Source: Actinoplanes sp. NBRC 103695
GTDB taxonomy: Bacteria; Actinomycetota; Actinomycetes; Mycobacteriales; Micromonosporaceae
NCBI RefSeq assembly: GCF_030269485.1
Contig: NZ_BSTL01000002.1
Location: 198,341-262,340, forward strand
DNA: 64,000 nt
Direction of reading: 5' to 3'
Both the position numbers and the translations under genes were made by a program. Shown piece by piece: positions 1 to 64,000 of the stretch. Position 1 is the first letter of the stretch, and each line of letters begins with the position of its first letter. The notes below the pieces were generated by a model. That model was given only the letters and a program-made list of their open reading frames with translations, was not told where the DNA came from and did no database searches.

Positions 1-723
1 CGGCAGCAACGACTCCAGCTCGTCGAGCGTGGCGCCGGGCGCGGTCAGCTGGTAGTCGTCGGTCCCGGGCAGCGGGCACAGGCCCAGCCGGAGGCCCGGA
101 GTGGCCGGCCAGATGTGCCAGTGCTCGCGGTCCAGGCCCTCGAGGCGTACGTCGGCGATCAGCATCCGCTCGACGTCGTGCGTCTCGCCCTCGAACGTCG
201 CCCCGAGCAGCTTGCGGATCGTGCTGCGCCCGCCGTCACAGCCGACCACGTAGTCGGCGTGCACCTGCTCACCCGTACTCAAAGTGATCGTGGTGTTGTC
301 GAGGCCGGTCACCGCGGCGCCGAACTCGACGCGGCCGCCCAGCTCGGTCAGCCGCTCCAGCAGCAGCTGCCCGGTGCGCCACTGCGGAACCATCAGCGTG
401 TTGGGGTGCGGCACCTCGGGCGTGGGCGGGTGCAGCTCGCCCATCCGCCACTCCTGCGTCCGGCCGTCGGGCAGATGCGCGAGCATCGCCGGGTAGTCGC
501 AGCCGTGCGCCAGGAAGCGGTCGAGCACGCCCAGGTCGTCGAGCACCTCCAGTGTGCGCGGCTGCAGGCCTTTGCCCCGCGATCCGGCAAAAGGCCCGGG
601 CGAGGCTTCAAAGATTCGATGGGGTACGCCGCGGCGCTGGAGCTCGATCGCCAGAGTGAGTCCGGTCGGTCCCGCCCCGACGATACTGACGCTGGATTCA
701 CTGAATCCTGATTCACTGAACAT
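1..723 (-). CDS. FAD-dependent aromatic-type monooxygenase, partial (C-terminus off the window)
   Basis: Only the N-terminal 241 residues lie in the window. The start ATG at 723 gives MFSESGFSES followed by the Rossmann FAD motif VSIVGAGPTGLTLAIELQRRG, and further on the second FAD motif VVGCDGGRSTIRKLLGA (the GD/DG motif of class A flavoprotein monooxygenases, PheA/TfdB/Rox type). The family hydroxylates aromatic or polyketide substrates with NAD(P)H and oxygen; the substrate cannot be read from this half. The first ten codons contain a near-duplicate (FSESGFSES) because they overlap two copies of a palindrome that probably forms the operator shared with the divergent TetR gene. Drug or aromatic-compound detoxification is a reasonable inference from that pairing. 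Confidence 0.88.
   Translation of the reverse strand, partial: MFSESGFSESSVSIVGAGPTGLTLAIELQRRGVPHRIFEASPGPFAGSRGKGLQPRTLEVLDDLGVLDRFLAHGCDYPAMLAHLPDGRTQEWRMGELHPPTPEVPHPNTLMVPQWRTGQLLLERLTELGGRVEFGAAVTGLDNTTITLSTGEQVHADYVVGCDGGRSTIRKLLGATFEGETHDVERMLIADVRLEGLDREHWHIWPATPGLRLGLCPLPGTDDYQLTAPGATLDELESLLP
694..720. promoter_or_regulatory. Tandem palindromic operator between monooxygenase and TetR gene
   Basis: A perfect 15-bp palindrome with 7-bp arms, GGATTCA-C-TGAATCC, lies at 694-708. A second, shorter copy TTCA-C-TGAA is at 712-720, with centres 15 bp apart (701 and 716). They sit inside the first codons of the monooxygenase and just upstream of the TetR -10 region (TACGGT, 734-739). Binding by the neighbouring TetR protein is inferred from position and symmetry. 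Confidence 0.6.
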
Positions 724-745
724 GAATTCACCATACGGTAGGGTC

Positions 746-1318
746 ATGATCGTGCGCAAGGAGCAGGCGGCCCAGACCGGGGCGGAGCTGAAAGCGGCGG
801 CGGTCCGCGCGTTCGCCCGCCTCGGCTACCTCAACACCAAGATCACCGACATCACGGCGGAGGCCGGCCGGGCGGCGGGGTCGTTCTACACCCACTTCGC
901 CAACAAGGAGGCGCTGCTCGAGGCGCTCCTGACCGACCTGCTGGCCGAGGGTGACGCGAGCGCGACGGCGCCCGGTCACAGCGACGACTTCCGCGACCGG
1001 GCCGCGGTCCGCTACCACGTGGCGTCGTACTGGGAGTTCTCCCGCCGCCACCACGTCGTGCTGGAGGCGTTGCGGCAGGCGGCCATCGTGGACCCGGCCG
1101 TCGCCCGCCGCGTCGAGGAGATGACCGAGCCGGACCTGCGCCACATCGCCGACCACCTGGCCAAGCTGTCCCTGCCGGGCGACCCGGTGGTGGTCGCGAC
1201 GATGATCACGACCCTGCTGGGATCCTTCCTCGCCACCTGGCGCGGCGGCGACGAGGTCGTCGACACCCTGACCGACTTCATCCACGCCGCCGTCGGCGGC
1301 ACGGCATCACCCGGCTGA
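746..1318 (+). CDS. TetR/AcrR family transcriptional regulator
   Basis: This 190-residue protein has an N-terminal TetR helix-turn-helix (A-A-V-R-A-F-A-R-L-G-Y, T-K-I-T-D-I-T-A-E-A-G, S-F-Y-T-H-F-A-N-K-E-A-L), then an all-helical ligand-binding half. ATG 746 is preferred because TACGGT lies 7 bases upstream, which fits a leaderless transcript; an in-frame ATG at 722 would start inside the operator and has no ribosome binding site. It is divergent from the flavin monooxygenase and probably represses both genes until an inducing aromatic or drug-like molecule binds. The inducer is unknown. Confidence 0.9.
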   Translation: MIVRKEQAAQTGAELKAAAVRAFARLGYLNTKITDITAEAGRAAGSFYTHFANKEALLEALLTDLLAEGDASATAPGHSDDFRDRAAVRYHVASYWEFSRRHHVVLEALRQAAIVDPAVARRVEEMTEPDLRHIADHLAKLSLPGDPVVVATMITTLLGSFLATWRGGDEVVDTLTDFIHAAVGGTASPG

Positions 1319-1361
1319 CGTCGGCCGCATCCAAACGGCCGGTATCTACACAGGACGGCTG

Positions 1362-1665
1362 ATGTCAGACTGCGATTCCGCGCCCGGCCGAGGACGGCCG
1401 AGCGGCGACATCGAAGTCGAGGTGAGAGCGGTGGCCGGCTCCCAGACCCAGGCGACAGAGCACAAATCGGAGAACTCCGACCCCTGTTTCCTCGGCGGCG
1501 CCGTGCTCGTCAAAGCGGAGGGCGACGCGGCCGCCGAGGTCGTCGACGGCCAGCAGCGGCTGACCACATCGACGACGCTGTCGAGCATGGTCGCCTGCCG
1601 TCCTCGAACGGCGTCAGAAGGATCTCCTGGCGCACCTACAGGAATTGTGGCGGCTGGCCGCCTGA
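1362..1665 (+). pseudogene. Decayed DUF262 (GmrSD-like) remnant with frameshifted tail
   Basis: An open frame from 1362 contains FLGGAVLVKAEGDAAAEVVDGQQRLTTSTTL. The DGQQRLTT motif (about 1542-1565) is the diagnostic NTPase loop of DUF262 proteins such as the GmrS half of type IV restriction enzymes. After STTL the frame loses family character. A different frame at 1606-1665 then reads ERRQKDLLAHLQELWRLAA and stops, which looks like the C-terminal helix of a restriction or DUF262-type protein. I read this as an N-terminal scrap joined to a C-terminal scrap after a large internal deletion. No functional product is expected. Confidence 0.6.
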
Positions 1666-1684
1666 TGTTCGGGAGGGCGGCCAG

Positions 1685-2518
1685 ATGACCCACAGATTCT
1701 TCAAGCGCAGACGCCCGGTCGAGGACCTGGTCCGCGACGCCGATTATCAGGCGGGGCAGGCGAAACGCGCGCTCGGTGACGACGCAATGGGCTACGCGAT
1801 CCGGTTCTCGGACTGGACGGTGACGAACACACGCGAGGTGGTCGCGCTGCGGGACGGCGATTCGGATTCGCGGGGAGTGCTCGCGGATCGGCTCTGGGAC
1901 CGTGCGCTGATCCGGCAGGCCCTCGGCGACATCGGCGGGGCGATCGGTGACGCGAGCGAGGCGCTGGCGATTCTGGGGGAGCAGCCGACCGGCAACGACC
2001 TGCTGCTGCCGTCGTTGCGGATGGTGTTGTGCGAGCTGCACGCCCAGGCCGGCGACACGGAGACGGCCCGGCGGCACGGTCAGGCCATCGCGGCGTACGA
2101 GGGGGTGACCGACCGTCCGGAGGTGGTTCTCGCGGACGGGTTCGGCCGCTACGGGCGGGCGATGCACCTGATCGGCGATGCGGCGGCGGGACCGGCGCTG
2201 CGCCGGGCGGCCGGCCACTACCGCGCCGTCGGCACCGACCTGGGTGGGCGGCGCACCGTCATGGAGTTCATCCGGCTGGTCCTGCTGATCGCCGACACGA
2301 CGCGGCCGGTCACCGCGGCCGAGGCGCCGGCGATCCTGGGGATGCTGCGCGACGCGGAGGCCTGGGCCCGGCGGCTGCCACAGGTGGTCGTTCCGGTGGT
2401 GCCGGTGGAGCAGGCGCTGCACCAGCCGGCCCCCTACGAGCCCGACGTGTTCACCGTGGCGATGGTCCAGCAGCGGATTGCCGACTGGCTTCAACCCTTC
2501 CGGAGGGCGTTGCGGTAG
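1685..2518 (+). CDS. TPR-like hypothetical protein
   Basis: This 277-residue, mostly helical protein starts [16 protein letters not shown]. It has tetratricopeptide-like stretches ([29 protein letters not shown], then further paired helices with [18 protein letters not shown]). No signal peptide or membrane segment is seen. GGGAGG lies about 10 bases before ATG 1685. Similar actinomycete proteins often accompany regulators or TIR/CHAT-like systems, but no partner is visible here. Its last 28 bases overlap the convergent end of sdhB. Function is not recognised. Confidence 0.7.
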
Positions 2519-3233
2519 TCGGCGTTCAGGCGGCCGATCAGGGTCAGCGGGATGCCCTTGGGGCAGACCGTGGTGCACTCGCCGGCGTTGGTGCAGCCGC
2601 CGAAGCCGGCCTCGTCCTGGGCGGCGATCATGTCCAGGACGCGGGAGTCGCGTTCGGGCTGGCCCTGGGGGAGCAGGCCCAGGTGGGAGACCTTGGCCGC
2701 GGTGAAGAGCATGCTCGAGCCGTTCGGGCAGGCGGCCACGCAGGCGCCGCATCCGATGCAGGTCGCCGCCTCGAAGGCCGCGTCGGCGTCCGCCTTCGGC
2801 ACGGGAGTCGCGTGCGCGTCGGGGGCGGTGCCGGTCGGCGCGGAGATGTAGCCGCCCGCCTGGATGATCGAGTCGAAGGCGCCCCGGTCGACCACCAGGT
2901 CCTTGATGACCGGGAAGGCGGCGGCCCGCCACGGCTCGACGTCGATCACGTCGCCGTCGGAGAAGTGCCGCATGTGCAGCTGGCAGGTCGTGGTGGCGCG
3001 CTCGGGACCGTGCGCCACGCCGTTGATCATCATGCCGCACATGCCGCAGATGCCCTCGCGGCAGTCGTGGTCGAAGGCGACCGGGTCGTCGCCGTCGAGG
3101 ATCAGCTTCTCGTTGAGGACGTCGAGCATCTCCAGGAAGCTGGCGTCGGGGGAGATGTCCTTGACGTCGTAGCTGACCATCCGTCCCTTGTCGGAAGGGC
3201 CGTCCTGGCGCCAGACGCGAACCTGGATGTCCA

Positions 3234-3234
<1 letters not shown>
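2491..3234 (-). CDS. sdhB: Succinate dehydrogenase iron-sulfur subunit
   Basis: This 247-residue subunit carries electrons from the flavoprotein to the membrane quinone site. The plant-type 2Fe-2S ligands are in [12 protein letters not shown], and the ferredoxin-like C-terminal half has [14 protein letters not shown] and [14 protein letters not shown] for the 4Fe-4S and 3Fe-4S clusters. It is the last gene of sdhCAB; its ATG shares a base with the sdhA stop (TAATG), so translation is coupled. The three-gene order and single cytochrome b match the type B, menaquinone-linked enzymes of actinomycetes. Its 3' end overlaps the convergent TPR-like gene. Confidence 0.97.
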
Positions 3235-5165
<1,931 letters not shown>

Positions 5166-5167
5166 GG

Positions 5168-5866
5168 TCAGCCCACCAATCCGGTCAGGACGGCGAACGG
5201 CACCGAGAGGTAGCCGATCACCAGCACGAGGGACAGGACCAGCGCGGCCTGGCGGGCGCGTCGCTCACCGCGGGGGGAACGCTGGCCGAGGGTACGCACG
5301 GCGCTGAAGATGCCGTGCCGCAGATGCAGGCCGACCGCCACGATGGCCAGCGTGTAGAACAGCGTCACGTACCAGCGGCCGGGCGCGAAGTCGGCGATCA
5401 CCCGGGCGGACGGCTCGCTGTCGCCGCCGGCCGGGTTCACGGTGCCGGTGGTCAGGTCGAGGATGTGGTAGATCACGAACAGCAGCACGATGACGCCGCC
5501 CCAGCGCATCGTGCGGGCGGCGTACGAGCCCTGGACCTTGGGGCGGTGCGCGTACCGGACGGGCCTGGCCTTGCGAGCGCGCCGCGCGAGGATCGTCGCG
5601 GCCGCGATGTGGCCGATCAGCGCGACCGTCAGACCGGCCCGCTGGATCCACAGATACCAGGTCTCCGGCAGCAGCGGCGTGCCCAGCGTGCGCAGCCAGT
5701 GCGCGTAGTGGTCGAAGTTCTCCGGCCCCACGAAGAGTTTGAGGTTGCCGGTCATGTGCGCGAAGAGGAACGCGACCAGCAGGAGGCCGGTCACCGCCAT
5801 GAGGAGCTTCAGCGAGACCGTGCTGCGCGTTGCCGGGACCGGTTTACGGACCGGCGCCTTCGTCAT
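5168..5866 (-). CDS. sdhC: Succinate dehydrogenase cytochrome b subunit
   Basis: This 232-residue protein has five predicted membrane helices, beginning [27 protein letters not shown]. Histidines H36-type ([11 protein letters not shown]), GHIAAA, YHILDL and LHLRHGIF are good candidates for diheme ligation, as in type B SdhC. No sdhD is present, as expected for this type. ATG 5866 is taken as the start; an upstream in-frame GTG (GTGGCGGTAATG) is possible. It leads the operon, divergent from the LysR gene. Confidence 0.93.
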
Positions 5867-5912
5867 TACCGCCACAACTCGGAAGGTAGGCGTGCAGTTG
5901 GTGATTCGTCCA

Positions 5913-5936
5913 ATGCATGATGGGATGGGTTTGCAT
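5913..5936. promoter_or_regulatory. Dyad in the sdhC / lysR divergent promoter
   Basis: ATGCA (5913-5917) and TGCAT (5932-5936) form an inverted repeat around a 14-base spacer, 17 bases upstream of the LysR start. Size and spacing fit a LysR-type recognition element, so autoregulation and control of sdhCAB are plausible. Only the symmetry is directly seen. Confidence 0.4.
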
Positions 5937-5953
5937 AGACGGAGGCTATCCCG

Positions 5954-6874
5954 ATGCAGTTGCAACAGCTGCGTTACTTTCTCGCAGTAGTCGAAACCCG
6001 ACATTTCACTCAAGCGGCTGATTTGCTCGGTGTGGCGCAGCCGACCCTGAGTAAGCAGATTCACACCCTCGAAGCATCCCTCGGCGCGCCGCTGTTCGAC
6101 CGCGTCCGCGGGGCGGTGACCCTGACCGCGGCCGGCGAGACGCTGCTGCCGATGGCCCAGCGCATGATCGCCGACGCCGACGCGGCGGTGGGCGCGGTGC
6201 GGGACGTCGTCGGGCTGCGCCGCGGAGAGGTCCGGGTCGGCGCGACACCCAGCCTCTGTTCGTCGCTGGTGCCGGCGGTCCTGCGTACGTATGGAAGAGC
6301 GCACCCCGAGATCCACCTGCACGTCACCGAGGGCAGCTCGCCCGACCTCAGCGCGGGCCTGCTCGAACACACCCTCGACCTGGCGCTGATCGTCGAGCCC
6401 GGCCAAGGCACCGACCCCGCGCTGCTCGCCGAGCCGATCCTCGGCGAGAGTCTGGTCGTCGCGTCCCGGCTGGCCGGCCCACCACCCACCATCTCCCCGC
6501 ATCTCGAGCTGACCGAGCTCGCGCACACGCCGATGGTGATGTTCCGCCCCGGCTACGACCTGCGCGAGGTGACCCTGGCCGCATGCCGGGCAGTCGGCGT
6601 CACCCCGCGCTTCGCCGTCGAGGGCGGCGAGATGGACGCGGTACTGGCCTTTGTGGAGGCCGGGCTGGGCGTCGCGCTGGTGCCGAGCATGGTGCTGGCC
6701 AACCGCCCGCTGCTGCGCTCGACCCCGCTGGCCGCACCCGGTCTGCGCCGCACGATCGCCCTGGCCCACCGCCGTCGGGCCGTCCTCACCCACGCGGCGG
6801 CGGCGCTGCGCGATGTCATCCTCACCCACATCTCGTTGCCGGGGGCACTCCCGTCCGGCGTCGCGGTTCTATAG
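5954..6874 (+). CDS. LysR family transcriptional regulator
   Basis: This 306-residue protein has the typical N-terminal winged helix (MQLQQLRYFLAVVETRHFTQAADLLGVAQPTLSKQIHTLE), then a periplasmic-binding-like co-inducer domain with the RxGxxPSLCSSLVP segment and a conserved hinge. It is divergent from sdhCAB across 87 bases, the classical layout for a LysR regulator of its neighbour. Comparable LysR genes beside sdh operons in actinomycetes suggest control of succinate dehydrogenase by a metabolite. The ligand is not identifiable. Confidence 0.93.
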   Translation: MQLQQLRYFLAVVETRHFTQAADLLGVAQPTLSKQIHTLEASLGAPLFDRVRGAVTLTAAGETLLPMAQRMIADADAAVGAVRDVVGLRRGEVRVGATPSLCSSLVPAVLRTYGRAHPEIHLHVTEGSSPDLSAGLLEHTLDLALIVEPGQGTDPALLAEPILGESLVVASRLAGPPPTISPHLELTELAHTPMVMFRPGYDLREVTLAACRAVGVTPRFAVEGGEMDAVLAFVEAGLGVALVPSMVLANRPLLRSTPLAAPGLRRTIALAHRRRAVLTHAAAALRDVILTHISLPGALPSGVAVL

Positions 6875-6881
6875 TTGGTCG

Positions 6882-7877
6882 ATGTCACAGAGGAGGCCGA
6901 CGCTGGCCGACGTCGCGGTCGCGGCGGGGGTGTCCAAGGCTGCCGTCTCCCGGGTGATCAACGACGCGCCCGGGGTGGCCCCGGCCACCCGCGAGCATGT
7001 CCGCGAGGTGATCGCCCGGCTCGGCTACCGCCCCGACCCAGTCGCCCGCGCCCTCGCCTCCGGGCACGGTGACGTGGTCGAGCTGATCGTCATCGACGAC
7101 GCCACCTGCTTCGGCAACAACCCGTACTACGGCCGGGTCACCGCCGGCATCCTGCTCGAACTCGCCGGCAGCACCGCCCAGCTGCGCGTCCACGTCGTCG
7201 AGGAACCCCGTGCCGCCGCCCTGCTGTCCACCGTCGCCGACTCGGTCAGCGTCGGCGTCATCCTGGTCAACGTCCCGCCGCCGCTCGCCGCCGACTTCTA
7301 CGCCCGCTGCGACCGCGTGGTCTCCATCGGCCCGTCCGCGCCCGGGGTGCCCTATGTGGACATGGAGAACGCGAACGGCGCCTACGCCGCGGTCCAGCAC
7401 CTGCACGAGACCGGCCGCACCCGGATCGCCGCGCTGCACGGCCAGGAGGGCAATCCGTGCGCCGACAGCCGCCGCGAGGGCTACGGCCGCGCGGTCCGCG
7501 ACCTCGGCCTGCCCGACATCTCCGCGATCGGCAAGTTCCGGCGCGAGGCGGGCTACGAGATGACCCACCGCCTGCTGGCCGAGGAGCCCGAGGTCGACGC
7601 CATCTTCGTGGGCTGCGACCTGATGGCGACCGGCACCCTCCAGGCCCTCGCCGACATCGGCCGCCGCGTCCCCGACGACGTGGCGGTGGTCGGCTTCGAC
7701 GACTGCATCATCGCGTCCTGCGCCAACCCGCCACTGTCATCGGTGCACCAGCCGGTCGAGCAGATGTCCGCGGCCGCCACGCGCGCCCTGGTCAACCGCA
7801 GCCTCGCCCGGCACTGGCGCTGCGTCTTCCCGGCCGACCTGCGGATCCGCCGGAGCTCCACGATCAAGACCCTTTGA
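6882..7877 (+). CDS. LacI family transcriptional regulator
   Basis: A 331-residue regulator: the LacI headpiece (RRPTLADVAVAAGVSKAAVSRVIND, hinge helix VARALASG) is followed by a sugar-binding-like core with the usual GFDD motif near the C-terminus (VAVVGFDDCIIASCANPPLSSVHQP). ATG 6882 is 7 bases after TATAGT (6870-6875), which overlaps the lysR stop, so it can be made from its own leaderless transcript. No sugar transporter or catabolic gene is adjacent, so its target is elsewhere or is itself. Confidence 0.93.
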   Translation: MSQRRPTLADVAVAAGVSKAAVSRVINDAPGVAPATREHVREVIARLGYRPDPVARALASGHGDVVELIVIDDATCFGNNPYYGRVTAGILLELAGSTAQLRVHVVEEPRAAALLSTVADSVSVGVILVNVPPPLAADFYARCDRVVSIGPSAPGVPYVDMENANGAYAAVQHLHETGRTRIAALHGQEGNPCADSRREGYGRAVRDLGLPDISAIGKFRREAGYEMTHRLLAEEPEVDAIFVGCDLMATGTLQALADIGRRVPDDVAVVGFDDCIIASCANPPLSSVHQPVEQMSAAATRALVNRSLARHWRCVFPADLRIRRSSTIKTL

Positions 7878-7982
7878 CGGTACGCGCGCCGGCCCCTCAG
7901 AAGCAGCCGCATCTGCACGCCGGTCTCGCGGATCCAGGCGAGACTCCAGGCCGTTGGCGCCCACCGGCCCGGGCGTTCTGTA

Positions 7983-8052
7983 CAGCCGTCGCCGTTCGCC
8001 GGCCCAGCGTGCCGCCCAGCCGTCGCCGTTTCGCCGGCCCGGCGTGCCGCCT
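7983..8052. repeat. Two-copy 34-bp tandem repeat reaching the GNAT stop codon
   Basis: Copies begin at 7983 and 8017 (CAGCCGTCGCCGTT...), differing by one inserted T and one substitution. The second copy runs into the stop codon of the minus-strand GNAT gene at 8051. The rest of 7878-8050 holds no gene. Confidence 0.75.
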
Positions 8053-8485
8053 AGCCGATGCCCAGCACGGGCAGGCACTCCTCGACACCGGTCAGCTCGA
8101 TGTCGTCGCGGCGGACCCGTTCCCACACGTCGCGGGTGAGCCGCCACTGCTGGATCAGCCCGGGTTCGCCGCGGCGGGTGTCCCAGTCCGTGCCGTTCGG
8201 TTCGTAGCCCAGGCCGCGGGAGATGCGGTTGGACGCCTCGTTGTCGCCGAAGGCGTCGCTGCCGGCCTCGCGTGCGCCCAGCCCGGCGAAGGCCAGGTGG
8301 AGGATCGCCGCCCGCATCTCCTTGCCGAGTCCCCGCCGGCGGCTGCCGGGGGCCAGCCAGGAGAAGCTGGACACCGTGCCGAACCGCGCGAAGTTCTGGC
8401 CGACGAGGTCCTGCATGCCGACCGGCTCGCCGTCGACGAGCACGGCGAAATACAGCCGCCACGCCTCCGGGGCCGATCGCCGCAT
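8051..8485 (-). CDS. GNAT family N-acetyltransferase, N-terminally short
   Basis: 144 residues. The acetyl-CoA-binding core is present (SWLAPGSRRRGLGKEMRAAIL, Q/RxxGxG-type loop RRRGLG) and the C-terminal half GLGYEPNGTDWDTRRGEP is typical of RimJ/RimL-like enzymes. The protein begins directly at RRSAPEAWRLYFAVLVDGEPVG, so roughly the first 50-60 residues of the usual fold (strand 1, helices 1-2) are missing. ATG 8485 is well supported by TAGGAG 7 bases upstream and by an in-frame stop 21 bases upstream. The missing part is not encoded nearby: only 56 bases separate it from the MFS stop. It may be a truncated paralogue or a minimal enzyme. Confidence 0.75.
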   Translation of the reverse strand: MRRSAPEAWRLYFAVLVDGEPVGMQDLVGQNFARFGTVSSFSWLAPGSRRRGLGKEMRAAILHLAFAGLGAREAGSDAFGDNEASNRISRGLGYEPNGTDWDTRRGEPGLIQQWRLTRDVWERVRRDDIELTGVEECLPVLGIG

Positions 8486-8504
8486 CCGGTTACTCCTAGC
8501 TTGG

Positions 8505-8536
8505 GTTCAAAACCCGGGTCTGGCCGGGTTTTGAAC
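8505..8536. terminator. Perfect 13-bp hairpin between the MFS and GNAT genes
   Basis: GTTCAAAACCCGG (8505-8517) pairs with CCGGGTTTTGAAC (8524-8536) around a 6-base loop. It lies 6 bases after the MFS stop and 20 bases before the GNAT start, both on the minus strand. No T-run follows, so it may act as a terminator of the MFS transcript, an mRNA-stabilising hairpin, or an operator. Confidence 0.6.
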
Positions 8537-8541
8537 ACGAC

Positions 8542-9750
8542 CTAACGGAGGGCAAGTGCTGCGGCGGGGGTCAGGCGGGGCCAGAGGGCGGCGGTCGCGA
8601 TCAGGGAGGCGACGCCGGCCACGGCCATCACGGTGCCGGGGGAGAGGAACTCGGCCAAGGCGCCCGCTCCCGCCATGGTCAGGCCCTGCGCGGTCATCAT
8701 GCCGGTGTTGAGCAAGCCGAAGGCCTGGCCGCGGTGCGCTTCGGGGGCGGCCTCCAGGAAACGCCGGGCCAGGCCCAGGTGGTAGGACATGCCGGCGGTG
8801 GCCAGGCCGAGCAGGAGGGCCGCGGCCACCACGCCCGGCCGCACCAGGAAGACCAGCAGTGGCGCGCCGAACAGCAGCGCCAGCCAGGGGGTGAGTTGTT
8901 CGCGGCGGTGCGGCGGCAGGAGGCGGCCCACCACGAACTCGCCGATCAGCATCCCGGCCGCCCCCACGGCCAGGATCACGCCTGCCGCCGGTTCGCGGCC
9001 GAGGCCGGCCGCGTACGGGACGACAACGCCCTCGGCGCCGACCATCAGGGTGACCGGCGCCCAGTGCGCCAGGAGCAGGCCCCGCATCGGCGCGTCGCGC
9101 AGCAGGATGCCGTTGACCCGCAACGTCTCCCGGACCGCGCTGCGGCCTGCCGTCGCGCCGGGTCCTGAGGTGCGGGCCGGGCGGTCGCGCATGCCGAATC
9201 GGCTGACCAGCGCCGACGCCACGCACGAGGCTGCCGCCAGCCACAGCGCCCCGTCCGGGCCGGCGACCGCGAGCAGCACGCCGCCCACCGCCGCGCCGGC
9301 CACCTGCATGCCCGCCGACACCAGCGTGAACAGCGACCGTCCCAGCACGAAACGGTCGCCCTCCAGCAGGTCGGGGAGCACCGCGGTGCGCGCGGCCATC
9401 GCGATCGGCGCCAACGTGCCGGTCAGGAAGACCAGCAGCATCATCGCGAGCGGCGACAGCCAGCCCACAGCCAGCACCACGCCGACGGCCAGCCGCAGCA
9501 GGTCGTAGCCGACGATGACCGTGCGGGGACGCCAGCGGTCGGCCAGCGACAGCAGCAGCGTCCCGCCCAGCGCCTGCGGCAGGAACCCGGCCACGTAGGC
9601 GAGCGCGGCCAGCAGCGGCGAACCGGTGCCGGCGTAGACCAGCACGGCCAGGGCCAGCATCTTCACGGTCTCGCCGGTCAGCATCAGCGCATGGCCGCCG
9701 AGCAGTGCCCGGAACTCGCCGACCGCGAAGACTTGCCGGTACGTCGTCAT
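8542..9750 (-). CDS. MFS transporter (drug-exporter type)
   Basis: 402 residues with 12 predicted membrane helices. The loop between helices 2 and 3 carries the MFS signature form (SLADRWRPRTVIVGYDLLR, matching GxxaDRxxRR), and a central cytoplasmic loop DRPARTSGPGATAGRSAVRETLR separates the two halves. It resembles MFS_1/MFS_3 efflux proteins. It is divergent from an ArsR/DUF5937 regulator that probably controls it. The substrate is unknown. Confidence 0.9.
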   Translation of the reverse strand: MTTYRQVFAVGEFRALLGGHALMLTGETVKMLALAVLVYAGTGSPLLAALAYVAGFLPQALGGTLLLSLADRWRPRTVIVGYDLLRLAVGVVLAVGWLSPLAMMLLVFLTGTLAPIAMAARTAVLPDLLEGDRFVLGRSLFTLVSAGMQVAGAAVGGVLLAVAGPDGALWLAAASCVASALVSRFGMRDRPARTSGPGATAGRSAVRETLRVNGILLRDAPMRGLLLAHWAPVTLMVGAEGVVVPYAAGLGREPAAGVILAVGAAGMLIGEFVVGRLLPPHRREQLTPWLALLFGAPLLVFLVRPGVVAAALLLGLATAGMSYHLGLARRFLEAAPEAHRGQAFGLLNTGMMTAQGLTMAGAGALAEFLSPGTVMAVAGVASLIATAALWPRLTPAAALALR

Positions 9751-9788
9751 GGAAGCACTGTCGCCGCGGCGTACCCATCAGGTCTAAG

Positions 9789-9808
9789 GTTTCGTTCGTG
9801 GCCGAAAC
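9789..9808. promoter_or_regulatory. Inverted repeat abutting the ArsR start codon
   Basis: GTTTCG (9789-9794) and CGAAAC (9803-9808) form a perfect dyad ending at the base before ATG 9809. It is positioned to act as an autoregulatory operator that also covers the divergent MFS promoter. Protein binding is inferred. Confidence 0.5.
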
Positions 9809-10780
9809 ATGCTGATCAAGCTGGCCGGCGCGGACCTCGCCACCTGCAGCTACGGGATCTCACCGATGCTGGAGACGCACTGCGCGCTGCGCCTGCTGGC
9901 CGGAGCGGACCCGGCGGGCGTGCTGACACCGTGGGTGGAGCGCCGCCGGGGACGGCTGGCCGAACTGCGCCGCGCTGTGCCCGAGGTGGGCGCGCTGGCC
10001 GCGCTGTTCCGCAAAGGCGGGTACAACTCCGACTTCCTGCTGCCCGGGCCGGTCGGGCCGGGCGGTTCGTTCGCCGAGGAACTGGACGCCCTCCGCGCCA
10101 CGCCGCCCGAGGTCGCCCGCGCGGAGATCGACCTCAACCTGCGGGGACACCGCGGCCCGGCGGAGTACGCCCGGCGCATCCTGGCCGCCCCCGACGTGGT
10201 CGACCGGCTCGCCCACGCGCTCGACGCCGGCTGGCGCACCCTGATCGAGCCCGAGTGGCCGCGGCTGCGCGCCATCCTCGAACGCGACATCGTGCACCGC
10301 GCCGGACGCCTCGCCGCCTACGGCTGGGCGGCCGCCCTCGACCGCATGCACCCGCGCGTGACCTGGGCCGACGGCGCGATCGCGATCCGGATGACCGGCG
10401 ACGACGACGTCTTCGAGGTCAAGGGCCAGGGCCTGATGTTCACCCCGACCGTCTTCGGCGACCTGATCGTCCGGCACAAGCCGCCGCAGCCGTTCAACGT
10501 CGCCTACCGCGCCCGCGGCGTCGCCGACTCGCTCGGCCCACCGGCGCCACCGCACGACGACACGCTCGGCCCGCTGCTCGGCGCCGGGCGGGCAGCCGTG
10601 CTGCGGGCACTGACCGGCCCCGCCACCACCAGCCAGTTGGTCGCGCAGCTCGGCCTCAGCCTGGGCACCGTCGGCGGCCACCTGGCCGTGCTGCACGCGG
10701 CCGGCTTGGTCACGCGCACCCGGACGGGACGCTCCGTCACGTACGCGACGACCGATCTGGGTTTGCAGCTTCTCGCTTGA
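9809..10780 (+). CDS. ArsR family regulator with N-terminal DUF5937 domain
   Basis: 323 residues. A long N-terminal helical region typical of DUF5937 (LAGADLATCSYGISPMLETHCALRLL ... RAILERDIVHRAGRLAAYG) precedes a C-terminal winged helix (GRAAVLRALTGPATTSQLVAQLGLSLGTVGGHLAVLHAAGLVTRTRTGRSVTYATTDLG). In this family the HTH is at the C-terminus and the N-terminal part is thought to sense a small molecule. It is divergent from the MFS exporter with a dyad directly in front of its start, a standard repressor/exporter pair. Confidence 0.88.
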   Translation: MLIKLAGADLATCSYGISPMLETHCALRLLAGADPAGVLTPWVERRRGRLAELRRAVPEVGALAALFRKGGYNSDFLLPGPVGPGGSFAEELDALRATPPEVARAEIDLNLRGHRGPAEYARRILAAPDVVDRLAHALDAGWRTLIEPEWPRLRAILERDIVHRAGRLAAYGWAAALDRMHPRVTWADGAIAIRMTGDDDVFEVKGQGLMFTPTVFGDLIVRHKPPQPFNVAYRARGVADSLGPPAPPHDDTLGPLLGAGRAAVLRALTGPATTSQLVAQLGLSLGTVGGHLAVLHAAGLVTRTRTGRSVTYATTDLGLQLLA

Positions 10781-10879
10781 GCAGGCCGATGAGCGCGCGC
10801 ACCGCCGTCGCGGCCGGCCCTTCCGGCGGGCACGTGCCCAGCTATCAAGGGCACGCACCAGAAACCCCAGGCGTTGCGT

Positions 10880-10910
10880 CGCGAAGGGTCTAGTCTAGAG
10901 ACTCTTCGCG
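10880..10910. repeat. Hairpin at the left border of the repeat island
   Basis: CGCGAAGGGTCT (10880-10891) pairs with AGACTCTTCGCG (10899-10910) with one G-U pair and a 7-base loop containing CTAG. It overlaps the left terminal inverted repeat of the island, and may also terminate the ArsR transcript. Confidence 0.6.
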
Positions 10911-11900
10911 GTGGAGGTCCGGCTCGCCTTGCCGGGACTCCTCGCGTTGCCGGGACTCCTCGCGTTGCCGGGACTCCCTCGGCCGGGGCTCCTCGGGTTG
11001 CCGGGGCTCTTCGGTGCGTGCGCTTGTTGCCGGCGCTTTCGCCGGGTGTGGGCTTTCGGTTGGTCTGCCAGGCGCCCGGGTGCCTGCTCACCGTCGCTGC
11101 CGCCGCTCGCGGCTCTGCCCGGGCGCGGTCGGTGGTAGCCGGGCACGAGGGTGGTAGCCGTAGCCTGTGGTGGTAGCCGGGTACGAGGGTGGTAGCCGTG
11201 GCCTGCGGTGGTAGCTGGGCGCGAGGGTGGTAGCCGAAGGCGGCATCCGGCCTGTTCGGCCCGCCACGACCGCTCTGGCCGACCGGTGTCTCGTGGCCGG
11301 TGGTAGGGCCAGGCGCTATCCGTGACCGCTGACCGCTCTGAGCTACCACGCGCGCGGACCGTGGTAGCCCAGCGCGGCATCCACGCCGAAATACCGCCCT
11401 GGCCCACCACTGCCAGCCTGGTCTACCACTCATATCCGCTCCTACCACCAACCGCGCCCGGCCACGGCCGCGACCGGCCGCAGCAACGGTGAGCAGGCAC
11501 CCGGGCGCCTGGCAAGCCGCCCCGACCCCGCAGCGGGCGCAAGCGACGGCAACCAGGGCGAGCAGGCACCCCGCCCCGACTCCGCAGCGGGCGCAAGCGA
11601 CGGCAACCAGGGCGAGCAGGCACCCCGCCCCGACCCCGCAGCGGGCGCAAGCGACGGCAACCAGGGCGAGCAGGCACCCCGCCCCGACCCCGCAGCGGGC
11701 GCGGGCGGCGGCAACCAGGGTGAGCGGGCACCCCGCCCGACTCCGCAGCGGGCGCGGGCGGCGGCAACCAGGGTGAGCGGGCACCCCGCCCGACTCCGCA
11801 GCGGGCGCGGGCGGCGGCAACCAGGGTGCAGCAGGCGCCCGGGCACCTTGCACACCCGGCAGCGCGGCCTGACCAGACCTCAACCTCGAAGGGTCTCTAG
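10895..11900. mobile_element. 1-kb minisatellite island bounded by 28-bp inverted repeats (no coding capacity)
   Basis: The plus strand from 10895 and the minus strand from 11900 share 24 of 28 bases, both starting CTAGAGAC and ending GG. Between them there is no credible gene. The interior is built of tandem repeats: 18-bp units at about 10929-10982, 38-bp units at 11131-11240 (three copies), and six 54/53-bp units at about 11524-11845. A second, internal inverted pair (11067-11100 and 11480-11513) matches at 33 of 34 bases. Minus-strand open frames here are repetitive and change frame when the unit drops from 54 to 53 bp. It could be a MITE-like element, a replicating-repeat island or a recombination hotspot. 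The mobile_element type is a guess from the terminal repeats; no target-site duplication was confirmed. Confidence 0.45.
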
Positions 11901-13651
11901 CTGACGACGCGGTCGCGGCCGGCTCGCTTGGCCGCGTAAAGGTTGCGGTCGGCCGCGGCGAGCAGTGCCGGGACCGTCGAGTGGCCGTCGGTCGTGGTGG
12001 TGACGCCGATGCTGGCGGTCACCGGGAGCGGGCCGGTGATCGCCGCCCACGGGAAGTCGTGGATCTCCAGCCGCAGACGTTCGCAGTAGCGTGCCGCCGC
12101 GGCCGCGTCGAAGCCCGGCAGGATCAGCAGGAACTCCTCGCCACCGAGACGCGCCGCCACCGCCGGGCCGCACGAGCCGTCCGGCGGCAACGGTCCGCCC
12201 GGTCCGCCCGGTCCGCCCGGTCTGCCCGGTCTGCCCGGTCCGCCCGGTCCGCCCGGTCCGCCCGGTCCGCCCGGCGGCAACGGTCCGCCCGAGCCGCCCG
12301 AGCCGCCCGAGCCGTCCGGCGGCAACGGTCCGCCCGGGCCGCCCGGGCCGCCCGGGCCGTCGGGAAGCTGCGGTCCGCCCAGGCCGTCCGGCAGCAGCGG
12401 GCCGCCCGTGCCGTCGGGCAGGAGCCGGGCCACCTGCTGGAGCACCGCGTCGCCGATTGCGTGGGAGAACGTGTCGTTGACCTGTTTGAAGTGGTCCAGG
12501 TCGAGGATCGCCACGGACAGCGGCTCGCCGTTCGCCGCCACCTCGGCCAGCAGGACGGGCAGCTGCTCGTTGACGTACCAGCGGTTGTAGACGCCGGTCA
12601 GCGCGTCCCGGTGGGCCATCTCCCGGAACTCGTTCGCCTCGAACACCGCCTGCATCGCCCGGGCGCGCGCCTCCCGCTGGTTGCTCTGCAACGTCGCCAG
12701 GCCGGCGTTGTGGCGCAGCAGTTCCTCGTACGCGTCCCGGTATCTGCCGGCGGCCGCGAAGAGCGCCGCCTGCTCGCGTTGCACCTGCACGCGTACGCGG
12801 GAAAGGCCGTTGCGCTCGCAGAGCTGGACCGCACGATCCAGCGCGGCCTGCGCGGCGGCCGGCCGGTCGGCGTTGCGCCGCGCCTCGGCCAGCGTGAGCA
12901 GGCACTCCGCCGCGCCGTCACCGTCGGTGTCCAGAATGGTCCCGTCGAGCGCACCGGCGAGCGTGGTCTCCAGCTCGTCGTAGCGGCCGGCCATCATCTC
13001 GACGCGGGCGATGGTGTCCAGTTCCTTGGCGGCGAGCGGCCGGCCACGCGCGGCGACCTCACGCATCCGTGCGGCCAGGGTGCTCGCGGTGGGTTCGTCA
13101 CCCGCCTCGTACGCGTTGTAGGTCATGTTGTTGAGCGCGCGCAGCGTCAAACCGTCGTCGCCGAGCTCGCCGGCGATCCGCAGCACCTCGCGGTAGCGCA
13201 ACTCACCCTCGTCGAACGAGCCGTTGTCGTCGAGCGCGCAACCCAGCATGACCAGGTGCCGGGCCCGGACCGCGGGCGGGGCGTCGGCCGGGAGGTTCGA
13301 CACGCCCTGGACGCCGTGGGCCAGCGCCTCGGGGAAGTCGCCGAGGAGCCGGTAGAAGTTCGACAGCACCCGGTGGGCGCGGGCTTGGACGTACGGCCGT
13401 CCGTGCTGTTCGGCCCACGCCTGCGTCTGGTGCGCGCTGAGCCCGCCGGGGCCCAGCTGTCCCTCGCGCAGCAGGACGTCGGCGATCAGCATGTCGCACC
13501 GGTGCACGGCCTCGTCGTCCCCGGCCTCCGCGGCGAGGACCCGCAGCTCAGCGGCCCGGACGCGAACGGTGGCGAACTCGTCGATGCTGCCGTTGCACTC
13601 GAGCTCGGTGAGGAGCGCGGTGTGATCGCGAACCGCCACTTGCGCCGTCAT
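11897..13651 (-). CDS. Diguanylate cyclase with TPR-like N-terminus and collagen-like insert in the GGDEF domain
   Basis: 584 residues, cytoplasmic. An N-terminal block of TPR-like helices (about 1-330) is followed by a GGDEF domain with DALTGVYNRWYVNEQLP, the metal-binding DLDHFKQVNDTFSHAIGD and the active-site GGEEF at residues 503-507, so synthesis of cyclic di-GMP is expected. Between HAIGDAVLQQVARLL and VAARLGGEEF lies about 85 residues of GGP/GPGG/PDG repeats (roughly 410-497), encoded by tandem CCGCCCGGT-type units. Standard GGDEF domains have about ten residues there. The stop codon lies within the right terminal repeat of the island. The insert may be a tolerated surface loop or may disable the enzyme. 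Confidence 0.88.
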   Translation of the reverse strand: MTAQVAVRDHTALLTELECNGSIDEFATVRVRAAELRVLAAEAGDDEAVHRCDMLIADVLLREGQLGPGGLSAHQTQAWAEQHGRPYVQARAHRVLSNFYRLLGDFPEALAHGVQGVSNLPADAPPAVRARHLVMLGCALDDNGSFDEGELRYREVLRIAGELGDDGLTLRALNNMTYNAYEAGDEPTASTLAARMREVAARGRPLAAKELDTIARVEMMAGRYDELETTLAGALDGTILDTDGDGAAECLLTLAEARRNADRPAAAQAALDRAVQLCERNGLSRVRVQVQREQAALFAAAGRYRDAYEELLRHNAGLATLQSNQREARARAMQAVFEANEFREMAHRDALTGVYNRWYVNEQLPVLLAEVAANGEPLSVAILDLDHFKQVNDTFSHAIGDAVLQQVARLLPDGTGGPLLPDGLGGPQLPDGPGGPGGPGGPLPPDGSGGSGGSGGPLPPGGPGGPGGPGGPGRPGRPGGPGGPGGPLPPDGSCGPAVAARLGGEEFLLILPGFDAAAAARYCERLRLEIHDFPWAAITGPLPVTASIGVTTTTDGHSTVPALLAAADRNLYAAKRAGRDRVVS

Positions 13652-13831
13652 CCCACCCGCCTCAGCCGTCGGTGACCATCATCGCCCAGCACGGGTCACG
13701 GTCCTGGTGCGAGTCGGTTGCCGTCGGGTTTCCACCACCGTAGCGTCACCACGTGGTAGACGGTGAGTTTCGAGACCTGCGTGTGGCGCATCTCTAAGCT
13801 CAGGGGCCGCGCAGCCTCCGCGCGTCGCGGG

Positions 13832-15286
13832 TCAGGCTCGGCGTGCGAGGTCGGACTCGATCTCCGTGGCGACGATGCGGGCCGAGAGAGTGACCATCGG
13901 CAGCCCGCCGCCCGGGTGGGTGGATCCGCCCACCAGGTACAGGCCCGGCAGCGGACCGCGGTTGGCCGGCCGCAGCAGCCCACCCGCCGTCCCGTAGATC
14001 GATCCGCCCGGCGCGCCCGTCGCCGAGGCCAGGTCGGCGGGGGTGCGGACCTCCGCGAAGTCCAGGCGGTCGCGCACGTCCAGGCCGCGGGCGGCCAGCC
14101 GGGTGAGGATCCGATCCCGGTACGCCTCCGTCAGCCCGGGCCGCCGCCAGTCGACCGCATTCCACCCGATGCCGTGCGGCGGCGCGTTGACCAGCACGAA
14201 CCACGCCTCCCGCCCGGCCGGCCGGACCGCGGGATCGGGCGCGCGAGTCACGAAGATCGCCGGATCGTCCGCCGGGCGTGCCCGTCGCCCGTGACCCGGA
14301 TCGCCGAAGATCGCGTCGAACTCGGCCCCGTACTTGCGGGGGAAGAACACTGTGTGATGCGCGAGTTCCGGCGTCTCACCACGCACACCGAGCAGCAGCA
14401 CGAAGCCGGCCAGGCTCCGGTCCGCGAGCCGCCCCAGCCGCCCCGCATCCGGCAGCAGCTCCCGATACGTCTCCAGGGCGTCCACGTTGGACACCACGAC
14501 ATCCGCGGGAACGAGACCGGACGCGAGACGCACACCGGAGACGCGGCCGCCGGACTGGTCGATGGCTGTCACGGGGGAGTCGAGCACGATCTCGACGCCC
14601 AGCGCACGGGCTCGTGCCGCCAGCGCCGTGGCCAGCGTGCCCAGGCCGCCGGGCAGGTACCAGCCGCCGAACGCCAGCTCCGCATAAGGGATAGCGGCCA
14701 GCGCGGCGGGTGCCCGTCGCGGGTCCGCTCCCGTGTACGTGGCATAGCGGTCCAGCAGCATCCGCAACCGTGGATCGCGCAGGTGACGCCACCCCAGCCA
14801 CCGCAGGGACCGGCCCGGTGCGATAGCCCGGAGGTCGCGGAGCCGCCACGACATCCGCAGGAGCGTCGCCGCGGTCACCGGCTGCTGCAGCACCGGGCCC
14901 CAGGAGGCGGCCCAGATCCGCTCGGCCCGTTGCCAGAACGCCGCCCAGTCGTCGGCCGCCGCCCGCCCGAACGCGTCCGCGATCCGGGCGCGGAACACCG
15001 CCGGGTCCGATGACGAGTCGAGCACGGTCCCGTCCGGGAAGACGTGCCGTACCACCGGATCGACGGGCGCGGGCGCGAGCCCCAGGCCGAGGTCCTCGAA
15101 CACCTGCGGCAACGTGAGCAGGCTCGGCCCGGTGTCGAAGCGGTAGCCGTCCCGCTCGTACACGCCGAGTTTGCCGCCGACGACGCCGGACCGCTCGTGC
15201 ACCACGACGTCGTGGCCGGCCGCGGCCAGGCGGATCGCGGTCGCCAGCCCGCCGACCCCCGCGCCGATGATCACCACCCGGCTCAT
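13832..15286 (-). CDS. CrtI-family carotenoid desaturase/oxidase
   Basis: 484 residues. The N-terminus is the dinucleotide-binding motif MSRVVIIGAGVGGLATAIRLA, and the C-terminus has the FAD motif of phytoene desaturases (GLYLVGGSTHPGGGLPMVTLSARIVATEIE). It may be CrtI itself or a CrtD/CrtO-like tailoring enzyme; the coupled hydratase and glycosyltransferase favour a tailoring or C-3,4 desaturase role. It ends the operon and overlaps the GT2 gene by 4 bases. No crtE or crtB is present in the window. Confidence 0.85.
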   Translation of the reverse strand: MSRVVIIGAGVGGLATAIRLAAAGHDVVVHERSGVVGGKLGVYERDGYRFDTGPSLLTLPQVFEDLGLGLAPAPVDPVVRHVFPDGTVLDSSSDPAVFRARIADAFGRAAADDWAAFWQRAERIWAASWGPVLQQPVTAATLLRMSWRLRDLRAIAPGRSLRWLGWRHLRDPRLRMLLDRYATYTGADPRRAPAALAAIPYAELAFGGWYLPGGLGTLATALAARARALGVEIVLDSPVTAIDQSGGRVSGVRLASGLVPADVVVSNVDALETYRELLPDAGRLGRLADRSLAGFVLLLGVRGETPELAHHTVFFPRKYGAEFDAIFGDPGHGRRARPADDPAIFVTRAPDPAVRPAGREAWFVLVNAPPHGIGWNAVDWRRPGLTEAYRDRILTRLAARGLDVRDRLDFAEVRTPADLASATGAPGGSIYGTAGGLLRPANRGPLPGLYLVGGSTHPGGGLPMVTLSARIVATEIESDLARRA

Positions 15287-16440
15287 ACGGGGCGGCCCCG
15301 CCAGGTGAGGGCGCCCCGGCGGCGGCGCTGGTAGGAGAGGGCGATCAGGTAGGCGAAGACGACGATCGACGCGGGGTGGGCCAAGGCGTCGGGGAACGCC
15401 CTGCCGCCGGTGGCGCGCGCGGTCACCGCGCGGCCGGCGACGCCCAGGAGGTACGCCGTCACGGCGAGCGGCCACCACGGTGTCGGGACGAACAGGGGCG
15501 GGACGGCGTACAGGAGAAGGAGAAGGACCACGACGGAGGCCGCGCCGAACGCCGACGGGAAGGACGCCCACAGCGACTTGGTGTAGCCGTCCACCAGGGC
15601 CGGCCAGGAGTCGTACATGCGGCAGGTGGCCAACGCCGAGCCGTCGGCCAGGGCGATCCGGCCGCCGGAGCGTTTGACCGCGCGGGCCAGGGCGATGTCC
15701 TCGAGCACCTCGCCGCGCACCGCCGCGTGGCCGCCGGCCCGGTCGTAGCCGCCGCGCGACACCACCAGCCACTGCCCACCGGCCGCGGCCAGCGACGTCC
15801 GCGGCGACCGCTCCATCGCGCGCATCGGCAGGAAGGTCAGCCACGACCACTGCAGCAGCGGCTGGACGAGACGACCAAAACCGACGATCCGCGGGTACGG
15901 GCTGAGCAACTCGAAGCCTTCGGCCGCGACGACGCCGCCCGCCACCGCGTCAGGCGCCAGCACCACGTCGGCGTCGACGAACACGAGCACCTCGGCCTCC
16001 GGCACCGCGGCGGCCAGCTGGGCGCACGCGTGCGGTTTGCCCAGCCACCCGTCCGGCGGGGTGGCCCCGGTCAACAGCCGCACCTTGCCGCCCGCCACCG
16101 ATTCGCCCGCCGCGGGATCAGCGGCCACCGATTCGCCCGCCGGGGGATCAGCGGCCACCGGGCCGCCCGCCGCGGACCTGGCCGCCACCGAGCGCACCAC
16201 GTCGGCGGTCCCGTCGGCAGACCCGTCGTCGAGCACGACGATCTCCAACCGTGGCACCCCACGCTGCGAGAGCAGCGCCTCCAGGCAGGGAGTGACGCGG
16301 TCGGCCTCGTCCCGCAGCGGCAGCAGCACCGCCACCCGCCGCTCGGTCACGGCGTCGCGTGGCGGTCGCCGCAGCAACAGCGCGTTGACGATCGTGTGCC
16401 CGGTGAGCAGCACCAACGGCACGAGGAGCAGCCAGCTCAC
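15283..16440 (-). CDS. Family 2 glycosyltransferase (CruG-like carotenoid glycosyltransferase)
   Basis: 385 residues from GTG 16440 (the start overlaps the preceding stop as GTGA). An N-terminal membrane helix is followed by the GT2 fold: VAVLLPLRDEADRV, VVLDDGSADGTADVV, the DxD motif in VFVDADVVL, and the acceptor region LEDIALARAVKRSGG. Three C-terminal helices anchor it. A lineage-specific Ala/Gly repeat (GPVAADPPAGESVAADPAAGESVAGG, from a 30-bp tandem duplication) interrupts the first third. Pairing with a CruF-like hydratase suggests glucosylation of a hydroxylated carotenoid. Confidence 0.83.
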   Translation of the reverse strand: MSWLLLVPLVLLTGHTIVNALLLRRPPRDAVTERRVAVLLPLRDEADRVTPCLEALLSQRGVPRLEIVVLDDGSADGTADVVRSVAARSAAGGPVAADPPAGESVAADPAAGESVAGGKVRLLTGATPPDGWLGKPHACAQLAAAVPEAEVLVFVDADVVLAPDAVAGGVVAAEGFELLSPYPRIVGFGRLVQPLLQWSWLTFLPMRAMERSPRTSLAAAGGQWLVVSRGGYDRAGGHAAVRGEVLEDIALARAVKRSGGRIALADGSALATCRMYDSWPALVDGYTKSLWASFPSAFGAASVVVLLLLLYAVPPLFVPTPWWPLAVTAYLLGVAGRAVTARATGGRAFPDALAHPASIVVFAYLIALSYQRRRRGALTWRGRPV

Positions 16441-17186
16441 GCAGCCCGCCGGCGAACAAGAGAGATGGCCAGGGGAATGACGGCCAGGCCCATGACAACC
16501 CCGCCCCAGGCCGCGGAGGCGGGGAGGTCGAGGAAGACGGCGTGGGCGAGCACGGAGGAAGCGTACGTCCAGAACCACAGCGCCAGGGCCGGCCGGTCAT
16601 CGGCTGTGGACAACTCGAGGCGCGAGCCCAGCACCAGGGACAACAGGGTCATCACGAGGAGCGCGAAGCCCAGCCACCCGAGGTAGTTGGCGACCGGGAT
16701 CCCGGGCAGGCCGGGCAGCGCCGGCGTCGGGGAGAGCCAGCGCCAGTAGCCCTCGGAGACCATCTGCGGGTCGAGGAAGAGATCCCACGCGGCCAGGCCG
16801 AACGCCGCGACCCCCACCCGTGCCGCGAAGGATCGGCAGAGGCGCCGGGCGGCGAGCAGCGCCGGCCACGCCATCCACGTCCAGGCCAGCGGGATGATCA
16901 GCGGCACGCCGAGGATTTGCGGGCCGAGCGCGCCGGAGTAGGAGTACGAACCGAAGGGGAAACCGGTCGCCACGCCCAGCGCCTCGACCAGGAAACCGCC
17001 GAGGGTCACCACGAGCACCAGCGCCGCCGCGACGTGCGGGCCGCGGGAGAGCCACGCGTGCGTCACGGAGAAGACGTAGCCCAGGACGACGGTTGCCACG
17101 GTCAGGGGAGCGCGGCCGGCGGCCAGCGGATAGCAGATCTGGACCAGGACCAGGGCGCCGAGCAGCGCCCAGGGGAGGCGCCGCAT
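16437..17186 (-). CDS. Carotenoid biosynthesis protein (CruF/DUF422 hydratase)
   Basis: 249 residues, integral membrane with about seven helices. It carries the DUF422 features GFPFGSYSYSGALGPQILGVPLIIPLAWTWMAW and DLFLDPQMVSEGYWRW. CruF and bisanhydrobacterioruberin hydratases of this family add water to the psi end of acyclic carotenoids, giving the hydroxyl that a CruG-type enzyme glycosylates. ATG 17186 shares a base with the stop of the GNAT gene. Confidence 0.85.
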   Translation of the reverse strand: MRRLPWALLGALVLVQICYPLAAGRAPLTVATVVLGYVFSVTHAWLSRGPHVAAALVLVVTLGGFLVEALGVATGFPFGSYSYSGALGPQILGVPLIIPLAWTWMAWPALLAARRLCRSFAARVGVAAFGLAAWDLFLDPQMVSEGYWRWLSPTPALPGLPGIPVANYLGWLGFALLVMTLLSLVLGSRLELSTADDRPALALWFWTYASSVLAHAVFLDLPASAAWGGVVMGLAVIPLAISLVRRRAA

Positions 17187-17761
17187 CAGATGCCGACGAT
17201 GCCCGGCGCGTCGACCGGGCGTTCGGCCAGGGGGAGTTCCCGGCCGAGGATGGCGAACGCTCGCTCGTCGCCGGGGAACATGAAGTCGCGCAGGACGTCC
17301 ACGAAACCGAAGCGGCGGTAGAGACGCCACGCCCGGGAGCGCTCCTCGTCGGCCTCGGGGGTGGAGAGCAGGACCGTACGCCCGTCGGCCATCGCCAGCA
17401 GGGCCCGCAACTGCCGCGCGCCCACGCCGTGGCCCTGGGCGGCCGGCTTGACGTGCAGCTCGACCACCTCGAAGCAGTCGGTGAGCCACTGCTCGCGGGC
17501 GTCCTGAGGCAGCGCCGCGCGGACCTGGTCGTGCCACCACTGGCCGGGGCCGGACGCGTACCCGTACCCGAAACCGGCGAGGTGCCCGTCGGACGTGAGC
17601 GTGGCGACCGACCGGAATCCGGCCCGGCGAACGTGCGCGCCGATGTACCCGCGACGCGTCTGCAGGAGCTCCTTGCGGTAGCCCATGGCCTCGCCGTAGA
17701 CCGCCACCACGTCGTCGAGCCGCCGGAGCAGATCGTCCGGTTGCCACGGCACGAGCCTCAT
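17186..17761 (-). CDS. GNAT family N-acetyltransferase
   Basis: 191 residues. The acetyl-CoA loop is VKPAAQGHGVGARQLRALL (QxxGxG), followed by the beta-bulge region TVLLSTPEADEERSRAWRLYRRFGFVD. It begins [30 protein letters not shown], a start often seen in actinomycete carotenoid-operon GNATs. Both ends overlap neighbours (1 and 3 bases), so it is translated with the carotenoid operon, but its role there is unknown. Confidence 0.83.
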   Translation of the reverse strand: MRLVPWQPDDLLRRLDDVVAVYGEAMGYRKELLQTRRGYIGAHVRRAGFRSVATLTSDGHLAGFGYGYASGPGQWWHDQVRAALPQDAREQWLTDCFEVVELHVKPAAQGHGVGARQLRALLAMADGRTVLLSTPEADEERSRAWRLYRRFGFVDVLRDFMFPGDERAFAILGRELPLAERPVDAPGIVGI

Positions 17762-18435
17762 GCCTGCGCCCGCCCTTCTTCGTCCATCCAGCCCAGCACC
17801 GATCGGTCGCCGGTGATGTCCCGGACGGCGAAGCGTGCGAACAGGTCTTCCGCGTACCAGTTGTCCGTGGGTGTTCGATCGATCACGGCACGGTGTTCGG
17901 GCTGACGGTACGCGAAGGCGGTCAGATCCGTCGCGCCGCGCCACACGGTCACCGTGCCCTGCCAGCCGATCGGCGCCTCACCGATGCCGAATCGGGCGAG
18001 CAGCCCGGGCGCCCGGTCGAGGGCGGCCACCACCGGCGGCACGGCTCGCCAGAAGGTCAGCGCGCGCGAGGGCCGCAGCCGGGCCCGGGTCAACGCCAGC
18101 ACCATGCCGTCCGGTTTGTCCCGAGAGGCGGCAAAGGGTCGCCGACCGGACCACGTGCCCACACTGTGCAGCGGCGTGAGCGAAACAACCGCTGACGACG
18201 ACGCGATGCGGTCCCAGGGGGACAACGCCACCGGAGACGCGGACACGACCAGGGCGGCATAACGCGAGAAGTCGGCGTCGAGGGGACCGAAGGACACACC
18301 TGTGCCCGTACCCAGGAATTTGGCGAAAGTGACACCCGGAAGGCCGCGCACCCGCCGCGGATCGCGCGCCATCCGCAGGAAGGCCGCGCCGATCCGGCGA
18401 CGCGGCACCCGCCAGACATGCAGGCTGACCGGCAT
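17758..18435 (-). CDS. CrtA-like (spheroidene monooxygenase-type) protein
   Basis: 225 residues. It has the family features [43 protein letters not shown] and a preceding GTWSGRRPF segment. CrtA enzymes insert a keto group at C-2 of acyclic carotenoids; actinomycete homologues are usually annotated as spheroidene-monooxygenase-like without proof. ATG 18435 starts the operon, and the stop overlaps the GNAT start (ATGA). Confidence 0.78.
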
Positions 18436-18440
18436 CGGAC

Positions 18441-18911
18441 CTACGCGACGTCCGCCGCGGTCCCGGCCGTGACGCGCAGGAGCTCGGCATAGGTGATGGC
18501 AAAGACCGCCTGGGGTACGCCGCCCGCGGCCCAGATCGCGTCGAACTCGCCCAGCGCGGTGTCGACCAGCGTGCGTACCGGCTTGGGGTGACCGAGCGGG
18601 GCCACGCCACCGATCGGCTGCCCGGTGTGCTCCCGCACGAAGGCCGGCGTGGCCCGCTTCAGATCCCCGAGCCGCGCGGTGTCCACCCGATGCGCCCCCG
18701 AGGTCAGCACCAGCAGGGGCTCGCCGGCCGCGTCGAAGATCAGCGAGTTGGCGATCTGCCCGACCTCGATGCACAGCGCCTCGGCCGCCGCGGCCGCGGT
18801 GTGTACCGCCTCGTCGAGCAGGACGACCTGGCACGGCCGGCCGTCCGGGCCGGTCGCACCGGCCGCGTCCAGGGCATCCTGCACCGCGATCACGTTGGGA
18901 TGGTTGCGCAC
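18441..18911 (-). CDS. YbaK/EbsC family aminoacyl-tRNA deacylase
   Basis: 156 residues, GTG start. The family core is clear: [31 protein letters not shown], then [32 protein letters not shown]. These proteins hydrolyse mischarged Cys- or Ala-tRNA(Pro) and protect proofreading. It lies 5 bases upstream of the CrtA-like gene on the same strand and could be cotranscribed without a functional link. Confidence 0.92.
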
Positions 18912-18929
18912 CCCGCCATCATGCCCCGA

Positions 18930-19745
18930 TCAGCGGGCGTCCATTCCGACCGCGACCTCGCTCGCGTCCCACAGCCGGGCGGCCAGGGCCGGGTCGGTCG
19001 CGTTGCCCGACGCGCGGGCCGGCTTGCCGCGGTAGTAGTAGGCGCCGTCGACGAGCTCGGGCGCGGTGATCAGATGGGCCAGGTCCGCGCCGGCCGCCGC
19101 CGCGCTGCGCAGCCAGGGCGTGAACCGGAAGGCGAGCTTGAGCAGCGGGCCGCCGCCGAAGTTGGACCGGACCACGCCCGGGTGGAAGCTCACGCTCGTG
19201 ATGTCCGGCCAGCGCCGGGCCGCCTCCGACGCGAAGAGGACGTTCGCCGCCTTGCTCGAGCCGTAGACCGGGAAGCCCAGGTAGCGCCCCGCCGGTCCGG
19301 TGAACGACTCCGGGCCGACGCGCGCTCCGCGGTGCGCGTCCGACGCCGTGGTGACGATGCGGCCGCCGCGCAACCGCTCCCGCAGCAGCGTGCTGAGCAG
19401 GAACGGCGCCAGGTGATTGCCCTGGATGGTGGCCTCGAAGCCGTCCTCGGTGATGCGCCGCCTCGGCACCAGCGCGCCCGCGTTGTTCGCCAGAGCATCG
19501 ATCTTCGGGTACGCCGTGAGCAGGCGCTCGGCGAGCTGCCGGACGTCGGCGAGCCGCTCGAAGTCGGCGCGGAACCATGCCGGCTCGCGGCCCTGCCCGG
19601 CCGCCGTGACCCGTTCCACGGCCGCTGCCAGGCGTTTCTCGTCACGACCGACGAGGACCACGTCGTAGCCCAGCGTCGCCAGGTGCTCCGCCGCGGCCAG
19701 GCCGATGCCCGAGCTCGACCCGGTGATCACAATGGTTCTCGTCAT
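18930..19745 (-). CDS. Short-chain dehydrogenase/reductase (retinol dehydrogenase-like)
   Basis: 271 residues. Classical SDR motifs are present: TGSSSGIG for NAD(P), NNAG, the catalytic Ser region TTASDAHRG and YxxxK as YGSSK. The tail [33 protein letters not shown] matches the retinol-dehydrogenase/WWOX-like SDR group common in actinomycetes. A good ribosome binding site (CGGAGG) precedes ATG 19745. The substrate is unknown. Confidence 0.9.
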
Positions 19746-19808
19746 GGTCTACCTCCGAGGTGCATCCTGGCACCGAACGATCGGCCGCGCAGCCCGGTCC
19801 GTAGCGGA

Positions 19809-21764
19809 ATGAGCACTGTGAGTACCGAGATTATTGTTCCGGAGTCCGTCGAAAGCCCGGTCCGGCCGTACGTCCCCAGTCGCGCGATCAGCCGGTGGCT
19901 GCTCGCCCACCGGGTCCAGCCGGTCGGTCCGGAGTCCGGCGAGGGCGCCCACCAGCAGTCCTGGTGGAAGATCATGTGCCTGACCGGTGTCGACTACTTC
20001 TCGACACTGTCCTACCTGCCGGCCATCGCGGCGCTCGCCGCCGGTGCGCTGTCCCCGCTGGCGACGCTGCTGATCGTGCTGCTCACCCTGGCCGGGATGC
20101 TGCCCATGTACCGGCGGGTGGCGCAGGAGAGCCCGGACGGCCAGGGCTCGGTGGCGATGCTGGAGAAGCTGCTGCCGTTCTGGCGAGGCAAGCTGTTCGT
20201 GCTGGTGCTGCTCGGGTTCGTGGCGACCTCGTGGATCATCACGATCACCCTGTCCGGGGCGGACGCGACCGTGCACATGGCCGAGAACCCGAACCTGCCG
20301 GGCTTCCTGCACGGGCACAACGTACTCATCACGGTCGTCCTGCTCCTGATCCTGGGTTTCGTCTTCCTGCTGGGCTTCACCGAGGCCGTGGTGGTGGCGA
20401 TCCCGCTGGTGGCGATCTTCCTCGGGCTGAACACGGTGGTCACCGTGGTCGGGCTGACGCACGTGCCGGACCACTTCGCCGGCTGGACCGCCGCGCTGAC
20501 ACAGGGGCACGGCGGCTTCTTCGGCGCGTTCGGTCCCGCCGTGCTGGCCTTCCCCGCGCTGGTGCTGGGCCTGTCCGGCTTCGAGACCGGGGTCAGCATG
20601 ATGCCGCTGATCAAAGCGTCCGACAAGGCCGAGCGGATCCGCAACACCCGCAAGCTGCTCACCACCGCCGCGCTGATCATGAGCGTCTACCTGATCCTCA
20701 CCAGCTTCATCACCACCGTGCTGATCCCGGCCGAGGAGTTCCAGCCGGGCGGTGCGGCGAACGGCCGTGCGCTCGCCTATCTGGCGCACCAGATGCTGGG
20801 CGAGGGCTTCGGCACCGTCTACGACATCAGCAGCGTGCTGATCCTCTGGTTCGCGGGCGCCTCGGCGATGGCCGGCCTGATCAACATCGTGCCGCGGTAC
20901 CTGCCCGGCTACGGCATGGCGCCGGAGTGGGCGCGTGCGGTCCGGCCGGTGGTGCTGGTCTACACGGCCATCAGCATCGGCATCACGCTGGTCTTCCAGG
21001 CCGACGTCAACGCGCAGGCCGGCGCCTACGCCACCGGCATCCTGGCGATGATGGTCTCCGGGGCGGTCGCGGTGATGATCTCGGCGATCCGGTCACGGCA
21101 GCGCGGTGCGAGCATCGGCTTCGCGGTGCTCACTCTTGTCCTGGTGTACGCCCTGGGCGACAACATCATCGAGAAGCCGGACGGCATCGCGATCTCCGCC
21201 GTCTTCGTGGCCGGGATCATCGTGGTGTCGCTCATCTCCCGGGTCGCCCGCACCACCGAGCTGCGCGCCGACCGGATCGAGTTCGACGAGCCGGCCCGGC
21301 GGTTCGTCGCCGACTCGATCGTGCACGACGGCGAGCTGAACATCGTCGCCAACCGCCGCCAGGCCGGTGACAAGGCCGAGTACTCCGCGAAGGAGCGCGA
21401 GCAGCGCGGCATGAACCCGGTGCCCAACGTCGCCGACCTGATCTTCCTCGAGGTGGACGTGATCGACCCGTCGGAGTTCAGCGAGACGCTGCACGTCCGC
21501 GGGGTCGAGGTGGACGGTTACCGGGTCCTGCGGGTGCAGAGCCCGGCCGCGCCGAACGCGATCGCCGCGGTGCTGCTGGCGCTGCGCGACGCGACCGGGG
21601 TACGCCCGCGGTGCTACTTCGAGTGGGCCGAGGGCAGCCCGCTGGTCCACCTGTTCCGGTACCTGCTCCTCGGCCGGGGCGACACCGCGCCCGTGGTCCG
21701 CGAGATCATCCGTTCCGCCGAACCGGATCCGGCTCGGCGCCCCGGGATCCACGTCGGAGGCTAG
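19809..21764 (+). CDS. APC superfamily amino acid permease with C-terminal cytosolic domain
   Basis: 651 residues. About 12 membrane helices run between residues 60 and 490, starting [32 protein letters not shown] and including the substrate-region [15 protein letters not shown] soluble C-terminal domain of about 150 residues ([53 protein letters not shown]) follows, as in the actinobacterial group of long APC permeases. The substrate is not evident. The ORF ends convergent with the helicase gene, overlapping it by 4 bases. Confidence 0.88.
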
Positions 21765-23770
21765 ATCTTCTCGAGAATGGCGAGCCTTCCCGTCGCCCTG
21801 GTCATGGCCACGTAGCGATCGACCGCGGACCAGCGCTCCGGATCGACCAGGACCACCAGGTCGAACTCGAGTCCCTTGGCCAGTTCGGGGGTCAGGTTCC
21901 GGACCCCCGGCCGGTCGGTCGTCGCGCCGATCAGACAGGCCGTGCCCTCGGTGTGCTCGTCGAGGATCGCGTCCAGGTCGGCGTGGACGCCGTGGACGAC
22001 GGGCACGCCGCTGGTGCGGATCGAGGTGGGCACGTTGGCGTCCGGCAGCGCCGCCCGGATCACCGGCTCGGCCTCCGCCATGATCTCGGCCGGCGTCCGG
22101 TAGTTGATGGTCAGCGTGGCCAGCTCGATCCGGCTCAGCCCGATCCGCTCCAGACGCTCCCGCCACGACTCGGCGAACCCGTTGCGGGCCTGGGCGCGGT
22201 CGCCGACGATCGTGAAGCTGCGCGACGGGCAGCGCCGCAGCAGCATCTGCCACTCCGCGTCGGTCAGCTCCTGCGCCTCGTCCACCACGACGTGCGCGAA
22301 CGGGCCGGCCAGCACATCCGGGTCCTGGTGCGGCATGGCGGCCTCGTCCACGAGCACGTCCCGCAGATCCTGCTGGCGCAGCATCGTCATCAGGCCCTCG
22401 CCGTCGTCGAACTCGTTGGACGCGATCAGGTCGTCGAGGACCCGGTCCATGCGCCGGCGCTCGGTCTTCTCCGTCGCCGTCCGGCGGCTGTCCCGCCGGG
22501 CCGCCTCCGCGTCGCCGAGACGCTGTCGCGCGGCGTCCAGCAGCGGCAGGTCGGACAACGTCCAGGCCTTCACATCCGTACGCTGAAGAAGTCGAACTTG
22601 ATCTTTGGTGAGCCAGGGCGCGCACCTGCGCAGGTAGGCCGGCACCGACCAGAGATCGCCGATCAGCTCCGCCGGATCGAGCATCGGCCACGCGCGGTTG
22701 AGGGCGGTGCGCAACTCCCGGCGGTCCGCCTCCTCGTCCATCGCGACCAGCTCTTCCCAGATCTCCTCGCGCGCCTCGTTGTGCGGGGTGCCGGGGGACA
22801 CCGACGCGAACGCCTCGGCCCAGCTTTTCCTCCCCGCGGGCGGCTCCTCGTAGAACCGGACCGCCGTCTCGATCGCCGTCACCATGTCCGCCGACGACTT
22901 CAGGCGGGCCACCTCCGGGCCGGTCTCGGGCCTCGCCGCCGCACCCTCCGGCAGCAGGTCCCGCAGGGTGCAGGTCTGCACGTCCTCCTCGCCGAGGCTG
23001 GGCAGCACGTCCGACACGTACGCCAGGTAGGGCTGATGCGGGCCGACGAACAGCACGCCGCCGTGCCGCTGGCCCAGGCGCGGATCCGAGTAGAGCAGGT
23101 ACGCGGTGCGGTGCAACGCGACGACCGTCTTGCCGGTGCCCGGGCCGCCGTCCACGACCAGCGCGCCACCGGAGCCCGCCCGGATGATGGCGTCCTGGTC
23201 GGCCTGGATGGTGCCGAGGACGTCGCGCATCCTCGGCGAGCGGGTGCTGCCGAGGCTGGCGATGAAGGCGGACTGGTCGTCGAGCGCGGCGGTGCTCTCG
23301 AACCCCTCCGGCGTGAACACCTCGTCCCAGAAGTCGGTGATCCGGCCGCGGGTCCAGCGGTAGCGGCGGCGGCTCACCAGGCCCTGCGGGTTCGCGTGGG
23401 TCGCGGCGAAGAACGGCTCGGCGGCCGGGGAGCGCCAGTCGACCAGCAGGCGGCGGCCGTCCTGGTCGGTCAGGCCGAGCCGCCCGATGTAGACCGTCTC
23501 TTTGCTTCTGTGGATGCGGCCCAGACACAGATCCAGGCTGTAGCGGCGCAACGTCCGCAGCCGGCTGGTGAGCCGTTGGACCTCCTCGTCGCGGTCGACC
23601 GCCTGGCGTCCCTTGCCAGCCGGCGCCTTGCGCTGGGCCTCCAGCCGGGCGGACAGGTCGGTGATCGACTGTTCGATGCTGGCCGCCATCGCCGCGAAGT
23701 GCTTCTCGTCCTGGTCGATCAGCGCCGGATCATCCTTGGCGCCTTTCAGGTCGAACACCGTGGTAAGCAC
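21761..23770 (-). CDS. helR: HelR-type RNA polymerase-recycling helicase (UvrD/HelD superfamily I)
   Basis: 669 residues from GTG 23770, chosen because GGGGG lies 6 bases upstream and the resulting N-terminus ([38 protein letters not shown]) matches HelR. Walker A is [14 protein letters not shown], Walker [15 protein letters not shown], and motif VI is near the C-terminus ([14 protein letters not shown]). HelR proteins displace rifamycins from RNA polymerase and recycle stalled enzyme, giving intrinsic rifamycin tolerance. The inverted repeat at 23818-23838 supports this rather than generic UvrD. In-frame upstream starts (ATG 23803, ATG 23893) would place that repeat in or near the coding region. 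Confidence 0.85.
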
Positions 23771-23817
23771 GTAAAACCCCCGTTCTTGGCGTCGATCGAC
23801 CATTCTGCGGCAGGACC

Positions 23818-23838
23818 GGGGTCTTGCGGCAAGACCCC
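23818..23838 (-). promoter_or_regulatory. Rifamycin-associated element-like inverted repeat upstream of helR
   Basis: Perfect 10-bp arms GGGGTCTTGC and GCAAGACCCC flank a central G, 48 bases upstream of the helR start. The core CTTGCGGCAAG matches my memory of the rifamycin-associated element (RAE), which precedes rifamycin-inactivating genes and helR in actinomycetes. Minus-strand promoter-like TTGAAC and TATACC lie just upstream (about 23841-23858). Confidence 0.8.
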
Positions 23839-24260
23839 TGCTCTGGTATACGTTCAAGTTGGCGGGGAGTGACGTGACCTCCCACTCTGCCAACCCCCTT
23901 TCCGGCCTTGCTTTTTTGTCGTACCCGGGTGTTACTCTCTTCCGTAGTTAGAACGTCTGTTCGAATCCTTCGAACGGCCGTACTAGCGATCGGGGATGGA
24001 GATTCGCGGCTCCCGCCCCGGTGCGACGCCCGCGAAGCGTCGCGAGGAGGTTCGGGTTTTCGCGGATCCGGACCCACCTAGGCAGGACCGTCGTCCGCCC
24101 CCACCGACCCCCGGGGGCGGGCGACGGATCCAGCCGGCGCTGTCCGGCCGGGTGTGGTTGTGGGGAAGCTCCCGCACCCGGCCGACGGTCTCTCCGCTGC
24201 GTTTCTTCCTCCGCAGCGCGGCCATCTTCATCGGATGTGACGTGCATTGAGGAGAACGAC
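23839..24260. promoter_or_regulatory. Divergent regulatory region and long 5' leader of the SOS mutasome operon
   Basis: Apart from the sites listed separately, this gap contains the helR promoter on the minus strand and a leader of about 290 bases for the HEPN gene. The leader has a 13-bp GC hairpin (24090-24102 with 24113-24125, one G-U pair) that resembles a terminator without T-run. An open frame at 23996-24250 is proline/arginine-rich and not convincing as a gene. Confidence 0.55.
23949..23975 (+). promoter_or_regulatory. LexA (SOS) box with overlapping palindrome
   Basis: TAGAAC-GTCT-GTTCGA (23949-23964) matches the actinobacterial LexA box (TCGAAC-N4-GTTCGA) with one mismatch. Its right half is reused in a second perfect palindrome, GTTCGAA-TCC-TTCGAAC (23959-23975). 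Together they offer three GAAC/GTTC half-sites upstream of the HEPN-imuA-imuB-dnaE2 genes, as expected for a DNA-damage-inducible mutasome. Confidence 0.82.
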
Positions 24261-24773
24261 ATGGCGAGCAACTCGTCCACCGGGGTGGTGCCCGGCCTGG
24301 CGCACGCGCCGACCGCCGCGGTCCGATCCGCGGACGCGCCCACCGTGCCCGCCCACATGCTGCCCCACCGCACCCCCGCCCAGCTGCTCGCGATAGCGCG
24401 CGGTGGCCTGGCCGAGGCGGCACAGACCGGTCCCGACGGTTTGCGGTACGCCACCGCGCACATGGCCGCCCTGCGCGCCGCCGCCGCCGTTCTCGCCGCC
24501 CGCGCCCGTCCCGCCGCGCCCGGCCGCCGCACCCGGGTGACCAGCGTCTGGTCGCTGCTGGTGCTGGTCGCGCCCGAGTTCAGCGAGTGGGCGGACTACT
24601 TCGCGCTCGGCGCCGGCAAGCGTTCCGCCGCCGAGGCCGGCATCCCGCGCGTGGTCAGCCCGCGCGAGGCCGACGACCTGCTGCGCGCGGCCGAGCAGTT
24701 CGTGGCGGTCGTCGAGACGGCGCTGGGGATCGCCTACCAGCAGCGGTTGCCGGCTGGGCGCCTGGCCGCCTGA
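24261..24773 (+). CDS. SAV_6107 family HEPN domain protein
   Basis: 170 residues, helical. After a variable N-terminus comes LLAIARGGLAEAAQTGPDGLRYATAHMAALRAAAAVLA and SVWSLLVLVAPEFSEWADYFALGAGKRSAAEAGI, characteristic of the HEPN-like protein that opens the ImuA'-ImuB-DnaE2 operon in many actinomycetes. The RBS GAGGAG lies 7 bases before ATG 24261. Its role is unproven; position behind the LexA box suggests an SOS function. HEPN folds often act as RNases or scaffolds, but no RxxxxH catalytic motif is obvious here. Confidence 0.85.
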   Translation: MASNSSTGVVPGLAHAPTAAVRSADAPTVPAHMLPHRTPAQLLAIARGGLAEAAQTGPDGLRYATAHMAALRAAAAVLAARARPAAPGRRTRVTSVWSLLVLVAPEFSEWADYFALGAGKRSAAEAGIPRVVSPREADDLLRAAEQFVAVVETALGIAYQQRLPAGRLAA

Positions 24774-25171
24774 TCCATCTCTTCCAGCCGTCACCGGTCG
24801 TCTCGGCTCCCGGCCCTCGTCCGGTCGTTGCGGCTTCCGGTCGTCGCCCGGCCGTTGCGGCTCCCGGCCCTCGTCCGGCGGTTGTGGCTTCCGACCGTCG
24901 CCCGGCGGCTCCCGGCCGTCGCGGCCACCTTCCCGGCTGTCCCATCCACCTTCCCGGTTGACCCATCCGATTGCGCTGAGGCCGTCCCTTCGGCCGTTCC
25001 GTTCCTTCGACCGCTCCGCCCATCGAGTTTTGAGGCCGTTCCCTTGGCCGCTTCGTCCATCGAGCTGAGATCGTCCCTCGCTGGCCCATCCCATCGAGCT
25101 GGCCATCCGGTCGAGCTGGCCCATTTCGTTGAGCTGACCTATCCCATCGAGCTGAGGAAGAGGCGAGTGCC
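24774..25171. repeat. Degenerate tandem-repeat spacer inside the mutasome operon
   Basis: No gene is seen. The first half alternates CGGCTCCCGGCC and CGTCGCCCGGC-type units of about 30 bases. The second half repeats CATCGAGCTG-like units (near 25055, 25094, 25108, 25125 and 25145) every 14-40 bases. The imuA' start with GAGGAAGAGG as RBS follows directly. Confidence 0.65.
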
Positions 25172-26326
25172 ATGGCGGGACGCCTGATCAAGGGTGCTGC
25201 CGCCCTGTCTGAGCTGGTCCGCCCGGCGAGCGAGACCGACGCGCCCGGCCTGCACCGGATGCTGCCGGTGGCGCCCGAGCTGAGCGCGCTGCTGCCCGGC
25301 CGGGGCCTGCGCCGCGGCAGCACCATCGCGGTCGCCGCCGGCGGTTCCGGCACCGTCTCGCTGATGCTGGCCCTGCTGTCCGCGGCGTCCCGGGCCGGTT
25401 CCTGGTGCGCGGTGATCGGCGTGCCCGACCTGGGCGCCCTGGCCGCCGAGGAGAACGGCATCGCCCTGGACCGCCTGGCCCTGATCCCCAACCCCGGCCC
25501 CGACTGGCCGACCGTTGCCGGCGCCCTCATCGACGGCGTCGACATCGTGGTGACGGCGATCCCCGGCCAGATAGCCCCGCCGATCGCCGCCCGCCTCGTG
25601 GCCCGGGCCCGCCAGCGCGGCAGCGTCCTGATGCCGGTCGGCGCCTGGCCCGGCGCCGATGTCACCCTGCGCGTGACCGCCGGCGCCTGGGAAGGCCTGG
25701 GCCAGGGCCACGGCCGCCTGCGCCGCCGCCGCGTGACGGTTCTGGCCCGCGGCCGGGGCGCGGCCGGCCGCCCGCGCGAACTGACCATGTGGATGCCCGG
25801 CATGTCCGTCCCGCCACCCGTCCCGCCGCTGGTCTCCTCCGGCCCTTCCTCGTTGTCGCCCTCGCCTGCCGTGCCTCCTGGGGCGGAGAGGCCGGGGGAC
25901 GTGGTGGATTTGTCCGTGGATGATGCTGCGGATCTTGAGGTGTCGGATTTGGCGATCCTGTCGCGCTTCGCGCGCCCGGCATCGGCGACGGCATCGGCGT
26001 GCGTGATCGTGCTTTCGCATCCGAGGCGAAGCCGTCCGACGGGCCCGGTGCATGCCCGTCGGCCACGAACCCCATCGGTCGGCACTTCGCGGCCTGCCGC
26101 TCGCCTCCGTCCGATCCGGACTGCTTCGGCCCGGACTGCTTCGGCCCGGACCGCTTCGGCCCGGCCTGCCGTGCCCGTCTGGTGGGAGTTCGTTCCCGCT
26201 CCGATCTCCGCACCCAGCCCTGGCCCCGGTCCCGCACCCGCACCCGCACCCGGTCCCGCTTTTGGTTTTGGTTTCGGTTCTGGCTCCGCTTTTCGGCGAG
26301 AGGCCGGGCGGGGCGGGTGTGAGTGA
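25172..26326 (+). CDS. imuA': ImuA'-like RecA-fold protein of the SOS mutasome
   Basis: 384 residues. The first about 215 form a RecA-like fold (LLPGRGLRRGSTIAVAAGGSGTVSLMLALLSAASRAGSWCAVIGVPDLGALAAEENGIALDRLALIPNPG), with a degenerate Walker A (AAGGSGTVS), as in actinobacterial ImuA'. The rest is low-complexity: a Pro-rich stretch, a triple RTASA repeat and a Pro-Gly-Ala tail. ImuA' bridges ImuB and DnaE2 at lesions. The stop overlaps the imuB start region (GTGAGTGA). Confidence 0.82.
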   Translation: MAGRLIKGAAALSELVRPASETDAPGLHRMLPVAPELSALLPGRGLRRGSTIAVAAGGSGTVSLMLALLSAASRAGSWCAVIGVPDLGALAAEENGIALDRLALIPNPGPDWPTVAGALIDGVDIVVTAIPGQIAPPIAARLVARARQRGSVLMPVGAWPGADVTLRVTAGAWEGLGQGHGRLRRRRVTVLARGRGAAGRPRELTMWMPGMSVPPPVPPLVSSGPSSLSPSPAVPPGAERPGDVVDLSVDDAADLEVSDLAILSRFARPASATASACVIVLSHPRRSRPTGPVHARRPRTPSVGTSRPAARLRPIRTASARTASARTASARPAVPVWWEFVPAPISAPSPGPGPAPAPAPGPAFGFGFGSGSAFRREAGRGGCE

Positions 26327-28238
26327 GGGGGCCGGGGTTCGGACGCTGATGATCTGGTGTCCGGACTGGCCGGTTGTTGCTGCGGAGATCGTTGACGGGG
26401 TGGGCTCGGCGGGGCCGGTGGCGGTGCTTCATGCCAATCGGGTGGTGGCCTGCTCGGAAGCCGCTCGGGCGGACGGGGTGCGGCGGGGGCTGCGGCGGCG
26501 GGAGGCGCAGAGCCGGTGTTCGCGGCTGGTGGTTGTCGAGCACGATGCGGGGCGGGACGCTCGGGCGTTCGAGCCGGTGGTCGCGGCGATCGAAGAGGTC
26601 GCGGTCGGGGTCGAGGTGATCCGGCCGGGGGCCTGTGCGCTGGCAGCCCGGGGGCCGGTGCGGTACTTCGGGGGCGAGGAAGCGGCCGCCGAACGGATCG
26701 TCGAGCAGGTGGCGCAAGCCTGCGAGGTGGAGAGTCAGGCGGGGATCGCCGAAGGGGTCTTCGCCGCGGGGCTGGCGGCGCGGGCGGGGCGGATCGTCGC
26801 GCCGGGGCGTACCCGGGAATTTCTGTCGGGGGTTGCGGTCGAAGCCCTTGACCGTCCGGAGCTGACCGATCTGCTGCGCCGGCTGGGTGTGACGACGCTG
26901 GGGGAGTTCGCCGCGCTGCCGCCCTCGGACGTGCTGACGCGGTTCGGGTTCGACGGTGCGCTGGCTCACCGGCTCGCCGCCGGGTTCGACCATCGGCCGC
27001 TCGCGGTGCGTCGGCCGCCGCCGGATCTGGACGTCTCCGAGACGTACGACGAACCGCTGGAACGCGTGGACGTCGCCGCGTTCGCGGGGCGGGTGCTGGC
27101 CGAACGGCTGCACGACGTCCTCGCCGCGCACGGGCTGGCCTGCACCCGGCTCGGTATCGAGGCGGTCACCGCGGACGGGCAGGAGTTGCACCGGGTCTGG
27201 CGGCACGACGGCACCCTCACCGCGGCCGCGATCGCCGAACGGGTTCGCTGGCAGCTCGACGGCTGGCTCACCGGTGCCCGCCGCGGCGCCACCAACCGGC
27301 CCACCGCCGGCCTGGTCCGGTTGCGCCTGATCCCGGACGGGGTGCTCGTCCACCTCGGTCTGCAACCCGGCCTGTGGGGCGACGCCGGCGCCGAACGGGA
27401 ACGCGCCCACCGCGCCCTCAGTCGCATCCAGGGTCTGCTCGGCCCCGAGGCGGTGATGACCGCGATCCGCACCGGCGGCCGCTCCGCCGACGACCAGATC
27501 AGCCTCATCCCCTGGGGCGACGAACGCACCCCGCCCCGGGCGACCGCCACCCACCGGGACCCCTACCCGGGACTGACCACCATCCCGGTCGCGGCCGTGA
27601 CCCCGGACCCGATCCCGTTCCCGCAGACGGCCCGACTCGCCGTGGTTCCCGACCCGGTCCCGGCGGTTGATCGGCCGGAGGTGGATGTCGTCAGTCCATT
27701 GCGAGAAGGGAAAGAGGCGGAGAGGCCTGCCCTTCGGCTTGTGTCCTCATCGGACGGAAAAGGGCGGTCTGCCTTGTCTCTTCTTCCTACGCCGGATGCG
27801 GTAGACGAAGAAGAAGAGGCGGGAAGCGAGGCGGAGGAAGGCTCGGAGGGCGAGGGCGCGGGGAGTAAGGCGGGGAAGCGGGGGCGGAAGGCGCGGGCTG
27901 CGCCGGTGTTGCCGCCCTGGCCGGGAAGGGTGCCCAAGCCCGCGCCGGCGGTGGTGCTGCTGCGGCCGTCGGGGGCGGTGGTGGTGGATGCGGCGGGGGA
28001 GCCGGTTCGGGTGAGTGCGCGGCTGGAGTTGACCGGCGCGCCGGCCGGGTTGTTGCTGGAGCGGGCTCCGGCCGTGGAGATCGTCGGGTGGGCGGGGCCC
28101 TGGCCGGTGGAGGAACGGTGGTGGGCGGCCGAGGAGATGCGGCGGCGGGCCCGGTTTCAGGTGGCGCTCGCGGACGGGCGGGGCATGCTGCTCTCGCTCG
28201 CCGGTGGGCACTGGGCCGTGGAGGCGATCTATGACTAG
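26319..28238 (+). CDS. imuB: ImuB, catalytically inactive Y-family polymerase
   Basis: 639 residues from GTG 26319, which overlaps the imuA' stop; ATG 26349 (MIWCPDWPVVAAEI) is an alternative. The Y-family order is visible: N-terminal WCPDWPVVAA, palm, HhH thumb (LTDLLRRLGVTTLGEFAALPPSDVLTRFGFDG), then little finger. The catalytic SLDE of Pol IV is absent (VIRPGACALAARGP instead), as expected for ImuB, which serves as an adaptor to the beta clamp and DnaE2. An acidic then basic linker (DEEEEAGSEAEEGSEGEG, KAGKRGRKARA) precedes a C-terminal domain ending GGHWAVEAIYD. Confidence 0.92.
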   Translation: MSEGAGVRTLMIWCPDWPVVAAEIVDGVGSAGPVAVLHANRVVACSEAARADGVRRGLRRREAQSRCSRLVVVEHDAGRDARAFEPVVAAIEEVAVGVEVIRPGACALAARGPVRYFGGEEAAAERIVEQVAQACEVESQAGIAEGVFAAGLAARAGRIVAPGRTREFLSGVAVEALDRPELTDLLRRLGVTTLGEFAALPPSDVLTRFGFDGALAHRLAAGFDHRPLAVRRPPPDLDVSETYDEPLERVDVAAFAGRVLAERLHDVLAAHGLACTRLGIEAVTADGQELHRVWRHDGTLTAAAIAERVRWQLDGWLTGARRGATNRPTAGLVRLRLIPDGVLVHLGLQPGLWGDAGAERERAHRALSRIQGLLGPEAVMTAIRTGGRSADDQISLIPWGDERTPPRATATHRDPYPGLTTIPVAAVTPDPIPFPQTARLAVVPDPVPAVDRPEVDVVSPLREGKEAERPALRLVSSSDGKGRSALSLLPTPDAVDEEEEAGSEAEEGSEGEGAGSKAGKRGRKARAAPVLPPWPGRVPKPAPAVVLLRPSGAVVVDAAGEPVRVSARLELTGAPAGLLLERAPAVEIVGWAGPWPVEERWWAAEEMRRRARFQVALADGRGMLLSLAGGHWAVEAIYD

Positions 28239-28250
28239 GGCGGCGGGCTG

Positions 28251-31200
28251 ATGGGCTTTCACAACCCCAAGATGTCCTGGTCGGAGCTCGAAGGGATGCT
28301 CACCGGAGAGAAGAACAAGAAGGAGAAGGACAAGGGGTGGCCGTCGGGAGAGCCGGCCGTCGTCGATCCGCTGGCGGGGGACGGGGACGGCGGTGACTCG
28401 CCGGCATGGAGCCGGAAGCGGCAGCGGTACGAGGCGCCGGCTTTCATCAAAAAAGAGTCCACGGTGGACTATGCCGAGTTGCACTGTCACAGCAACTTCA
28501 GCTTCCTGGACGGGGCGAGTCATCCGGAGGAGCTGGCCGAGGAGGCTTCGCGGCTGGGGCTCGAGGGGCTGGCCGTCACGGATCATGACGGCTTCTACGG
28601 GGTGGTGCGGTTCTCCGAGGCGGCGCGGGAGCTGGAGCTGCCGACCATCGTGGGTGCGGAGCTGTCGCTCGACCTGACGAAGCCGCAGAACGGTGAGGCC
28701 GATCCGGAAGGGCGGCACCTGCTGTGCCTGGCGCACGGCGCGGAAGGCTACGCGCGGCTGGCCCGGACGATCTCGCGGGCTCAGCTCAGGGGTGCCGAGA
28801 AGGGCAAGCCCGACTACGGCGACCTGGAGGAGGTGGCCGCCGAGCTGCGGGATCACGTGCTGGTGCTGACCGGCTGCCGCAAGGGGAGCGTTCCGAAGGC
28901 GCTGGCCGAGGAGGGCCCCGCCGCGGCGGCGCGGGAGCTGGACCGGCTGGTGTCGCTGTTCGGCAAGGCGAACGTCGCGGTCGAGCTGACCTCGCACGGC
29001 GACCCGTACGACGACGAGCGCAACGACTTCCTGTACGCGCTGGCCGGCAGCCGCGGTGTGCCGCCGGTGGCGACGAACAACGTGCATTACGCCACCCCGA
29101 AGCGGCGGCGGCTGGCCACCACGCTGGCCGCGGTGCGGGCCCGGCGCAGCCTGGACGAGCTGGACGGCTGGCTGCCGGCGGCGGGCACCGCGCATCTGCG
29201 GTCGGGCGCCGAGATGGCCCGCCGCTTCCAGAACTGGCCGGGCGCGGTGGACAACGCCGCGAACTTCGGCGGGGACCTGGCCTTCGACCTGCGGCTGGTC
29301 GCGCCGAAGCTGCCCGATTTCCAGCGGCCGGACGGGCACACCGAGATGAGCTGGCTGCGGATGCTGACCATGGAGGGGGCCCAGGAACGCTATGGGCCGC
29401 CGGAGGCGCATCCCAAGGCGTACGCGCAGATCGAACACGAGCTGAAGATGATCGAGGAGCTGGACTTCCCGGGGTATTTCCTGGTCGTCTACGACATCGT
29501 CCGGTTCTGCCGGGAGTCGAAGATCTACTGCCAGGGCCGGGGGTCGGCGGCCAACTCGGCGGTCTGTTACGCGCTGCGCATCACCAACGTCGACGCGGTC
29601 GAGTACGACCTGCTGTTCGAGCGGTTCCTGGCGCCGGAGCGGGACGGGCCGCCGGACATCGACGTGGACATCGAATCGGACCGCCGCGAGGAAGCCATCC
29701 AGTACGTGTACAAGAAATACGGCCGGGAACACACCGCCCAGGTGGCGAACGTGATCTCGTACCGGCCGCGGTCGGCCGTACGCGATGTTGCCAAGGCTTT
29801 TGGTTTTTCTCCCGGTCAGCAGGACGCCTGGAGCAAGCAGATCGACCGCTGGGGCAGCATCGCGACGCTGGACGTGGACGACATCCCGGCGCAGGTGGTG
29901 GAGTTCGCGAACGAGGTGCAGAGCTTCCCGCGGCACCTGGGCATCCACTCCGGCGGCATGGTGATCTGCGACCGGCCGATCATCGAGGTCTGCCCGGTGG
30001 AGTGGGGGCGGATGCCGGGGCGGACCGTGCTGCAGTGGGACAAGGACGACTGCGCGGCGATCGACCTGGTCAAGTTCGACCTGCTGGGGCTGGGCATGTT
30101 GTCGGCGCTGCACTACGCCTACGACATGCTGGAGTCCGATCTGGACATCAGCACGATGCGCCTGGACGACCCCGAGGTGTACGAGATGCTGTGCCGGGCC
30201 GACTCGGTGGGCGTCTTCCAGGTGGAGAGCCGCGCCCAGATGGCGACTCTGCCGCGCCTCAAGCCGGACTGTTTCTACGACCTGGTGGTGGAGGTGGCGC
30301 TGATCCGGCCGGGACCGATCCAGGGCGGCTCGGTGCATCCGTTCATCCGCCGCAAGAACGGCAAGGAGAAGGCGACCGTCCCGCATCCGCTGATGTGGAA
30401 CGCGCTGGAGAAGACGCTGGGTGTGCCGCTCTTCCAGGAGCAGCTGATGCAGCTGGCGATCGACGTGGCCGGTTTCGACCCGTCCGAGGCCGACCAGCTG
30501 CGCCGGGCGATGGGCTCGAAACGCTCGATGGAGAAGATGGAGCGCATCAAGAAACGGCTCTACGACGGCATGGCCGAGCGGGGCATCACCGGCGACCTGG
30601 CCGACGACCTGTACGTCAAGCTTTCCGCGTTCGCCAGCTACGGCTTCCCGGAGAGCCACGCGATGAGCTTCGCCTACCTGGTGTACGCGAGCGCGTGGCT
30701 GAAGCGGTACCACCCGGCGGCGTTCTGCGCGGCGCTGCTGAACGCGCAGCCGATGGGCTTCTACTCGCCGCAGTCGCTGGTCGACGACGCCCGCCGGCAC
30801 GGGGTGGAGGTGCGCCGCCCGGACATCAACCTCAGCGACGCCGCGGCCACCCTCGAGTCGGACGAGCAGACCCGGTGGGGCGCGCTGCCCGGTGAGGCGC
30901 CGCACGCGTGGGGGTTGCACGGCCCCGCGGTGCGGCAGGGGCTTCAGAGGGTACGCACGATCGGCGACGACCTGGCGAAACGCATCGAGGAGGAACGCCG
31001 CGCTCACGGCGCGTACCGGAGCATGACGGATCTCGCCCGGCGGACCGGATGCTCGACCACCCACCTGGAGGCCCTCGCCACCGCCGACGCTTTTGCGAGT
31101 TTCGGGCTCTCCCGCAGGGAGGCGCTCTGGGCGGCGGGGGCTGCTTCGCAGGACAGACCAGACCGCCTTCCGGGTACGGTGACCGGCACCGACGCCCCGG

Positions 31201-31625
31201 CCCTGCCCGGCATGGACGACGTGGGCAGGCTGGTGTCCGACGTCTGGGCGACCGGCCTGTCCCCGGACGCGCACCCGGCCCAGTTCGTGCGGGAGAGGTT
31301 CGACGCGGCCGGTGCGCTGCCGATCTCCCGTCTGGGCCCGGTGGAGGCGGGCACCCGGATCCGGGTCGGCGGCATCGTCACCCACCGGCAGCGACCGGCC
31401 ACCGCGGGCGGGGTCACGTTCATCAACCTGGAGGACGAGACCGGGATGCTCAACGTGACCTGCTCGCCGGGGCTATGGCAGCGCTACCGGAAGGTGGCCC
31501 GGACCAGCGCGGCGCTGATCGTGCGGGGCCGCCTGGAGAAGGCGGAGGGTGTGCTCAACCTGGTCGCCGACCGGCTCGAGGGGGTGACGCCACCGATCAC
31601 CTCGCCGTCCCGCGACTTCCGCTGA
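28251..31625 (+). CDS. dnaE2: Error-prone DNA polymerase III alpha subunit
   Basis: 1124 residues, full length for DnaE2. A PHP domain opens at AELHCHSNFSFLDGASHPEELAEEA. The polymerase core has GRGSAANSAVCYALRITNVD and the catalytic DGPPDIDVDIESDRREE, then HhH motifs and a C-terminal OB fold (GTRIRVGGIVTHRQRPATAGGVTFINLEDETGMLN). It starts 12 bases after imuB. With ImuA' and ImuB it does SOS-induced translesion synthesis and causes damage-induced mutation. The N-terminal 70 residues (MGFHNPKMSWSELEGMLTG plus charged linker) are lineage specific. Confidence 0.97.
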   Translation: MGFHNPKMSWSELEGMLTGEKNKKEKDKGWPSGEPAVVDPLAGDGDGGDSPAWSRKRQRYEAPAFIKKESTVDYAELHCHSNFSFLDGASHPEELAEEASRLGLEGLAVTDHDGFYGVVRFSEAARELELPTIVGAELSLDLTKPQNGEADPEGRHLLCLAHGAEGYARLARTISRAQLRGAEKGKPDYGDLEEVAAELRDHVLVLTGCRKGSVPKALAEEGPAAAARELDRLVSLFGKANVAVELTSHGDPYDDERNDFLYALAGSRGVPPVATNNVHYATPKRRRLATTLAAVRARRSLDELDGWLPAAGTAHLRSGAEMARRFQNWPGAVDNAANFGGDLAFDLRLVAPKLPDFQRPDGHTEMSWLRMLTMEGAQERYGPPEAHPKAYAQIEHELKMIEELDFPGYFLVVYDIVRFCRESKIYCQGRGSAANSAVCYALRITNVDAVEYDLLFERFLAPERDGPPDIDVDIESDRREEAIQYVYKKYGREHTAQVANVISYRPRSAVRDVAKAFGFSPGQQDAWSKQIDRWGSIATLDVDDIPAQVVEFANEVQSFPRHLGIHSGGMVICDRPIIEVCPVEWGRMPGRTVLQWDKDDCAAIDLVKFDLLGLGMLSALHYAYDMLESDLDISTMRLDDPEVYEMLCRADSVGVFQVESRAQMATLPRLKPDCFYDLVVEVALIRPGPIQGGSVHPFIRRKNGKEKATVPHPLMWNALEKTLGVPLFQEQLMQLAIDVAGFDPSEADQLRRAMGSKRSMEKMERIKKRLYDGMAERGITGDLADDLYVKLSAFASYGFPESHAMSFAYLVYASAWLKRYHPAAFCAALLNAQPMGFYSPQSLVDDARRHGVEVRRPDINLSDAAATLESDEQTRWGALPGEAPHAWGLHGPAVRQGLQRVRTIGDDLAKRIEEERRAHGAYRSMTDLARRTGCSTTHLEALATADAFASFGLSRREALWAAGAASQDRPDRLPGTVTGTDAPALPGMDDVGRLVSDVWATGLSPDAHPAQFVRERFDAAGALPISRLGPVEAGTRIRVGGIVTHRQRPATAGGVTFINLEDETGMLNVTCSPGLWQRYRKVARTSAALIVRGRLEKAEGVLNLVADRLEGVTPPITSPSRDFR

Positions 31626-31706
31626 ACGGGCAGATTTCCTCGGGTTCCGCAACCTTTGCACCTTTGGTGCCCTATACCGGATGCGGACTACACGGGGGAG
31701 AAGGTC

Positions 31707-32105
31707 ATGAACAAGATGGTGCTGGTGGCGGCGGCAGTGGCGAGCCTGGCGATCGGGAGCCCGGCGAGCGCGGCGGCCGGCGGCCCGGAGGAGAGTGCCC
31801 GCAAGGCGAAGACCTCGCTCACGCTGGCCTACACGGCCGAGGCGGGCTTCGCCGCGGCGGTGGTGGTGACGTGCGTCCCGGACAGCGACGTGCATCCGAA
31901 CGCCAAGAAGGTGTGCAAGACCCTGGTCAAGGTGAACGGCGATCCGGGCGCGATCAAGCCGGCCCCGGTCATGTGCACGCTGGAGTACGCGCCGATCACG
32001 GCCGAGGCGAAGGGCATCTGGGAGGGCAAGAAGATCGCCTGGTCCAAGAAATTCAGCAACACCTGCGACATGCGCCGCGCGACCGGGGTGCTGTTCACGT
32101 TCTGA
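31707..32105 (+). CDS. Secreted subtilisin-inhibitor-like protein (SSI family, I16)
   Basis: 132 residues with a signal peptide (MNKMVLVAAAVASLAIGSPASA) and a mature SSI domain: VVVTCVP...HPNAKKVCKTL, then CTLEYAPITAEAKGIWEGKKIAWSKKFSNTCD and the end VLFTF. The four conserved cysteines of SSI are present. By alignment with the SSI reactive loop (C-P-M-V-Y-D-P), this loop is C-T-L-E-Y-A-P, placing Leu at P1 and Glu at P1'. It is therefore expected to inhibit a chymotrypsin/subtilisin-type protease. It is preceded by GGGGGAGAAGG. Confidence 0.87.
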   Translation: MNKMVLVAAAVASLAIGSPASAAAGGPEESARKAKTSLTLAYTAEAGFAAAVVVTCVPDSDVHPNAKKVCKTLVKVNGDPGAIKPAPVMCTLEYAPITAEAKGIWEGKKIAWSKKFSNTCDMRRATGVLFTF

Positions 32106-32106
32106 G

Positions 32107-32140
32107 CCTGATCAGTCTGATCGGGCTCAGTCTGATCAGG
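32107..32140. terminator. Inverted repeat after the subtilisin inhibitor gene
   Basis: CCTGATCAG (32107-32115) and CTGATCAGG (32132-32140) form a 9-bp stem, with a nested CTGATC copy between them. It probably terminates the inhibitor transcript. No T-run follows. Confidence 0.5.
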
Positions 32141-32149
32141 AACCTGTCA

Positions 32150-32183
32150 GGTCGGCCGCCGGATGGCCCGGCCGACCTATAGT
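32150..32183 (+). promoter_or_regulatory. Dyad and -10 box of the response-regulator/sensor chimera
   Basis: GGTCGGCCG (32150-32158) and CGGCCGACC (32169-32177) are perfect inverted arms ending one base before TATAGT (32178-32183). GTG 32190 follows 7 bases after that -10 hexamer, consistent with a leaderless transcript. The sequence TGTCAG at 32145 recurs in the exporter promoter. Confidence 0.55.
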
Positions 32184-32189
32184 CGCCGC

Positions 32190-33767
32190 GTGTGCGCGCA
32201 TGTGCTGGTGGCCGAGGACGACGAACGACAGGCCGAGGTGCTGCGGCAGTACCTCCTGGCCGGCGGTCACGAGGTGGCTGTCGTGCACGACGGCGGCGCC
32301 GCCCTGGAACTCCTCCGGCGGCAGCCGCCGGACCTGCTGATCCTCGACGTCATGATGCCCGTGGTCAACGGGCTGGAGGTGTGCCGGACGCTGCGCCGCG
32401 ACAGCGACGTGCTGGTGCTCATGCTGACCGCCCGGACCGCCGAGGACGACCTGCTGACCGGGCTGGACGTCGGCGCCGACGACTACCTCACCAAGCCGTA
32501 CAGCCCGCGTGAGCTGATGGCCCGGGTGCGGACGCTGCTGCGGCGCCAGCGCACCGACACCACGTCCGACGTGCTGAAGGTCGGGCCGATCACCGTCGAC
32601 CCGGGACGGCGGCGGGTCGAGGCGTCCGGTGTGCCCGTCGAGTGCACGCCGGGCGAGTTCGCGATCCTGGCCGCGTTGGCGGGACAGCCCGACCGCGTGT
32701 TCACCCGCACCCAGCTGCTCGCCCGGACCCCTGGCCGTGCAGTCCACCAGCCGGGCACACACCAGGACTGGACCGGCGTGCCGAAGACCGTCGACGCCGA
32801 AGCGGCCCGGCTGCACCGGCGGGTCACCCTGATGACCGACGACCGCCAGATCATCGCCGACTCGAAGCCGGGCGTGCCGCTGGACGCCACCCGCGCCTCG
32901 GCCACCGTCGACGCGTTGCGGATCGACCCGGGGCTGACCGACAGCGCGGACCGGATCGACCCGCGGGTGACCGGCCCGTACCGGCTGTCGAAGAACGAAC
33001 GGGAGAAGCTCCACCGAGTCGCGCAGACCCAGCTGGTCTGCATGCAGGAGAACGGCGTCAACGGCCAGGTGACCGTCGACGCCACCGGCCGGTCCACCGT
33101 GCAGACCACCAGCGCGGACATCAACTTCGTGGTCGGCCTGTGCCGGAGCAAGACCCCGATCGACCCCACCGAGACCGAGCAGCAGGCCCTGGACGACCTC
33201 GCCTGGCTGGCCGAGGAGTGTCTCGGCGGCAAGCACGACATCCTCGTGCTCAACCAGGACTTCACGGTCGCGGGCCTCAGGGACCGGACGGCCGACATGC
33301 GCGAGGTCCAGTCGTGCGTCGCCGAGGCGCGGATCCGGCAACTGCGGCCGTACGTGGCGAAGCCCGCCCTGCTTTTCGTCACCGACCCGGACACCGGCGC
33401 CACCGAGGAGCCGGTGTTCAGCCTCTCCCAGGAGAACCCGTTCCGCATCGTCTGGGTGACCGCCGCCGTCCTGCTGGCGACGATCCTGCTCACAGTGCTG
33501 ACCGGACGCCGGCTGGTCCGGCCGCTGCGCGCGCTGACCGAGGCGGCCGCCGAACCGGCCGGCGGTCCGGCGCCGATGCCGGTGCAGGGCCGCGACGAGA
33601 TCGGCCACCTGGCGCGCGCCCTCAACGACGACGGGCTCGCCGCCGGGGCCGGGGTCCGCAGGGAGGCCACCCGCGGCGGATCGTCCCGGTCAGCGCCGGC
33701 GGAGCAGCCGCCGAGCAGGAACGTGACGGCCAGCGCCGACACGGCGTACCGGGCCACTGTCATCTGA
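32190..33767 (+). pseudogene. Response regulator fused in frame to a sensor kinase lacking its kinase core
   Basis: The 525-residue frame begins as an OmpR-type regulator: receiver VLVAEDDERQAEVL with phospho-acceptor Asp53 (LLILDVMMP) and Lys102 (TKPYSP), then a winged helix that stops after FTRTQLLART. From about 32740 it continues as the extracytoplasmic part of an actinobacterial sensor kinase (WTGVPKTVDAEAARLHRRVTLM), its second membrane helix (IVWVTAAVLLATILLTVLTG) and a HAMP segment (RRLVRPLRALTEAAAEP). After DEIGHLARALND (about 33627) the DHp and ATPase domains are absent and an unrelated tail runs to 33767. The winged helix lacks its wing and the first membrane helix is gone, so neither protein should work. 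Two deletions explain the structure. Confidence 0.8.
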
Positions 33768-33784
33768 GGCATGCGGAACACCAT
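33628..33784 (-). pseudogene. Truncated lipoprotein gene (N-terminus only)
   Basis: On the minus strand, the frame from ATG 33784 (or 33763) reads MTVARYAVSALAVTFLLGGC followed by SAGADRDDPPRVASLRTPAPAASPSS, a clear lipobox signal peptide (LLGGC) and linker. At about 33627 it runs into the reverse strand of the kinase HAMP segment, so the mature domain is missing. It was probably convergent with the kinase gene and lost its 3' part in the same deletion. Confidence 0.65.
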
Positions 33785-33787
33785 CAC

Positions 33788-33854
33788 AGGCCATTGTCAG
33801 GACGCCGTCAGATCGGCGGAAACTCATCAAGTTCTGACAATCGGTCGCCAGACT
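33788..33854 (+). promoter_or_regulatory. Exporter promoter with TGTCAG direct repeats
   Basis: TTGTCAG and CGTCAG repeats 11 bases apart (about 33794-33811), and an inverted TCTGACAA (33835-33842), precede a -10-like CAGACT about 9 bases before GTG 33863. OmpR-type regulators bind such direct repeats, so this was probably the target of the now broken regulator. Confidence 0.4.
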
Positions 33855-33862
33855 CGGCCCTC

Positions 33863-35050
33863 GTGCATCCCGAACAACCGCAGCCCCGCCGGATCGGCCG
33901 CCGGATCGTGATCCCGGCCCTGGTCATCGTGATCGTGGCGGCCGCCGTCGTCGTCTGGTACCAGCGGCGTGACACGTCGAAGCCGTCCGCCGGCACCCCC
34001 GTCGCCGTGCGGACGGTCGCCGTCGAGAAGACCGACCTCTCGGTCACCAAGTCGCTGACCGGCACTCTCGGGTACGGCCGTGCGCGACCGGTCAAGGGCG
34101 GACGCGACGGCATCGTCACCTGGCTGCCCCGGTCCGGCGCCTCGATCAGCCGGGGCAGGCAGCTCTTCCGGGCCGACGACCGGCCGGTGCCGCTGTTCTA
34201 CGGTGCGATGCCGCTCTACCGCGACCTCGAGACCCCCAAGACGGTGGGCCGCGACGTGCGGATCGTCGCCACGAACCTCAAGGCGCTCGGCTACTCGATC
34301 GGCCGCCAGCCGGACCCGGGAGAGACGGTCACCCGCACGATTCCTCTCCCCGCGCCCGAGCCGTCCGCCACCCCGGGGGCCCCGACACCCCCGGACCATC
34401 GGACCGAGCGGACCACCGTACGCAAAGGGGAAGGGGTTTTGACCTCCGGCCTGATCGCGGCACTGAAGCGGTGGCAGCGAGATCTCGGCCTGCCCGTCAC
34501 CGGCACGATCGGAGTCGGCGACGTGGTGGTGCTGCCCGGCGCGGTCCGGGTCGACTCCGTGACCGCGCTGACGGGTGACAGCGCCACCACCCCGCTGATC
34601 ACCGTGACCTCGACCACGAAGGTGGTCACCGCGTCGGCGACCGTCGCCGAGGCCGGCGGGATCAAGGCCGGCGACGAGGTCACCGTCCTGCTGCCCGGCG
34701 ACGCCTCGGTGCCGGGCGAGGTCTCGGCCGTCGGAACCGAGGTACAGCAGGGCGAGGAGGGCTCCGGGAACGCCGAGCCCAAGCGCGCCGTCACCGTCAC
34801 CCTGGACAGCGGCAAAGGACTGAACGGGATCGAGCAGGCGCAGGTGCAGGTCGATCTGGCCGGCGAGACCCGCGAGGGCGTCCTGGTGGTCCCGGTCGGA
34901 GCGCTGGTCGCGCTCAGCGAGGGCGGGTACGCGGTGCAGCTGGCCGACGACCGCCTCGTCGCCGTCGAGACCGGACTCTTCGCCAAAGGCCTGGTCGAGG
35001 TGACCGGCGACGGCATCACCGAGGGCGCCCAGGTGGTGACCACCTCATGA
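33863..35050 (+). CDS. HlyD-like periplasmic adaptor subunit with peptidoglycan-binding-like insert
   Basis: 395 residues from GTG 33863. One N-terminal membrane helix ([20 protein letters not shown]) is followed by the barrel-sandwich start ([23 protein letters not shown]). A peptidoglycan-binding-like helical insert ([11 protein letters not shown] ... [34 protein letters not shown]) comes next, then the beta-barrel ([26 protein letters not shown]). It is the adaptor of the MacB-type exporter encoded next; its stop overlaps the ATPase start (ATGA). Substrate unknown; peptide or lipid export, or envelope stress, is usual for the family. Confidence 0.85.
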
Positions 35051-35709
35051 CCGTCCTCTCCGTACGCGACATCACCATGCGCTATCCCGGCGGCGTCGCG
35101 GCGCTCGACGGCGTCTCGCTCGACATCGACGCCGGCGAGATGCTGGCCATCGTCGGCCCGTCCGGTTCCGGGAAGTCGACCCTGCTCAACATCATGGGAA
35201 CGCTGGACCGCCCGACCTCCGGCACGGTGGAGCTCGGCGGGCTGGACATCGCCGGGCTGTCCGACCGGCGCCTCTCCGCGCTGCGCGGACGGTGGCTGGG
35301 CTTCGTGTTCCAGGCGTTCCACCTCACCGCCGGGCTCAGCGCCGCCGAGAACGTCGCCACCGGCCTGCTCTACGCCGGAGTGCCCCGCCGCAAACGCCGG
35401 CCGCTGGCCCTGGAGGCGCTCGACCGGGTCGGCCTGTCGCACCGCGTCGCCCATGCGCCGCACCAGCTCTCCGGCGGCGAACGGCAACGCGTCGCGATCG
35501 CCCGGGCGCTGGTGCACGGGCCCGCGCTGCTGCTCGCCGACGAACCCACCGGCGCCCTCGACACGCGGAACGGCCGGGTGGTGCTCGACCTGCTCCACCG
35601 GCTGAACGAGGAGGGCACGACCATCGCGGTCATCACCCACGACCGGGACATCGCGGCCGCCCTGCCTCGCCGCGTGGAGATGCTCGACGGCCGGCTGGTG
35701 GCCGCATGA
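35047..35709 (+). CDS. MacB-type ABC transporter ATP-binding protein
   Basis: 220 residues. Walker A is [11 protein letters not shown], the Q-loop is in GFVFQAFHL, the signature [19 protein letters not shown], Walker [13 protein letters not shown] and H-loop ITHDRD. The LolD/MacB subfamily is indicated by length and by [17 protein letters not shown]. It is translationally coupled on both sides. Confidence 0.96.
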
Positions 35710-36896
35710 TTCCCTACACCAAACCCGTCCGGCTCGGTCTCGCCGACCTGCTCGGGCTCGGACTGCTGGGATTGCGTACGCGGAAAGCCCGAGCCGCGTT
35801 GTCGGCACTCGGCATCGCCATCGGGATCGCCACCATGATCGTCGTCACCGGCATCCCGGCGTCCAGCCAGGCCCAGCTGATGCGCGAGTTGTCCGCCCTC
35901 GGCACCAACATGCTGGAGGTGCGGGCGATGCCCGACCAGGACCCGCCGGTGCTGCTGCCGGCCGAGTCGGTCGGGATGGTCCAGCGGATCGGGCCGGTGA
36001 CCCGGGCCAGCGCGGTGGCCAACACCCACACGGTCGTACGCCGGTCCGACCGCACCGACCCGGACGACAACTCCGGCCTGACCGTGCTGGCCAGCCGGCT
36101 CGACCTGCTGCCCGCCATCAACGCCCGCGTCCACCGGGGTCAGTGGCTCAACGAGGCGACGTCGCACTTCCCGGCCGTGGTGCTCGGCTCGGAAGCGGCC
36201 ATCCGCCTCGGCGTCACCGGCACCGGGCGGCAGCTGATGATCCGCGACAAGTGGTTCACCGTCACCGGCATCCTCGCCTCGGTGCCGCTGCTGCCCGAGA
36301 TCGACCGGTCGGTGTTCGTCGGCTGGCCCGCCGCCCAGACCGAACTCGGCTTCGACGGGCATCCCACCGTGCTCTACGTCCAGTCCAGGGAACCGGCGAT
36401 CGAACAGGTGCGCGGGGTGCTCCCGGAGACCGTCGACCCGGGGCAGCCCGCGAACGTCATGGTCAGCCGCCCGTCCGACGCGTTGGCGGCGAAACGGGCG
36501 ACCGAGACCGCGTTCTCGGCGCTGTTCCTCGGACTGGCCGGGGTGGCGCTGCTGGTCGGCGGCATCGGGGTGGCCAACACCATGGTGATCTCGGTGCTCG
36601 AACGCCGCGGCGAGATCGGGCTGCGCCGGGCGCTGGGCGCCAACAGGGGGCAGATCCGCGGGCAGTTCCTGACGGAGGCGGTGGCGCTGGCGACTCTGGG
36701 CGGGATCGCCGGCACGGTGCTCGGGGCGGCGGCGACCGTCGGGTACGCGGCCTACCACGACTGGCCGCTCGTCATCCCGCTGTCCGCGACGTTCGCCGGG
36801 CTCGGCGGGGCCGTGGTGGTCGGCGTGGTGGCCGGGGTCTACCCGTCGATGCGGGCGGCCGGGCTGCCGCCGACGGAAGCGCTCGCGACCGCCTGA
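35706..36896 (+). CDS. MacB-type ABC transporter permease
   Basis: 396 residues with four membrane helices: one at the N-terminus ([23 protein letters not shown]), a large extracytoplasmic MacB-PCD domain (about 55-260), then three C-terminal helices with the FtsX signature ([44 protein letters not shown]). The start overlaps the ATPase stop (ATGA). It completes an intact exporter whose dedicated two-component system has decayed. Confidence 0.94.
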
Positions 36897-36961
36897 CCGG
36901 CGTTGCTTCCGGTGACGGCAGCGGTCGCCGATGACTGGGCGGCGTTCGGTAGGTTTTCGAT

Positions 36962-38488
36962 GTGACGGACGAGAGCGCCAGGATGGTCGCCGGCCGGTAC
37001 CGGCTGGACCGGGTCCTGGGCCGCGGCGGCATGGGCGCCGTCTGGCAGGGCAGCGACACGCTCCTCGACCGGGACGTCGCGGTGAAGGAGATCTACCTGC
37101 CGGGCGCCGACTCCGGGCCGGTCGACCCCGCCGATCCCCGCATCCGGCGGGCGATGCGCGAGGCCCAGGCCGCCGCCCGGCTGCGTCATCCCAGCATCGT
37201 CACCGTCCACGACATCGCCCTCGACGCCGGCCGGCCGTGGATCATCATGGAGCTGGTGAACGGCCCGTCCCTGGCCGACGTCATCGAGAAGTCCGGGCCG
37301 CTGCCGGCCGGTCGGAGCGCCGAGATCGGGCTACAGGTCCTCGACGCGCTGAGCACCGCCCACCGCCACGGCACCGTGCACCGCGACGTCAAACCGGCGA
37401 ACATCCTGATCGACACCGACCGGGCGATGCTGACCGACTTCGGCATCGCGGCCGTCGACGACGCGACCGCGCTGACCGCGACCGGGTTCATGATCGGCTC
37501 CCCGGCCTACATGGCGCCGGAACGGATCAACGGCCACCCCGCCACGCCCGCCGGCGACCTGTGGGCGCTCGGCGTCACCATCTACACCGCGGTGACCGGG
37601 CGCTCGCCGTTCCAGCGGGAGGACACCCAGGGGACCATCGCGGCGATCCTGACCAGCCCGGCCGTACCGGTCGACGCCGGGCACCTCTGGCCGGTCCTGG
37701 CCGGGCTGCTGGAGAAGGACCCGGCCCGGCGGCTCACCGCGGAGCAGGCGCGGCCGCTGCTGGCCACGTCGGCCCGGGAGGACGTCACCCTGCGGTACAC
37801 GCCGCCGGCGCCGCCTGCTCCGGCTTTCTCAGCGCCGCCGCCTTTCTCGGCGCCGCCGGCTCCCTATCAGACCCCGCCTCCCTTCCCCGCGCCTTCCTTT
37901 CACCAGCACGGGATGCTGCCCGCCGACTTCCCCGTCCAGCTGGTCGAGCTGACGGTGGGCGACCGGACCGGCTACACCCTGCGGGCCCACGTGCCGGAGC
38001 AGGACGGCTGGACCACACCCGTCTTCGCCACCTCCGCCGGACGCCTCCCTCTGGTGCCACGCCCGGAGCAGGCGGCCGGGTTCGCGCTGGCAAGCCCCGA
38101 GCACGACCTGTCCCGGATCCCGCACTGGGGCTGGCTGTGCCAGTCGATGTCACGCGGTTACCTGCCGCTGCTCGACGCCAACCGCTACGACCTGGGCCTC
38201 CCGGCGGTCAACCTGGAGATGGACCCGGCCCGGTGGCTGCCCGACCTGCTCGTCAAGTCCGGCACGATCGCGAACGAGCTGATCCTGGCCCTGGACATCG
38301 AGGAGGCGTTCCAGCTGCTCGCCCCCGGCACGCCGCTGGACCAGCTCGACGACTCCCTGCGTCAGGCCGGCGACCGCCCGCGCAAGAACCACATCCGCCA
38401 ATGGCAGCAGCTCGACCGCCGGATGCTCGCCGCCTGGTGGCAGCACGTCACCGACATCATCGAGTCCCGCCTGGACTGGCGTGCCTGA
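36962..38488 (+). CDS. Soluble Ser/Thr protein kinase with unique C-terminal domain
   Basis: 508 residues. The kinase domain (about 9-270) has GRGGMGAVW, catalytic Lys42 (VAVKEIYL), [10 protein letters not shown] with Asp142, DFG at 159-161 and the APE-like [22 protein letters not shown] Pro-rich linker (about 280-315) leads to a domain of about 190 residues of unrecognised family ([28 protein letters not shown] ... [23 protein letters not shown]). No membrane helix or PASTA repeat is present, unlike PknB. GTG 36962 is 7 bases after TAGGTT, so leaderless expression is likely. Confidence 0.9.
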
Positions 38489-38603
38489 ATAATTCCATCT
38501 TGAGAGCATTTATCAAGGTGACGGCCGCATCCCCGACGGGTCCCGTCTGGTGATCTTCAACCGGCCGGTGGGGCCGAGTGGAAACCCGCGCGGAGGGTTC
38601 TAC

Positions 38604-38861
38604 ATGACTCGCTCGCCGGCCGAGAACAACGCCGATGGAACGGGATGGCATACGCCTCCCGTGGAGGCGGGAGACAACCATGTCCAAATCACTGCGGTCG
38701 TCATGTCGAACGATCTCTACACGTCATTGCTCTCGATCATGCCGGTGGATCCGGGCCCGACCGGTGCCTGGCTCATCAAGGAGTTACCAAGTGGCGGGCG
38801 CACCAACTCATTCATCGTGCAACCGCGGAAACGTACCGAGACTGACCGGAGCGGTTGCTAG
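38604..38861 (+). CDS. Small hypothetical protein
   Basis: 85 residues (MTRSPAENNADGTGWHTPPVEAGDNHVQITAVVMSNDLYTSLLSIMPVDPGPTGAWLIKELPSGG...). GGAGGG lies 8 bases before ATG 38604, the best evidence for expression. Codon third positions are less GC-rich than in neighbours. The stop overlaps the stop of the convergent hydrolase gene. No family recognised; it could be spurious. Confidence 0.4.
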   Translation: MTRSPAENNADGTGWHTPPVEAGDNHVQITAVVMSNDLYTSLLSIMPVDPGPTGAWLIKELPSGGRTNSFIVQPRKRTETDRSGC

Positions 38862-39709
38862 ATCGCATCCCAGAAGTCGATCAATGCGGTCGTCAGGGCG
38901 GGGAGGACGGCCGGAGGGAGCGCGTGGCCCATCCCGGGCACGGTGACCAGGCGTGAACCCGGCACCTGGGCGGCCAGATGCGCGGCGTGCGGCGGCGGGT
39001 TGATCGGGTCCTCCGGCGCCTCGATGACCAGGAACGGAACCCTGACCCGGGCGAGATCCCGCTCCAACCCGGACTGGCCGGCTCGGGCATGCGCGGCGGT
39101 ATTACGGTACGTGCCCGCGTGGTCGATGCAGGCCGCCTCCAGCGCACGGAAGTAAGCGGCGTCGAACGGGACCTTGTCGCCGTTCAACAGGCGCCAGTGT
39201 TCGACCCGCCAGTCCAGCTCGGCCTCGCGGTCACGCTCGTCGGCCAGGTGCTCCCACAACGCGAGCAGGCGCGGGTCCGGCTCCGGCATCGGCGGGGCGT
39301 CGTCGCCGCCGGCCAGGCCCGAGCCCAGCGCGGCGGTGCAGAAGGCGGTCACGCTGAGCAGGCGTTCCGGGTGGTCGGCCGCGAGGAGCTGGACGAGGAC
39401 GCCGCCCATCGACATGCCTGCCACGTGCGCCCGGTCGACCCCGGCCGCGTCCAGCACGGCCACGGCGTCGCCGGCCAGATCGGCTACCGCGTACGGGTGA
39501 TCGTCGAAGGCCCACGTCGACCGGCCGGTGTCCCGGTGGTCGTACACGATGACCCGGAACCGGGCGGCGAGCGCGTCGACCAGCTCGGACGGCCAGATCA
39601 TGGCGTTCGCGTTGGCGCCCATGACGAGCAGCACGGCCGGGGCGTCGGACGGCCCGGTGGCGCGGGCCCAGATCCGGTAGGGGCCGCCGGTGTCGGCGTA
39701 GAACTCCAT
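38858..39709 (-). CDS. Alpha/beta hydrolase
   Basis: 283 residues. The nucleophile elbow is HVAGMSMGG (GxSxG), the oxyanion region LLVMGANANAMIWP, the acid near FLVIEAPEDPINPP and the catalytic His in VPGMGHALPP. The N-terminal YDHRDTGRSTW is typical of epoxide-hydrolase/esterase-like actinomycete enzymes close to aclacinomycin methylesterase relatives. The substrate is unknown. It is divergent from the methyltransferase gene across 78 bases. Confidence 0.9.
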   Translation of the reverse strand: MEFYADTGGPYRIWARATGPSDAPAVLLVMGANANAMIWPSELVDALAARFRVIVYDHRDTGRSTWAFDDHPYAVADLAGDAVAVLDAAGVDRAHVAGMSMGGVLVQLLAADHPERLLSVTAFCTAALGSGLAGGDDAPPMPEPDPRLLALWEHLADERDREAELDWRVEHWRLLNGDKVPFDAAYFRALEAACIDHAGTYRNTAAHARAGQSGLERDLARVRVPFLVIEAPEDPINPPPHAAHLAAQVPGSRLVTVPGMGHALPPAVLPALTTALIDFWDAI

Positions 39710-39787
39710 CACCCGACTATGCCAGCGCGATCGTGGAAGGGGTCGCCGGTCCGCTCCGGCCGAGGACAGGCCCGCTACGCTGCGCGG

Positions 39788-40534
39788 GTGGAGAGCACAC
39801 CGACGCGCGCGCCCCGGCCGGTCTTCTCGGCACGTAACGCCGCCGTCTGGGCCGTCCTGCACCGGGAGCTGGAGCGGCAGTCCGGCCGGCAGCTGACCGT
39901 GCTGGACGTGGGCGGCGGCACCGGCGGCTTCGCGGTGCCGCTGGCCGAGGCGGGCCACCGGGTGACCGTGGTGGACGCCAGCCCCGACGCGCTCGCCGCG
40001 CTGACCAGGCGCGCCGCCGATGCCGGGGTGGCCGACCGGGTCCGTGCCGTGCAGGGCGACGGCGAGTCGCTCGCGGGTCTGATCGAGCCGGCCAGCGCCG
40101 ACCTCATCCTCTGCCACGCGATGCTCGAGGTGGTCGACGACCCGTCCGGGGTGGTCGCCGCGATAGCGTCCGCGCTGCGACCCGGTGGCGCGGTCAGCGT
40201 GCTGGTCGCCGGGCGGGCCGCGGCGGTGCTCGGCCGGGCCGTCAACGGTCAGCTGGGTCAGGCGTCCGCGCTGGCCACCGACGCGGACGGCCGGTCCGGG
40301 CCGCGGGACACGCTGCGCCGGCGCTACGACGTGGAGACCGCGGCGGCGCTGTTGCGCTCGGCGGGTCTCGAGGTTGAGCAGACCCATGGCGTACGCGTGC
40401 TCGCCGATCTGCTGCCCGCCGCGGTGGTCGAGGCGGACCCGCAGGCGCTGCTCGACCTGGAGCTGTCGCTGTCGGCCCGGCCGCCGTTCCGGGACATCGC
40501 GACCCAGCTCCACGTCTTCGCGCGGCACCCGTGA
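39788..40534 (+). CDS. Class I SAM-dependent methyltransferase
   Basis: 248 residues, GTG start 7 bases after TACGCT (39776-39781), so probably leaderless. SAM motif I is VLDVGGGTGGFAVPLAEAG, motif II VTVVDASPDALA, then motif III region ADLILCHAMLEVVDDPSGVVAAIASALRPGGAVSVLV. It resembles the CmoA/SmtA-like group. The stop overlaps the GTG of the next gene (GTGA), so the two are coupled. Confidence 0.88.
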   Translation: MESTPTRAPRPVFSARNAAVWAVLHRELERQSGRQLTVLDVGGGTGGFAVPLAEAGHRVTVVDASPDALAALTRRAADAGVADRVRAVQGDGESLAGLIEPASADLILCHAMLEVVDDPSGVVAAIASALRPGGAVSVLVAGRAAAVLGRAVNGQLGQASALATDADGRSGPRDTLRRRYDVETAAALLRSAGLEVEQTHGVRVLADLLPAAVVEADPQALLDLELSLSARPPFRDIATQLHVFARHP

Positions 40535-41682
40535 CCCCCGACGACCACCTGCCCGGCGCCGCTTTTCAACCCCTCATTCCCGCGTACGGGACGGGCAGCC
40601 TCGCCGATCTGATGCCGAGCGTGTCGGCGGTGCTGGGGGTGCCCGGCGCCGATGACACGCTGGGACTGCGGGAGCGGCTGGACGGCGTCGACCGGGTCGC
40701 GGTGCTGCTCGTCGACGGGCTCGGGTCGTACCAGATGCCCTTGATGGCCCCGCACGCACCGGGACTGAACTCCCTCGCCGCACGCTCCCTCACCTCGGGT
40801 TTCCCGTCGACCACACCGGTCAGCCTGGTCACGCTGGGCACGGGGGCGGCGCCCGGGCGGCACGGGGTGCTGGGGTTCATGGCGCGGCTGCCGGACGGTC
40901 GGATCCTCAACCACATCCGCTGGGACGACGACCCGCCGCCGGCCGTCTGGCAGCCGGTGCCGACGTGTTTCGAGACGGCTGCGGCGGCCGGGGTGGCGGT
41001 CACGCAGGTCACCCGGCCGGAGTTCGAGGGCACCGGGCTGACCGTGTCGGCGTACCGGGGCGCGGCCTTCACGGGCGCCTCCGATCTCGCATCGCTCGCC
41101 GGCGGGATGCTCGGCGCCTTGCGCGCCGGACCGGGCATGGTGTTCGGATATCACCCGGACCTGGACAAGCACGGCCACAACAGCGGTGTCGGCTCGCCCG
41201 AGTGGGAGGCTGCCGCCCGGGACGTGGAGCGCCTGGTCGCGATGCTGGTGGACGGGCTGCCGCCGTCCGCGGCCCTGCTGATCACGGCCGACCACGGCCA
41301 GCTCAACGTGCCCGCCGACGCCCGCTTCGACGTCTCCGGTCTCGCCGGTGTCGACGCCTTCGCGGGCGAGCCGCGGGTGCGGTACCTGCACGTCACCCCG
41401 GGTGCGGTCGATGACGTGGTGGCGGACGCGCGGGCGATGTTCGGCTCGTCGGCCCGGGTGCTCACCCGCGCGGAGGCGATCGACACCGGGCTCTACGGTC
41501 CGGTGTCTGCGGTCAATCGCGAGCGCATCGGTGACGTGGTGATCATCTGCCTGGACCGGGTCGTCGCGCTGGCCACCGCGGTCGAGCCTCCGGTGATTTC
41601 CCGGATGGTCGCCTATCACGGCTCGGTGACCGCCGCGGAGATGACGGTTCCGCTCCTCAGCGCCGTCGGCGCCTCGGGCTGA
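40531..41682 (+). CDS. Alkaline phosphatase family / nucleotide pyrophosphatase-type phosphodiesterase
   Basis: 383 residues. The fold of type I phosphodiesterases is indicated by VAVLLVDGLGSYQM (metal Asp), the nucleophile Thr in SGFPSTTPVSLVTLGTG, GYHPDLDKHGHNSG and ITADHGQLNVP (metal Asp/His). No signal peptide is evident, so it acts in the cytoplasm on a nucleotide or phosphodiester. Related genes are frequent in actinomycetes beside methyltransferases; the substrate is unproven. Confidence 0.9.
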   Translation: MTPDDHLPGAAFQPLIPAYGTGSLADLMPSVSAVLGVPGADDTLGLRERLDGVDRVAVLLVDGLGSYQMPLMAPHAPGLNSLAARSLTSGFPSTTPVSLVTLGTGAAPGRHGVLGFMARLPDGRILNHIRWDDDPPPAVWQPVPTCFETAAAAGVAVTQVTRPEFEGTGLTVSAYRGAAFTGASDLASLAGGMLGALRAGPGMVFGYHPDLDKHGHNSGVGSPEWEAAARDVERLVAMLVDGLPPSAALLITADHGQLNVPADARFDVSGLAGVDAFAGEPRVRYLHVTPGAVDDVVADARAMFGSSARVLTRAEAIDTGLYGPVSAVNRERIGDVVIICLDRVVALATAVEPPVISRMVAYHGSVTAAEMTVPLLSAVGASG

Positions 41683-41757
41683 CCGTTTTGTCGGGGGCCG
41701 GGCTGACCGTTCTTGTCGAGGGCCGGGCTGGCCGTTTTTGTCGGGGGGTCCGGCTAG
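41677..41757. repeat. Three-copy 31-bp tandem repeat between the phosphodiesterase and dinB
   Basis: Units read GGGCTGACCGTTTTGTCGGG, then CTGACCGTTCTTGTCGAGG and CTGGCCGTTTTTGTCGGGG, beginning at the phosphodiesterase stop codon. The dinB -10 hexamer TAGCCT (41755-41760) sits at the end of the last copy. Confidence 0.8.
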
Positions 41758-41767
41758 CCTCCTGACC

Positions 41768-43063
41768 ATGGGACGCAGCCATGCCGTCGGGCCGGGACGC
41801 GACCCGCGGTTCGGGCCGGATGCCGACGACGCGGGCTGCACGATCCTGCACGCCGACATGGACTCATTCTTCGTCTCGGTCGAGGTGCGCAAGCGGCCCG
41901 AGCTGCGGGGGCGGCCGGTGGTGGTCGGCGGGGCGGGCCCGCGCGGGGTGGTCAGTTCGGCGAGCTACGAGGCCCGGGAGTACGGCGTACGCAGCGCTAT
42001 GCCCGGAATGCGCGCCCGCGCCCTGTGCCCGCAGGCGATCTTCCTGCCGCCCGATTTCGCGGCATATGGAGAGGCGTCCCGCGCGGTGATGCAGATCTTC
42101 CGCGATGTCACGCCCCTGGTCGAGCCCTTGTCCCTGGACGAGGCGTTCCTCGACGTCGCCGGGGCGCAGCGCCTGCTCGGCCGGCCCGCGGTGATCGCCC
42201 GCGACATCCGCAGCCGCATCCTGGCCGAGGAGCGGCTGGTCTGCTCGATCGGCGTCGCGCCGAGCAAGTTCCTGGCCAAGCTCGGTTCCACCCGCGCCAA
42301 ACCGGACGGCATGACCGTCGTCCCGGTCGGCCAGACGCTCGACTTCCTGCACCCGCTGCCGGTCGACGCGCTGTGGGGCGTGGGGGAGCGGGCCGCCGAG
42401 TCGCTGCGACGGCTGGGCCTGTCCACGGTCGGCGACGTGGCGCAGGCCCCGGTCAGCATGCTGCGCGGCGCGCTCGGCGAGGCGTCCGCCACCCACCTGC
42501 ACGAGCTCTCCTGGGGGCGAGATCCACGCCGGGTCGAGCCCGAGCAGGCGGAGAAATCGATCGGCGCCGAGATGACCTTCGACATCGACGTCAGCGACCG
42601 TGAGCTGCTCAGGCGCAGCCTGCTCGGCCTCGCGGAAAAGGTCGGGGCGAGGCTGCGGGCGAGCGGGGTGGTGGGCCGGACGATCGCGCTCAAAGTGCGG
42701 CTGGCCGACTTCAAGACGGTCAACCGGTCCCGCACGGTGGCGGTGAACACCGATGTGGCACGTGAGATCTTCGAAATCTCCTGGGGATTGTTCACCGCGC
42801 TCGGTCCGGCCGACAAGATCAGGCTGATCGGCGTACGCGTGGAGAGCCTTGCCCCCGCAGCAACCACATCGCGGCAGCTCACGCTAGGTGAGCCGGAGCG
42901 CGGCTGGCGCGAGGCGGAGGCCGCGGCCGACGCCGTGGCTGCCCGATTCGGGCGATCTGTCGTCGGCTTGGGGAGCCTGATGGGGCGTCGCGATCTTCGC
43001 AGAACCGAAAATCACCCGCACTCGGCTGTCGTCCCGCTTTCCGACCCGCCGGGGCACTCGTAG
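41768..43063 (+). CDS. dinB: DNA polymerase IV (Y family)
   Basis: 431 residues. Catalytic residues are intact: ILHADMDSFFVSVEVRKRPEL and LSLDEAFLDVAGA. The steric-gate region, GIAPSKFLAK-like core (SIGVAPSKFLAKLGSTRAKPDG) and a little finger (EMTFDIDVSDRELLRRSLLGLAEKVGARLR) follow. It extends lesions and mismatched ends. ATG 41768 is 8 bases after TAGCCT. No LexA box is seen in front, so it may be constitutive, in contrast to the mutasome operon. Confidence 0.95.
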   Translation: MGRSHAVGPGRDPRFGPDADDAGCTILHADMDSFFVSVEVRKRPELRGRPVVVGGAGPRGVVSSASYEAREYGVRSAMPGMRARALCPQAIFLPPDFAAYGEASRAVMQIFRDVTPLVEPLSLDEAFLDVAGAQRLLGRPAVIARDIRSRILAEERLVCSIGVAPSKFLAKLGSTRAKPDGMTVVPVGQTLDFLHPLPVDALWGVGERAAESLRRLGLSTVGDVAQAPVSMLRGALGEASATHLHELSWGRDPRRVEPEQAEKSIGAEMTFDIDVSDRELLRRSLLGLAEKVGARLRASGVVGRTIALKVRLADFKTVNRSRTVAVNTDVAREIFEISWGLFTALGPADKIRLIGVRVESLAPAATTSRQLTLGEPERGWREAEAAADAVAARFGRSVVGLGSLMGRRDLRRTENHPHSAVVPLSDPPGHS

Positions 43064-43106
43064 ACTTGGCCCAGGACGGCCGGTGGGCTGTCTAGTGTCA
43101 GCGGTG

Positions 43107-43168
43107 TCACACTGGTACATCCGCCACAGCGATGTAGCGGTCTGAATGGTTATATCAGTCACACTGGT
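43107..43168. promoter_or_regulatory. Direct repeats upstream of the DUF3040 gene
   Basis: TCACACTGGT occurs at 43107-43116 and 43159-43168, 52 bases apart, with a -10-like TTATAT between them (about 43149). Possibly sites of a helically phased regulator. Only the repeat is directly seen. Confidence 0.4.
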
Positions 43169-43236
43169 TGTGTCGGTCAGACAGACCGGACCCGACCCCG
43201 GCCTCGGGGCCGGACTTGCGCCCGGGGAGGAAAGCC

Positions 43237-43626
43237 GTGCCGCTCTCTGAGCACGAGCAGCGGCTGTTCGATCAGATCGAGCGGTCGCTTGCCGAGGACC
43301 CTAAATTCGCCTCGGCTGTGCGGGCCAGCGACCCGCGTTTCCACGCTCGTCGCCGGTTGGTGATCGCCGCGTTCATGATCGTCGCCGGATTGGGCCTACT
43401 CGTCTACGGCACGGTTACCAGCGTGACGCTGCTCGGCGTGGCCGGCTTCGTCGTGATGCTGGGCTCCGCGGCCTTCGCCATGCACAGCCGTCGCAAGGGA
43501 CAGAACACCGACCTGCACGCGGTCGGCGGCACAGCCACGCGCCGCACAGGCCGCCCGCGCAAGTCCGGCGGGCTGCTCGACAGGCTCGAGGAGCGGTGGA
43601 AGAACCGCCCCGAGGGTCACCGCTAG
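43237..43626 (+). CDS. DUF3040 membrane protein
   Basis: 129 residues from GTG 43237, preceded by GGGGAGGAAA. The N-terminus PLSEHEQRLFDQIERSLAEDPKFASAVR is the DUF3040 signature. Two adjacent membrane helices follow (LVIAAFMIVAGLGLLVYGTV and LLGVAGFVVMLGSAAFAMH), then a basic cytoplasmic tail. It is widespread in actinomycetes next to the dcw region; the function is unknown. Confidence 0.92.
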   Translation: MPLSEHEQRLFDQIERSLAEDPKFASAVRASDPRFHARRRLVIAAFMIVAGLGLLVYGTVTSVTLLGVAGFVVMLGSAAFAMHSRRKGQNTDLHAVGGTATRRTGRPRKSGGLLDRLEERWKNRPEGHR

Positions 43627-43645
43627 CAGGCGGACGGGCGATCAA

Positions 43646-43670
43646 CGATGGCGGCCTCCGGCCGCCATCG
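43646..43670 (+). terminator. Strong hairpin terminator after the DUF3040 gene
   Basis: CGATGGCGGCC (43646-43656) pairs perfectly with GGCCGCCATCG (43660-43670) around a 3-base loop, followed by CCGTTTCTGT. Placed 20 bases after the stop codon. Confidence 0.8.
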
Positions 43671-43800
43671 CCGTTTCTGTGCCCGCCCCCTTCCCGGCAG
43701 GCTCCCGCCGTCAACCTGATCACGGGGCCTGTGGCGCGTCCGGCGTGGTGCTCGGGCTGAAGACGCGGCGCGGTGCGGTCACACGGCTTGTGGGGTGATT

Positions 43801-43826
43801 TCGCGGAGCGCGGCCTTGCTCCGCGA
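43801..43826. other. Hairpin upstream of the methyltransferase
   Basis: TCGCGGAGC (43801-43809) and GCTCCGCGA (43818-43826) form a 9-bp stem with an 8-base loop in the 285-base gap before the next gene. Nothing else in the gap is recognisable. Confidence 0.5.
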
Positions 43827-43911
43827 CACTATCCACGATCAGCTGGTGCTCGCACACAATCTGCACAAGCGGCGCGCGATCTCTCCCCACTCCGCTGACA
43901 CCCTCATCGGC

Positions 43912-44733
43912 ATGACCGTCGCTTACCTCGACCACGCCGCCACCACGGAACCTGGCCGCCGCTACAAGCGCTCCCTGCTGGAAGCCCTTGACCTCCGCCC
44001 CGGCCTCACGGTCCTCGACGTCGGCTGCGGCCCCGGCACCGACCTCCCCGGCATGGTCGCCGCGGTCACCCACCCTCCTTCCCGCAGCGGCCGCGCTTCC
44101 GGTCCGGAGGCGCTTTGCTCTGAGCACATATATGCATCACCCTTGTCGGTGGGCAGGGTGATCGGTGTTGATCGTGATCCGGGAATGGCGGACGAGGCGC
44201 GGCGACGTTGTCCCAGCTCGGTGGAGATTCTGGTCGGCGATGCCCATGAGCTGCCACTCGACGATGCGTCGGTGGACCGGGCGCGGGTGGACCGGGTGCT
44301 GCAGCATCTCGCCGACCCGGAGCGTGCGCTGGCCGAGCTTCACCGGGTGGTCCGCCCCGGTGGCACCGTGGTGCTGGCCGACCCCGACTGGGACACCCTG
44401 GCGATCGCCGACCCCGACACGGCGACAAGTCGTGCCTACACGCGCTATGTGACCGGCCACGTCGTCCGCAACGCCACGATCGGCCGTGAACTGGCCCGGC
44501 TCCTGCACGCCGCCGGCTTCGCCGTGGTCGAGGTGGTCGCTGAATCCATCCTCTTCACCGACTACGCCGAGGCTGAGGCGATCCTCCGCATGCCCGATGT
44601 GGCCCGCCGTGGCTGGGAGTCCGGCGCCTTGGACCCGCACGCGAGCCGCGCCTGGCTGTCCCGCCTCGCCGCCGGCCCTTTTGTAGGCGGCTTCACCTTC
44701 TACACCGTGAAGGCGCACCGACCAGCCCCCTGA
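43912..44733 (+). CDS. SAM-dependent methyltransferase with a 26-residue in-frame insertion
   Basis: 273 residues. Motif I is VLDVGCGPGTDLPGMVAAVT and motif II GRVIGVDRDPGMADEARRR, then GDAHELPLDDASVD and a C-terminal half typical of ubiquinone/menaquinone-like methyltransferases. Between the two motifs, where homologues normally have two or three residues, the sequence HPPSRSGRASGPEALCSEHI plus YASPLS is inserted (44071-44148, exactly 78 bases). The inserted DNA carries the dispersed module also found at 56.84 kb. The site lies in the loop before the SAM-ribose-binding acidic residue, so the enzyme could be damaged although the frame is kept. Confidence 0.8.
   Translation: MTVAYLDHAATTEPGRRYKRSLLEALDLRPGLTVLDVGCGPGTDLPGMVAAVTHPPSRSGRASGPEALCSEHIYASPLSVGRVIGVDRDPGMADEARRRCPSSVEILVGDAHELPLDDASVDRARVDRVLQHLADPERALAELHRVVRPGGTVVLADPDWDTLAIADPDTATSRAYTRYVTGHVVRNATIGRELARLLHAAGFAVVEVVAESILFTDYAEAEAILRMPDVARRGWESGALDPHASRAWLSRLAAGPFVGGFTFYTVKAHRPAP
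44112..44142. repeat. Dispersed short repeat, copy A (inside the methyltransferase gene)
   Basis: CTTTGCTCTGAGCACATATA, identical over 21 bases (with a leading G) to 56840-56860, is followed by TGCATCACCCT, shared with copy C at 56921. It is in the in-frame insertion of the methyltransferase. An ATCACCC / GGGTGAT hairpin spans its right edge into the gene (44137-44163). Confidence 0.75.
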
Positions 44734-45098
44734 CGACGCCGCGTTGCGTGTAGGTAGGCGTTGCGTATAGGTAAGCAGAGCAAAACGCACCCCGCCCAAG
44801 AAAGGCGAGGGGCCAGTCAGCTGTGAGCCGAGTGCGCATCGGCCGGAGCGCCGGCAGGGCCAGAGAGTGGGCGTTGCGCGGCCAGTGGCGTTGCGCGGCC
44901 AGTGGCGTTGCGCGGCCAGTGGCGTTGCGCGGCCGGAACACGGCGACGGCCCGCCCGCGGGTGCGGGTGGGCCGTCGGGCGTGATTATCAGCGGGCGACG
45001 TTGTCAGCGGGCGTGATTGTCAGCGGGTGCGCGTTGTGGGCGGGCGACGTTGCTCGCGGCGGGTTGTCAGGGGGCGAAGTTTGCCAGCTGGCGGGCTG
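44734..45098. repeat. Tandem-repeat gap with dispersed repeat copy D
   Basis: Two 17-bp units (GCGTTGCGTGTAGGTAG, 44741-44757, and GCGTTGCGTATAGGTAA, 44758-44774) lead into copy D of the dispersed repeat. D on the minus strand is GCTCTGCTTACCTATACGCA (44781-44762). Four more 17-bp units (GCGTTGCGCGGCCAGTG) follow at 44871-44936, sharing the GCGTTGCG start. From 44983 to 45110, TGTCAGCGGGC-like units recur irregularly. No gene is seen. Confidence 0.75.
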
Positions 45099-47546
45099 TC
45101 AGCGGGCTCGTGACGCCAGGAGGCGGCGCGGGCTGAAGCGGACCAAGGACTCGCGGATGCGGCTGAAGAAACCCATCGCGACGGCTGAGGCGTCGCCCGT
45201 TGCCAGGCGCCAGCGCAGCATCACCGAAGGGGGCATCAGCGTGGCCACCAGGCGGGTGCGCCGGGTCGCCGAGCGGGACAAGCCCTTGCGTACGTGAGTG
45301 AGGGCCTCGGTCAGCTCGCCGCCCTGGAGGGGGCGCCGGGCGTAACGGGCCCGCTCCTCGGCGCGGCCCAGCAGGGTGGCCGACTCGGCGGGCTGGGATT
45401 CCAGCTCCGCCTCGCGGACCAGGCGCTGGGCGGTGACCCGTGGGGTTTCTGTCGGGTCGATCGGCACCCGGTAGTCGATCATCGTGTCGATGAGCTCGTC
45501 CCAGGCCGCGTGGGCGTCGGCCCTGGCCTGGGTGGTTTCCGTGGTCACCGTGATGTCCGTTGCGCCGGTGGCGGCGAGGGGTGTGACCGGCTGCAACTCT
45601 TTGACCGTGGCCGCGTGTCTGCGGCGGCGGGTCAGCGAGCGGCGCAGCGCGGGGACCAGGAGCAGGGCGATCAGCAGCGCGGCTATGCCGACGATCCAGA
45701 GGGCCGTCGTGGAGCCTCCGGAGGAGCCGGTGCCGCCACCGCCGGCCAGGGCGGGGTCGTCGAAGTTGCGGTCGGGGCGCTCCAGGTCGGTGGCGCCGCC
45801 GGACGAGGTCGCGTTGGGGGCCGTCGGAGTGGTCGAGGACGACTCCACCGGGTCGGGGGCGTCGACGTCGGGGGCCCAGGCGGAGCGGGTGGAGCCGACC
45901 ACGCCGGACACCGGGGTGGCGTCGAACGGAACCCAGCCGAAGCCGTCGAAGTAGACCTCGGTCCACGCGTGGGCGTTGCGGTTGGTGATCGTCCACGTGT
46001 TGCCGTCGCGGTCGCCGCCGCGGGTGAAGCCGAACGCCACCCGGGCGGGGATGCCCGCTTGGCGGACCATCCAGGCCATCGCGGCCGCGTACTGCTGGCA
46101 GTAGCCGGCCTTGTTCTGCAGGAACGCGGCGATCTCGGAGCCCGACGTACCACTCGTAGTCTGCAGGTTGTAGGTGAACCCGTTGTCCCGCGAGAAGTGG
46201 TTGTAGATCGCCATGACCTTGTCGTAGTCGGTTTCCTTGCCCTTGATCAGGCCGGCGACCAACTGCTCGACGACCGCGTCCTTCGGTACGGTCGTGAGGG
46301 CCCGGAGGGTGTCGTCCGTGACCGGCTGCGATTCACGCAGCGCCTCCGGCCGGTAGTTGGCGCGGACGTAGTCGAACGAGTACTCCTTGTCGCGGGTGGT
46401 CGTGCGGGTGGAGAAGACGACCTGAGTGTTGGGGTCGAAGTTCCAGGCGGCGCCCAGTTCGTCGGTCGCCACCGGAGTGGAGTAGATCGGCGCGAACGCC
46501 ATCGTCAGGTCGAGGATCTTCACCGAGGCCTTGTACTCGGCGAACTGCACGCCGGGCCGCCTGGTCTGGCGCGGGTCGGGCAGGCCGCGGGTGACCTGCT
46601 GGCCGGTCGGGGTGCGGTTGGCGAAGCCCTGCGCGTTCACCACGTCGGCCACGGCGAGGCGGAGGTAGAACGGGTCCTCCTCGTTCGTGGTCACCTGGAT
46701 CATGTCCTTGGTCTCGCTCTGGGTGAGCGAGCCGCTGAGCGAGGAGAAGAGGTTGACCCGTCCGTTGCCGCCGCCACCGAAGCCGCTGCCGGCGCCGCCC
46801 GTGCCGACCTGGGTCAGGCGGGACAGCAGGCCGGTGGTGAGCCCGGGGACGACCAGCGGGAGCAGCACCGCCGCGGCAACGCCGACCGCGGCGAGCCGGC
46901 GACCGGCGGCCGCCAGCGGGGACGGCTCCCAGACGTCGACGTCGCGCCCGTCACCGGTGAAGCGGCGGCCGAAGCGGCGTACCCGATCGACGTTGTCCGC
47001 GACCAGGAGCCAGAGGAACCCGATCGCGCCCACGATGAACGGGACCGCCGGGACGCTGTCGACGAAGATGGCGACCGGCACCGAGTAGATGGCGAGCATC
47101 GGCAGGCCGGCCAGGGCGGGCTTGCGCATGCCGACGGTGAGCAGGTCGACCGCGATCGCGCAGCCGCCGACGCCGAGCACGGTGATGAACTGCAGCGCGT
47201 CCCGGTCGGGCACCGGCACCCCGTAGTTGCGGGTGTCCTCGCCGGCCTGGCCGAACAGCTGCCCGAAGTGCTCGAACGTGTCCGGTCCCGGGATCAGCCC
47301 GAGGATCTCGTCGCCGCTGGGGAACATCCAGGTCAGCACGAGCAGCAGGGTCAGCACCATGGCGAGCGCCTGGCCCCAGCCGGGGATGCGCAGCGTACGT
47401 GTGAGCACCGCCGCCCCCGCGACCAGCCCGACCGCGAGGATGCACTGCATCAGCCACACCCACGAATCGAAGATCACGGAGAGGGGGGCGGCGGCCAGCA
47501 GTGTGGCAGTGGCCGCGACCAGCCCGAGTCGCCTTCGCCCGGTCAC
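45099..47546 (-). CDS. TgpA-like transglutaminase with DUF3488 membrane domain
   Basis: 815 residues from GTG 47546, preferred because AGGAG lies 6 bases upstream; ATG 47582 overlaps the DUF58 gene. Several membrane helices (about 10-240) precede an extracytoplasmic transglutaminase-like domain with catalytic Cys in NKAGYCQQYAAAMAWMVRQAGIPARVAFGF, His in NRNAHAWTEVYFDGFGWVPFDATP and the following Asp. One more helix (TTALWIVGIAALLIALLLVPAL) and a cytoplasmic tail end it. With DUF58 and MoxR it forms a widely conserved envelope module of unproven function. Confidence 0.92.
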   Translation of the reverse strand: MTGRRRLGLVAATATLLAAAPLSVIFDSWVWLMQCILAVGLVAGAAVLTRTLRIPGWGQALAMVLTLLLVLTWMFPSGDEILGLIPGPDTFEHFGQLFGQAGEDTRNYGVPVPDRDALQFITVLGVGGCAIAVDLLTVGMRKPALAGLPMLAIYSVPVAIFVDSVPAVPFIVGAIGFLWLLVADNVDRVRRFGRRFTGDGRDVDVWEPSPLAAAGRRLAAVGVAAAVLLPLVVPGLTTGLLSRLTQVGTGGAGSGFGGGGNGRVNLFSSLSGSLTQSETKDMIQVTTNEEDPFYLRLAVADVVNAQGFANRTPTGQQVTRGLPDPRQTRRPGVQFAEYKASVKILDLTMAFAPIYSTPVATDELGAAWNFDPNTQVVFSTRTTTRDKEYSFDYVRANYRPEALRESQPVTDDTLRALTTVPKDAVVEQLVAGLIKGKETDYDKVMAIYNHFSRDNGFTYNLQTTSGTSGSEIAAFLQNKAGYCQQYAAAMAWMVRQAGIPARVAFGFTRGGDRDGNTWTITNRNAHAWTEVYFDGFGWVPFDATPVSGVVGSTRSAWAPDVDAPDPVESSSTTPTAPNATSSGGATDLERPDRNFDDPALAGGGGTGSSGGSTTALWIVGIAALLIALLLVPALRRSLTRRRRHAATVKELQPVTPLAATGATDITVTTETTQARADAHAAWDELIDTMIDYRVPIDPTETPRVTAQRLVREAELESQPAESATLLGRAEERARYARRPLQGGELTEALTHVRKGLSRSATRRTRLVATLMPPSVMLRWRLATGDASAVAMGFFSRIRESLVRFSPRRLLASRAR

Positions 47547-47565
47547 CTCAGACTCCTGTCGTATG

Positions 47566-48873
47566 TCATCGCCGGCCGCCACCGCCGCCGGCCACCGTCT
47601 CGGCCATCGCCGCCCGCCATGCGAAGCCCTGCGAGCCTCGCGCCGCCGCCGGCCACAGGGCCGGCAGGGTGTCGCCGTGCGTCACCGACAGCGACCGCCA
47701 GCCGCTGCGGACCAGCGCCAGAGCCGCGGCCTGCTGGGCGCGGTCCGCCTCGGTCCGCTCGCCCTCGGGCAGGCTGACCCAGGTGGTGCTGTCGATCGCG
47801 AACCCGATGCAGGTGGCGCCGTTGCCGCGGAGCCCGCTGAGCACCTCGGCCTCGGCCACCGTCAGGTTGCCGAAGAGGCCGATCACCAGCCCGCCGTCGG
47901 ACCGGCGGCGGACCTGCTCGACGAGCACCGAGATGTCGCCGTTCTGCGAGGTGGTCACGTCGGCCAGCGTGTCCAGGATGATCCCGTCGCCGGCCACCTC
48001 GGTCGCGTCCACGTCGAGGCCGGTGCCGGTGACCAGGCGCAACTTGTACCCCGCGTGGCGCAGGTGCACCGCGATGCTCGCCGCGGCGGACACCGCCCAC
48101 TCGAAGCTGGCCGCCGGGCCCTCGCCGCGGTGGGCGTACACCCGGGTGTCGAGGACCACCGTGGCCCGGCTCTCCCAGGGCTGCTCCTCGCGGCGGACCA
48201 TCAGCTCGCCGGTCCGCGCGGTGGACCGCCAGTGCACCCGGCGCAGGTCGTCGCCGCGCCGGTACTCCCGGGTCGCCGCGTCGTCCTCGCCGTGCACCGC
48301 GACCGAACGGGCGCGGCTCTCGCCGGTGCCCGCGTACTCCCCGGCGAGACGCACCGCCGGCAGCGCCACCACCTGGGGGATGACGGTCAGCCGGTCGACG
48401 CTGGGGAACGAGCGGTTCAGCTCGCACAGCCCGAACGGGTCGGTCAGCCGGATCACCAGCGGGCCGACCGGGTACCGGCCGCGCACGTCGGCCCGCACGG
48501 TGTAGGCCACCGAGCTGGCCTGGTGCGGCCCGAGCCGTTCCAGCACGACCCGCGGGCGCGAGCCGAGCGCGAACGGCAGCCTGTCCTCCAGCATCAGCGT
48601 GCCGGTGGGCAGCCGGGAGAGGTTCTGCAGCCGCAGGATCACCCGCGAGCTGGAGCCGACCGGGGTGCGGGCCGGTTCCAGCGACCTGGTGCAGGCGAGC
48701 TTGTAGCGGCTGCGTCCCACGTACGCCGCGGCCAGCAGCGGCAGCGCGGCCAGCAGGATCGCCACCCGCAGCAGGTCACGCTCGCCGAGGATGAACGCGG
48801 ACAGCGCGGCCGCCGCGGCGGCGGCCAGGAACGACCGGCCGCGGGTGGTCAGGCCCTGCATGGCCTCCCGCAT
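47566..48873 (-). CDS. DUF58 domain protein
   Basis: 435 residues. Two N-terminal membrane helices (SFLAAAAAAALSAFILG, LLRVAILLAALPLLAAAYVG) precede a beta-rich region and the DUF58 motif EYRRGDDLRRVHWRSTARTGELMVRREE, with a vWA-like fold behind it (ATVVLDTRVYA). It lies between moxR and the transglutaminase, 3 bases after moxR. Probably a MoxR client assembled with the transglutaminase at the membrane. Confidence 0.93.
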   Translation of the reverse strand: MREAMQGLTTRGRSFLAAAAAAALSAFILGERDLLRVAILLAALPLLAAAYVGRSRYKLACTRSLEPARTPVGSSSRVILRLQNLSRLPTGTLMLEDRLPFALGSRPRVVLERLGPHQASSVAYTVRADVRGRYPVGPLVIRLTDPFGLCELNRSFPSVDRLTVIPQVVALPAVRLAGEYAGTGESRARSVAVHGEDDAATREYRRGDDLRRVHWRSTARTGELMVRREEQPWESRATVVLDTRVYAHRGEGPAASFEWAVSAAASIAVHLRHAGYKLRLVTGTGLDVDATEVAGDGIILDTLADVTTSQNGDISVLVEQVRRRSDGGLVIGLFGNLTVAEAEVLSGLRGNGATCIGFAIDSTTWVSLPEGERTEADRAQQAAALALVRSGWRSLSVTHGDTLPALWPAAARGSQGFAWRAAMAETVAGGGGGRR

Positions 48874-48876
48874 GGG

Positions 48877-49929
<1,053 letters not shown>

Positions 49930-50267
49930 GGGCCTCCTCCATGTCGTCCTCGCCCTTCCTACGTGCGTACACCGAAAGGGCACCGAAGGTTCGCGGGCGG
50001 CCGGCGGTCCGTGGGCCTCCGGCGCTCGCCGCCCGTCTCCACAGGTTAGCCCGGTCACAGCAAAGCGCCGAGCCGGGCGCTGGACAGGATGCCAGGCCCG
50101 GTCAACCGGACGATCATCACGGTCGAGTAACGAATCAGACATCGATCTGGTTACCTAAGTCGATGTGGCGGAACGATCGCCCTCGAACTACTCGATCGGG
50201 GTTCCGACCATCACGAAGGCTCCACGAGAGCCGGCCGGGTCTCCGAAACAGGCCGAGGGGACCTGAA
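49930..50267. promoter_or_regulatory. Divergent promoter region moxR / M36 peptidase
   Basis: A 338-base gap without a gene. ACATCGA (50139-50145) and TCGATGT (50160-50166) form a perfect 7-bp dyad with a 14-base spacer, about 100 bases before the peptidase start. AT-richer sequence around GAGTAACGAATCAGAC and GGTTACCTAAG probably holds the promoters. Confidence 0.45.
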
Positions 50268-53105
50268 TTGAAAAACCTGCATGCACCATCCAGCCGGCGG
50301 TGGCTGGCCTCCGCCGCGGGCGTGGTGTTACTCGCCGGCTTATTGCCTGCCACCGCGCAGGCGGCGCCGGCCGCCCCGGCACCCCAGCCGGCGGGATCGC
50401 CGTCGGAGCTGCCCAACTTCGACGCCCGTACGCTCGCTCCCGCCAAGCCCGGCACCTCCGCGGCCAAGCGCTCAGTCGCCGCGGCGAAGGCCGGGTCGCC
50501 CACCCGTGACCTGCGCGAGGCGCTCGGCATCCAGGGCGTCGTCGAGATCGATCAGGCGACCGGCACACCCCGCCAGGTCGCGAAGCTCGACGGCTTCCTG
50601 ACCGCCGCCAGCAAGGCCGCTCCGGAGACGATCGCCCGCGACTACCTGGCCGCGCACAGCGACGTCTTCGGTCTCAGCGCGGCCGACCTCGCGGGGCTGA
50701 AGCTCCGCAAGGACTACGTCGACATCGAGGGCACCCGGCACCTGAGCTTCACGCAGAGCGTGGGCGGCGTCGAGGTCTTCGGCAACGGCGTCAAGGCACA
50801 CATCGCCAAGGACGGCCGGCTCATCTCGGTCGACGGCTCGCCGCTGGCCGGCCTGCCCGCCTCGGCCGGCGCGGCCAAGCTCGACGCCGCGGCCGCCCGC
50901 AAGGCCGCCGTGCAGGACGTCTTCGGCGACTCGGCGGCGACCGTGAGCTCGGCCTCCGCGAAGGACGCGAAGTTCACCGACGGCGGCAACGCCCGCCAGG
51001 TCGTCTTCAACACCGCCTCGGGCCCGAAGCTGGCCTGGCAGGTGCTCACCATGGACGAGGGCTACCTCAGCGTGGTGGACGCCGCGGACAGCAAGGTGCT
51101 GTTCCGGCAGAGCATCGTGGCCCACGACCGGGCGCAGACCTGGGAGAACTACCCGGGTGCCCCATCCGGCGGCACGCAGCGCACGGTCAACCTGAACAAG
51201 TGGCTGCCGGTGGACGCCCCGAAGCTCGAGGGCAACGTCGCGCACGTCTACTCCGACGTCAACGACGACGACACCGCCCAGGCGACCGAAGAGGTCCTCC
51301 CGGCTGCCAAGCGCAGCTTCGAATTCCCCTTCGTGGACTTCACCAGCCAGGTCGGCGGCCGGTGCTCGGCGCAGTACAAGTGCTCCTGGAACCCGGCGGT
51401 GCCGAACTCCTGGCAGACGAACCGGGCGCAGAACGCGACGCAGATGTACTGGTTCCTCGGCAACTGGCACGACCACCTCGCCGCCGCCCCGATCGGGTTC
51501 ACCCGCGCCGCCGGCAACTTCGAGGCGGTCGACGGCGACGCGGTCGTCGGCAACGCGATGGACGGCGCCAACACCGCCAACGGCCTGCCGGACGCCGACC
51601 ACGACGACAACGCCAACATGGCGACGCCGCCGGACGGCACCTCGCCGCGCATGCAGATGTACCTGACCAAGCCGAGTGCGACGTTCATCGCGTCGAACAC
51701 CGGTGACGAGGCGGACGTGGTGTACCACGAGTACACCCACGGTCTGTCCAACCGTCTGGTCGTGGACGCGACCGGTAACTCCACGCTGAACAGCCAGCAG
51801 GCCGGCGCCATGGGCGAGGCCTGGAGCGACTGGTACGCGATGGACTACCTGGCCTCGAAGGGCCTGCTCGCGGACACCGCCGCGGACGGCGAGCTCAAGG
51901 TCGGCGTCTACTGGGCCGCGGGCGGCTCGATCCGTACCGCCGCGACCGACTGCTCGCTGAACAGCACCGTCACCGCCTGTGCCGGCACCCCGGCCGCGGG
52001 CAAGGGCGGTTACACCTACGGCGACTACGGACGGGTTCGTCCCTCCGGCGTCCCCGAGGTGCACGCCGACGGTGAGATCTGGGCGCAGACTCTGTGGGAC
52101 CTGCGCAAGGTCATCGGCAGCGCCAAGTCGCGCTCGCTGGTCACCCGGGCCATGGAGCTGGCTCCGTCGGACCCGACCTTCCTGGACATGCGCAACTCGA
52201 TCCTCCAGGCGGATCTGGTCGTCAACGACGGCAAGCTGCAGAAGAAGATCTGGCAGGTCTTCGCCGACCGTGGCATGGGTTACTTCGCCGGCGCGCTGAA
52301 CGCCGCCGACACGTCGCCGGCCGAGGACTTCTCGCTGCCGCCGAACCCGAACTCGCCGCGTGGCTCGCTCACCGGCACCGTCAGTGACCAGGACTCCGGC
52401 CGTCCCGCGGTGGGTGTCTCGGTTGCCTTCGGTGGGCACGCCTCCGGCTTCGCCGGTGACTACGCGGCCGTCACGGCGGCCAACGGGACGTACACGATCA
52501 GCGGGATCATCCCGGGCACGTACCCGAAGGTCTTCGCTCAGGGTGCGGGTTACGACCCGAACTCGGTCCCGTCGATCTCCATCCGGTCGGGCACCAACCG
52601 CAAGGACTGGGCGGTGCGCCGGGACTGGGCGGCGGCCAGCGGCGGCGCCACGGTCGTGTCGGCCACCGGCCCGGACTACACGTCCTTCGGCTGTGGCCCG
52701 ATCGGCCTGATCGACCAGTCGCAGGGCTCCGGCTGGGGCTCGGACGTCGCGGCGAACGGTCAGAACCAGGTGATCAAGCTGCCCGCCGCGGTCAACATCG
52801 GCCAGCTGGTGATCAACCCGTCCGCCACCTGCGGCGACGACGCGAGCGCCGGCACCGGTGACTTCCGGGTGGAGACGTCCGCGGACGGCTCGGCCTGGAC
52901 CGTCGCGGCGAGCGGCCGGTTCCCGCTGAACACGGTGACCCCGCAGATCGTCCCGGTCACCGCCGGCGGCACCGGGGTGGCGTACATCCGGTTCACGATG
53001 GTCAACTCGCAGGCGCAGGCGGCCGGGCTCTGCCCGGCCCCGATCAGCGGCTGCACGTTCCTGGACTCGACCGAGCTGGCGATCTACGGATCTCCGGCGG
53101 TCTAG
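50268..53105 (+). CDS. Secreted M36 (fungalysin) metallopeptidase
   Basis: 945 residues from TTG 50268, which has GAGGGG 8 bases upstream and no in-frame ATG until well inside the propeptide. It yields a normal signal peptide (RRWLASAAGVVLLAGLLPATAQA/AP). A long FTP-type propeptide (to about 310) precedes the M36 catalytic domain with zinc motif VVYHEYTHGLSNRL (HExxH) and the third ligand in GAMGEAWSDWYAMDYL. C-terminal beta domains follow: a carboxypeptidase-regulatory-like fold (GTVSDQDSGRPAVGVSVAFGG) and an F5/8-type region. It degrades extracellular protein. A strong terminator follows. Confidence 0.93.
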   Translation: MKNLHAPSSRRWLASAAGVVLLAGLLPATAQAAPAAPAPQPAGSPSELPNFDARTLAPAKPGTSAAKRSVAAAKAGSPTRDLREALGIQGVVEIDQATGTPRQVAKLDGFLTAASKAAPETIARDYLAAHSDVFGLSAADLAGLKLRKDYVDIEGTRHLSFTQSVGGVEVFGNGVKAHIAKDGRLISVDGSPLAGLPASAGAAKLDAAAARKAAVQDVFGDSAATVSSASAKDAKFTDGGNARQVVFNTASGPKLAWQVLTMDEGYLSVVDAADSKVLFRQSIVAHDRAQTWENYPGAPSGGTQRTVNLNKWLPVDAPKLEGNVAHVYSDVNDDDTAQATEEVLPAAKRSFEFPFVDFTSQVGGRCSAQYKCSWNPAVPNSWQTNRAQNATQMYWFLGNWHDHLAAAPIGFTRAAGNFEAVDGDAVVGNAMDGANTANGLPDADHDDNANMATPPDGTSPRMQMYLTKPSATFIASNTGDEADVVYHEYTHGLSNRLVVDATGNSTLNSQQAGAMGEAWSDWYAMDYLASKGLLADTAADGELKVGVYWAAGGSIRTAATDCSLNSTVTACAGTPAAGKGGYTYGDYGRVRPSGVPEVHADGEIWAQTLWDLRKVIGSAKSRSLVTRAMELAPSDPTFLDMRNSILQADLVVNDGKLQKKIWQVFADRGMGYFAGALNAADTSPAEDFSLPPNPNSPRGSLTGTVSDQDSGRPAVGVSVAFGGHASGFAGDYAAVTAANGTYTISGIIPGTYPKVFAQGAGYDPNSVPSISIRSGTNRKDWAVRRDWAAASGGATVVSATGPDYTSFGCGPIGLIDQSQGSGWGSDVAANGQNQVIKLPAAVNIGQLVINPSATCGDDASAGTGDFRVETSADGSAWTVAASGRFPLNTVTPQIVPVTAGGTGVAYIRFTMVNSQAQAAGLCPAPISGCTFLDSTELAIYGSPAV

Positions 53106-53112
53106 CCACCGG

Positions 53113-53150
53113 TGATACCGGTCGCCGCCACCCGGCGGCGACCGGTATCA
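53113..53150 (+). terminator. 17-bp perfect hairpin after the peptidase gene
   Basis: TGATACCGGTCGCCGCC pairs with GGCGGCGACCGGTATCA around a 4-base loop, 8 bases after the stop codon. Its 3' end overlaps TATCAT (53146-53151), a possible -10 for the leuS leader. Confidence 0.85.
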
Positions 53151-53197
53151 TGCAACACATGGCCCGGTCGTTCCTGCTTCTTAGCCGGCCGTGCTGA
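53150..53197 (+). CDS. Leu-rich leader peptide of leuS
   Basis: ATG 53150 or ATG 53159 opens a short frame, (MQH)MARSFLLLSRPC, ending at TGA 53195-53197. Three consecutive Leu codons, CTG CTT CTT (53174-53182), include two CTT codons, which are rare in this GC-rich genome. ATG 53159 is 8 bases after TATCAT, so it may be read from a leaderless transcript. An intrinsic terminator follows 27 bases after the stop and leuS after that, the layout of a ribosome-mediated attenuator sensing Leu-tRNA(Leu). Not experimentally known to me for this gene. Confidence 0.65.
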   Translation: MQHMARSFLLLSRPC

Positions 53198-53250
53198 CCC
53201 GTCACTCCTGACGTCAGCGCGGCGCCCCCTCCTGCGAGAGGGGCTTTTTT
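53188..53250 (+). promoter_or_regulatory. leuS attenuator: leader hairpin and intrinsic terminator
   Basis: GCCGTGCTGAC (53188-53198, overlapping the leader stop) pairs with GTCAGCGCGGC (53213-53223) with one G-U pair. Directly after it, GCCCC plus CTC (53224-53231) pairs with GAG plus GGGGC (53236-53244) with a single bulged A, followed by six T (53245-53250), a textbook intrinsic terminator located before leuS. A ribosome at the leader stop would mask the first arm; one stalled at the Leu codons would not. The exact antiterminator pairing is not resolved by eye. Confidence 0.7.
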
Positions 53251-53291
53251 GTGCCCTGAAACGACCCCGGCCCAGCTGACTTGAAGACGAG

Positions 53292-56105
53292 ATGGTGACG
53301 ATGAGCGACCCCGAGACCCCGCCGTTCCGCTACACCGCCGCGACCGCCGGCGAGATCGAGCCGCGCTGGCAGGCGTACTGGGCGGAGCACGAGACCTTCG
53401 CCGCGCCCAACCCGGTGGGCGACCTGGCCGACCCGGACCATCCACGGTCCGGCGCGCCGAAACTGCACGTGCAGGACATGTTCCCGTACCCGTCCGGCGC
53501 CGGCCTGCACGTCGGGCACCCGCTGGGCTACATCGGCACCGACTGCTACACCCGGTACAAGCGGATGGCCGGGTTCAACGTGCTGCACCCGATGGGCTTC
53601 GACGCGTTCGGGCTGCCCGCCGAGCAGTACGCGGTGCAGACCGGCACCCACCCGCGGACCACCACCGAGGCGAACATCGAGCGTTACCGGATCCAGCTGC
53701 GACGGCTGGGCCTGGCGTACGACAACCGCCGCTCGTTCGCCACCATCGACCCGGACTACTACCGCTGGACCCAGTGGATCTTCCTGCAGGTGTTCAACTC
53801 GTGGTTCGACCCGGACATCCGCAAGGCCCGGCCGATCGACGACCTGATCGCCGAGTTCGACGCGGGCGCCCGCGAGGTGCCCGGCGGCCGTGACTGGGCG
53901 GCGCTGTCCGCGGTGGAGCGTCGCGAGGTCGTCGACGGGTTCCGGCTGGCGTACGTCAGCCAGGCGCCGGTGAACTGGTGCCCGGGGCTGGGCACGGTGC
54001 TGGCCAACGAGGAGGTCACGCCGGACGGTCGCAGCGAGCGCGGCAACTACCCCGTCTTCCAGCGCAACCTGAAGCAGTGGATGATGCGGATCACCGCGTA
54101 CGGTGACCGGCTGATCGAAGACCTGGAACTGATGGACTGGCCCGAGCCGGTCAAGCACATGCAGCGCAACTGGATCGGCCGCTCCCGGGGCGCCCACGTG
54201 GACTTCCCGGTCGGCGACTCCGTCATCACGGTGTTCACCACGCGCCCTGACACCCTGTTCGGGGCCACCTACATGGTGCTGGCGCCCGAGCACGAACTGG
54301 TCGAGCGGATCGCTCCGGCGGCCTGGCCGGACGGCACGAAGCCGGTGTGGACCGGTGGCCACGACACGCCCGCGGCGGCGGTGGCGGCCTACCGCGCCGC
54401 CGCGGCCGCCAAGACCGAGGAGGAGCGGACCGCCGACGGCAAGGTGAAGACCGGCGTCTTCACCGGCGCGTACGCGACCAACCCGGCCAACGGCGCCCGC
54501 GTCCCGGTGTTCATCGCCGACTACGTGCTGGCCGGCTACGGCACCGGCGCGATCATGGCGGTGCCCGGGCAGGACGAGCGCGACTGGGCGTTCGCCGAGG
54601 TCTTCGAGCTGCCGATCATCCGTACCGTGCAGGCGCCCGAGGGCTTCGTGGGCGCGTACACCGGGGATGGTCCTGCGGTCAACAGCGACTGGCTGGACGG
54701 CATGGGCGTGGCGGATGCCAAGGCCGCGATGATCTCCAAGCTGGAGGAGCAGGGCACCGGCCGCGGCGCCACCACCTGGCGGCTGCGCGACTGGCTGTTC
54801 AGCCGGCAGCGGTACTGGGGCGAGCCGTTCCCGATCGTGTACGACGAGACCGGCCTGCCGGTAGCGCTGCCCGATTCGATGCTGCCGGTCGAGCTGCCGG
54901 ACGTGGACGACTTCTCCCCGCGTACGTTCGACCCGGACGACGCGGACAGCGAGCCGGAGACCCCGCTGTCCCGCAAGAAGGACTGGGTCGAGGTCGAACT
55001 GGACCTGGGCGACGGGCCGCGGATGTACACCCGGGAGACCAACACGATGCCGCAGTGGGCGGGCTCGTGCTGGTACGAGCTGCGCTACACCGACCCGCAC
55101 AACCAGAAGGCGATCGCCGACCCGGAGAACGAGGCCTACTGGATGGGCCCGCAGAAGCCGGGCGACTGCGGCGGCGTCGACCTGTACGTGGGCGGCGTCG
55201 AACACGCGGTGCTGCACCTGCTGTACGCCCGCTTCTGGCACAAGGTGCTGTACGACCTGGGCCACGTGTCCTCGTTCGAGCCGTTCCGCAAGCTGTTCAA
55301 CCAGGGCTACATCCAGGCGTACGCGTTCCGGGACGCCCGCGGCATGATCGTGGCCGCCGACGAGGTCACCGAGCGCGACGGCAAGTGGTACCACGGTGAC
55401 CAGGAGGTCGTCCGCGAGTACGGCAAGATGGGCAAGGGCCTGAAGAACGTCGTCACCCCCGACGAGATGTGCGACGAGTACGGCGCGGACACCTTCCGGG
55501 TGTACGAGATGGCGATGGGCCCGCTGGACGCCTCCCGGCCGTGGGACACCCGTGCCGTGGTGGGCGCGCAGCGCTTCCTGCAGCGGGTGTGGCGCCTGGT
55601 GGTCGACGAGGAGACCGGCGCCGTCCGGGTGACCGACGGCGAACTGGACGCCAAGACCCGCCGGCTGCTGCACCGCACCATCGACGGGGTCCGCGCCGAC
55701 CTGGAGGAACTGCGGGTCAACACGGCCATCGCGAAACTGATCGAGCTGACCAACGCGCTGACCCCGCAGACGGTGTCCACCCGCGAGGCCGTCGAGCCGC
55801 TGGTGCTGATGCTGGCCCCGTTCGCCCCGCACATGGCCGAGGAGCTGTGGGGCAAGCTGGGCCACCAGGGCACGCTGGCGTACACGGACTTCCCGGTGGC
55901 GGACCCGGTCCAGCTGAAGGCCGAGTCGATCACCTATCCGGTGCAGATCAACGGCAAGGTCCGCGGCCGGGTCGAGGTTCTGCCGGATGCGCCAGAGGAT
56001 TCGGTACGCGAGGCAGCGCTGTCCGCGGTGTCCGAGGCACTGGCCGGCCGCGAGCCCAAAAAGGTGATCGTCGTGAAGGGCCGCCTGGTCAGCGTCGTCG
56101 TCTGA
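53292..56105 (+). CDS. leuS: Leucyl-tRNA synthetase
   Basis: 937 residues, class I. The HIGH-type motif is [14 protein letters not shown] near the N-terminus; the editing domain (about 230-460) contains [19 protein letters not shown]. The KMSKS position reads [10 protein letters not shown], and an anticodon-binding and C-terminal domain follows ([19 protein letters not shown]). The start is ATG 53292, with ATG 53301 equally possible. Expression is probably governed by the Leu leader peptide and terminator upstream. A bidirectional terminator follows. Confidence 0.97.
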
Positions 56106-56113
56106 CGGTTCGT

Positions 56114-56170
56114 GAAGTGGTAGGCAAATCGGGCATCCGCACGTCGGGTGCCCGATTTGCCTACCACTTC
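56114..56170. terminator. 22-bp perfect bidirectional terminator hairpin
   Basis: The arms 56114-56135 and 56149-56170 are exact complements (GAAGTGGTAGGCAAATCGGG plus CA and its reverse complement), with a 13-base loop. It lies between the convergent ends of leuS and the DinB-fold gene and should serve both. Confidence 0.9.
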
Positions 56171-56175
56171 TGGGT

Positions 56176-56799
56176 TCACCCGATGATCGAGTAGTTGTCG
56201 GGGAGCGCGGTGCGGCCGGTCAGCGCCCGCAGCAGCAGCGGGCCGTCGCCCACGGCGACGGCCACCAGGGTCGCCTGCGAGACCGCCTCCGCCAGCGCCT
56301 CGAAACCGGGCGCGAACTCCACGCCGGCCGCTTCGGCCACGTCCTGACCGTGGACCACCAGCTCGAAGGTCCGCGTCGGCAGCCAGTCCCGCACCCGCAT
56401 GCCGCCCGCCGCGGTGGTGACGATGTCGTCGTCCTTGACCGCGGCCAGCGCCTGCGTGGCCCGGCCGACGACCTCGTTGACCACAGCCGCCGGATCGCTC
56501 CCCAGTGATTTTCCCGCCTCGCGGGCGCCACGACCGGACTCGGCGTGGGCCTTCGCCACGACGTCGGGAGGCGTGACCCGGGCGAAGGCCCAGTACGCCT
56601 CGGACGATGGGATCTCGACCGTGCCGGTCCGGGCGGCGAGCACCTCGGGCACGTCGCGGAACTCCGTGACGACGTGACCGACCAGGTCGAGCAGGCTCCA
56701 GTCGCCCAGTGCGGGCGCGTGCCAGCGGTCGACCGGGACGTGCGAGATCAGATCGGCGAACGAGACGGCGACGGCCCGGTAGGCGTGACGGAAGTTCAT
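56176..56799 (-). CDS. Maleylpyruvate isomerase-like / DinB-fold protein
   Basis: 207 residues. The N-terminal helix set with HAPALGDWSLLDLVGHVVTEFRDVPEVLA and the later RDWLPTRTFELVVHGQDVAEAAG are the His-containing metal-site segments of the mycothiol-dependent maleylpyruvate isomerase N-terminal (TIGR03083/DUF664-like) family. Members are mycothiol-dependent transferases or isomerases; the substrate is unknown. It is convergent with leuS. Confidence 0.8.
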   Translation of the reverse strand: MNFRHAYRAVAVSFADLISHVPVDRWHAPALGDWSLLDLVGHVVTEFRDVPEVLAARTGTVEIPSSEAYWAFARVTPPDVVAKAHAESGRGAREAGKSLGSDPAAVVNEVVGRATQALAAVKDDDIVTTAAGGMRVRDWLPTRTFELVVHGQDVAEAAGVEFAPGFEALAEAVSQATLVAVAVGDGPLLLRALTGRTALPDNYSIIG

Positions 56800-57218
56800 C
56801 CGCCCACCCTGCCAGAGGCGGCGGCTAGGTCTCGCGGCCGCTTTGCTCTGAGCACATATAGGTATCGCGTCGGCGCCGTAGCGACGGTCCCGGCTCGTTG
56901 AGGCTCTGCTTACCTATACGCATCACCCTCCGGAGCAGCGGGGCCGCGTCGCCCAGATGGGCGGCAGTGGGCCGGCCAAGGCGGGGTCAGGCGGACGCAG
57001 CGAGGTCTGGCGCGGCCGGAGCGCGGCGGCGGGGTCTGGCGGGGCGGGGCGCGGCAGAGCGAGCGTGGCAGAGCGAGCGTGGCAGAGCGAGGCGCGGCAC
57101 AGCGAGCGCGGCACAGCGAGCGCGGCACAGCGAGCGCGGCGCAGCGAGCGGGGCGGTCTGACGGCCCGACGGGTTGGGTGCGGCGTCCGGGCGGCCGGGC
57201 GGCCAGGGGCCTGGTGGG
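56800..57218. repeat. Gap with dispersed repeat copies B and C and a 14-bp minisatellite
   Basis: No gene is seen. Copy B of the dispersed module (CTTTGCTCTGAGCACATATA, 56841-56860) is followed 42 bases later by copy C (GCTCTGCTTACCTATACGCA, 56903-56922, then TCACCCT). From 57049 to 57147 seven copies of a 14-bp unit GCGYGGCASAGCGA lie head to tail with one extra G after the third. The remainder is GC-rich without structure that I could identify. Confidence 0.75.
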
Positions 57219-58061
57219 TCAGGCGGCGGCCGGAGCGGTGGCGGCGAGGGCGGCGTCGCGGCGGGCGGCGCGGCGCCAGCGGACGACGATCGTGGTGGTC
57301 AGGGTGAAGCCGATCAGGGCCGGGGCCAGGGACATCGGGTTCAGCTGGCCGGGGGCGGTCACGGCGGCACCGATCACCGCGTACGACACCGCGGACGGGA
57401 TCGAGGCGAGGGTGGTGCCGAGCAGGTAGCGCTTGCGGCAGACGCTGGTCGTGCCGTAGGCGTAGCCGATCAGGCCGAACGGCGCGAGCGGGAGGAAACG
57501 CACCAGCAGCACCGCGGCCAGGCCGCGCTTGTTGAGCCAGCCGTCCAGGCGCTTCATCCGGCCGTCGGCCTTGGCGCCCAGCGCGCCCCGCCCGGCCCAG
57601 CGGCCGGCGTAGTAGGTGGCGGCCGCGGCGATCACGGCGGCGGCCAGCGCGGTCGCCGCGCCGGTGGTGGCACCCAGGAGGGCGCCGCAGGCCAGTGTGA
57701 TGGCGGTGCGGGGGACCAGCACGGAGAGCAGCAGCCCGCCGATCACGGCGACGCCGACGGCCGCGGCGGGGCCGAAGGAGGCGATCTGGTCGGCGATGTC
57801 ACGCAGCGGCAGCACCGACGCGGCGACGGCGAGGCCGGCGACCACGAGGCCGAGGACGCCGAAGCGGGCCAGGCGGCGCCGCCACGAGACCGGCGCCGGA
57901 GCGTCGGTAGCGGTTGCGGCCAGGGGAGACGCCTGAGGGCCGGCGACGGTTGCGGCCAGGGGAGACGCCTGAGGGCCGGCGACGGTTGCAGCCAGGGGAG
58001 AGGCAGCCTGAGGGTCCGCGGGGATGGTGATGGCCTGCGGGGCGATCAGGGTGTCAGTCAT
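57219..58061 (-). CDS. TVP38/TMEM64 family (DedA-like) membrane protein
   Basis: 280 residues. The conserved core is VLVPRTAITLACGALLGATTGAATALAAAVIAAAATYYAGRWAG and LVRFLPLAPFGLIGYAYGTTSV, with about six helices. The family is thought to move lipids or act as proton-coupled transporters; the specific role is unknown. The cytoplasmic N-terminus contains about three copies of a 12-residue repeat (SPLAATVAGPQA), encoded by a 36-bp tandem repeat, a coding example of the window's repeat tendency. Confidence 0.9.
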   Translation of the reverse strand: MTDTLIAPQAITIPADPQAASPLAATVAGPQASPLAATVAGPQASPLAATATDAPAPVSWRRRLARFGVLGLVVAGLAVAASVLPLRDIADQIASFGPAAAVGVAVIGGLLLSVLVPRTAITLACGALLGATTGAATALAAAVIAAAATYYAGRWAGRGALGAKADGRMKRLDGWLNKRGLAAVLLVRFLPLAPFGLIGYAYGTTSVCRKRYLLGTTLASIPSAVSYAVIGAAVTAPGQLNPMSLAPALIGFTLTTTIVVRWRRAARRDAALAATAPAAA

Positions 58062-58102
58062 AAAGGCTTACCGCTCCTGTGTCGTCGGGCTGTTTCTGCT
58101 GG

Positions 58103-58816
58103 TCAGACGCTTGCTGCGGTGAGTCGCTCGGCTCTGAGCGCTTCGGCCCAGGTGTCGTCGACGGGGGCAAGACTATCCGCGCCGATCGCCCAACGCAGTA
58201 GCAGGTCGGCTATCGCTGGGTTGCGAGCCAAGGCCGGGCCGTGGCTGTAGGTGCCGAGGATCTTGCCGTGCCAGGCGCCCTCGGTCTGCCCGTCGTTGCC
58301 GATGCCGGCGGACACTCTGGCCAGCGGTGAGACGTCCGGCCCCAGGTGGGTACGCCCGCCGTGGTTCTCGAAACCGGTCAGGGCGGGCAGCCCGAGCCGC
58401 GGGTCGATCTCGCCGCGGAGCTCGCCGACGGCCCTCGTCTCGCCCCGGTCGGAGTCCAGGTCGAGCAGGCCCAGGCCGGCGAACTTGGCCCCCTTGGCGA
58501 AGAAAGAGTGCCCGAACAGTTGATAACCGGCACAGATCGCCAGAACCGCCGCGCCCTGGCCGACCGCCCGGTGCACGCCGCCGTCGGCGATCAGCCGCTG
58601 GGCCGCCAGGGCCTGCGGGCCGTCCTCGCCGCCACCGATCAGATAGATGTCGGCGGTGGCGGGCATCGGCTGGTCGGAGCGGACCTCGTAGGTCTGTGCG
58701 GGGATGCCGCGCAGGGCCGCACGGTGCGCCAGGATCAGCATGTTGCCGCGGTCGCCGTAGGTGGACAGGAGGTCCGGGTAGATCCAGACGATGCGCAGAA
58801 CGCTCTCAGTTGACAC
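58103..58816 (-). CDS. gatD: Lipid II isoglutaminyl synthase, glutamine amidotransferase subunit
   Basis: 237 residues, GTG start. Class I glutaminase features: IYLIGGGEDGPQ, nucleophile Cys in VLAICAGYQLFGHSF, and catalytic His in GTYSHGPALARNPAIADLLL. GatD supplies ammonia to MurT, which amidates D-Glu of lipid II to D-isoGln, needed for cross-linking. The start overlaps the murT stop by 11 bases, so synthesis is coupled. Confidence 0.95.
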   Translation of the reverse strand: MSTESVLRIVWIYPDLLSTYGDRGNMLILAHRAALRGIPAQTYEVRSDQPMPATADIYLIGGGEDGPQALAAQRLIADGGVHRAVGQGAAVLAICAGYQLFGHSFFAKGAKFAGLGLLDLDSDRGETRAVGELRGEIDPRLGLPALTGFENHGGRTHLGPDVSPLARVSAGIGNDGQTEGAWHGKILGTYSHGPALARNPAIADLLLRWAIGADSLAPVDDTWAEALRAERLTAASV

Positions 58817-60029
58817 GGTCCAGCTCCGCTCGGATGTCCTGGAAGGCGGTGTAGTTCGCGATCACCTCGAGGCGGCCGGGCGGGGACGCCTGGATCGCTT
58901 CGTCGAACGTCTTTACGTGGCGGAAGGGCACACCGTTCACCGTGAGACGGACCGCCAGGTCGTAGGCCCGGTCGCCGGTGATCAGCACGGGCCGGCCGTC
59001 ACGCAGCGGTGAGAAGTCGACGTCGTACAGCCACGAGGTGTCGAGGCCGTCGGGGTCGCGGGCGTTGATGGAGAGCAGCGTGGGCGCCTGGTCGGCCATG
59101 TCGAAGGCCTCCAGCCAGCTGGCCGGGTTCTTGGCCAGCAGCAGGCGGATGTTGCGGCCGTCCCGGTCGACCTGCGCGTACCGCCCGGCGACCGAGCTGA
59201 CCGAGGACAGCCGGGGCACGCCCTCGATGGCGCGGACGCCGAACTCGGCGGCGGTGGCCAGCGCGGCCGCCGCGTTGCCGAGGTTGACCCGGCCGGGGAG
59301 CTGCAGCTTGACCAGGTGCCAGTCGCCGTTGGGGTCGGTGACGCCCTCGTCCTCGACCACCCACTGGGCGCGCGGGCGGCGCAGCGGGCAGCCGGTGCAC
59401 CACCACTCGCCCTCGCGCCGCTCGATCGGTGAGCCGCACTCGGGGCAGACCCAGGAGTCGTCGTGCCAGCGCTGGCCGGCGCTGAACCAGGTGACGTTGG
59501 GGCTCTGCGTGGCGGCCCAGACGACCATCGGATCGTCGGCGTTGGCGATGACCCGGATGTCGGGGTGGTCGACCAGCGCGGTCCGCCACATCTGCGCCAT
59601 CATCGCCACCTCCTTTGCCCGGTCGAGCTGGTCGCGGCTGAGGTTGAGGAGCGCGACCGCGCGCGGGGTGGTCTCGTCGATCACCCGGGCCAGGTAGTGC
59701 TCGTCGACCTCGAGCACCGCGAACGGCGTGGCGCCGGCCTTGGCCAGCGCCGACGTGTGCCCGGTCGGCATGTTGGCGCCGAACGAGTTGGTCGCCACCG
59801 GGCCGAGCACGCCGAGCGCCGCGGCGGTGAGCCGCGTCGTGGTGGTCTTGCCGTTGGTGCCCGAGACCAACGCGATCGCGCGACCCGCGGCCAGGTTCTT
59901 CAGCAGGTCCGGATCGATCTTGAGTCCGATCCAGCCGCCGATCACCGAGCCGTCACCGCGGCCCGCGGCACGTGAGATCGCCGCGGCGGTGCGCGAGACG
60001 GAGCTCGCCACCTTCGCGCGCATGGGCAT
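58806..60029 (-). CDS. murT: Lipid II isoglutaminyl synthase, Mur ligase subunit
   Basis: 407 residues from ATG 60029 (GGACGGGAAG upstream; GTG 60044 possible). The Mur ligase P-loop is VSGTNGKTTTTRLTAAAL. MurT-specific zinc-ribbon cysteines are CPECGSPIERREGEWWCTGC. The middle domain has VLEVDEHYLARVIDETTPRAVALLNLSRDQLDR, and the C-terminal DUF1727 domain has LLLAKNPASWLEAFDM. It activates the D-Glu carboxylate of lipid II with ATP for amidation by ammonia from GatD. Confidence 0.95.
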   Translation of the reverse strand: MPMRAKVASSVSRTAAAISRAAGRGDGSVIGGWIGLKIDPDLLKNLAAGRAIALVSGTNGKTTTTRLTAAALGVLGPVATNSFGANMPTGHTSALAKAGATPFAVLEVDEHYLARVIDETTPRAVALLNLSRDQLDRAKEVAMMAQMWRTALVDHPDIRVIANADDPMVVWAATQSPNVTWFSAGQRWHDDSWVCPECGSPIERREGEWWCTGCPLRRPRAQWVVEDEGVTDPNGDWHLVKLQLPGRVNLGNAAAALATAAEFGVRAIEGVPRLSSVSSVAGRYAQVDRDGRNIRLLLAKNPASWLEAFDMADQAPTLLSINARDPDGLDTSWLYDVDFSPLRDGRPVLITGDRAYDLAVRLTVNGVPFRHVKTFDEAIQASPPGRLEVIANYTAFQDIRAELDRVN

Positions 60030-60394
60030 CTTCCCGTCCGTCACGGTGGCGACAGTACCCGAACCGGACAGACCGTCGATGCGCCCCGCCTCCGCCCGGA
60101 GAAAGTGGACATAGCGGCCTCCAAGATCATCGCAAAGTTTCTTAATTGTGTGGCGAGATTCACCCGTAACCTTCGACCCTGCGTAGTTGTGAAACTTCAC
60201 TGCGCATTGGCATTTGTCTTGACCGTCGTCCAAACCGGACATCGGTTCCCGTGCCAATCACTCTCTGTGATCAGTGACCCTCCGCAACCGTGCGGAATTT
60301 CGGTTATCAAGGTCTGGCTGCCGGCAACCGCCTGCGGCTCGTGGAGATGCGGGTCAACGCCGAGCCCTGCCCCGACCGGTCACCACGACCCGAG
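60030..60394. promoter_or_regulatory. Divergent promoter region murT / NlpC-P60 gene
   Basis: No gene is seen. TTGACC at 60219-60224 is a plausible -35 element on the plus strand, and a small TCCGCA-ACCG-TGCGGA hairpin lies at 60281-60296. The 3' part leads into the riboswitch. Confidence 0.4.
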
Positions 60395-60570
60395 TAATGG
60401 ACGACCACAACAGGCAACGGGGGCAGGGACGGGGGAACCATTTCCGATCCTCGTCAAGGCCCGCCACTACCGGCGGTTACCTGAGGATCTTGGGGTGAAG
60501 CCGCACCACGCGGCCGGGCATCCTTCCCGCCCGAACCCGACAGCTAACTCCGCAGGCGTGCCGGAGGGAT
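60395..60570 (+). promoter_or_regulatory. Cyclic di-AMP (ydaO-yuaA) riboswitch
   Basis: Conserved ydaO elements occur in order: CGGGGGAACCA (60430-60440), TTGGGGTGAAGCC (60490-60502) and CCCGACAGCTAACTCCGCAGGCG (within 60536-60558). Hairpins with complementary arms (GATCCTCG with TGAGGATC-like) lie between them. In actinomycetes this riboswitch (Rfam ydaO-yuaA) controls cell-wall hydrolases and ion transport, so its place directly before an NlpC/P60 gene is typical. GGAGGG at 60562-60567 follows the last element, allowing translational or transcriptional control. Confidence 0.88.
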
Positions 60571-60579
60571 ATCTCTACC

Positions 60580-61380
60580 GTGCACCAAAGCACCTCGAGC
60601 CGGCGCGGCAAGTTCCGCACCGGCAGCATCGCCCTGTCCCTGGGTCTCTGCCTCTGCGCCGGCCAGCTCGTGGCCACGCAGCCGGCGGCAGCGGCGACCA
60701 CCCCGGTCGTCACCGCCTCCGCCGCGGCCACGCGGCCGCTGCCGAAGGTCACCCAGAGCGTCAGCGCGCGAACGATCGCGTACGGCAAGTCCGTGCGGAT
60801 CACGTCCAAGTGGATCAACCCGGAGACGGGTAAGGCCGTCACCGGAAAGGTTCGCCTCCAGGCGTACCGCAACGGCTGGAAGACCTGGCAGACCGGCACC
60901 ATCCGCTCCGACGGGTCGGTCACCTTCTACAGCAAGCCGCTCGCCTCGGTCACCTTCCGCACCGCCTACACCGGCGGTGGGAGTGTGCGGCCGGGCATCA
61001 GCAGCCGGGTGCTGATCACGGTCAAGGCCAGTGGGGCCAAGGTCGTGGCGGAGGCCTCGAAGCACAAGGGCGCGCTGTACAAGTACGGCGCAACGGGCCC
61101 GAGCCGCTTCGACTGCTCCGGCTTCACGCTCTACGTCTACCGCAAGACGACCGGGCGCAAGCTGCCGCACAAGGCCAACTCGCAGCAGAAGTACGGCAAG
61201 GCGGTCAGCAAGAGCAAGAAGCAGGTGGGCGATCTGATCGTCTACCGCTCCGGCTCGTACGGCTACCACGCCGCGATCTACGCCGGCAACGGCCGGATCT
61301 GGGACTCGCCGCACTCCGGCGCACGGGTCTCCAAGCGCAAGATGTTCGGCGGCAACTACGTGGTGCGTCGTCTGGTCTGA
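60580..61380 (+). CDS. Secreted NlpC/P60 peptidoglycan endopeptidase
   Basis: 266 residues from GTG 60580. A signal peptide (RTGSIALSLGLCLCAGQLVATQPAAAA) is followed by a beta-rich domain (VTQSVSARTIAYGKSVRITSKWINPETGKAV, about 55-145). The C-terminal NlpC/P60 domain has the catalytic Cys in RFDCSGFTLYVYRKTTG, the His in SYGYHAAIYAG and the third polar residue near IWDSPHSG. It cleaves peptide stems of the wall. Control by the c-di-AMP riboswitch couples it to turgor and wall state. Confidence 0.93.
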   Translation: MHQSTSSRRGKFRTGSIALSLGLCLCAGQLVATQPAAAATTPVVTASAAATRPLPKVTQSVSARTIAYGKSVRITSKWINPETGKAVTGKVRLQAYRNGWKTWQTGTIRSDGSVTFYSKPLASVTFRTAYTGGGSVRPGISSRVLITVKASGAKVVAEASKHKGALYKYGATGPSRFDCSGFTLYVYRKTTGRKLPHKANSQQKYGKAVSKSKKQVGDLIVYRSGSYGYHAAIYAGNGRIWDSPHSGARVSKRKMFGGNYVVRRLV

Positions 61381-61460
61381 TCCAGGCCGTCCTGGTGAGT
61401 AAGGCTGGTCTGATCCAGGCCGTCCTGGTGAGTAAGGCTGGTCTGATCCAGGCGCCTTAG
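61372..61460. repeat. 33-bp tandem repeat starting in the last codons of the NlpC/P60 gene
   Basis: CTGGTCTGATCCAGGC-beginning units start at 61372, 61405 and 61438 (2.6 copies). The first copy contains the stop codon TGA, so the gene's terminal Leu-Val-stop is itself part of the repeat. Confidence 0.85.
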
Positions 61461-61484
61461 TAAGTAAGGTGCGTCACGATCGCA

Positions 61485-61527
61485 CCGATGGGGTGTGACC
61501 CGAGGTTCCGGGGTCACGCCCCATCGG
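61485..61527 (+). terminator. Hairpin terminator after the NlpC/P60 gene
   Basis: CCGATGGGGTGTGACCC (61485-61501) pairs with GGGTCACGCCCCATCGG (61511-61527) with one G-U pair and a 9-base loop. No T-run follows, as is usual for GC-rich actinomycete terminators. Confidence 0.75.
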
Positions 61528-61841
61528 CGTCTGAGAACCCCTCCACTCCGCTCCACCCCGACGCCCGGAATGGCTTTCGACGCTATTCCGGGCAACTTTT
61601 CGTGCCCGCCTGGGCGTCATGTCGGAAAGCGGACGGCATGATCGCCGGTTTCCCCTCCACTCGCGCTCCACGTCTCCCACCTGCACTTACGTCTGCGAAT
61701 CCGTTTCAGGGACGGCGCGATTCCGGTTGCGGGTGGAGGGAAGTGGAGTAGAGTGGAGCGCAGTGGCAGGGGGGACCTGCCGGCCCGGAGTCGACACGGC
61801 GGACCGCGAACCGCCGGTTAGGGCGTAGGGGGGTTGGGCCG
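61528..61841 (+). promoter_or_regulatory. mraZ upstream region with MraZ-type operator repeats
   Basis: GTGG(A/C)G boxes start at 61733, 61743, 61753 and 61763, exactly 10 bases apart, about 80 bases before mraZ. This matches the phased direct repeats bound by MraZ rings in other bacteria. Two further GTGGAG pairs on the opposite strand lie at about 61541-61558 and 61653-61673. The remaining sequence contains no gene. Confidence 0.75.
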
Positions 61842-62273
61842 ATGTTTCTCGGCACGCACACCCCTCGCCTCGACGACAAAGGCCGGCTGATTCTCCCGGC
61901 GAAGTTCCGGGAAGAGCTGGCGGGAGGTGTCGTGATCACCAAGGGGCAGGAGCGTTGCCTGTACGTGTTCCCGATGCCCGAGTTCCAGCGCATCGCGGGG
62001 CAGCTGCGCGAGCAGCCGGTCACGCACAAGGCCGCCCGGGCCTACAGCCGGGTGTTCTTCGCCAGCGCGCACGACGAGGTCCCCGACAAGCAGGGCCGGG
62101 TCACCATCCCGGGACACCTGCGGGAGTACGCGGCCCTCGACCGTGAGCTGGTGGTGATCGGGGCGAGCACGCGGGTGGAGATCTGGGACAAGCAGGCCTG
62201 GGAGCAGTACCTCTCGTCGAGCGAGGACGACTTCGCCGATATCGAGGAGGGGGTGCTGCCCGGAGGACTGTGA
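61842..62273 (+). CDS. mraZ: Transcriptional regulator MraZ
   Basis: 143 residues. Two SpoVT/AbrB-like halves each carry the DxKGR-type loop: [20 protein letters not shown] and [19 protein letters not shown]. MraZ forms rings that bind the phased GTGG repeats of its own promoter and regulate the division and cell-wall cluster. TAGGGCGTAGGGGGG precedes ATG 61842. Confidence 0.97.
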
Positions 62274-62400
62274 CGGCGTGGCACGGACCAGCCAGGAAAG
62301 ACGTCGCTGCCGCCGTACTGCGAGATCTCCAGCCGCTTGAGTTCCTGGCACCTCTTCCCCGGTGCCAGGCGCGACGCCCGCCGGCAGCGGGCACGAGCGG

Positions 62401-63531
62401 ATGGGGATCTGGCGGTACGGATTCGACGTCCGGTCGGACCGGGTGACGCAGAGCCTGGGTGACTTGGGGGTCGACGTGGGGGAGCAACGTGGCACGCATG
62501 TGCCGGTGCTGCTCGAGCGATGTCTCGAGCTGCTGGCTCCCGCGCTCGCTCTGCCGGGCGCCGTGCATGTCGACTTCACGCTCGGTCTCGGTGGTCACGC
62601 CGAGGCAGTGCTCGAGCGTTTCCCGGACGCGGTCCTGATCGGGCTCGACCGGGATCCGGAGGCGCTCGCGCACAGCGGCCGCCGGCTGGCCCGGTTCGCC
62701 GATCGCACGCACCTGGTGCACGCGATCTACGACGAGCTGCCGTCGGTGCTGGCCGGGCTCGGTCGCCGGGTGTTCCACAGTGGCCTGTTCGACCTGGGTG
62801 TGTCGTCGCTGCAACTGGACGAGCCCGACCGGGGGTTCGCCTACGCGCAGGACGCGCCGCTGGACATGCGGATGGATCAGTCGAGGGGGATCACGGCCGA
62901 GGAGGTCGTGAACGGCTACCAGCCGGGTGACCTGGTCCGGGTGCTGCGGACGTACGGCGAGGAGAAGTTCGCCACGCGGATCGTCTCGGCGATCGTCAAG
63001 GAGCGGGGACGGGAGCGGATCACCTCCACGACCTTCCTCGCAGACCTGGTCAAAGAGGCTATCCCGGCTGCCGCACGGCGAACGGGTGGAAATCCCGCCA
63101 AAAGAACGTTTCAAGCACTACGTATTGAGGTAAATGGCGAACTCGCCGCGGTCGAGTCCGCGGTGCCGTCCGCTCTAGACCTTTTGGCGCCGAACGGGCG
63201 CCTTGTGGTGATGAGCTACCAATCGTTGGAGGACCGGATCGTCAAGCGCGCCATCGCCGCGAGGGCGCGCAGCACCGGGCCGGTCGACCTGCCGGTCGAA
63301 CTGCCCGGGACCGGACCGAGCGTGCGGCTTCTGACGAAGGGGTCGGAGCCGCCGACCGAGGCGGAAGTGGCGGCGAACCCGCGAGCGGCCTCGGTGAGGC
63401 TGCGCGCGGTGGAGCGCGTCGAGCAGGACCAGGCATCAGGCCCCGGCCGCGACCGGGACCGGATGCCCGCACCACACGGGGGAAGAGGGCGGCGACGCCC
63501 GGGGGAACGCATTGAGGGGGAGGGGCCATGA
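62401..63531 (+). CDS. rsmH: 16S rRNA (cytosine-1402 N4) methyltransferase
   Basis: 376 residues from ATG 62401; the frame is open from GTG 62362, and GTG 62482 ([13 protein letters not shown]) would give a conventional N-terminus, so the start is uncertain. The family core is unambiguous: [78 protein letters not shown] and [15 protein letters not shown]. The C-terminus has a basic, Pro/Gly-rich extension. It overlaps the ftsL start (ATGA). Confidence 0.95.
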
Positions 63532-64000
63532 GCGAGCGCACCTACGCGCCGCGGTCGGGGGGCCGGACCGCGGAGCAGGACGTAACGACCGGCGCGCGCC
63601 GGCACCAGGCGAAGGTGACCCGGACCGCGCAGGGGGCGCGTACCGAGGGCACCGCGGCGCTGCGGCTGGACACGGTGGAGCGGACGCGGATCCGGGAGGA
63701 CAACCCGGCGCCGCGACTGCGGGTGGCACCGCCGGCGGCCATCCGGGCGCCGCGCGCACCGTTCATCGCGCTGGTCATCACGCTGGTGGTGGCCGGGGTG
63801 CTGGGCATTCTGCTGGTCAACACCAAGACCATGGAGAACTCGTTCGAGCTGAGCCGGCTCGAGGACGAGCAGCAGAACCTGGACAAGCGGCAGCAGCAGC
63901 TGGAGAACCAGCTCGCCGCCTACGAGAGCGCGGGCAACCTGGACGCGGCGGCCAAGCGGGCCGGCCTGGTGAAGGGCGAGCCGGCGTACATCACGCTGCC
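63528..64000 (+). CDS. ftsL: FtsL-like septum formation protein, partial
   Basis: 157 codons are visible; the C-terminus is outside the window. A long basic cytoplasmic N-terminus (about 80 residues) precedes one membrane helix ([22 protein letters not shown]) and a coiled coil ([30 protein letters not shown]). It ends toward the FtsL/DivIC conserved segment ([17 protein letters not shown]). Position after rsmH and topology identify it as the FtsL of the divisome (FtsQLB). Confidence 0.88.

Follow-up and report, generated by a model that had tools for sequence, protein, structure and literature searches.

A dispersed 30-bp repeat lying in frame within a methyltransferase gene and other unrelated genes of an Actinoplanes genome

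The genome of Actinoplanes sp. NBRC 103695 carries a family of 30-bp repeat units, present in many copies, that lie between genes and also in frame within many unrelated protein-coding genes, and whose relatives in other genomes form palindromes. One of these units sits in a methyltransferase gene of the window, by which we mean the whole 64,000-nucleotide stretch of DNA analyzed here (Table 1). We consider it likely, with a probability of roughly 0.8, that the insert in this gene contains one member of a non-autonomous dispersed repeat family of the REP/MITE type, specific to the lineage, and that the arms of its palindrome have become coding insertions.

Table 1. Positions in the window of the methyltransferase gene, its extra segment, and the copies of the repeat unit
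Feature	Coordinates	Strand	Basis or remark
Class I SAM methyltransferase gene	43912..44733	+	Open frame, Pfam, orthologue matches
75 bp (25 codons) missing from orthologues	44077..44151	+	Orthologue alignment; gap placeable anywhere within about 44068-44151
Repeat unit copy (30-bp unit 44112-44141)	44111..44142	+	Sense; in frame, translated as ALCSEHIYASP
Second unit copy, inverted	44757..44786	-	23 bp past the methyltransferase stop codon
Unit copy, intergenic, first half of a two-unit composite	56840..56868	+	Repeat matches
Unit copy, intergenic, second half of the composite begun at 56840	56903..56927	+	Repeat matches

A repeat unit in the extra segment of a methyltransferase

The whole open frame (43795-44733, 312 aa from the GTG at 43795) is assigned to the class I SAM methyltransferases by the Pfam model Methyltransf_11 (E 6e-21). 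Since the majority of orthologue matches start at residue 40-42 of this frame, the ATG at 43912 is the likely start, a choice made less firm by a single orthologue match, in G001, that begins at residue 19. Between SAM motifs I and II, where GPGTDL..AV is followed by GRVIGVD, the protein carries extra residues that are lacking in all 11 orthologues from the same genus, so the uninterrupted genes that the preliminary description had proposed to look for do exist. Seven aligned orthologues each show a 25-residue gap, and the other four, whose genes are encoded on the opposite strand of their loci and were compared separately, differ by a net 25, 26, 25, and 25 aa. The reading frame stays open across the whole insert. 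What had been described as a 78-base dispersed repeat inserted in frame is thus a real excess of 25 codons with a dispersed repeat in frame inside it, the repetitive part covering only about 32 bp.

That part contains a 21-mer (44112-44132) identical to 56840-56860, as had been noticed earlier, which occurs twice in the window against a mean of 0.00 in shuffles. Genome-wide, the 21-mer has 34 near-copies with up to three mismatches, and its reversed control has none. When 121 bases covering the insert and its surroundings served as a DNA query, good matches elsewhere were confined to about query positions 60-94, that is, up to 44109-44143. The best E value between the insert's unit part and other copies was 6.5e-10, and the 45 bp on its left side (44066-44110) matched other sequence only partially and weakly, never better than E 0.05. 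These results bear on the plainest alternative, that the insert is ordinary variation in the length of a methyltransferase loop and that the 21-mer is shared through coincidence or local slippage. The nonrepetitive 45 bp would fit such an origin, as would the position of the insert in a loop of low confidence: in an AlphaFold2 model built with eight sequences and otherwise confident (mean 86.8), residues 57-76, counted from 43915, have a pLDDT below 50 and lie between a helix (44-52) and a strand (81-86). Against it stand the absence of the insert from every orthologue, the zero copies expected in shuffles, the near-copies, and the matches of the unit elsewhere; the last two refute it, and we give it next to no weight.

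The preliminary description had also pointed out a TCACCC/GGGTGA symmetry at the edges of the insert, which does not mark the ends of an element. The GGGTGA at the right edge belongs to the native codons CGG GTG ATC (R-V-I), which are the same in three orthologues (L038, L042, and L045); TCACCC is frequent in the window (66 found versus 43 expected); and the insert region shows no convincing fold (z -1.83, with 9 of 200 shuffles equally good).

Copies of the unit across the genome

Aligned copies yield a 30-bp consensus that begins with GCTTTGCTCTG, continues with AGCAC, CTTAC, or CGCAC and then NNATA, and ends with CGCATCACC or GGAAGCACC; the conservation of its TTTGCTCTG part is inflated because early search patterns were anchored on TTTGCTCTG. 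No Rfam family matched in six loci carrying the unit. A sequence-only model of the unit has at least 146 matches at E up to 10 in the host genome (10.8 Mb in 180 contigs), and at least 136 with E<0.1, counts that are lower bounds because 150 of 1189 to 1759 first-look candidates were scored per genome. A matrix scan of the window and 66 other stretches of this genome returned 118 hits, every one in a distinct context: 19 genes together contain 28 whole units and 52 intergenic loci another 86, with three at the 3′ ends of genes, and one at the edge of a stretch, the last two groups being left out of the genic and intergenic classes. The genic units bear out the expectation that similar inserts would be found in other proteins of the genome. 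L183, a repeat of the L128 copy, was excluded from this set. Genes were called with a codon-score caller made for the analysis, which cut the methyltransferase at 44221, so this gene was entered by hand (raising the genic units from 27 to 28); the placements in L117, L167, L170, L179, and L182 are weak or terminal.

The copies are unevenly spread among contigs. Contig C4 (462,733 bases, 4.3% of the genome) holds 52 of the at least 146 model matches, an approximately eightfold enrichment (p 2e-33, though units within one array are not independent) distributed over about 22 separate places. On the minus strand of locus L010, at positions 369-480, a tandem array of the 33-bp CGCGCTTCCTCTGAGCACGCGGAAGCCTCACCC, seemingly a diverged relative of the unit, adjoins a normal unit.

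Genes are hit less often than their share of the sequence would predict (19 of 71 loci versus a called coding fraction of 0.856, p 8e-29), and the units within them have a preferred orientation, running antisense to the gene in 16 of the 19 (p 0.004). One-sided tandem intergenic loci show a similar preference, with units against transcription in 21 of 27 and both orientations in three further loci (p 0.006). Because the bias is also present between genes, selection on the encoded peptide alone is insufficient to account for it; possible causes are selection against copies in sense orientation, an entry biased toward one strand, or the direction of replication. In other genomes the two orientations are equally frequent (21 versus 21), as palindromes would give.

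This distribution could also be read as that of a cis-acting or protein-binding motif, whether an operator, an uptake-sequence-like signal, or a terminator-like one, selected at many sites and lying in genes incidentally. Such a motif would explain why 52 of the 71 loci are intergenic and why units run against transcription between genes as well; inverted pairs are present between convergent genes, and the 5′ part GCTTTGCTCTG is nearly fixed, though search patterns were anchored there. It would not readily explain a unit-spacer-unit block copied into three unrelated genes (see below), the presence of the core in only 3 of the 67 genomes of the genus, or the variation of the inner parts (AGCAC, CTTAC, and CGCAC), and we hold it to be unlikely.

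In-frame units in unrelated genes

The unit-bearing genes encode proteins with very different domains: FAD_binding_4, GFO_IDH_MocA, FAA_hydrolase, IclR, F420_ligase, DAO/GCV_T, GT87, CbiX, PPDK_N, zinc dehydrogenase, HisKA_3, and sigma-70. In 6 of the 19 genes the best Pfam match extends across the unit (FAA_hydrolase_N, IclR_C, GCV_T, CbiX, ADH_N, and the methyltransferase), and in the remaining genes the unit lies beside or between domains, L171 being without any Pfam match. Three to four of the six frames are open in the common unit types, and in-gene units other than the window copy are translated as, for example, GDAYMCSEQS, VMRMGKQSKA, and RFALSTYTHH. Their mean codon score is -0.37, compared with +0.20 in the flanks.

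An 81-bp unit-spacer-unit block of identical layout recurs in three unrelated genes, those for the MocA-type protein, the IclR protein, and the histidine kinase, with the translations GDAHMCSEQS-EPERNAS-GDAHMCSEQS, GDACMCSEQS-ERERHAS-RDAHMCSEQR, and GDAPVCSEQS-GPERDAS-DDASVCSEQS. The spacing of direct units is divisible by three in 9 of 9 genic cases, as opposed to 9 of 26 intergenic ones (Fisher p 0.0007). That such spacing is the rule only within genes is evidence of insertion with selection on the reading frame.

Orthologues were compared for 12 of the 14 genes of a joined query, with fumarylacetoacetase compared with a solved structure instead; three of the four methyltransferase orthologues in this comparison are the same genes as among the seven aligned above. 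Net gains were found in the histidine kinase (+28 aa versus 2/2 orthologues), the MocA-type protein (+33 aa, 3/3), the zinc dehydrogenase, which bears three 45-bp units (+43-44 aa, 3/3), the GT87 protein (+11-12 aa, 5/5), the GlcE-like protein (+16-18 aa, 6/6), and the L171 protein (+19-21 aa versus 2/2 relatives at 37-38% identity). Fumarylacetoacetase has gained nine residues over the solved structure. Gains are less clean in CofE (+6-11 aa in 3/3, where two units and a spacer would predict 30), IclR (+15 aa versus 2/2 distant homologues at 32-34% identity, where 27 were predicted), GCV_T (+4 to +11 in five orthologues and -14 versus A. subtropicus), CbiX (+2 aa in 5/5), and the PEP synthase-like protein (+3, +3, +1, and -21 aa). 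In these five the loop seems to have been replaced or to vary by itself, and CbiX and the PEP synthase-like protein look like loop replacements, not clean insertions. The insert-bearing proteins are presumably made and working, and the inserted loops are probably exposed, as the model of the methyltransferase suggests.

In locus L176 (2286-4277), a single open frame encodes a sigma-70 type part and a phage-integrase-like SAM domain, with a unit between the two. We doubt that the unit acted as a joiner of the sigma factor and the integrase-like domain; it need not have done so, because a match in G019 covers both parts in one open frame and spans the two sides without a unit. A later alignment took in just the sigma part of another frame of this locus.

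Palindromic relatives and known mobile repeats

Among the matches listed, the unit core occurs in Micromonospora, Rugosimonospora, Catellatospora, Asanoa, Actinocatenispora, Actinoplanes, and Pseudonocardia, and single matches in unrelated taxa look like chance. With the host genome included, the exact pattern is found, beyond the three genomes of the genus counted above, in 14 of 121 genomes of the family in all (10 of 44 genera). The model has at least 30 matches in A. subtropicus NRRL B-24665 (G012) and at least 32 in Paractinoplanes tereljensis NBRC 105297 (G088), and none at E 0.01 among the best 150 candidates per genome in six other congeners.

Close pairs of units in other genomes, mostly of Micromonosporaceae, are inverted with their ends outward in 47 of 56 cases, all 56 being distinct; inverted pairs of this kind characterize REPINs, yet in the host genome pairs of nearby units are direct in 41 cases and outward inverted in only 8 (8/49). 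Of the outward pairs elsewhere, 44 of 47 span 53-144 bp and three span 248-328 bp, small elements with terminal inverted repeats as in MITEs, and their spans cluster near 55, 70, 78, and 123-129 bp. Each of four palindromes folded, three of them belonging to other genomes and one to the host, forms a strong structure (z -8.7 to -14.5).

Hits in the other genomes were counted as 122, some places twice, and amount to 109 distinct ones. Only five of the 109 lie within genes, three in number, two of which have non-coding-like flanks, so in-gene copies are nearly confined to the host genome. The one with coding-like flanks is a Pseudonocardia carboxylase (L269:3158-6391), which has a degenerate copy of the palindrome in frame within its carboxyl transferase domain. 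A whole palindrome that appeared to lie in frame in an FtsX-type protein of A. subtropicus was rejected, as the frame scores non-coding-like on both sides. Carriage by phages or plasmids was likewise set aside: one 126-base palindrome used as a query had no match, and four pattern matches in viral contigs, three of them one sequence, were all without an inverted partner.

Outward inverted pairs, clustered spans, and a mostly intergenic location are traits of a true REPIN/RAYT system, in which palindromes are copied by a genome-encoded REP-associated Y1 transposase, and intragenic REPs are already described in excerpts of PMC3733652. The enzyme, though, is missing where it would be needed: PF01797 has no match in the host genome, with 5 of 14 control genomes positive, nor in five of six other carriers, G094 having one match. 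Its absence from six of the seven carriers tested mostly refutes mobilization by a RAYT, and the unit consensus has neither GTAG nor CGTC; we regard a REPIN/RAYT system as very unlikely.

Units of the host genome resemble the GTAG/CGTC REPs, which in the same excerpts are 20-40 bp long, occur as singles, dimers, or groups, and are mostly intergenic, with some in ORFs where they encode tens of residues (PMC3733652); they differ in the missing tetranucleotide and in the lack of a RAYT in the genome. A word search of PMC3733652 found no Actinoplanes, Micromonospora, or Salinispora. MITEs of the ERIC and RU types, as portrayed in parts of PMC2759123 and PMC10969869, are also small, with inverted-repeat ends and some intragenic copies with open frames, whereas the main form in the host genome is a single arm, and neither a target duplication nor a parent transposon was identified. 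PARCELs, going by a partial text (PMC2996958), share the property of being palindromic repeat DNA that codes for protein, as tandem 25-residue domains in ORFs without assigned function; here, by comparison, the insertions are in conserved enzymes. The RPEs of Rickettsia, given as about 150 bp in portions of PMC10969869, are also close in kind: they are dispersed palindrome-derived repeats through which unrelated genes, interrupted in frame, come to encode a recurrent peptide. We likewise observe in-frame insertion in a number of conserved genes with no relation to one another (19 genes, 12 of them compared with orthologues, with the exceptions given above). As described, RPEs are set apart by form, the element here being an arm of 30 bp that often stands alone or in direct tandem, is translated in several frames, and occurs in a GC-rich actinomycete.

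The preliminary description had called protein-coding repeats unusual outside Rickettsia, which overstated their rarity. REPs within ORFs of O. terrae, Thauera, X. oryzae, S. maltophilia, and others, and intragenic ERIC elements, are reported in excerpts of PMC3733652 and PMC10969869, respectively, so the phenomenon is already known. We found no account of the 30-bp unit family in the literature searched, and both the family and its occurrence as single arms look new. If our reading holds, selfish repeats that code for protein, familiar chiefly from Rickettsia and some REP-rich bacteria, extend to high-GC actinomycetes, and the roughly nineteen genes with related inserts make a natural set. 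Two questions could then be put to the test: which factor mobilizes REP-like palindromes in genomes where a RAYT has not been found, and with what frequency insertions at random turn into loops that a protein tolerates. For annotation, it is a caution that such loops can derive from repeats.

Under the REP/MITE-type reading, the ancestral element was probably a palindrome, mostly of 53-144 bp, with GCTTTGCTCTG ends facing outward, as in other genomes of the family. Such a hairpin element would be moved in trans by a putative recombinase or transposase, although no mobilizing enzyme was found, and single arms may arise when an unstable hairpin loses one of its two arms. In the host genome the element would have spread chiefly in the form of single 30-bp arms and of composites in direct tandem. 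Many sites would receive copies, those in genes surviving when they fall in a tolerant loop and an open frame, so that the host gene would keep coding and its protein gain roughly 10-45 residues. A bolder version sees a new protein-invading DNA family of Actinobacteria, in which a hairpin moved by something other than a RAYT enters as a single 30-base arm, preferentially opposite to transcription; with a length divisible by three, the arm would repeatedly be domesticated as a ready-made disordered loop. We entertain this version tentatively, as possible at rather long odds.

Because the closest methyltransferase orthologues are just 51-57% identical, an empty site at the DNA level and a target duplication are not readable at this gene; for target duplication the flanks were viewed by eye only, and no close relative offers an unoccupied site for comparison of the DNA. 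The host genome also has five long outward pairs of units, one of which encloses the 3′ part of the window methyltransferase. Such pairs were considered as a possible parent transposon: in three of the five (L119, L129, and the C45 pair in L089) the enclosed genes were read and do not by appearance resemble transposases, their products looking like those of an amidase gene, of unrelated metabolic genes, and of a gene for a Fic-like protein. The fifth pair of the host genome is in L128, and the sole long pair elsewhere is in L274. Downstream of the methyltransferase, at 44868-44935 of the window, GGCCAGTGGCGTTGCGC repeats head to tail, resembling short GC-rich tandem runs at 57060-57150.
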